Source: a virus
Strand: one strand, 5' to 3'
DNA: 24,091 bases
Virus record (IMG/VR): IMGVR_UViG_3300025282_000240
Location: 1-24,091 of that record
A program made the position numbers and the translations under genes. Below are positions 1 through 24,091 of the stretch, piece after piece. Within the stretch, counting starts at the first letter, position 1. Each line of letters opens with the position of its first letter. The notes beneath the pieces are model-generated. The model had not been told where the DNA came from and did not search any database. It saw only the letters and a program-made list of their open reading frames with translations.

Positions 1-2
1 TT

Positions 3-176
3 GGCATAATGACTGTCGGTGCTAACTATGCAGTGTCTAAGAATGTTCGGTGGATGAACTCAATCGGCTATTCAACGAATGCCGTTGCGGGTTGGAACAC
101 CTATCGTTCTGGTTGGAACAACTCAACCAGTGATGGCGAATTCCTCGTCACCACACAATTGAGTGTTACATTCTGA
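3..176 (+). CDS. C-terminal end of an outer-membrane porin-like beta-barrel protein (partial)
   Basis: The frame is open from the left edge and encodes 57 residues ending at TGA 174-176; the start lies outside the window. The peptide has alternating polar and hydrophobic residues, is rich in Asn, Gly, Ser and Trp, and ends QLSVTF. A terminal Phe preceded by alternating hydrophobic residues is the classic C-terminal beta-signal of Gram-negative outer-membrane proteins recognised by the Bam complex. I infer a porin or other beta-barrel that would sit in the host outer membrane, which is unusual cargo for a phage. A strong terminator follows, so this is the end of its transcription unit. A tail or receptor-binding protein with a beta-strand end cannot be excluded from this fragment. 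Confidence 0.55.
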   Translation, partial: GIMTVGANYAVSKNVRWMNSIGYSTNAVAGWNTYRSGWNNSTSDGEFLVTTQLSVTF

Positions 177-189
177 TACATATGTGAAA

Positions 190-246
190 CGGGAATATCC
201 CGACATTTTGGTAACACCTCAGAGAAATCTGAGGTGTTGCTTTTTA
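190..246 (+). terminator. Rho-independent terminator after the porin-like gene
   Basis: An 11-bp perfect stem (213-223 with 228-238) closes a GAAA tetraloop and is followed by GC and a run of T at 241-245. A smaller 5-bp inverted repeat (CGGGA/TCCCG, 190-202) lies just before it. It separates the left-edge gene from the gene starting at 270. Confidence 0.9.
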
Positions 247-252
247 TACATA
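245..252 (+). promoter_or_regulatory. T4-like late promoter box TATACATA
   Basis: TATACATA differs by one base from the T4 late consensus TATAAATA and begins 25 nt before the ATG at 270, directly after a terminator. The same octamer precedes two other genes here (11414-11421 minus, 22134-22141 plus). It leaves only a short leader containing the GAGGAGA ribosome binding site. Confidence 0.45.
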
Positions 253-269
253 AAATGAGGAGATTATAC

Positions 270-3200
270 ATGAAATCAAAAGAATTTATAAGTTTGGTAG
301 AAACAGCAATGCAAGTCGCAATAAATGAAGATCGCATGAAGGGCAAAAAGGTCATTGTTTTTGGTATGCGGGGTAGAGTTATTAAGAAAGTCGACAGCGA
401 TGGTGACACAGAAAATGATGAAATTTATCAGGTAAAATTTGAAGATGGCACTGTGAAGAATGTTCCTGCTCGGGACATGGAAATGCAGAGTGATAAAAGA
501 GAACCTAGCGAGAATGAATTAGAAGATATTGCAAACGAATCCGTTGAACTTGATGAAGATTACAAGGAAATGATGAAGTGGTATGAGACAAGCAACGAGA
601 AGAAGGTATACGCCATTCTCAAAAAGAATAACATCAAACTCCCCGCAGAAGGGTTTACTCTTGTTCAGAACATGCTAAAGAAACATCGAGATAATGTCAA
701 GAAGGCTGCCGATGAGATTATGAATAAGCACTACCCGCACCTGAAGGAATCCGTTGATGAACTGGATGAAGCATTAGATATGAAAAAACTGCTTAATATA
801 TTTAATAAACTCAAGAAAAACGATAAAATTAAAATCAGGTTTGATTCCTCGATTCGTAAGGGAAAAGACTTTCAAACTTTTGTTGTGACAAGTCCTAAGA
901 GAACCGTAGGAAAAAAAGGGGTTGAAAGAGTTATCATGAAGCATGTCGATAACCCTAGAGGAGTAAAGTACACCCTCTACAATCGAGATGGTTCTGTGTC
1001 TCTCGCTGCCGGTGATATGGCAGTTTCTATGACTGACATTAAAGAATCCGTTGAACTCGATGAAGCAAAAAACAGAGGCAGTGAAGCATTCTGGAAAGAA
1101 ATCCATATTGAACTAAAGAAGGTAATGGACAACAAGTATTATCGTGAATTCCGATCTTCAAATGGTGGACAAGCACTCGACAATGTTATCAGTCATTTCG
1201 GAAAGCAACGAGGATGGCGTGTGGATAGGGTTGTCAAGGAAATCATTGACAAGTACGGAAGAAATCGAGATGAGTATATCAAGTTATCATTCGCAATGGC
1301 AGCAAGAAGTAGAATTCGTGAAGATGTTGAACTGGATGAGGGAAAGAGTGTGCCCGCCGCATATCGCAAGGCGTTGCAAGCCTACAAAAATAGTGATACA
1401 AAGAAAGTCTTTGACATTCTCAAGAAGAAGGGATTCCGTGGTGGACCACAGGGTGATGTTTTTGTTCGCAATATTCTTAAGAAGTACAAAGGTGATGTCA
1501 ATAAGGCAGCAAAGCATATTGAGAAGAAGTATCCTAACCTGTTCAAAGAGTCTGTTGAACTGGACGAAGCATCCTTTAAAGAAATATTATCAAAAGGCAA
1601 GAAACTCGGTGACTGGTTGGGTAAATCTTATTTTGAATATAAAGGTAATGTTTGGATGCTCAAAAGTGGCAGAGTGGTGAATCAAGGACCAGTTGCCCAA
1701 GTAAAGAAGAATTTCAACAAAGAACTACTTGGTAAACTAAAGTTTGAATCCGTTGAAGTAGAGGAAGATAAAAAGGTCACATGCCCAAAGTGTGATGGTG
1801 AAGGTTGCGAGCATTGCGACTATAAAGGATATCATATTGAATCCGTTGAACTGGATGAAATTAGGAGGACGATACCATCGGATATGCCTGATCGTAGTGG
1901 AACATTGGTTAATAAAATACTAAAAATACCAACAAAAGAACAACAAGCAGCACATGAGAAAAAAATAAAGGACGCAGCAAAGATAGCAGCAGAGAACGAA
2001 AAAAATAAAAAGAAGTGGGGGGGACTAAAGCCCACATGGTCAAGAGATCTTAAAGACTCAGTTGAACTGGATGAAGCAAAACATGAAATACAAGACTTGA
2101 TTGCAAAGTATAAAAAGGCTGGAAGAACAGCACACCATTATCCAAGAAAGAAAGAAATATCTCTTGATGGAAGAACAATGAGTAACAGTGATGCCATTAA
2201 GAAAATGAAGAAGTTGGTGGGTGATATGCCACTACGCAAGGAACCCGGTGAACTGGATGAAGTACGAAGCAATGTTTATGTGGTTACAGATAAAAACGGT
2301 AAGGTTGTTGCCGATAACTTACAGAAAGCAGCAGCAAGTGAATTTGTGAGTAACCAGTCCGCACAAAGACGAGGTACAAATCCACCTTACACAATTGTTC
2401 TTGACCCCACCGCAAAGGCTGGTCAAGTTCTAAAGAAATTTGCAAGAAAAGAGTCTGTTGAACATTTGGGTGAAGCATGGGACGAAAAAAGTGTTCAAAG
2501 AACTGCGAAGACCGGTTACGGAATCAACATGAAGGGTGGAAAATTTACTGGTAAGAAACCACCAAAGACTCCGTATGAATATATGAAAATTACCTCAAGT
2601 AGAGGTAATAACTTCAATGTGCAACTTGGTCTTGGTAAAAACAAGAAAGTCATAACTGGAACCGCCAAAAATATGGCGAACGAAATTAATAAAATATTTG
2701 GTTTCGATGAATCCGTTGAACTGGATGAAAATGGTGTTGAAATAACGCATAAAGGTTTGTGTAAAGAAGCACACCCAGATATATCCCACAAGGATTGGGA
2801 AAAAATACAAAAAGAATCTGTTGAAAAACTGGATGAAGCAGATAGACCAATGCAATTCCCCGGCAAAATAGTTGGTGGAAAGATGAAAGGCAAATTTACT
2901 AGCGCACAACTCAAACAATTGAAGGACGCATATGGCAAGATTGGTCGGGTTGATCCTTCAAGCAAATCATACGAGAAATTAACATCGTATCTTGATGGTA
3001 TGAATAAAGCACAATTAACACAACTTGTTAATGCAAAAATTCAATTCATCTCTAGTCTCGCACGCAATCGCCTTGCCAGATTGAAGATGAAATCAGAGTC
3101 GGTTGGATCCGAAGAGGTGGTATCTGGTTCTTTGAAAGAAAAAAAGAAATCAATTCGGAATATTCTAACTGCGGCTGAGTTGATACGAAAGTTTGATATG

Positions 3201-3521
3201 AAAGGTGAAGGAATTGATACCCCTGCAATAGACAGCAAAAAGTGGGGAACTCCCGGTTTCACGACAGAGGAGAATGAATCTGCAAAAGAAAAAAGAATCT
3301 TCACGCGAGGTGATTTTGTAAAAGGAAGACGAGGCTACCATAAAGACCAGGAATATGTTGTCCATACGGACCATTCTTCCGAATCTCATATGACTGTTCG
3401 TGTTCCAAGAAAAGATGGTAAAGATCGTCTGGTGCGGGTGTCAAGAAGCAACTTTAACAAAGTAAGCAATGGATTTAAGCGAAGAAGGTTTCCTGGACCT
3501 TCTCCAAAATCTCCATCCTAA
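270..3521 (+). CDS. Modular internal-head polyprotein with repeated prohead-protease sites
   Basis: This 1083-residue protein starts at ATG 270, chosen for GAGGAGA at 257-263 over an in-frame upstream start at 234 that lacks one. The N-terminus (MKSKEFISLVE, ending INE at residue 20) resembles the capsid-targeting peptides of T4 internal proteins. The remainder is a chain of mostly Lys/Arg-rich segments of about 30-135 residues joined by acidic linkers of type ESVELDE. [L/I]-x-E sites end at residues 20, 96, 167, 265, 357, 433, 530, 602, 664, 735, 820 and 856; degenerate copies (VEE, SEE) end at 499 and 949. This is the gp21 cleavage motif, so I infer maturation into about 13 peptides in the prohead. 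Segments 97-167 and 358-433 are homologous. Residues 500-530 carry a CxxCxGxGCxxC zinc motif. Segments 21-96 and about 1000-1060 look SH3/KOW-like. Individual peptide functions are unknown. Confidence 0.85.
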   Translation: MKSKEFISLVETAMQVAINEDRMKGKKVIVFGMRGRVIKKVDSDGDTENDEIYQVKFEDGTVKNVPARDMEMQSDKREPSENELEDIANESVELDEDYKEMMKWYETSNEKKVYAILKKNNIKLPAEGFTLVQNMLKKHRDNVKKAADEIMNKHYPHLKESVDELDEALDMKKLLNIFNKLKKNDKIKIRFDSSIRKGKDFQTFVVTSPKRTVGKKGVERVIMKHVDNPRGVKYTLYNRDGSVSLAAGDMAVSMTDIKESVELDEAKNRGSEAFWKEIHIELKKVMDNKYYREFRSSNGGQALDNVISHFGKQRGWRVDRVVKEIIDKYGRNRDEYIKLSFAMAARSRIREDVELDEGKSVPAAYRKALQAYKNSDTKKVFDILKKKGFRGGPQGDVFVRNILKKYKGDVNKAAKHIEKKYPNLFKESVELDEASFKEILSKGKKLGDWLGKSYFEYKGNVWMLKSGRVVNQGPVAQVKKNFNKELLGKLKFESVEVEEDKKVTCPKCDGEGCEHCDYKGYHIESVELDEIRRTIPSDMPDRSGTLVNKILKIPTKEQQAAHEKKIKDAAKIAAENEKNKKKWGGLKPTWSRDLKDSVELDEAKHEIQDLIAKYKKAGRTAHHYPRKKEISLDGRTMSNSDAIKKMKKLVGDMPLRKEPGELDEVRSNVYVVTDKNGKVVADNLQKAAASEFVSNQSAQRRGTNPPYTIVLDPTAKAGQVLKKFARKESVEHLGEAWDEKSVQRTAKTGYGINMKGGKFTGKKPPKTPYEYMKITSSRGNNFNVQLGLGKNKKVITGTAKNMANEINKIFGFDESVELDENGVEITHKGLCKEAHPDISHKDWEKIQKESVEKLDEADRPMQFPGKIVGGKMKGKFTSAQLKQLKDAYGKIGRVDPSSKSYEKLTSYLDGMNKAQLTQLVNAKIQFISSLARNRLARLKMKSESVGSEEVVSGSLKEKKKSIRNILTAAELIRKFDMKGEGIDTPAIDSKKWGTPGFTTEENESAKEKRIFTRGDFVKGRRGYHKDQEYVVHTDHSSESHMTVRVPRKDGKDRLVRVSRSNFNKVSNGFKRRRFPGPSPKSPS
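537..3116 (+). repeat. Dispersed ESVELDE linker repeats (13 copies, some degenerate)
   Basis: In-frame copies lie at 537-557, 747-770, 1044-1064, 1320-1340, 1548-1568, 1746-1766, 1839-1859, 2055-2075, 2241-2261, 2451-2474, 2709-2729, 2814-2837 and 3096-3116. Several are nearly identical in DNA; the copies at 1839 and 2709 match over all 21 bases. Spacing is irregular because the inserts differ. Ten of the thirteen end LDE, one ends LGE, and two (1746, 3096) have lost the Leu/Ile. They act as module boundaries and could be sites of homologous module shuffling. Confidence 0.92.
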
Positions 3522-3547
3522 AAATAAAATAAACAAAATTATAAAAT

Positions 3548-3583
3548 AACCATTTATCCATATAAATAATATATGGAATGGTT
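3548..3583 (+). promoter_or_regulatory. Stem-loop over the start of the trypsin-like gene, with TATAAATA in the loop region
   Basis: TCCATATA (3557-3564) pairs with TATATGGA (3570-3577), and AACCAT (3548-3553) pairs with ATGGTT (3578-3583), with a TTA bulge. The outer stem contains the ATG at 3578. The perfect T4 late consensus TATAAATA lies at 3561-3568, only 17 nt before the ATG, so a transcript starting there would have almost no leader. There is no clear Shine-Dalgarno sequence. It may be a late promoter, a translational hairpin, or both. Confidence 0.5.
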
Positions 3584-4366
3584 AAGTTAAAAAGTGTATA
3601 TTTCTTAGCAACTGCATTATGGTTAGTAGGGTGTATAACTCAGACACCAATTCCACAACAAAATATAAAAGAAATAACAACAGTAGAAACTAATTCAGAA
3701 TTTCTGAAGTGGTTTGAAACTGTCAATTATGATAATGACCCATACCCAGCAGTGTGTTCGCTGTCTGATGTCATGGGGAATATCATTGGTAGCGGTGTCC
3801 TCATCGCACCGAATGTAGTGTTAACGGCTGGGCACTGTATAGATGGTATAGAGTTATCTTACGTTTCCTTTGGGAACGAAATTATCTGTATACCGGAGAC
3901 ACTGCTCCACCCAGAGTATAATCTTTTTATGCGTGTTCCCCATGACATTGGACTTCTTTTTCTAGAACATGAGGCATATGGCGTAAAACCAGTGACCATG
4001 CATAGTGGTCAGTTCATCTGTAGGTTTGCAGATATAACAACAGTTGGTTTTTCTTTTTTTTACAAAAAATATAGTAAACCCGGAGCATTTAGGTATTTTG
4101 GAACCGTACTAGAAGACATTGGTGAGATTAAATTTCTCCCCAACAAGACATCCATTTGGTATGGAGATTCTGGTGGTGCTGTGTTTACTAATTGGTATGG
4201 ACAGAAATTGCTCATCGGAATCATATCCAGTTTTATGATTATAGATGGAGAAGCGGTAGAATGTTCTGCAACAAGAGTTGATATGTTTAAACACTGGATA
4301 GAAGAGAGTATAAATAAACATGAAGGAGTTTTGGAAAACACGATTGATGCTTCTGTCAACCCCTGA
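3578..4366 (+). CDS. Trypsin-like serine protease, predicted lipoprotein
   Basis: A 262-residue protein with a short basic, hydrophobic signal and lipobox LVGC (Cys19), so probably exported and lipidated. The chymotrypsin-fold catalytic triad is complete: TAGHC with His86, HDIGLLFL with Asp123 and GDSGG with Ser198. Cys60 and Cys87 could form the disulfide usual beside the active-site His. The catalytic domain occupies roughly residues 57-245, close to the family length of about 220. It would act in the host envelope or periplasm. Its substrate is unknown; superinfection exclusion, envelope remodelling at lysis, or degradation of a host envelope protein are possibilities. It precedes a resolvase gene and two possible tiny membrane peptides on the same strand. 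Confidence 0.88.
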   Translation: MVKLKSVYFLATALWLVGCITQTPIPQQNIKEITTVETNSEFLKWFETVNYDNDPYPAVCSLSDVMGNIIGSGVLIAPNVVLTAGHCIDGIELSYVSFGNEIICIPETLLHPEYNLFMRVPHDIGLLFLEHEAYGVKPVTMHSGQFICRFADITTVGFSFFYKKYSKPGAFRYFGTVLEDIGEIKFLPNKTSIWYGDSGGAVFTNWYGQKLLIGIISSFMIIDGEAVECSATRVDMFKHWIEESINKHEGVLENTIDASVNP

Positions 4367-4370
4367 AGGG

Positions 4371-4427
4371 ATGATAGTTTCTCTTATAGGATTTATTATA
4401 GGGACTTTACTTGTAAGGGGTTTGTAG
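4371..4427 (+). CDS. Possible 18-aa membrane peptide
   Basis: ATG 4371 follows the protease stop by 4 nt and AAGGG by only 0-1 nt, so its ribosome binding is poor. The peptide, MIVSLIGFIIGTLLVRGL, is almost entirely hydrophobic with a terminal Arg, as in a tiny single-pass membrane peptide. The next possible start (TTG 4428) directly abuts its stop, suggesting translational coupling. It may simply be spacer sequence. Confidence 0.3.
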   Translation: MIVSLIGFIIGTLLVRGL

Positions 4428-4505
4428 TTGGAAGCACATAACTTTTTTGAGTTATTGATTATCTTAATGTTGTGTATTGCAGCACATTTTGGAATGGAAG
4501 AATAA
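4428..4505 (+). CDS. Possible 25-aa membrane peptide with TTG start
   Basis: TTG 4428 lies about 8 nt after AAGGGG. The frame encodes 25 residues with a hydrophobic core (LLIILMLCIAA) and an acidic end (MEE), and stops 2 nt before the resolvase ATG at 4508. Its fit between two genes and its single transmembrane segment support a real small gene, but no homology is recognised. Confidence 0.35.
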   Translation: MEAHNFFELLIILMLCIAAHFGMEE

Positions 4506-4507
4506 TT

Positions 4508-5074
4508 ATGATTATAGCAGGAGTAGATTATTCAATTCGTACACCAGCAATTTGTATATTTGCTGCTAAAAATGAATTGTTTACATTTAAACGATGTCGT
4601 TTTTATTTTCTTACCGATACTAAAAAATATGCGGATTTCTTTCTTAATAATATTCAGGGTGAACGTTCTCAGGACTGGAACAGTGACGAAGAAAGATATA
4701 AAAGTATTGCAGACTGGGCGATTGACAAACTTGTTGGCTGTGACCAGATTGCCTTAGAGGGTTACTCTTTTGGTTCTAAGGGCAAAGTGTTTCATATTGC
4801 AGAGAATACGGGTGTGTTGAAATATAAAATTCACAATAACGGAATTCCCTTAGAAATAATTCCACCAACTGTTGTTAAAAAGTTTGCAACCGGAAAAGGA
4901 AATGCAGATAAAACAATGATGCACAGATCATTTATTCAAGACACAGACTATGATTTAAAAAAAATTATTACACCAGATAAAAGTATGGTAGATAACCCTG
5001 TTTCAGATATAGTTGATTCTTATTTCATTTGTAAATTTTTATACGATCAAATGAATCCAGACACTACAAGTTAA
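4508..5074 (+). CDS. RuvC-like Holliday junction resolvase
   Basis: A 188-residue protein. Start 4508 is preferred because GGAAG lies about 9 nt upstream; the earlier in-frame ATG at 4472 has no such site. The RNase H-like resolvase layout is visible: IAGVDYS (Asp7), IALEGYSFG (Glu84), the segment HIAENTGVLKYKI, a PPTVVKKFATGKGNADK loop typical of RuvC-type enzymes, and a C-terminal acidic pair in DIVDSYF (Asp167, Asp170). It probably cleaves branched DNA during recombination or before packaging. The gene converges on 5071-5739 with a 4-nt overlap of the stop codons at TTAA. Confidence 0.8.
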   Translation: MIIAGVDYSIRTPAICIFAAKNELFTFKRCRFYFLTDTKKYADFFLNNIQGERSQDWNSDEERYKSIADWAIDKLVGCDQIALEGYSFGSKGKVFHIAENTGVLKYKIHNNGIPLEIIPPTVVKKFATGKGNADKTMMHRSFIQDTDYDLKKIITPDKSMVDNPVSDIVDSYFICKFLYDQMNPDTTS

Positions 5075-5739
5075 TGGATGTCATATCCAGACCATTTCTT
5101 ATATTGTTTACGGATGTTAGCAACTTCTTTTTGTGTTGATCTTGATTGAATTATGTTTGAAGTTCTCTTAAACTGTTTGTGGTCGATTACTTCATCGCCA
5201 TTTTTTGCAGTTTCTACACTATAGACAACTTCTTCTAGTGCTTTTTTATCTTTTCTAAATTGATATATGACAATAACAATACCAGCAAGAACACCCACTC
5301 CTGCAAATATGCCACCGAATATACCAACATGTTCCATGTATAGTGTAGCATAGGTTCCAAGTCCACCAGTGACAGCACCCATCAAGAACAACAAAGCACC
5401 CAATTTAGGATTTACAAATATTGCTATTGCAATGCCACCAATGCACAATAGTAATCCTGCGCCTGCGGTTACACTTGCAATCCAGTATAAACTTTGGACC
5501 GCTTCTTTGCGTTCTGCATCTCTAAATTGTGAGTTTTCTACTTCCAGCACTTCTACTTCATCTGCTGCAACATCTATTTGATCTGCAATTACAGGAAGTT
5601 CGTCAGGTTCCGGTATTTGACGAACTTCATCTGCAATATATTCAAGTCTTTGTGATGTATCGCCACGAACTACGATGTCTGGTATTGATTCACATGCTAT
5701 CGGGATTAAACACAATAATATAAAGAGAACTGATTTCAT
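5071..5739 (-). CDS. Predicted lipoprotein with coiled coil and transmembrane segments
   Basis: A 222-residue protein. The N-terminal signal with LIPIAC places a lipidated Cys at residue 16. An acidic helical stretch (about 30-80) follows, probably coiled coil. Three hydrophobic segments (about 86-108, 113-131 and 139-158) are separated by short turns, and the tail is basic (KKALEE to the end). It is the last gene of the minus-strand block and overlaps the preceding gene by 4 nt (ATGA). It should be envelope-bound in a Gram-negative host. A lysis role such as spanin or holin helper, or superinfection immunity, is possible but unsupported by any signature I recognise. Confidence 0.6.
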   Translation of the reverse strand: MKSVLFILLCLIPIACESIPDIVVRGDTSQRLEYIADEVRQIPEPDELPVIADQIDVAADEVEVLEVENSQFRDAERKEAVQSLYWIASVTAGAGLLLCIGGIAIAIFVNPKLGALLFLMGAVTGGLGTYATLYMEHVGIFGGIFAGVGVLAGIVIVIYQFRKDKKALEEVVYSVETAKNGDEVIDHKQFKRTSNIIQSRSTQKEVANIRKQYKKWSGYDIH

Positions 5740-6137
5740 TTATTTGTTTTTTCCTTTAGAACAGGGGGAATCAAATAAGACATGATTCCGGTTGTGCTAT
5801 CTTTTACAATTACTGGCATACCAGGATTGCGATGCGCATATGTCCTAATTGATTGGTTGTTGATATCTTCCATATTCATTTTCCGCGACCAACGTTCGTG
5901 ACGTTTTCTGCCGTGAAGACAATTGCCATATTCTTCGCTGGTGACTGTAAACACAGGACAGCCTGCAAATGTTTCGTTAGACTTTTTTTTTCTTTTAGCG
6001 GGAACTCTAATTCTATCTGCTTCTCTTCCTGCGATTTGTGGAAGGTTATCCGAAGGTGTTACGCTCTGATGCATTCCGGCAATACCGCCCCCTGCGGATG
6101 TCATTATTTCTTGTATTAATTGTTTATATGTTTTCAT
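5736..6137 (-). CDS. Conserved marine T4-like phage protein with capsid-targeting N-terminus
   Basis: A 133-residue protein beginning MKTYKQLIQE|I, the T4-type targeting peptide with an IQE cleavage site at residue 10. A Gly-rich stretch (AGGGIAGMH) and a basic patch (PAKRKKKS) follow. The C-terminal half (from FAGCPVFTV through HGRKRHERW to GIMSYLIPP) resembles a family I recall from marine T4-like myoviruses, of unknown function and probably virion-associated. Start and stop overlap both neighbours by 4 nt (ATGA), so it belongs to a translationally coupled run. No Shine-Dalgarno sequence is obvious, which fits coupling. Confidence 0.72.
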   Translation of the reverse strand: MKTYKQLIQEIMTSAGGGIAGMHQSVTPSDNLPQIAGREADRIRVPAKRKKKSNETFAGCPVFTVTSEEYGNCLHGRKRHERWSRKMNMEDINNQSIRTYAHRNPGMPVIVKDSTTGIMSYLIPPVLKEKTNK

Positions 6138-6331
6138 GTTTTACGTTTTCTTTGAAAGTTCTGTACCTTTTTTGCATTTGGTAAAAATTTTTTGAGTGCT
6201 GCTTTTTCTCTTGCATTACATTTTTTTGCTCTTTCACTTCTCCTTTGACTAGGTGTGAGTTGTTTAGGAATTGAAATAGGCATTCTAGATGACTGCATTC
6301 TTTTTTTATTTTTTCCACAACCACACCCCAT
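6134..6331 (-). CDS. Small basic Cys-containing phage protein
   Basis: A 65-residue protein starting MGCGCGKNKKR, with roughly one third Lys/Arg and the motif TPSQRRSERAKKCNAREKAALKKFLPN. Similar short MxCGC proteins with an RRSxRRxxC helix occur in marine T4-like phages, as I recall. AAGGAAT precedes the start. Its ATG shares one base with the upstream stop (TAATG), and its stop overlaps the next start by 4 nt. I chose this frame over an overlapping frame on the same strand (6124-6324) because its coupling and composition match a phage gene. Function unknown; nucleic-acid binding is possible. Confidence 0.62.
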   Translation of the reverse strand: MGCGCGKNKKRMQSSRMPISIPKQLTPSQRRSERAKKCNAREKAALKKFLPNAKKVQNFQRKRKT

Positions 6332-6711
6332 TAAACATTCCTTGTAATATTTAGAATTTTCTGTACTTGCAAATCACATTTCGCTTCGCGTTCTCCACCA
6401 GGCCAATACAAGTAATCTTTTTCTTTGTTCTTTCTAAGATTTAGAAGCAGTGGTAATGTTGCTTTTTCAATTTCATTCATTTTTGCTGCTAACAATTCAT
6501 CATATTGAATCTTAACTTCATTGGTGCCTTCACAGGTAGAATTCATTTGCAAAATAAGGTCCAATTTTTCCTGCATTTCTTTAATTTCATCTGGCGTTGT
6601 CTGATCATCAAGTTGTACTAAAGCGTTAAGTTCATCCTCATCTGCCGCAGTAAAACCAAAATCAAAATCACCATTTAAATATTCTTCTGGTATGTTTTGA
6701 TTATTCGTCAT
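6331..6711 (-). CDS. Conserved phage protein of unknown function (acidic, FGFTAADEDEL)
   Basis: A 126-residue acidic protein. ATG 6711 is chosen because GGAG lies about 11 nt upstream; an in-frame ATG at 6738 lacks one. Features are DFDFGFTAADEDELN near the N-terminus, a predicted helical and coiled middle (EIKEMQEKLDLILQM), and a C-terminus with LPLLLNLRKNKEKDYLYWPG. This arrangement matches a small family I recall from marine T4-like phages, with no known function. It overlaps the upstream gene by 11 nt and touches the downstream one. Confidence 0.65.
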   Translation of the reverse strand: MTNNQNIPEEYLNGDFDFGFTAADEDELNALVQLDDQTTPDEIKEMQEKLDLILQMNSTCEGTNEVKIQYDELLAAKMNEIEKATLPLLLNLRKNKEKDYLYWPGGEREAKCDLQVQKILNITRNV

Positions 6712-7153
6712 CTTCGTTTTTCTCCAGCAACGTTTCAAATGATGAATTTAATGCAAAAGAATCAACATCAAAATTCTTTTCCTCTAACAAATATTTCTTT
6801 ATTTCATAAAGAACAAATTTACCGTCTGCGCCAACCTTTTCTGCTTCATCTTTTAATAGAAGCATTGCAGTGGGAAGAGTGGTGAGTCGCGCTCTGAGCG
6901 TTGGATCAGGAACCATTGCAATAATCTTTTTGATGTTGATTATTAGTCTATGAAACGCATCAACAGATTTTCTTTCTCTAGAATCAGTGATGGTATCAAG
7001 TTTTCTAAGGAACTTCCCTTTATTGTCTATTATGCCGTAGCGGTACGCATCCATTTTGGTAAAGGGAATTATTATCAGTCTAATGAATTTATATACAGTA
7101 AAGGCATTAATAACTTTATTAAGTTCGCCCATTTTGTTTTCATTTAAATTCAT
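6701..7153 (-). CDS. Conserved phage protein of unknown function (YKFIRLIIIPFTKMDAY)
   Basis: A 150-residue protein with GGAG about 10 nt upstream. Residues 20-75 contain YKFIRLIIIPFTKMDAYRYG, GKFLRKL and VDAFHRLIINIKKII; this motif set matches a family I recall from T4-like marine phages, often annotated as a structural or hypothetical protein. The C-terminus is acidic and helical. It overlaps both neighbours (4 nt and 11 nt), indicating coupled translation within the cluster. Confidence 0.66.
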   Translation of the reverse strand: MNLNENKMGELNKVINAFTVYKFIRLIIIPFTKMDAYRYGIIDNKGKFLRKLDTITDSRERKSVDAFHRLIINIKKIIAMVPDPTLRARLTTLPTAMLLLKDEAEKVGADGKFVLYEIKKYLLEEKNFDVDSFALNSSFETLLEKNEDDE

Positions 7154-7530
7154 TTCATTTTCTCCAACATCTTATCTATCTTATGATCGGTTGGAATTTC
7201 ATCACAGTCGGCTTCTGGTATTGAATATGGGAGAAATTTAAGATAACTTAAAAATGATTTTAAATATGAATGAAATTTTTTGTCTATTTTATAAAAAAGT
7301 ATTCTACAACACGCATTTGATCCAAACACATTATTAAGTATTATGATGTGATTCAACACTAACCTTTCTTTCAATAAACCTTTATTGTGATATCGTCCTA
7401 ATAAACGTTTGATATATTTGATCCGATTTACGTCTTCATAAAACTCTTCCATGTCGTTGCACTGAGGATTATTATACATCTTCATCACATACATTTCAAA
7501 ATTTTGTTTATTAATAATCGAAAAATCCAT
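7150..7530 (-). CDS. Conserved phage protein of unknown function (FEMYVMKMYNNPQC)
   Basis: A 126-residue, all-alpha, mostly basic protein: FEMYVMKMYNNP, MEEFYEDVNRIKYIKRLLGRY and ERLVLNHIIILNNVFG. These are hallmarks of a small family I recall in marine T4-like myoviruses, without assigned function. No good Shine-Dalgarno sequence precedes the ATG, which lies 15 nt after the upstream stop, suggesting coupling to that gene. It overlaps the next gene by ATGA. Confidence 0.66.
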   Translation of the reverse strand: MDFSIINKQNFEMYVMKMYNNPQCNDMEEFYEDVNRIKYIKRLLGRYHNKGLLKERLVLNHIIILNNVFGSNACCRILFYKIDKKFHSYLKSFLSYLKFLPYSIPEADCDEIPTDHKIDKMLEKMK

Positions 7531-7545
7531 GATGAAAATGTTTTT

Positions 7546-8022
7546 TTATTCTTCGTTGTTTGGTACAATCTTTGCATCTATTTCATATAAACCATCATCG
7601 TCTTGGAATAGATCTATTTTTAATACAAGACCTACGCCGTTATTAAATTCTGAGATGTTGTCACTCGTATAGAATCCCTGTTTAAGTAGATTATGAGTAG
7701 GAGTAGTTCCGAACGATCCACCCCACCTTTTAAGTGGAAGTTTTGTAGATTCGTCCGTTGAAAGTTCGGATGAATTGTTCCAATCAAAATCTAGACCAGC
7801 AAGATTCAGTTTATGCCGAAGTTGTGATACTGCATTTTTTGGTTCAATAAACTCTCTTTGCGTGAATGCTTTAAGGAAAGAGTTAAGACGAACCAATTGT
7901 TCTGGATGATCAACCCGATGAACACCAAAATCGCTGTGCGCGCTTCGTGCAGCACCACCAACGGTAACTTGACTTTCTGTAATGGTTGATATGTCTTCTT
8001 GCAGTTTTTTGTATGTTTTCAT
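7546..8022 (-). CDS. Capsid-targeted phage protein of unknown function
   Basis: A 158-residue protein. Start 8022 (MKTYKKLQED) is chosen because GGAG lies 7 nt upstream; an ATG at 8034 would sit in that site. The N-terminus is a targeting-like peptide with candidate cleavage ITE at residues 14-16. The body includes VTVGGAARSAHSDFGVHRV, a GSFGTTPTHNLLKQGFYTS stretch and an acidic C-terminal beta region. I recall similar proteins in marine T4-like genomes; no function is established. It opens the run of seven coupled genes reaching down to 5071. Confidence 0.65.
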   Translation of the reverse strand: MKTYKKLQEDISTITESQVTVGGAARSAHSDFGVHRVDHPEQLVRLNSFLKAFTQREFIEPKNAVSQLRHKLNLAGLDFDWNNSSELSTDESTKLPLKRWGGSFGTTPTHNLLKQGFYTSDNISEFNNGVGLVLKIDLFQDDDGLYEIDAKIVPNNEE

Positions 8023-8049
8023 AACATTCTCCATGTAGTTAACTACGAC

Positions 8050-8057
8050 TATTTATT
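8050..8057 (-). promoter_or_regulatory. Late promoter-like box AATAAATA (minus strand)
   Basis: Read on the minus strand, AATAAATA (7 of 8 to TATAAATA) begins 35 nt before the ATG at 8022, at the head of a seven-gene coupled cluster. It overlaps the intergenic space after the 8071 stop. Confidence 0.35.
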
Positions 8058-8070
8058 GTTTTTTAATGCT

Positions 8071-11000
8071 CTACTTGAAATTTTTTGTGAATATAGAATT
8101 AATTGACATATATGGTGTGTCTTTTATATACCTTTTGAGGAGTTTTTTGGTGCCTATTTCACCCGCTCCTCCTTCTTCTTTTACAGTTTTTTGTGTTTTT
8201 AAGTGTAGGTCTAGGGGTTCCGGGGGATCGCCAATTTCCCAGCCACTATCTCTGTTTAGAGTTTTGTCAAATAAATCTTTCGTGAATGCTTTTGTTTGTA
8301 TTGGATAATCAGGGAGGGCGGAAACTGGAAATACTTTATCCTCTTCAACATAATCAGCAACCATTATTCTGAAATTTTCATCTAGATCGTTGTCTGTTTC
8401 ATTATTTTGTGCTATTTGGCGGAGGAAGTGGTTGCCATAACTAATAGGAATTTTCTTTTCTTTGCCGTTTATGGTAATGGTATTGAATTCCTTAGAATCT
8501 TCTATATTGGGGTTATTTATATTAATATCAAAGTCGTAAAGGTCTGTGAGTGAACGAGCAGCGAATTCATATGGATTTGTTAACATATCTTGTTCAATTT
8601 CTGATTTATCAATGAGTAAATTTTCTTCATTTTCTTCTACTTGTTTTGCTTGTTCAATCACAGAGAACATTTCATTGAAGCCTAATAATCTTCCGGATGA
8701 TCGAGCATATTCGTCGCCTTGGTTGGATCTGTCTTTAATTACAGTTGTTCCGTGTCCGGTAAGTTTACCAGAATCTGAAGTAATAGATGGTTGTGTAATA
8801 TCAGTGCTGAATACAGACGAACCTATACCTTTTCGTGTTTTGCCACGGAAACGGACTGATACTTTTTCGGCATATCTTGCAACTGTGGGGCTGGTGAACG
8901 GATCTTCCCCTATTTCCTCAAATGCATGTGGACTCAGCATGTGCGATGCTGCTGCTTCTGGAACACCCATTGCATCATATTTGTTTGCGCCAGTCATATT
9001 TTCATGGACCATTGCGCGAGCAAATTCTGGATTATCCTTAATAACCTTAAGAACTTCTTCAGTTATTTCTTTTTGTGCAGTATCTCGGAATTTATCATAA
9101 TCATATTCCTGTTTAATTTTTCCGCTACCGGTGAACATGTATGCCATTTTTGGATTAGCACGAACTCTATCAGCATTTTTTGAGGATACTGTTTTTGTAG
9201 GGAGATTTCCAACACGTTCAATTAACTTATCGATGACTTTTGTTTTAAATTTGGGGTCGCGTTCAAGAACAGTTTCTAATGAAGCCCTGAATCCGGCAGC
9301 AGTTGCTTTTCCTTGTTGACTTGAAAGTTGGAAAGATTTATCATTTTTTAGTGAAATTTTATACTTAATGCTGCCGTCTTCGTTTAATACTACATTGTCG
9401 GTTTTTGGTTCACCGTTTATTTGGATGCCTAATTCGTCCCAGTGGTATAGGTTATTTCTGTCTTCTTCTGGAAGTTGACCCAATGTCATTATTGCAACAG
9501 CAAACATTGCTTTACTGAAAGATAGGTTCTTGCCTCTATTGGCTTCACTTTTTCTAATGATATCATCGATACTCATTCCGCGAGATAAATCAGATGCAAC
9601 GGTTATAGCATATTCGAATTGCTTACCTTCGTTTTTATCACGAATGGTAACGTGTGCTTCCAATTCGTCCCACACATCCGATAAATCGGAAGCATTCCTT
9701 GGCTGCAATACCATTTGTGGCTGTTCCCATGCAGATGCTTCGGGATTATATGCTTGTGATTCAAACTCTGCTTGTTGTTTTTCAGTGTCTTGGTCGGCAT
9801 CCTGTTGTGTTTTAAATTCTTTTTCAGCAGTAGCAACTTGTATTTCTTTTTCTTTGGCGTTTAGGGTTGCCATGTCTGCCTGAGCCTTTGCTGTTTGTTT
9901 TTGTTCCGGACTCTGTGCTGTGCTGATTTCTTCAGATCCATCTTCACCTTTAGCACCCTTTATAGCAGTGACATCTGCTTCCCCCTTATTTCTAGTTTTG
10001 GGGCTTTCTTTTGATGGTGTAATCATTTTCTTTGCGGTTACTGTCCACACCCAATCGTCCTCTTGTGCAGCAGAACCAGCAGAACCGCGAGAAGGCTTTT
10101 CGTTTTCTATATCATAATCTCCATGCGTAAGTTCATCTTTATGGATGAGCATCATCTTCCCTTTGTTTTTTCCTCCTGTTGGTCGGACAAGTTTAAGATC
10201 ACTCCACCGAGGCTTACCGCCCACCTTTTCTGCTTCTCGTTCTGCTCGCTTTCTTGCAGAATCTCTTTGTTTGGGGTTTTCTATTCCAGTTCCCTTTGCA
10301 AATTCTTTGTCCTTGAGCCTCCGGGTTGCTTCTTTTGCTTCCTTTGCTTCAAGCAAGAAATTACCAAACACATCATCAACACTTTCTAGTGCTTTTACAG
10401 GATCATTGGTTGTCATCCGAGATCGGACTTTTTCTAGTCTTTCTTTTTCTGCTTTATGCATGTTAGGCATCATCCTTTTTGCTATTCTTGCAATGATCTT
10501 TTGCTTCTTCTTTATTTTGGCATCAATTTTTTCACGTTGCATGAAGGGGAGGTCTTCCCATTTCATACCTTTAATTAATTTTTGTCTCACTTTTTTTATT
10601 GCTTCTTTTTTTGCTTTTGCGGCTAATTGAGTTTTGCTTTTTCGCTGTTTTTCTTTTCTCTTGCGACTCCTTGCACGCTTCTTGGCGGTTCGTTTCATTC
10701 TTCTAGAAAGTTTACGTCGGTTTTGCGCCGAAATTTCAGTCAACAACAAATCAGATTCTATTGATAAAACTTTACCAGATTCACAAAACTCCTCAAATTC
10801 ATTAAAATTGAACCATGATTCTTTAATTTCACCACGAACTCCCATACCTTTTCTTATTGCTTTAAATAATCCTAATACATCTTTTTCAGAAATGTTGGAT
10901 GGTATTCCTAACCGAAATGCACTGAGATTTCCTTCTGCTGCCGCCGCACGCATTTTAGATGCAGACATACCCGCAACGCCTTCTGCATCTGGATCTCTTT

Positions 11001-11391
11001 CCCCGGCAGATATTACTTCAAATTTAGAGAATTTAAATTCCTTCTTAGGTCCAACATATCTACCAACAGATCGTTTAAATTCGTTTACTCTATCCGAACC
11101 CACAACCATAGTAACTTCATCATATCCTGCATCGCTAAGTTGTTTTAACACAACAAATGGGGTGTTATGTTTTTTATTCACAATTATATTAAATCCTCTA
11201 AGAAGTTTCTTCATATAACGAAATTTGTCTGTAGAGGATAGGGGATTTTTCTTTTTGTCGGTAGTGCTACTTCCAAATATGGTATGTTCAGCATCTCGCC
11301 GTCTTGCTTCCTCTTTGACTCGGGTAGCAAGTAGTAAATGTCCAGTAGTGGGAGGATTGAAACGTCCAAATGTGAAAACCATCTTTTTCAT
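8071..11391 (-). CDS. Nucleotidyltransferase-headed large virion core protein with internal cleavage sites
   Basis: A 1106-residue protein. ATG 11391 is chosen because CGGAGA lies about 10 nt upstream; the earlier in-frame start at 11451 is not supported. Residues 1-185 form a cytidylyltransferase-like domain: FTFGRFNPPTTGHLLL carries a T-x-G-H form of the HxGH nucleotide site, and GMSASKMRAA (142-150) matches the ISxTxxR-type motif, so NMN- or pantetheine-phosphate adenylyltransferase chemistry is plausible. LLTE|I ends at 219 and LLE|A at 348. They bound a very basic helical segment (RRKLSRRMKR, KKRARSRKRK) seen, as I recall, in marine T4-like phages. A Gln/Ala/Glu-rich coil (about 510-590) and an unrecognised C-terminal region (about 600-1106) follow. 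I infer a prohead cargo fusion trimmed into at least three parts. Confidence 0.75.
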   Translation of the reverse strand: MKKMVFTFGRFNPPTTGHLLLATRVKEEARRRDAEHTIFGSSTTDKKKNPLSSTDKFRYMKKLLRGFNIIVNKKHNTPFVVLKQLSDAGYDEVTMVVGSDRVNEFKRSVGRYVGPKKEFKFSKFEVISAGERDPDAEGVAGMSASKMRAAAAEGNLSAFRLGIPSNISEKDVLGLFKAIRKGMGVRGEIKESWFNFNEFEEFCESGKVLSIESDLLLTEISAQNRRKLSRRMKRTAKKRARSRKRKEKQRKSKTQLAAKAKKEAIKKVRQKLIKGMKWEDLPFMQREKIDAKIKKKQKIIARIAKRMMPNMHKAEKERLEKVRSRMTTNDPVKALESVDDVFGNFLLEAKEAKEATRRLKDKEFAKGTGIENPKQRDSARKRAEREAEKVGGKPRWSDLKLVRPTGGKNKGKMMLIHKDELTHGDYDIENEKPSRGSAGSAAQEDDWVWTVTAKKMITPSKESPKTRNKGEADVTAIKGAKGEDGSEEISTAQSPEQKQTAKAQADMATLNAKEKEIQVATAEKEFKTQQDADQDTEKQQAEFESQAYNPEASAWEQPQMVLQPRNASDLSDVWDELEAHVTIRDKNEGKQFEYAITVASDLSRGMSIDDIIRKSEANRGKNLSFSKAMFAVAIMTLGQLPEEDRNNLYHWDELGIQINGEPKTDNVVLNEDGSIKYKISLKNDKSFQLSSQQGKATAAGFRASLETVLERDPKFKTKVIDKLIERVGNLPTKTVSSKNADRVRANPKMAYMFTGSGKIKQEYDYDKFRDTAQKEITEEVLKVIKDNPEFARAMVHENMTGANKYDAMGVPEAAASHMLSPHAFEEIGEDPFTSPTVARYAEKVSVRFRGKTRKGIGSSVFSTDITQPSITSDSGKLTGHGTTVIKDRSNQGDEYARSSGRLLGFNEMFSVIEQAKQVEENEENLLIDKSEIEQDMLTNPYEFAARSLTDLYDFDININNPNIEDSKEFNTITINGKEKKIPISYGNHFLRQIAQNNETDNDLDENFRIMVADYVEEDKVFPVSALPDYPIQTKAFTKDLFDKTLNRDSGWEIGDPPEPLDLHLKTQKTVKEEGGAGEIGTKKLLKRYIKDTPYMSINSIFTKNFK

Positions 11392-11413
11392 ATAAAGTTT
11401 CTCCGTTGTATGA

Positions 11414-11421
11414 TATGTATA
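11414..11421 (-). promoter_or_regulatory. T4-like late promoter box TATACATA (minus strand)
   Basis: TATACATA on the minus strand begins 30 nt before the ATG at 11391, the same octamer as at 245 and 22134. It leaves room for a short leader with the CGGAGA ribosome binding site. Confidence 0.5.
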
Positions 11422-11460
11422 AAAAACAAGAGAGCATATATAGGGATACACTCTCTCGTT

Positions 11461-11542
11461 TTATTTAACCCCACCGATTTTCATCCGTAGGTTCAGTGTT
11501 TCTGGACCACCTCCTTTCAAAGATATGAAAATCGGTGGGGTT
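11461..11542 (-). promoter_or_regulatory. Hairpin enclosing an extended Shine-Dalgarno sequence and a mini reading frame
   Basis: Perfect 18-nt inverted arms (11467-11484 and 11525-11542) flank a 40-nt loop. On the minus strand the loop holds AAAGGAGGTGGTCC (11504-11517), nearly complementary to the whole 16S rRNA 3' end. Downstream is a mini frame in the second arm: ATG 11484 to TAA 11461 encodes MKIGGVK, and an in-frame CTG four codons earlier would give (M)NLRMKIGGVK. No U-run follows on the minus strand, so it is not a standard terminator for that strand. It could be a leader-peptide or translation-control element for the 8071-11391 gene. Confidence 0.5.
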
Positions 11543-11551
11543 TATCTTAAA

Positions 11552-11668
11552 TCATCTATTCCAAGGAAATTTAGATTTTAACCAATTCCATGTTGGAGTA
11601 CCGATTGCTGCGCCCGCTATAAAAATTATTATACTATAAAATATTGTACCTAGTGCGCTTGAAAACAT
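11552..11668 (-). CDS. 38-aa single-pass membrane protein
   Basis: ATG 11668 is preceded by AAGGAGAAACGAT, a good ribosome binding site. The 38 residues comprise a hydrophobic span (about 8-24, TIFYSIIIFIAGAAIG) and a Trp-rich basic tail (TWNWLKSKFPWNR). This layout resembles short membrane proteins I recall from marine T4-like phages with the same GTPxWNW and PWN elements. It lies between the NUMOD-like gene and the hairpin. Function unknown; membrane or lysis-related roles are possible. Confidence 0.7.
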   Translation of the reverse strand: MFSSALGTIFYSIIIFIAGAAIGTPTWNWLKSKFPWNR

Positions 11669-11679
11669 ATCGTTTCTCC

Positions 11680-12027
11680 TTATGATTGTTGCTGATAAAC
11701 CCTTTTACAAACAAAACCTTTGTGGTGAGATCGCTCACCATTCATTACCTTATATATTGCAGATTTGTTTAAGTCATTTTGACGGCAAAACTTCATTAAG
11801 TTATCTACTAAGTAAGTCACGCCATTTTTGTCCTTAAACTCATATAATGGTTTACGATCTTCCTTACTACTACTATGTATAATTTGCCACACCCAAGAAC
11901 TACCATTTTTTATAAATTCCCCGCCGTGTTCTGCAATAAATTTTTCTCGGTGTAAATAGGACTTAGAATTATCATTTATTTTAATCCATTCACGGGTATT
12001 TCTTATATTGACCATATCTTTATTCAT
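11680..12027 (-). CDS. NUMOD-like DNA-binding protein, possible homing-endonuclease remnant
   Basis: A 115-residue basic protein with AAGGGG before its ATG. The C-terminal half (YEFKDKNGVTYLVDNLMKFCRQ, then LNKSAIYKVMNGERSHHKGF) fits the nuclease-associated modular DNA-binding (NUMOD/IENR) helix-turn-helix found in phage homing endonucleases. No catalytic HNH or GIY-YIG motif is seen; HREKF and EHGGEF near the N-terminus are not enough. It is therefore either a stand-alone DNA-binding protein or what is left of a mobile nuclease. It lies 3 nt after the stop of 12031-13242. Confidence 0.6.
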   Translation of the reverse strand: MNKDMVNIRNTREWIKINDNSKSYLHREKFIAEHGGEFIKNGSSWVWQIIHSSSKEDRKPLYEFKDKNGVTYLVDNLMKFCRQNDLNKSAIYKVMNGERSHHKGFVCKRVYQQQS

Positions 12028-12030
12028 AAT

Positions 12031-13242
12031 TTACCCCTTCACCCAATTTTTTGCAAGATTGAAATTTGCTCTACTAAATTCAAGTCTGTCCACAATTTTT
12101 ATTGCTTTGTTAGAAATATGGTCAACGGCAACAAATCCTTCTGGTTTGGTTACGTTGAAACCTTTTGATGTTTGAACGAAGGTTCCAATAGAGTTGACCG
12201 ACTCAAGTTTCCGCAAAAGAAGGATTTTTCCTTTTATAAGAGTAGAGTGCAGAGAAAAGAGAGAATCCATTTGCTTATTTTTGGAGTTAAGATAACTTAC
12301 CACCTCGTCCCGTGCTGATTCTCTTCTTTTGATTGCAGCATCTGTCGTAACTGAACCCATATCTTTCCCTATTTTGTCATTTATCCAAATTATAAAATCC
12401 TTATTGGAAAGAGTGGTTGTTCCTTCTTTTACCTTTGAGTTAACGTATATATTCAGGTACTTAACAATTTTTGTTTGATCTGCTAAATCGTTCATAAAAG
12501 ATTTGGAAGATTTTAAATCTTGCTTTGCCTGAGAGATGATACTATCCAATGTAGAGGATTCTGATGCAGTAAGAGTAGCAGAACCACTTATGTCTCTAAA
12601 TGAAGCATCATCCACCCACACAGAGCGATTCCTCTTTAAACTTTTAACATTTGCACCGAATGTTGCTGTTAGGTTAGACATTTTTCTGCCGCCATAGGTG
12701 GTATGAAAAACTATTCCCATTTTAGCAGAACCAATTTTCTTACCTAGTTCTGAATTCACGGGAACTGCATATGTAATAGTGTTTGGGTTAAATGTGTAAT
12801 GAGACACACCATCTATATTTTTTGTTCTAATATCACCCGGTCCGAACATCATATCACCTTGTATTATACCTCTAATTGGAAGTTTTTTAAGATATTTAAG
12901 TGCAGCAGCAAGTTTATCTCCAAGTCCAGATGAGTGATTTTTTCTAATGTCTGCAACTGTGTAGTTTATTTTTGGAGTTTTATTGAATATACTTTTAGAC
13001 CCAACAAAAAATTTACCATTTTCTGGATTGGTTCCACAGAATATGGCAGGTGCGCCATCCCATTTAACCGTTGCATTTATTTTGGAGTTTGTGTTACCGT
13101 CAAGCATCTTAGCAATTTCTTCTAGAAAAGAAACTGCTTCTGCTGCTCTGCTGCTGCCTTCAAACACTAAATCTTCTATATGAGTAAGATGGGTATTTTT
13201 GGTGGATTTTGCTTCTTGAATATATTCTAAGTAGTTGTTCAT
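12031..13242 (-). CDS. KWDG-motif protein of marine T4-like phages, nucleotidyltransferase/ligase-like
   Basis: A 403-residue protein beginning MNNYLEYIQE|A, a capsid-targeting-like peptide with an IQE site at residue 10. The body matches a family I recall in marine T4-like myoviruses: THIEDLVFEG, VKWDGAPAIFCGTNP (Lys60), FFVGSKSIFNK, GIIQGDMMF and YTFNPNTITYAVPV. Known: the family is usually annotated as a domain of unknown function. Inference: KWDG resembles motif I (KxDG) of the DNA/RNA ligase superfamily, and the C-terminal PEGFVAVD plus IKIVDR (368-385) resembles motifs IV (EGxV) and V, so a ligase or adenylylating activity carried in the capsid is possible. It overlaps the upstream exonuclease gene by 4 nt. 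Confidence 0.75.
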   Translation of the reverse strand: MNNYLEYIQEAKSTKNTHLTHIEDLVFEGSSRAAEAVSFLEEIAKMLDGNTNSKINATVKWDGAPAIFCGTNPENGKFFVGSKSIFNKTPKINYTVADIRKNHSSGLGDKLAAALKYLKKLPIRGIIQGDMMFGPGDIRTKNIDGVSHYTFNPNTITYAVPVNSELGKKIGSAKMGIVFHTTYGGRKMSNLTATFGANVKSLKRNRSVWVDDASFRDISGSATLTASESSTLDSIISQAKQDLKSSKSFMNDLADQTKIVKYLNIYVNSKVKEGTTTLSNKDFIIWINDKIGKDMGSVTTDAAIKRRESARDEVVSYLNSKNKQMDSLFSLHSTLIKGKILLLRKLESVNSIGTFVQTSKGFNVTKPEGFVAVDHISNKAIKIVDRLEFSRANFNLAKNWVKG

Positions 13243-13913
13243 GTAACTATGTATTTATTTTGATCGTTGTAAGTTTGTATCACTTCATACAATCTAGGAA
13301 CATAGTCAATTGGGTTTCCACTGAATATTTTACACGGAGGTCCATTCTCTGCGGCCACAATTATATGAAATTCCCGTATGGGAGTTCCTGTTCTTTCGTG
13401 CCACATTATAGAATATGCTGTTCCTTGCAGCATATAATTTTCAATATCACTTATTCTTTTTTGATGGGTGCTTCCCTTGAAGTCAATAACGCTCAAATTG
13501 CCATTAAATTCTGCAACACAATCAACACGACCGGCGAGTTTCAATGTATCGCTCCATAGAGGAATTTCTATTGCGTGTATATTGTCTATTTGATCAAGAG
13601 TTTTTTTTATTTGCACAAAAAGAGAAGAAACCACAGGATTCTCGGTGAGTAATTCAATATTTTCGTTTTTCAGATAACGCTCAATAAGTTCATGGAGGTT
13701 ATTACCTCGTCGCAAAACCCTTTTTGATTCTTTTGGATTGTTTTTTCGCCATTTTTTAAAGAAATCATTCTTTTCCCACCCAGTTACCGTTGTGACGCTA
13801 GGATATTTATTTCCATTTGGTAATTGATAGTATCTCATTCCGTTTGGTTCGGTCACACTCGGGACATTTTCAAATACAAGATTCTGATGAATAAATGTCT
13901 TTTGCATACGCAT
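13239..13913 (-). CDS. PD-(D/E)XK nuclease, RecB-like exonuclease
   Basis: A 224-residue protein with AAGGAG 7 nt before the ATG. The nuclease core is clear: RRGNNLHELIE (His74), AIEIPLW (Glu117), LAGRVDCVAEF (Asp131), SVIDFKGS (Asp144 and Lys146), and a QGTAYS motif (Gln163, Tyr167) typical of RecB/Cas4-type exonucleases. Related nucleases are common in marine T4-like phages and are thought to act in recombination, repair or host-DNA breakdown. It is first in the minus-strand block, diverges from 13982-15583, and is coupled to the KWDG gene by an ATGA overlap, which suggests a joint DNA-processing role. Confidence 0.85.
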   Translation of the reverse strand: MRMQKTFIHQNLVFENVPSVTEPNGMRYYQLPNGNKYPSVTTVTGWEKNDFFKKWRKNNPKESKRVLRRGNNLHELIERYLKNENIELLTENPVVSSLFVQIKKTLDQIDNIHAIEIPLWSDTLKLAGRVDCVAEFNGNLSVIDFKGSTHQKRISDIENYMLQGTAYSIMWHERTGTPIREFHIIVAAENGPPCKIFSGNPIDYVPRLYEVIQTYNDQNKYIVT

Positions 13914-13957
13914 ATTATAACTCCTTTTCGCTCACATTCAATGACATTCTGTCAGAA

Positions 13958-13965
13958 TATATATA
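13958..13965 (+). promoter_or_regulatory. Late promoter-like box TATATATA
   Basis: TATATATA (7 of 8 to TATAAATA) begins 24 nt before ATG 13982, in the 68-nt divergent region. AAAGGAGAAG follows as the ribosome binding site. Confidence 0.4.
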
Positions 13966-13981
13966 CCGGAAAGGAGAAGAT

Positions 13982-15583
13982 ATGAATATTCCGTCTTTTG
14001 AGAGATATATTAAAAACAATCCAAAGTGGAATTCTAAAATGAATTTTCGCATTGATGGTGGTGTCTCTGAGGCCCCTGTGGTGGAAATCAAAGAAAATAA
14101 ACCATTTGAAACTGGCACCACTATCAATGAGGGTGATAATATAAAGATACTTTCTAAAACGTACAAAACATTAGGCAAAGAACAATATGCATTAATAAAA
14201 ACAACATCTGGTAATATAATACAAGGATATTTACATATTGGTTATATTAGAACACCACTTAGTTCAGAAATTATGCAAACAAAAGAAATATCAATTCGCA
14301 ATCTTGGCGCGGCACTCCGAGATGCTATAGCACCAATTGACATTATTGTTCAGAATACTATGGGAGGTGGACAGTCCAAATTAAATAATATAATTGGTGT
14401 GATAAATGTTGATGGACTTTTTGCTGCTGATTATGCATTTTATGATAAGAGAGGCACCCCAGTACTTTGGGTTGTGCATGATGAAGGAATTAAAACAATA
14501 ATACGCAAACCAATATCTTCAAATATTGTAATATCCCGTCATGCAGAAACACAAAATTTTTTAAATGACATTGTTGAATATCTAGAAGGTGACTATGAAT
14601 ACAGTAATGAAATTGAGAAATCGGTGAACCTACTTAATATTATATTTGACGCTAAACGTGAAGAAGAGAAAGAAGAACACGATGGAGCATCTGGTGAGTT
14701 CATTGATCTTCACGCTATGGACTACGATAAGAACTACGGTAAGTCCTTTCGTTGGGCCCTTACACCCGAAGATCAAGTAGGTACATTCTCTCTCGTTACA
14801 CCATCGAATGGTGATGCATGGAAGAACTGGAAACCTGTTTCTGCTAAACAAGCGAGTATGTTAAAAGACAAGTGGTATCAGCATAAAGAAACAGGAACTC
14901 TTTACGACTTTGTTGCTCCACACAAAGCAAAACAAATATACAAAAAAACTACAAATTTTCAGGAAGAACTGATCATTAGATTAAGCGCAGAGGGGTTCAG
15001 ACAAATAGCCAATTATATGAAAAATATGAGTGGGAAAGAGTACAATAATTTTTTAAATAATATTAAAACGAATAAAAGAACCGTAGAAGAGATGTTGAGC
15101 AAAGAGAGGTTTAATTACACATCCAGACAAATACAAAATATGAATGGCTTACAATATAATAATTTTTTAAGCACACTTGAATTTGATCCGGGTCCAATAA
15201 AGAGCCATAGCAGCATATTATCTAATTCTTTTTGGAGAAAAATTGCAGATCCTCAATTGAAGAGAATGTCTTTGTATGGTGAAGATGTAATGTTTAGTCC
15301 TAATAGACCTGGACCAAACAATGCACAAATTGCAGGAAAAGGAAATATAATTTTTAACCCTATTGATTCGATGGAATCAACATATGAATTGTCATTTTCT
15401 TCTCATATATCTACAAACGAAGATCATGAAAATATTCATATGGATACTGAGCCAGTATTTTTAGCCGAACCCCAGCACGGTGCGCCGTTTAAATCGGCTG
15501 ATAAATATTATCATGGAGCGCAAATATCAATTGTACCTCACATGTTAATCACAAGAAGCATTGCTGGTGCTACTGAGATTTAA
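13982..15583 (+). CDS. Large phage protein of unknown function, possibly virion-associated
   Basis: A 533-residue protein. ATG 13982 is chosen for AAAGGAGA just upstream; an in-frame ATG at 13895 overlaps the divergent gene. The N-terminus (MNIPSFERYIKNN) is targeting-like, with a possible IKE site at residues 33-35. Residues about 40-85 could be an SH3-like fold (TGTTINEGDNIKIL, GNIIQGYLHIGYI). Residues about 140-185 contain GGGQSKLNNIIGVINVDGLFAADYAFYDKRG followed by PVLWVVHDEG, faintly like a phage family with an aspartate-rich beta core. Residues about 350-420 hold two related helical copies ending EYNNFLNNI and QYNNFLSTL. An RxxE-type nuclease or structural role is conceivable. I do not recognise the family. 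Confidence 0.6.
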   Translation: MNIPSFERYIKNNPKWNSKMNFRIDGGVSEAPVVEIKENKPFETGTTINEGDNIKILSKTYKTLGKEQYALIKTTSGNIIQGYLHIGYIRTPLSSEIMQTKEISIRNLGAALRDAIAPIDIIVQNTMGGGQSKLNNIIGVINVDGLFAADYAFYDKRGTPVLWVVHDEGIKTIIRKPISSNIVISRHAETQNFLNDIVEYLEGDYEYSNEIEKSVNLLNIIFDAKREEEKEEHDGASGEFIDLHAMDYDKNYGKSFRWALTPEDQVGTFSLVTPSNGDAWKNWKPVSAKQASMLKDKWYQHKETGTLYDFVAPHKAKQIYKKTTNFQEELIIRLSAEGFRQIANYMKNMSGKEYNNFLNNIKTNKRTVEEMLSKERFNYTSRQIQNMNGLQYNNFLSTLEFDPGPIKSHSSILSNSFWRKIADPQLKRMSLYGEDVMFSPNRPGPNNAQIAGKGNIIFNPIDSMESTYELSFSSHISTNEDHENIHMDTEPVFLAEPQHGAPFKSADKYYHGAQISIVPHMLITRSIAGATEI

Positions 15584-15584
15584 T

Positions 15585-15616
15585 TCGGCTTCCGAAGCCG
15601 TCGGCTTCCGAAGCCG
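15585..15616. terminator. Tandem palindrome between convergent genes
   Basis: Two adjacent 16-nt copies of TCGGCTTCCGAAGCCG each form a 6-bp hairpin (CGGCTT/AAGCCG) with a 3-nt loop. They lie right after the stop at 15583 and about 80 nt before the end of the opposing gene. The GC-rich element stands out from its AT-rich surroundings, but no U-run follows on either strand, so terminator function is plausible rather than shown. The remaining intergenic sequence to 15694 shows nothing recognisable. Confidence 0.55.
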
Positions 15617-15694
15617 GTGCTGCGATCAATTTTTGCTTTAATTACAGATTTTCTATGGCTGTTAAGTCTATCAGATTTTGGTGTGTTAGATGTT

Positions 15695-16573
15695 CTATCT
15701 TCTCGCACCAATTTTCTGCTGTTTAGCCCTAACTCTTGCGGCAAAACTTGGATCTACCTCTGCACGTTGACCCATTTGTTTTACTCTAAATCTAACTTCA
15801 TCACCTTTTCTTGCACCAATTCTCTTTTGTGCAGCCATAGCCGTTGCTTTAAGTCTTGGATCTTTTTCTGCATCTCTCTCCAGCCGTTTTAATCCGGATT
15901 TAACTTCATCACGCGACAAAGGAGTACGGCCGGAATCACGCTTACCGAGCATTGGAACATCAGGTTTTAGCAGAGCCAATTTTCTTAGTCTTTCTTGACT
16001 TTGTTGTGCTGAAGTGGGAGGTCTAGGCTTTTTTGATGGTGTTTTAAATTTTGCCGCTCTTGCTAATATCTCTTTATCTTTACTGTGCGGATGAAGACCG
16101 AACCTTGTATCTTTTGCTCCACCATGTACATAATATCCTGCTGATCTTTCTCTTGACTTTGCGGCTATTGCACCAAATTCGGTGCCAAATTTTTTAACTC
16201 CTTTTTTTAATCTGTCTAATAATGTTGGTGTTGCTCTGACTCCAGGTTTAGGTGCTTTGCTAGCAACTTGTCCTACTTTTGCTCCAACCCCACTTGCAGT
16301 ACGCTTTGCAGCAACTTGTCCTACTTTTGCTCCAACCCCACTTGCAGCACGTTTTCGGAACAATCCGCCGAGTCCGCTAAGTGCGGCTCTGAGCGGGGCT
16401 TTAGCGAGATGGGCCCCAGCAGGTCCAATTTCGTTGAGTGCAATAATTTCATCAATTTTTATGAGTTCTTTCTCTTGCCTGATGGCTGGGACATTATTAT
16501 TAATTTGCAAATTATGTTTTTCGTGTCTTGCAACACCGTGTAACCAATTAACATATTCTTGTCTATTAAACAT
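15695..16573 (-). CDS. Basic, cleavable putative internal head protein
   Basis: A 292-residue, strongly basic protein with AGGGA about 5 nt before the ATG. A moderately charged leader (MFNRQEYVNWLHGVARHEK) ends in two adjacent candidate prohead-protease sites, IDE|I (residue 42) and LNE|I (residue 48). The mature part starts with an amphipathic, Ala/Gly/Lys-rich stretch containing a 16-residue tandem duplication around SGVGAKVGQVA, then Arg/Lys-rich helices to the end (KQQKIGARR). The layout suggests a DNA-binding or membrane-active capsid cargo protein. No enzymatic motif is seen. It follows 16583-16906 with a 9-nt gap, probably one operon with the 17845 gene. Confidence 0.65.
   Translation of the reverse strand: MFNRQEYVNWLHGVARHEKHNLQINNNVPAIRQEKELIKIDEIIALNEIGPAGAHLAKAPLRAALSGLGGLFRKRAASGVGAKVGQVAAKRTASGVGAKVGQVASKAPKPGVRATPTLLDRLKKGVKKFGTEFGAIAAKSRERSAGYYVHGGAKDTRFGLHPHSKDKEILARAAKFKTPSKKPRPPTSAQQSQERLRKLALLKPDVPMLGKRDSGRTPLSRDEVKSGLKRLERDAEKDPRLKATAMAAQKRIGARKGDEVRFRVKQMGQRAEVDPSFAARVRAKQQKIGARR
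16261..16356. repeat. 48-nt tandem duplication inside the 15695-16573 gene
   Basis: Two consecutive near-identical 48-nt units encode the 16-residue repeat around TASGVGAKVGQVA on the minus strand. It is in frame and recent, since only a few bases differ. Confidence 0.85.
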
Positions 16574-16582
16574 TTAATTTCC

Positions 16583-16906
16583 CTATTTTCTGCTACCAAT
16601 CGATTTCTGCACCCACCCCTTAGCATGCCCCCCCGGGGCAGATCTAGTACCAAATTGACTCATTCGTGATACACCCTGAGTTGCTAATGCAGTTTCTAAT
16701 TCATTTCGTTGATTCAATGCACTGCCTCTAAGATTTTCTGTAGGGCCATGAGTAGAACGATGTATCTCTATTTGTCTTTCAAGGTTGGTTATATCACTTT
16801 TTTCAACATGACGAGATGCCTTCTTCTTCTTCTTCTCATCATCGTCATCGTTTTCTTTATCTTCAACGAACTCTAAATAAGATTTTATTTTTGATTCATG
16901 TTTCAT
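16583..16906 (-). CDS. Small charged protein, putative internal head protein
   Basis: A 107-residue protein with GGAGGGAGAT before its ATG. The leader MKHESKIKSYLEFVEDK resembles the targeting peptides of its neighbours but lacks a clean [L/I]-x-E; LEFVE is the closest. An acidic run (DDDDE) is followed at once by a Lys run (KKKKK), then an amphipathic helix (NLERQIEIH) and a basic Gly/Ser-rich end. No family is recognised. It starts 3 nt after the stop of the 17845 gene. Confidence 0.6.
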   Translation of the reverse strand: MKHESKIKSYLEFVEDKENDDDDEKKKKKASRHVEKSDITNLERQIEIHRSTHGPTENLRGSALNQRNELETALATQGVSRMSQFGTRSAPGGHAKGWVQKSIGSRK

Positions 16907-16909
16907 TTA

Positions 16910-17845
16910 TCATCTCCCTCCGGATGATGCAGAAGCCTGTGACACGCCGCCGCCATATGGACTGCCACGTTCCGCTGCTGAGCCGGTTCGGTCGTATGTT
17001 GACATACCGCCACCGCCACCGTATTTCTTCACGGGTTCAAAGTGGCTACTTCGATCTGTTGCGGGGGCTGCGCCTTTTGAGAAACCGAGTGCGCGCGCGC
17101 CCCGCCTGTGGCCCGCCATAAACCGTTTTCCTGCACCCATTACGGCTCCTCCTACTTTTTTCGCTACTCCTCCTGCTTTACCCTTTAACCATTTGAATCC
17201 TTTTTTTACTGCGCCACCAAGTAATTTTTTCCCTAACCACATACCAGCCATGGGAAGTAAGGGAAACAATTCCACTAGTTCTTCTTCAGTTAAGTTATCG
17301 ATATATTGAACATCTTCGGAGAGAATATTATAATATTCATGATTCTCCCGCAATTCATTTTTTATCCATTCAAGTCGTGCTGCAATAATAGATTCATAAC
17401 GAATCTTGCTATATTGTGGATTTTCCCGGGAAGAATCTGGACCAATTTTTACTAAAGGAACATCGGCGTTGTCAGACATTCTTCTTAATCGTTTAACAAT
17501 TGTATCCTCTTTCGCCTTTTTTCTTTTCCCAATCGCAGATTTGAGTTGAGCAGGTGATGGCTTAAGAAATTCAGTACTAGATCTATGTTTACCTTCTTTT
17601 ATTGTTTTATCAGTCCATCCACCAAATACTTTACCACCACTGATAATTTCTGCTGTTTTAGCAACTATTTCCTCAACACTTTCTCCGCGCATGGTTCTCT
17701 TATTTTCTTGTTCCATTTCTTTTTTTCGTCGCATCTGCTCTCTTGCGTTTGCTGCTAAATTTTTTGGATCTTGAAGATGTTTTTCCATTTGTGTTCCCTT
17801 TTTCTTGAACGGTCTAGGACCGGATGGTCTGCTGATATTCGGCAT
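16910..17845 (-). CDS. Putative internal head protein with cationic amphipathic segment after LTE/LVE sites
   Basis: A 311-residue protein. ATG 17845 is chosen because AAGGA lies 6 nt upstream; an in-frame ATG at 17869 has none, and ORF extension further upstream is not supported. Residues 1-125 are very basic (PRPFKKKG, REQMRRKKEMEQENKR, KRKKAKED). Residues 180-192 contain NLTE|EELVE|LFPLL, two overlapping gp21-type sites. A cationic Gly/Ala/Lys amphipathic stretch follows (about 200-255: GKKLLGGAVKKGFKWLKGK), then a Gly/Ser-rich tail. The LTEEELxELFP element recalls marine T4-like phage proteins of unknown function. After cleavage the C-terminal peptide would look like a DNA- or membrane-binding peptide. 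Confidence 0.65.
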   Translation of the reverse strand: MPNISRPSGPRPFKKKGTQMEKHLQDPKNLAANAREQMRRKKEMEQENKRTMRGESVEEIVAKTAEIISGGKVFGGWTDKTIKEGKHRSSTEFLKPSPAQLKSAIGKRKKAKEDTIVKRLRRMSDNADVPLVKIGPDSSRENPQYSKIRYESIIAARLEWIKNELRENHEYYNILSEDVQYIDNLTEEELVELFPLLPMAGMWLGKKLLGGAVKKGFKWLKGKAGGVAKKVGGAVMGAGKRFMAGHRRGARALGFSKGAAPATDRSSHFEPVKKYGGGGGMSTYDRTGSAAERGSPYGGGVSQASASSGGR

Positions 17846-17873
17846 CAACTGTCCTTGTCTTTCGTTCATATAG

Positions 17874-17881
17874 TATATATA
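17874..17881 (-). promoter_or_regulatory. Late promoter-like box TATATATA (minus strand)
   Basis: TATATATA begins 36 nt before ATG 17845 on the minus strand. Its position would leave a leader including AAGGA and supports start 17845 rather than 17869. Confidence 0.4.
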
Positions 17882-17902
17882 CAATATAATTTCTGAAAGT
17901 GA

Positions 17903-17910
17903 TATATATA
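17903..17910 (+). promoter_or_regulatory. Late promoter-like box TATATATA
   Basis: TATATATA begins 26 nt before ATG 17929 and is followed by AGAGGAGAT as the ribosome binding site. It lies back to back with the minus-strand box at 17874-17881. Confidence 0.4.
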
Positions 17911-17928
17911 ACAACAGAGGAGATAACA

Positions 17929-18186
17929 ATGTTATACTATAATTCAGCAACACTAATAGCAGTATCAACAGATGCAACAAATCAAAAAAGAAACAAAGGT
18001 GTTATGATAGTCAATGATGGAACCGGAGTGACTACAACTTCAATTTTCTTCACTACACCCGGTGGTACTCAAGGACCAGAAGTAACCATTAAGATACCAC
18101 AAAACGGTGCCCCAGTTATTATACCTATTCGTTTCTATAAGACTGGTGGAACTCAGACCGATTGTGCGGTATATGAATTAAGTTAG
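17929..18186 (+). CDS. Small beta-rich protein, possibly structural
   Basis: An 85-residue protein. ATG 17929 has AGAGGAGAT just upstream; the frame opens earlier at 17899 without support. It is nearly free of charged clusters and rich in Thr, Gly, Val and Ile, with alternating beta patterns (TLIAVSTDA, GVMIVNDGTG, VTIKIPQNGAPVIIPIRFYKTGG). This composition fits a small beta-sandwich decoration or fibre-associated protein. It converges on the HNH gene with a 9-nt overlap of coding ends and has no downstream terminator of its own. Confidence 0.6.
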   Translation: MLYYNSATLIAVSTDATNQKRNKGVMIVNDGTGVTTTSIFFTTPGGTQGPEVTIKIPQNGAPVIIPIRFYKTGGTQTDCAVYELS

Positions 18187-18696
18187 GTCAACCCAACGGT
18201 TCCATAGTTCTTTACCTGAACTATCCAGACCCACCAATTGAAGAGCAAGTCTCTTTGGTTTGATGGGTTTGTTTTTTAGATTCATCCCACATTCTTTGAG
18301 CAGTTTATGACCCTTCTTTGAGTTGCAAGACGAACATGCAGTGACCAAATTGGTCCATTGAGTTCCTCCACCCTTGGATTGGGGGTGAATATGATCTACT
18401 GTGAGTTTCTTGGGATTCTTTGACGAGAATCCGCAATACTGACATGTCCAGTTGTCTCTTTTGAACACATTTCTTCTTGTCGGTGAGTAGTCTTCATAGG
18501 GTAGATATACAAAACGAACAAGGACAATTACAGCGGGTATTTTATATTCACCGCGAATCGTCCTGATGGAATGTGTTTTGTTATAGTTATAGGGCTTTTT
18601 TGCTTTCCCATTGGTAAGCAGTTTAACCGCTTTCTTCCAGTCGATGACTCTCAGTATTTCCTCGCTGGAATTGAGTAAAAGTACTTCTCTACTCAT
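18178..18696 (-). CDS. HNH endonuclease, McrA-like family
   Basis: A 172-residue protein with AAGGAG before its ATG. The N-terminal half has the family signature VLLLNSSEEILRVIDWKKAVKLLTNGKA. The HNH core follows: NVFKRDNWTCQYCG (first CxxC), LTVDHIHPQSKGGGTQWTNLVTACSSCNSKKG (DHI..P..GG, Asn, second CxxC). All expected zinc and catalytic residues are present, so it should be an active metal-dependent nuclease: free-standing homing enzyme, packaging-associated nuclease or restriction function. A TATAAATT box lies about 20 nt upstream, next to the terminator of the preceding gene. Confidence 0.9.
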   Translation of the reverse strand: MSREVLLLNSSEEILRVIDWKKAVKLLTNGKAKKPYNYNKTHSIRTIRGEYKIPAVIVLVRFVYLPYEDYSPTRRNVFKRDNWTCQYCGFSSKNPKKLTVDHIHPQSKGGGTQWTNLVTACSSCNSKKGHKLLKECGMNLKNKPIKPKRLALQLVGLDSSGKELWNRWVDLT

Positions 18697-18717
18697 TGAA
18701 ACTCCTTCTTAATTTAT

Positions 18718-18749
18718 AAAACAACCGCACCCGAAGGCACGGCTGTTTT
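18718..18749 (-). terminator. Rho-independent terminator with TTCG loop, possibly bidirectional
   Basis: A 14-bp stem with a few G-T pairs (18718-18731 with 18736-18749) closes a C(TTCG)G tetraloop on the minus strand. It follows the 18771-19277 gene and ends in TTTT. On the plus strand TTTTGGTTTTT follows, so it could also stop leftover plus-strand transcription. Confidence 0.82.
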
Positions 18750-18770
18750 GGTTTTTGTATTATGTTTGAA

Positions 18771-19277
18771 TCAATATCCGGTTTGCCTGGTCAATGCTTT
18801 ACCAACTGCACTAGCACCTTTTTTAACGGCTTCTGCAAGTTTCTTGACTGTCTCACCAAATGCTTCATGGAGATCTTTCACATCATGAAATGCATTTATG
18901 ATGTCGTCAGTAGAAGTATCTTCAGTTAATTCTCCACCAAAATAAGACTCAAGATATTCATAGATTTCTTCTAAATTATCTTCGTTGTTGTTTACCATAA
19001 AATCATCAATTAAATCAACCGAATAAGATAAACATTCAAATGCTTCATAGACATCATCAATGGAGATATCATCTTTTTCCATAACATCACATGTAAATTC
19101 TAAAAGGGCTGTTCCAACATCAGTTGTGAATAATGCATCCAAAACTTCTGATTGATTCTCTTCTGGTGTGATTGCATCTGGTGTGATTGCATCTACTTTT
19201 CTTTCATTTATTTTTTGAACCCGTTCAACAGATCCATGTATGTCGCTCAGATATTTTTTATACTCGTTAATATTCAT
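18771..19277 (-). CDS. Acidic YFGGELTE-module protein, putative cleavable head protein
   Basis: A 168-residue protein with AGGAAGGA before its ATG. The leader MNINEYKKYLSDIH... reaches KINE|R (residue 26), a candidate prohead-protease site. The middle is strongly acidic and helical. Residues about 108-140 (YLESYFGGELTEDTSTDDIINAFHDVKDLHEAF) are homologous to the N-termini of the proteins at 22167, 22492 and 23056. The end is a short basic amphipathic helix (VKKLAEAVKKGASAVGKAL). A 15-nt tandem repeat encodes DAITP twice. The acidic-then-basic layout and the LTE site suggest an assembly/core or cargo protein. Confidence 0.68.
   Translation of the reverse strand: MNINEYKKYLSDIHGSVERVQKINERKVDAITPDAITPEENQSEVLDALFTTDVGTALLEFTCDVMEKDDISIDDVYEAFECLSYSVDLIDDFMVNNNEDNLEEIYEYLESYFGGELTEDTSTDDIINAFHDVKDLHEAFGETVKKLAEAVKKGASAVGKALTRQTGY
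19162..19191. repeat. 15-nt tandem repeat encoding DAITP twice
   Basis: Two exact adjacent 15-nt copies (TCTGGTGTGATTGCA) lie in frame in the 18771-19277 gene, probably produced by replication slippage. Confidence 0.9.
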
Positions 19278-19354
19278 TGGAAATCCTTCCTGCTGTTCGC
19301 TATATTATGTATAAATTATCCACCTTTAGATAAATATTCCCTATCGAATCTTGT

Positions 19355-19945
19355 TCAATCAATTTCTAATTGTGCAAGATATTCAAGATCTTTATAGAAA
19401 TCTATGCCTGGCGGATCTTGTAGAATTTCTTCATCAATTTCTGGACACAATCTCACAAATGAATCTTTTAATATAGTTCTTGGTTGTGCTATTTTTGCAA
19501 CTTCAAAATAATCTATGAGCAATTCATCGCCTTCAAGTATATCTTTACTGGTTGTAATGTATAAATCACCATTATGTTCTTGTAGTTTTACGTTTGGATT
19601 TGTTGAGTGGTTGGTAAGCCGGGCGACATCAGTTCTCACATAGTCGTTGTGTTCTGTTTGCAACGATTGTAAATATAAACTTATAGGCGTATTAACGGGC
19701 GTGTCTTCTGTAACAAACACACCCATTCCGTGGATGTTTGATTCTTTGATTGTCAAGAGTGGGTCGTATGAATCACGAAGTTTTGGGAGTTTCAGGAGTC
19801 TTATTGAAGTTGATATAATTTTAGGTGTTAGAAGTGGTTCCAATTCTGTCCATTTTTTTGGTTTGCCCTTGGGTACAGTCTTTTTCTTGGCACCATTTTT
19901 TAGTTCATTAGCAGTCTCTAATAAAATATTTACTATTTGTTCCAT
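19355..19945 (-). CDS. SET-domain protein (putative protein-lysine methyltransferase) with capsid-targeting-like leader
   Basis: A 196-residue protein. ATG 19945 is chosen because AAAGGAGAT lies about 9 nt upstream; a start at 19966 would overlap that site. The leader MEQIVNILLE|T ends in an LLE site (residue 10), followed by a basic linker (KNGAKKKTVPKGKPKKW). The SET core is recognisable: SNIHGMGVFVTED (70-81), a RTDVARLTNHSTNPNV motif with NHSxxPN (112-118), YITTSKDILEGDELLIDY (EGDExxxDY, 138-146). Known SET enzymes use S-adenosylmethionine to methylate lysines. There is no post-SET Cys cluster. If packaged, it could enter the host with the DNA; targets are unknown. Confidence 0.8.
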   Translation of the reverse strand: MEQIVNILLETANELKNGAKKKTVPKGKPKKWTELEPLLTPKIISTSIRLLKLPKLRDSYDPLLTIKESNIHGMGVFVTEDTPVNTPISLYLQSLQTEHNDYVRTDVARLTNHSTNPNVKLQEHNGDLYITTSKDILEGDELLIDYFEVAKIAQPRTILKDSFVRLCPEIDEEILQDPPGIDFYKDLEYLAQLEID

Positions 19946-19978
19946 TATTGAAATCTCCTTTGGCAATTAATGATTTTA

Positions 19979-20623
19979 TTACACCTTTGCTTGTTTATGT
20001 TCAATATTTAATTCAATTTCAATCTCTTCTCTTGCATCTTCCATTGCGAGCATCATTGTATTTATGTCAACATCATCAACTTTGCTCAGACTGCACCACT
20101 GCGCCATTATATATCCTACAATTTGCTCATCGCTTCTACGGATAGGGAGAAAACTAAATGCAACAACAGCATTAGAATGTAATAGATTTTTCATGTGACA
20201 TGAATTCAATTCTTCAGTAACTCTCAGTTGCGGGTCATCTTTCATCATCAATACCATAGAATTAACAACGAGCGTGAGTAGTATATCTTTTTTGGTGTTC
20301 AGTCCTGCTCCATCCATCTCTGATGCAATGCCTGTTTCTAAAGATTCGTGAGTCAGACTCATCTTTTTCATAGAAATGCCATCAAGAAAATGTCCTGTAT
20401 TATGAAACTGAACAAGTTGAGCGCGTGCGCAATCTGTTTTTAATCTTAGTTCAGTGAGTGCTTCATGCATTCTTGTGTGGGTTGTCCAAAACTTATTATC
20501 AGGGAAGTCCTTTTTTAGAAGTTTCCTTCCATGTGCTTTTGAAATCTTATATCCACCGACAATACCACCGCCTAAGACAGCAACAACGATACCCGACAAC
20601 TCGAACCAACTCTCTATGTTCAT
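19979..20623 (-). CDS. Membrane-anchored GAF-like protein of unknown function
   Basis: A 214-residue protein. An N-terminal transmembrane segment (about 9-26, LSGIVVAVLGGGIVGGY) is followed by a basic stop-transfer and a cytoplasmic domain. The domain has helix THTRMHEALTELRLKTDCARAQLVQFHNTGHFLDG, later LLHSNAVVAFSFLPIRRSDEQIVGYIMAQWC and a long C-terminal helix. The order of a signalling-type helix, a beta strand with QFHN, and a final LPI...GYIMAQW strand pair resembles GAF/PAS-type sensor domains. No enzymatic output domain is attached. The ribosome binding site is weak. It diverges from 20761, and the 137 nt between them may hold both promoters. Confidence 0.55.
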   Translation of the reverse strand: MNIESWFELSGIVVAVLGGGIVGGYKISKAHGRKLLKKDFPDNKFWTTHTRMHEALTELRLKTDCARAQLVQFHNTGHFLDGISMKKMSLTHESLETGIASEMDGAGLNTKKDILLTLVVNSMVLMMKDDPQLRVTEELNSCHMKNLLHSNAVVAFSFLPIRRSDEQIVGYIMAQWCSLSKVDDVDINTMMLAMEDAREEIEIELNIEHKQAKV

Positions 20624-20760
20624 ATGTTACTGTTCCCGTTATAACTATGGTGTTTATTTAATGTTTTAGACTGGCACATGCATACATATATAGGATTTTA
20701 AAAAGGCACAAAAGAAATTCAATTCAACATCAAACACAGACAAGTAAAGGTGTAACAATA

Positions 20761-21138
20761 ATGAAAACATTTAAGCAATACACCACAGAATCCTCGCTGG
20801 GTGCTGCAAAACAATGGCGAGCGGCCGACCCAAAGGCATCTACCAACAAGTTAGTCAAACGGTTGCGACGAATAAAATTAATGGATAAGAGAGATCAAGT
20901 GAGGGGAGTTCAAGCAACCACCAGAGCATTCCAGTCTAAAAATCCCAAGGTGGTCGCCAAAGAAAACCGAAGAGCAAACGCCCTCAGAAAACAACGTCAA
21001 GTGATGAAAAATAGGTTGGGTGGATTTGCATTCACAACAATGCGGCCGCTTAGTGATAAGGATGTAGATAGAGCAATTGATCTAGAGACAGATAATAAAA
21101 GGTCAATGTCCTCTAGTATGAGAGGGAAAGGGCGATGA
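20761..21138 (+). CDS. Capsid-targeted basic internal protein (first of a pair)
   Basis: A 125-residue protein with AAAGGTGT before its ATG. The leader MKTFKQYTTE|S closely matches T4 internal-protein targeting peptides; TTE replaces the usual [L/I]-x-E. The rest is extremely rich in Lys/Arg (LVKRLRRIKLMDKRDQ, ENRRANALRKQRQ) and ends SMRGKGR, as expected for a DNA-associated capsid protein. Its stop overlaps the next ATG (ATGA), so the two are translated together. The 20624-20760 region before it shows only an AT-rich segment (ATATATAGG near 20690), perhaps a promoter. Confidence 0.75.
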   Translation: MKTFKQYTTESSLGAAKQWRAADPKASTNKLVKRLRRIKLMDKRDQVRGVQATTRAFQSKNPKVVAKENRRANALRKQRQVMKNRLGGFAFTTMRPLSDKDVDRAIDLETDNKRSMSSSMRGKGR

Positions 21139-21482
21139 AAACATTCCAGCAATACATCACAGAACTGAAGGTGCCTAAACGATTTGAAAAGAAAAAAATT
21201 AAAGCACGAAAACTAGCAACGGGCAAATTAAGAACAGAAATAGAAGCAGACCTAAAAACGACTAAGCCGCCATTGTTGCCTGGTATGGAAGTTCCACCCC
21301 GATCAACCGTGGAATATAGCAAACAAATAGACCGGCTATACAAGAAAGAAAAAGGTCAAAGAAGAGCCGCAGAAAAGCCAAAAATAAGCAGAAGGCAAAA
21401 AAGAATAATAAAAAAAACCACTCCCACTCAAGGTGAGTTAGATTTTGCTAAAAGATACAGATGGCCGAGAAAAGAGAGATAG
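21135..21482 (+). CDS. Capsid-targeted basic internal protein (second of a pair)
   Basis: A 115-residue protein beginning MKTFQQYITE|L. The leader is nearly identical to that of the preceding gene at protein and DNA level, with a proper ITE site at residue 10. The body is very basic (KRFEKKKIKARKLATGK, ISRRQKRIIKKT, RYRWPRKER), with a short Pro-rich stretch (PPLLPGMEVPPRS). The bodies of the two proteins do not look alike, so the leader may have been duplicated or exchanged independently. Probable internal head protein; GAGGGAAAGGG is its ribosome binding site. Confidence 0.75.
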   Translation: MKTFQQYITELKVPKRFEKKKIKARKLATGKLRTEIEADLKTTKPPLLPGMEVPPRSTVEYSKQIDRLYKKEKGQRRAAEKPKISRRQKRIIKKTTPTQGELDFAKRYRWPRKER

Positions 21483-21494
21483 CGTAAATTGTAT

Positions 21495-21522
21495 TTGACT
21501 TCTCCTAAAACTATGGTATTAT
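21495..21522 (+). promoter_or_regulatory. Sigma70-like promoter before the 21557 gene
   Basis: TTGACT (21495-21500) and TATTAT (21517-21522) are separated by 16 nt, a good early-type promoter in the short gap after 21482. Transcription would start near 21530, about 27 nt before TTG 21557. Confidence 0.4.
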
Positions 21523-21556
21523 TACAGCATACATATCTGTATGAATGGAGTGTGAA

Positions 21557-21838
21557 TTGGCTAAACGTAAACAATATCCCATTGTTGAGGTGATATGGAC
21601 AGACGCTGAAGAACATGGTGAAGTGGGGTGGAATGACCTCAAATCACAACTAGCACATGCAAAAAAACCATGTCCAGAAATGAGATCAGTTGGGTATTGT
21701 ATTTACCGTGACGAAAAACACATCAGTCTGTTGAGTACTATTGGTGATAAAGAAGCAAGCACAATTGAAAAAATACCAATGGGTTTTATAGTAAATGTAA
21801 AAGAACTGGGGGAGATTGTACCAGATGCCGAACTATGA
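21557..21838 (+). CDS. Small conserved phage protein (VEVIWTDAEEHGEVGW)
   Basis: A 93-residue protein. TTG 21557 is preferred because GGAG lies 6 nt upstream; an in-frame ATG at 21545 has no ribosome binding site. The sequence IVEVIWTDAEEHGEVGWNDL, then MRSVGYCIYRDEKHISLLSTIG and EKIPMGFIVNVKEL, matches a widespread small phage/bacterial family I recall, with no established function (predicted compact beta-rich fold). It overlaps the start of the zinc-ribbon gene by 14 nt, so the two are coupled. Confidence 0.65.
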   Translation: MAKRKQYPIVEVIWTDAEEHGEVGWNDLKSQLAHAKKPCPEMRSVGYCIYRDEKHISLLSTIGDKEASTIEKIPMGFIVNVKELGEIVPDAEL

Positions 21839-22121
21839 TTATTTGTGTGAAGCATGTAGCCATAAATTTGAAGAATTTATGAGTTATGAAGATCGTGAAA
21901 AACCTTGCAGTGCGCCTTGTCCCATATGTAAAGAAAATAAAATAATCAAAACTATCGGTGGCTTTCCCGGTCTTGCTTCTGATTCTACATTGACTCCTGA
22001 CAAAAAGACAGGTGGTCAATGGTCAGAGATGATGGAAAGAGTAAAAACTGGCATTCCTAAACGATATCATGGGGGTATTGATAAATCTACTGACATGAAT
22101 GGAAAGCGTTGGCACGGGTGA
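21825..22121 (+). CDS. FmdB-family zinc-ribbon protein
   Basis: A 98-residue protein. ATG 21825 follows GGGGGAGA; an in-frame TTG at 21816 is unlikely. MPNYDYLCEACSHKFEEFMSYED plus CPICKENKIIKTIGGF is the FmdB/CxxC_CxxC zinc-ribbon signature, with Cys8/Cys11 and Cys32/Cys35 as ligands. Such small ribbons are common in phages and bacteria and are often tagged as putative regulators. The C-terminal half (WSEMMERVKTGIPKRYHG) resembles phage versions. Probably a small nucleic-acid- or protein-binding factor. Confidence 0.78.
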   Translation: MPNYDYLCEACSHKFEEFMSYEDREKPCSAPCPICKENKIIKTIGGFPGLASDSTLTPDKKTGGQWSEMMERVKTGIPKRYHGGIDKSTDMNGKRWHG

Positions 22122-22133
22122 CGGTCCCCAATT

Positions 22134-22141
22134 TATACATA
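22134..22141 (+). promoter_or_regulatory. T4-like late promoter box TATACATA
   Basis: TATACATA begins 33 nt before ATG 22167, just after the zinc-ribbon gene, with CAAGGA as a likely ribosome binding site downstream. Confidence 0.45.
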
Positions 22142-22166
22142 TAGCGGACAAGGAAAATCATCGCAC

Positions 22167-22457
22167 ATGAACAACGAAGAAATTGTATACGGGTTTTTAT
22201 CAGAATACTTTGGCGACGGACTAAACGAAAATGTCACCGATGATGATATTGTTGATGTTATTTGTGAGTTAAACGAATTGTGTGATGCAGTAAATGAGTA
22301 TTTTGGTTTATATGAATATGAAGATGAAGGTATGATGGACTTTAATGCCCCTGCAACAGCACATTCTTTTAACACAGCAAAAGCGGATGCTGAAAAGAGA
22401 AAATATCGGGTTTCTAAAAAAGGACGGGGTGGTGGACATCTATCTAAAGAAGGTTAA
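22167..22457 (+). CDS. YFGDGLNE-family small protein
   Basis: A 96-residue protein. The N-terminal 45 residues (FLSEYFGDGLNENVTDDDIVDV, then LNELCDAVNEYF) are homologous to modules at 18771-19277, 22492-23010 and 23056-23388. GLNE|N is a candidate prohead-protease site. The C-terminal part switches to basic and Gly-rich (EKRKYRVSKKGRGGGHL). Acidic module plus basic tail suggests an assembly leader joined to cargo. Function unknown. Confidence 0.65.
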   Translation: MNNEEIVYGFLSEYFGDGLNENVTDDDIVDVICELNELCDAVNEYFGLYEYEDEGMMDFNAPATAHSFNTAKADAEKRKYRVSKKGRGGGHLSKEG

Positions 22458-22491
22458 GGAATATTTTAGGATCAACAACGGAGAAACAGAA

Positions 22492-23010
22492 ATGAATCAA
22501 ACAGTATTAGAATATCTTGAAGATTACTTCGGTGATGAACTCAATGAGTCTACATCAGATGAAGACATTATGGAAGCGTTTGTCGGCCTCTTAGAAATTG
22601 CTGATGCAGTTGAGGAATGGTTGAATGAAGCGCAATATAAGGCAGGGACGGCAACCGGTCGCGGCACAACTAACCCAGACTTAAAGCCGAAGTCGAAAAC
22701 GACTAGCGGGCCCGCAACGAACAGAATAATGAACACCCGAGTCAGCGAAATTACACCTTCTATGAAAGCGGCTGCAAGCAGAGAGCAAATTGCAAGGGCG
22801 AGGGGCAAAGCGAAGGCAGATCAACAGCGTGCTAACCGAAACCAAAGGGGAGGGTTGAATGAAGCAAGCCCGAGGCCTTTAGCAGGGGCAGAAAAGTTGG
22901 TGCAATTAATTGCAAATAAGAAAAGAAGTGAAAAGGAAAAAGAAGAAGAAGAAGAAATGACCAAAGAAAATTATATGGCTGAGTATACATCAAGACTTGC
23001 TAAGCCTTAG
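22492..23010 (+). CDS. YFGDELNE-family protein with basic tail and several LNE sites
   Basis: A 172-residue protein. ATG 22492 follows CGGAGA about 9 nt upstream; an in-frame frame opens earlier at 22345 but overlaps the previous gene. The leader (residues 6-45, YLEDYFGDELNE|STSDEDIMEAF) is the shared module. LNE sites follow at EWLNE|AQYK (about residue 45) and GGLNE|ASPR (about residue 123), the Ala in each fitting the gp21 preference. Between them lies a very basic stretch (ARARGKAKADQQRANRNQRGG), so cleavage would release a compact basic peptide of about 78 residues. The tail has an EEEEE run. Confidence 0.72.
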   Translation: MNQTVLEYLEDYFGDELNESTSDEDIMEAFVGLLEIADAVEEWLNEAQYKAGTATGRGTTNPDLKPKSKTTSGPATNRIMNTRVSEITPSMKAAASREQIARARGKAKADQQRANRNQRGGLNEASPRPLAGAEKLVQLIANKKRSEKEKEEEEEMTKENYMAEYTSRLAKP

Positions 23011-23015
23011 AAAGT

Positions 23016-23023
23016 TATAAATA
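23016..23023 (+). promoter_or_regulatory. T4 late promoter consensus TATAAATA
   Basis: An exact TATAAATA begins 40 nt before ATG 23056, leaving a leader with AAGGGAG as ribosome binding site. This is the best-placed match in the window. Confidence 0.6.
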
Positions 23024-23055
23024 ATTTTGATAAAGATCACAAGGGAGAAAAACCA

Positions 23056-23388
23056 ATGGAACAAGCAATATTAGACTATTTAGAAGGTTACTTCGGTGAT
23101 GAACTCAACGAGTCTACTGACGATGACATCATGAATGCATTTACTGAATTGCTAGAGACTGCTAGTGCTGTTAGAGATTTTATTGGTGAAGCCAAGAAAC
23201 CGAAACCATTGGAAAAAGATTCAGCAAAGAGAGATCTCTTGCAGAGGCACCATGACAAGATGGCTGAGGCACGAAAGAAACGAGATCTACATCAAGGCCC
23301 CGAAGCCGCAAAGAAACAAAAGAATATAAATTCGGATCCTCCGGATCCGGAAGCCTTAATAAAATTATTCCAGAAGTATCGTAAATAG
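23056..23388 (+). CDS. YFGDELNE-family protein with basic tail
   Basis: A 110-residue protein with AAGGGAGAA before its ATG. The N-terminal module (YLEGYFGDELNE|STDDDIMNAFTELLETASAV, then FIGE|A) is nearly identical to that of 22492-23010, also in DNA. The C-terminal 70 residues are basic and unrelated (KRDLLQRHHDKMAEARKKRD). It is the last gene of the plus-strand run, with its own late promoter and a strong terminator. It may be capsid cargo. Confidence 0.72.
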   Translation: MEQAILDYLEGYFGDELNESTDDDIMNAFTELLETASAVRDFIGEAKKPKPLEKDSAKRDLLQRHHDKMAEARKKRDLHQGPEAAKKQKNINSDPPDPEALIKLFQKYRK

Positions 23389-23406
23389 AACAAAATTGTA
23401 TAATAC

Positions 23407-23443
23407 AAAACCCCATTGGCTTAGATGTCAGTGGGGTTTTTAT
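23407..23443 (+). terminator. Rho-independent terminator after 23388
   Basis: A 14-bp stem, with two G-T pairs (23407-23420 with 23427-23440), closes a TTAGAT loop and runs into TTTTTAT. It lies 18 nt after the stop of 23056-23388 and ahead of the convergent HNH gene, so it may act on both strands. Confidence 0.88.
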
Positions 23444-23461
23444 ATTGTGTCAAGTTGTCAT

Positions 23462-23965
23462 TTAGACTAATTCTATCTGTTCATTAAAGCACATGGATAT
23501 CACCTTCAGTGCTAAGAGTCTCATAGTACCTTCACATGTTTCTATAATTTCCCATGCTTCTTCTTCAGTAAGATTTAAAACTTTATCAATTGCCGTATCA
23601 TCCATTTCATCATTTGCTTCACCATCTTCTTGTTTTTGCATTGCAGCGAATCCACACATGAGTTCAAGCACATCCCAATGTTTGATTAATTCATCTGTTA
23701 CATCAGTAAGTAAAGTTTCATGCCAATTTTCTAAGTTATAACGGTCAACTATGTCATGACACATTCCACAAAGAGGGACATATGTTTTACCACCTGCCAT
23801 ATGTGGGCGTGGGAAGTGATGTTTTTCAAAGTGAGAGTTCGCGTGCATTACAGGGTGGTGAGAATTTTTTGGTGTATCTCGTACCCGGTTTTTATTTTTA
23901 TTACAACAGAAGCATCGAGAGTCATTGACTCCTTCTGCGAGAACGTATTTTCTTGATTTCTTCAT
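23462..23965 (-). CDS. HNH-type zinc-binding nuclease-like protein
   Basis: A 167-residue protein starting at ATG 23965; an in-frame GTG at 23971 is possible. Residues 18-71 hold CFCC, HHPVMHANSHFEKHHFPRP and LCGMCHDIVD: two CxxC pairs around a His-rich loop, in the arrangement of HNH/zinc-finger nucleases (EKHHF could supply the metal-binding His). The C-terminal half is an acidic helical region with no recognised domain. Nuclease activity is therefore probable, not certain. The gene has its own promoter very close to the start and no Shine-Dalgarno sequence. Confidence 0.6.
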   Translation of the reverse strand: MKKSRKYVLAEGVNDSRCFCCNKNKNRVRDTPKNSHHPVMHANSHFEKHHFPRPHMAGGKTYVPLCGMCHDIVDRYNLENWHETLLTDVTDELIKHWDVLELMCGFAAMQKQEDGEANDEMDDTAIDKVLNLTEEEAWEIIETCEGTMRLLALKVISMCFNEQIELV

Positions 23966-23971
23966 ATGCAC

Positions 23972-23999
23972 ATTATATCAGAAGAGTGATAAGTATCAA
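23972..23999 (-). promoter_or_regulatory. Sigma70 promoter of the HNH-like gene, possibly giving a leaderless mRNA
   Basis: On the minus strand TTGATA (23994-23999) and TATAAT (23972-23977) are 16 nt apart. The expected start point, about 7 nt past the -10 box, falls on or beside ATG 23965, and no Shine-Dalgarno sequence exists, suggesting a leaderless transcript. This is an early-type promoter, unlike the late boxes of the neighbours. Confidence 0.6.
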
Positions 24000-24043
24000 G
24001 AAAAATACTAAAAATGTATACTCTAAAGCGGTGTTGGCGTAGG

Positions 24044-24058
24044 TGTCAGTGGGGTTTT
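24044..24058 (+). repeat. Copy of the right half of the 23407-23443 terminator
   Basis: The 15 bases TGTCAGTGGGGTTTT repeat exactly the right arm at 23426-23440, but no matching left arm is seen nearby. It may be a remnant of a duplicated terminator. The rest of 24000-24091 shows nothing else recognisable. Confidence 0.7.
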
Positions 24059-24091
24059 GTGTGTATATGTGGGTAGTGTGTGGAGAGAATG

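Follow-up and report, generated by a model that had tools for sequence, protein, structure and literature searches.

Exchangeable modules on candidate protease-site linkers: a putative head polyprotein of a T4-like phage

Polyproteins processed into functional units are a hallmark of RNA viruses. The 24,091-base IMG/VR record analyzed here (the whole stretch, hereafter ‘the window’) encodes on its + strand a 1083-aa protein, P0001, in which 14 segments are joined by 13 short linkers, raising the question of what such a chain is for in a phage. In general terms, P0001 is probably a late polyprotein for the head of a T4-like (Kyanoviridae-like) phage, cut at its linkers by gp21 into modules that are most likely delivered to the host. 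Independent evidence from sequence comparisons supports a head polyprotein that serves as substrate of a gp21-type protease; the first-pass observation holds, and its interpretation is supported in part. The same domains recur in other orders in related phages, which makes the gene look like a swappable kit of small proteins for the virus head, probably destined for host delivery. The open-access literature yielded no account of such a multi-domain cargo string in tailed phages.

A string of folded modules

The P0001 gene (270–3521) runs from an ATG at position 270 to a stop codon at 3519–3521, the coordinates and length already given correctly by the first-pass annotation, and is preceded by a GAGGAG stretch resembling a ribosome-binding site. 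The 13 linkers were defined by sequence, and the majority read ESVELDE or a one-step variant of it. Eleven end in L-x-E (10 LDE and one LGE), including variants with a one-residue insertion, while ESVEVEE and ESVGSEE have no L or I at P3. The chain holds 17 [LI]xE sites overall: two in the leader (LVE11 and INE20), 11 at linker ends, three directly before a linker (LKE, IKE, and IRE), and a single LKE away from linkers, at residues 955–957. The 11 internal sites counted at first pass correspond to these linker ends.

Chance composition is excluded as the source of the linkers. LDE occurs 10 times against 0.36 expected, a count reached in none of 20,000 protein shuffles, and VELDE occurs seven times against 0.002 expected, again with 0/20,000 shuffles. 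The total number of [LI]xE sites is just mildly high (17 versus 10.1 expected, reached in 364/20,000 shuffles) and would not convince by itself; the signal therefore lies in the linkers rather than in overall abundance.

The segments were described at first pass as dissimilar and mostly basic. Basic they are, strongly so in 11/14 cases (the exceptions being segments 1, 7, and 12), but the second and fifth are homologous, with 41% identity. Homologues were sought module by module, as single-linkage clustering merged unrelated families via unsplit segments. All modules lie on the + strand. M01 (330–557) is acidic and is homologous to the last module of the relative L006, to a region close to the L038 N-terminus, and to short proteins in record G001 (L141). 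M02 (558–770) and M05 (1341–1568) are the homologous pair. M03 (771–1064) is present in at least 336 viral contigs. The homologue of M04 (1065–1340) is the first post-leader domain of L007, and M06 (1569–1766) occurs twice in L098. M07 (1767–1859), a small CxxC zinc-ribbon-like peptide, is matched by homologues in numerous phage proteins, among them S-CAM9 gp096. M10 (2262–2474) is related to L047, which belongs to a head cassette, to L006, and to a short G001 protein; M11 (2475–2729) has homologues between linkers in L006 and L024. A Rhizobium phage homologue of M13 (2838–3116) is flanked by a 354-aa gene on one side and the gene for the tail sheath on the other. Per-module searches found no homologue for the basic M08 (1860–2075) and M09 (2076–2261) or for the short M12 (2730–2837). 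M14 (3117–3518) is the basic C-terminal segment that carries the lone [LI]xE away from linkers.

The first-pass annotation had proposed structure prediction of the segments, and AlphaFold2 returned folded domains for both modules modeled. M03 (29 sequences) is predicted as an α+β domain with a mean pLDDT of 78, flanked by linkers below 50; M05 (7 sequences) is predicted as a four-helix domain with a mean pLDDT of 84, followed by a disordered C-terminal linker. The modules thus resemble individual folded beads on disordered linkers. Neither M03 nor M05 had a significant structural match in fold searches: the best hit for M03, a Klebsiella phage KP15 protein, had an E value of 0.03, and UBA-like matches for M05 had E values above 4.

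Candidate cleavage sites are depleted inside module cores. M03 cores contain no [LI]xE against 14.5 expected, a figure that is descriptive because family members are not independent. Window cores contain one against 4.6 expected (4% of shuffles are as low), and all linker proteins together contain 27 internal sites against 38.8 expected, a mild depletion, perhaps because some linkers in this wider set escape the pattern.

Head-gene context, targeting leaders, and the fate of the modules

P0001 has only sub-threshold matches in Pfam and NCBIfam, which were not used, and its PHROG matches are families of unknown function. At curated Pfam/NCBIfam thresholds, no domain, enzymatic or otherwise, was recognized; neither database gave a match to the IPI–III or Alt families, and P0001 has no gp67-like domain (phrog_1064). 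About 21 loci among the matches listed, some of them near-duplicates, have linker genes in or beside the portal–gp21 (gp20–gp21) slot, which in T4 holds gp67/gp68, and three of the linker proteins (L023, L093, and L108) begin with the PHROG ‘prohead’ domain phrog_1064, followed by ESVELDE and further sequence. In many other loci, linker genes adjoin genes for DUF6267 and cytidylyltransferase proteins; the window follows this arrangement, its polyprotein gene lying outside the gp20–gp21 slot and on the same contig as DUF6267 and cytidylyltransferase-like genes. Separately, the slot-linked proteins L028, L047, L086, L080, L035, and L067 share a C-terminal domain (MPVDINIDGNIIHVTPDISE...LHDELNEDNQ).

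The proposal made at first pass depended on a prohead protease in the genome. The gp21 family (Peptidase_S77, PF03420) was not found in the smaller fragments searched, including this 24-kb contig, but is present in 8/8 records of at least 96 kb whose loci carry the linker or related proteins; these comprise six IMG/VR contigs and two isolates, one of which, S-CAM9, is related through a module but lacks the ESVELDE linker itself. T4 gp21 cleaves after L/I-X-E (PMC9026906). All gp23 homologues with a readable N-terminus carry L-x-E at the expected maturation site (e.g., FLAE-APTNA, LLGE-AAPTN, FLSE-AAPTN, ALME-TPANA, and ALQE-QANN), a candidate site placed by analogy with T4. The window also shows an excess of T4-type late promoter motifs, but these stand too near start codons to be trusted.

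The N-terminus of P0001, MKSKEFISLVETAMQVAINE (270–329, + strand), resembles a T4 capsid-targeting sequence. It begins MKSKEFISLVE-T and continues to INE-D, so the targeting-like leader noticed at first pass is borne out as a pattern match. In T4 internal proteins, targeting leaders span 10–19 residues (PMC9026906). Similar leaders are found in 20/46 linker proteins versus 24/440 background ORFs (5.5%), and T4-like leaders also stand on 25/27 neighboring DUF6267 proteins (e.g., MKSYKQFINE and MKGFTQFIAE). Small proteins at 5736–6137, 7546–8034, 20761–21138, and 21135–21482 of the window also start with T4-like leaders (MKTYKQLIQE, MKTYKKLQE, MKTFKQYTTE, and MKTFQQYITE).

Among the neighboring genes of the window, the DUF6267 protein (12031–13242, minus strand) has the leader MNNYLEYIQE and a KWDG motif like motif I of ligases and nucleotidyltransferases; it is possibly a head-packaged enzyme. 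The 1106-aa protein encoded at 8071–11391 (minus strand) starts with a cytidylyltransferase (NMNAT-like) domain, which leads into a strongly basic region and then ~700 aa of uncharacterized sequence. Its homologues were detected by mass spectrometry in virions of S-SM1 (PMC3037559), S-CREM2 (PMC10665884), and S-SCSM1 (PMC9602691), with the authors’ caveat that carry-over after CsCl purification is possible; the S-CREM2 homologue begins MKNFSSFLTE. No proteomics of a phage carrying a long linker polyprotein was found in the open-access literature. Paralogous small proteins sharing YLExYFGxELNEST-DDDIMEAF are encoded at 18771–19277, 22167–22457, 22345–23010, and 23056–23388, as well as at 640–1194 of the near-identical contig L004; several have a basic tail after LNE-A or IGE-A, and they may form another head-cargo set with a longer targeting domain. 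A SET domain at 19355–19945 (Pfam E 3e-9) marks a possible lysine methyltransferase. In L004, a 386-aa signal-peptide protein (1633–2793), whose end falls at the window’s left edge, precedes the polyprotein; it had no Pfam match and is porin-like by its N-terminus only.

Based on these features, the life of P0001 can be rationalized as follows. The T4-type N-terminal leader would take the 1083-aa chain into the prohead core, where the activated gp21-type prohead protease would cut after the Glu of (L/I)-x-E linkers, as in gp23 and gp22, and free around a dozen small domains, intact and for the most part basic, within the head. Convergent sequence evidence supports the cutting and location steps. 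The modules would then remain with the DNA inside the capsid and, like T4 internal proteins, most likely pass into the host along with it, a delivery that is probable by analogy with T4. We infer that cleavage, packaging, and injection follow one another in this way, with the modules made in equal stoichiometry and perhaps acting as effectors.

A few features sit uneasily with this reading: the two linkers without L/I at P3, the [LI]xE inside M14, the depletion of internal sites that is only mild across all linker proteins, the lack of gp21 on this 24-kb fragment, and a second serine protease encoded next door. In addition, fragments of the T4 core proteins gp22 and gp67 mostly exit the head (PMC9026906), so the pieces of P0001 could be discarded as well. 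The main rival explanation is built on this precedent and casts P0001 as an enlarged prohead-core protein, an analogue of gp67/gp68 whose gp21-generated pieces leave to make room for DNA, with no delivery; the relatives in the portal–gp21 slot and their gp67-like N-termini fit it. We nevertheless consider it unlikely. The candidate sites lie between conserved folded domains and are absent from M03 cores, and the diverse, exchanged domain repertoire is more like variable cargo. T4 core proteins are acidic, unlike most P0001 segments.

Linkers as candidate cleavage sites and points of exchange

The first-pass annotation suggested looking for the linker pattern in other genomes, and a back-translated version of it matches at least 120 viral contigs. 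At least three linkers occur in each of 32 non-redundant proteins among the matches listed, and some of these proteins exceed 1400 aa. Two near-identical contigs, L004 and L005, carry the polyprotein gene, and L006 encodes a 566-aa version in the same gene neighborhood, followed by a trypsin-like gene and a RuvC-like gene. Relatives also occur in isolates, all annotated as hypothetical: Caulobacter phage Cr30 gp64 (682 aa) has repeated segments between LxE sites, and a cytidyltransferase gene lies two genes away; in Melnitz methylophages, M03 follows EEIEIDE; and phiM12 gp58, encoded in the portal–gp21 interval, aligns with the N-terminus of the L034 polyprotein.

Comparing these loci reveals module-sized DNA exchanges bounded by linkers, with changed module order. 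The counterpart of window module 1 stands last in L006, where module 2 (window 530–770) is 95% identical in DNA versus about 69–78% for the other shared modules, with both ends of the 95% block falling in linkers. L025 has window positions 747–1066, around M03, in common at 86% DNA identity, and the two copies of M06 in L098 are 80–81% identical in DNA; both stretches end at linkers. At the sequence level, this shuffling of modules between phages at linkers is the strongest feature of the locus, and one that was invisible at first pass. The linkers are near-identical in DNA as well as protein, with exact matches of 21–23 bp across contigs. Being so alike, they would let recombination swap, duplicate, and rearrange whole modules from phage to phage, with folds and processing undisturbed. 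Ends of high-scoring segment pairs also fall near linkers more often than at random (33–34% versus 12–13%), an enrichment that is partly circular because the linkers are alike, so the argument rests on the DNA-level swaps and on the following test of the flanks of M03.

A profile of M03 built without its linkers identified 336 viral loci, and flanks were scored in the best 80 of at least 336. Over 44 non-identical contexts from these, [LIVF]xE lies upstream in 42/43 and downstream in 41/44, against a background of 23% elsewhere in the same proteins; as with the core sites, these are descriptive figures for family members that are not independent. The linkers flanking M03 vary by clade, with forms such as ESVELDE, ESVNE (ESVNEA), ITDALVE (EITDALVEG), and WELDE (WELDEM), so the conserved element is hydrophobic-x-Glu. 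Of the aligned linkers, 78% retain the P1 Glu, and gaps make up about half of the remainder; identity in the flanks, by comparison, is 45%.

This pattern bears on a second alternative, namely that P0001 is an uncleaved multidomain chain whose linkers are flexible spacers conserved mainly as recombination points. The near-identity of linker DNA and the swaps that end there are what such a chain would be expected to show. We find it distinctly improbable, however, since the same module in other clades has different linkers that keep only hydrophobic-x-E, the P1 Glu is better conserved than its surroundings, and the one-residue-insertion linkers of the window retain L-x-E. Lastly, a trypsin-like serine protease with TAGHC and GDSGG motifs is encoded at 3578–4366 (+ strand), directly 3′ of the polyprotein gene; it likewise directly follows linker genes in L006, L038, and L049, and lies near a single-module protein in G001 (L141). 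It is very unlikely to be the processor in place of gp21, despite this position, as its lipoprotein-type signal probably places it outside the cytoplasm, relatives occur in only eight of the sequences compared, most linker loci have none nearby, and the linker sites match gp21 sites in gp23, with gp21 itself in every one of the large records.

Comparison with known systems

What is new in P0001 is its organization: a string of exchangeable folded modules in which a candidate protease-site linker doubles as the exchange point. Whether T4-like phages at large share a pool of small head-cargo domains, traded singly at protease-site linkers and delivered as a cleaved cocktail, i.e., a combinatorial polyprotein arsenal, we judge to be evenly balanced. 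If the reading of P0001 given here is right, one sequence signature would mark many small head proteins that lack annotation in phages abundant in aquatic habitats, and the processing of these proteins would be directly testable by mass spectrometry. It would also explain the quick change of internal-protein repertoires in T4-like phages and suggest a natural linker for loading several proteins into one capsid.

The closest parallels are T4 IPI–III and Alt, which likewise have a leader ending in (L/I)-x-E, small basic proteins, a gp21-type site, and a late head context. As the first-pass annotation remarked, T4 spreads this over separate genes, and its internal proteins are indeed encoded separately, each with a short leader that is removed, whereas here one gene holds ~14 modules between repeated sites. 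Similarly, T4 gp67 and gp68 (and gp22) resemble some relatives of P0001 in their location between gp20 and gp21, a gp67-like N-terminal domain, and several gp21-type sites per protein; in P0001, by contrast, the sites part folded, exchangeable domains on a repeated linker. The inner-body and ejection proteins of phiKZ and SPN3US are cut several times per protein after a short Glu-ending motif, packaged, and ejected (PMC10052503). Their processing is mainly the removal of N-terminal propeptides, with an A-x-E motif in SPN3US, and shuffled domain strings were not reported there (PMC10052503). Finally, the polyvalent proteins of phages and plasmids also have many domains per chain and are predicted to be packaged and injected (PMC5512222). 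Unlike P0001, in which almost all junctions are candidate gp21 sites, they carry enzymatic domains, and some bring their own peptidase (PMC5512222).
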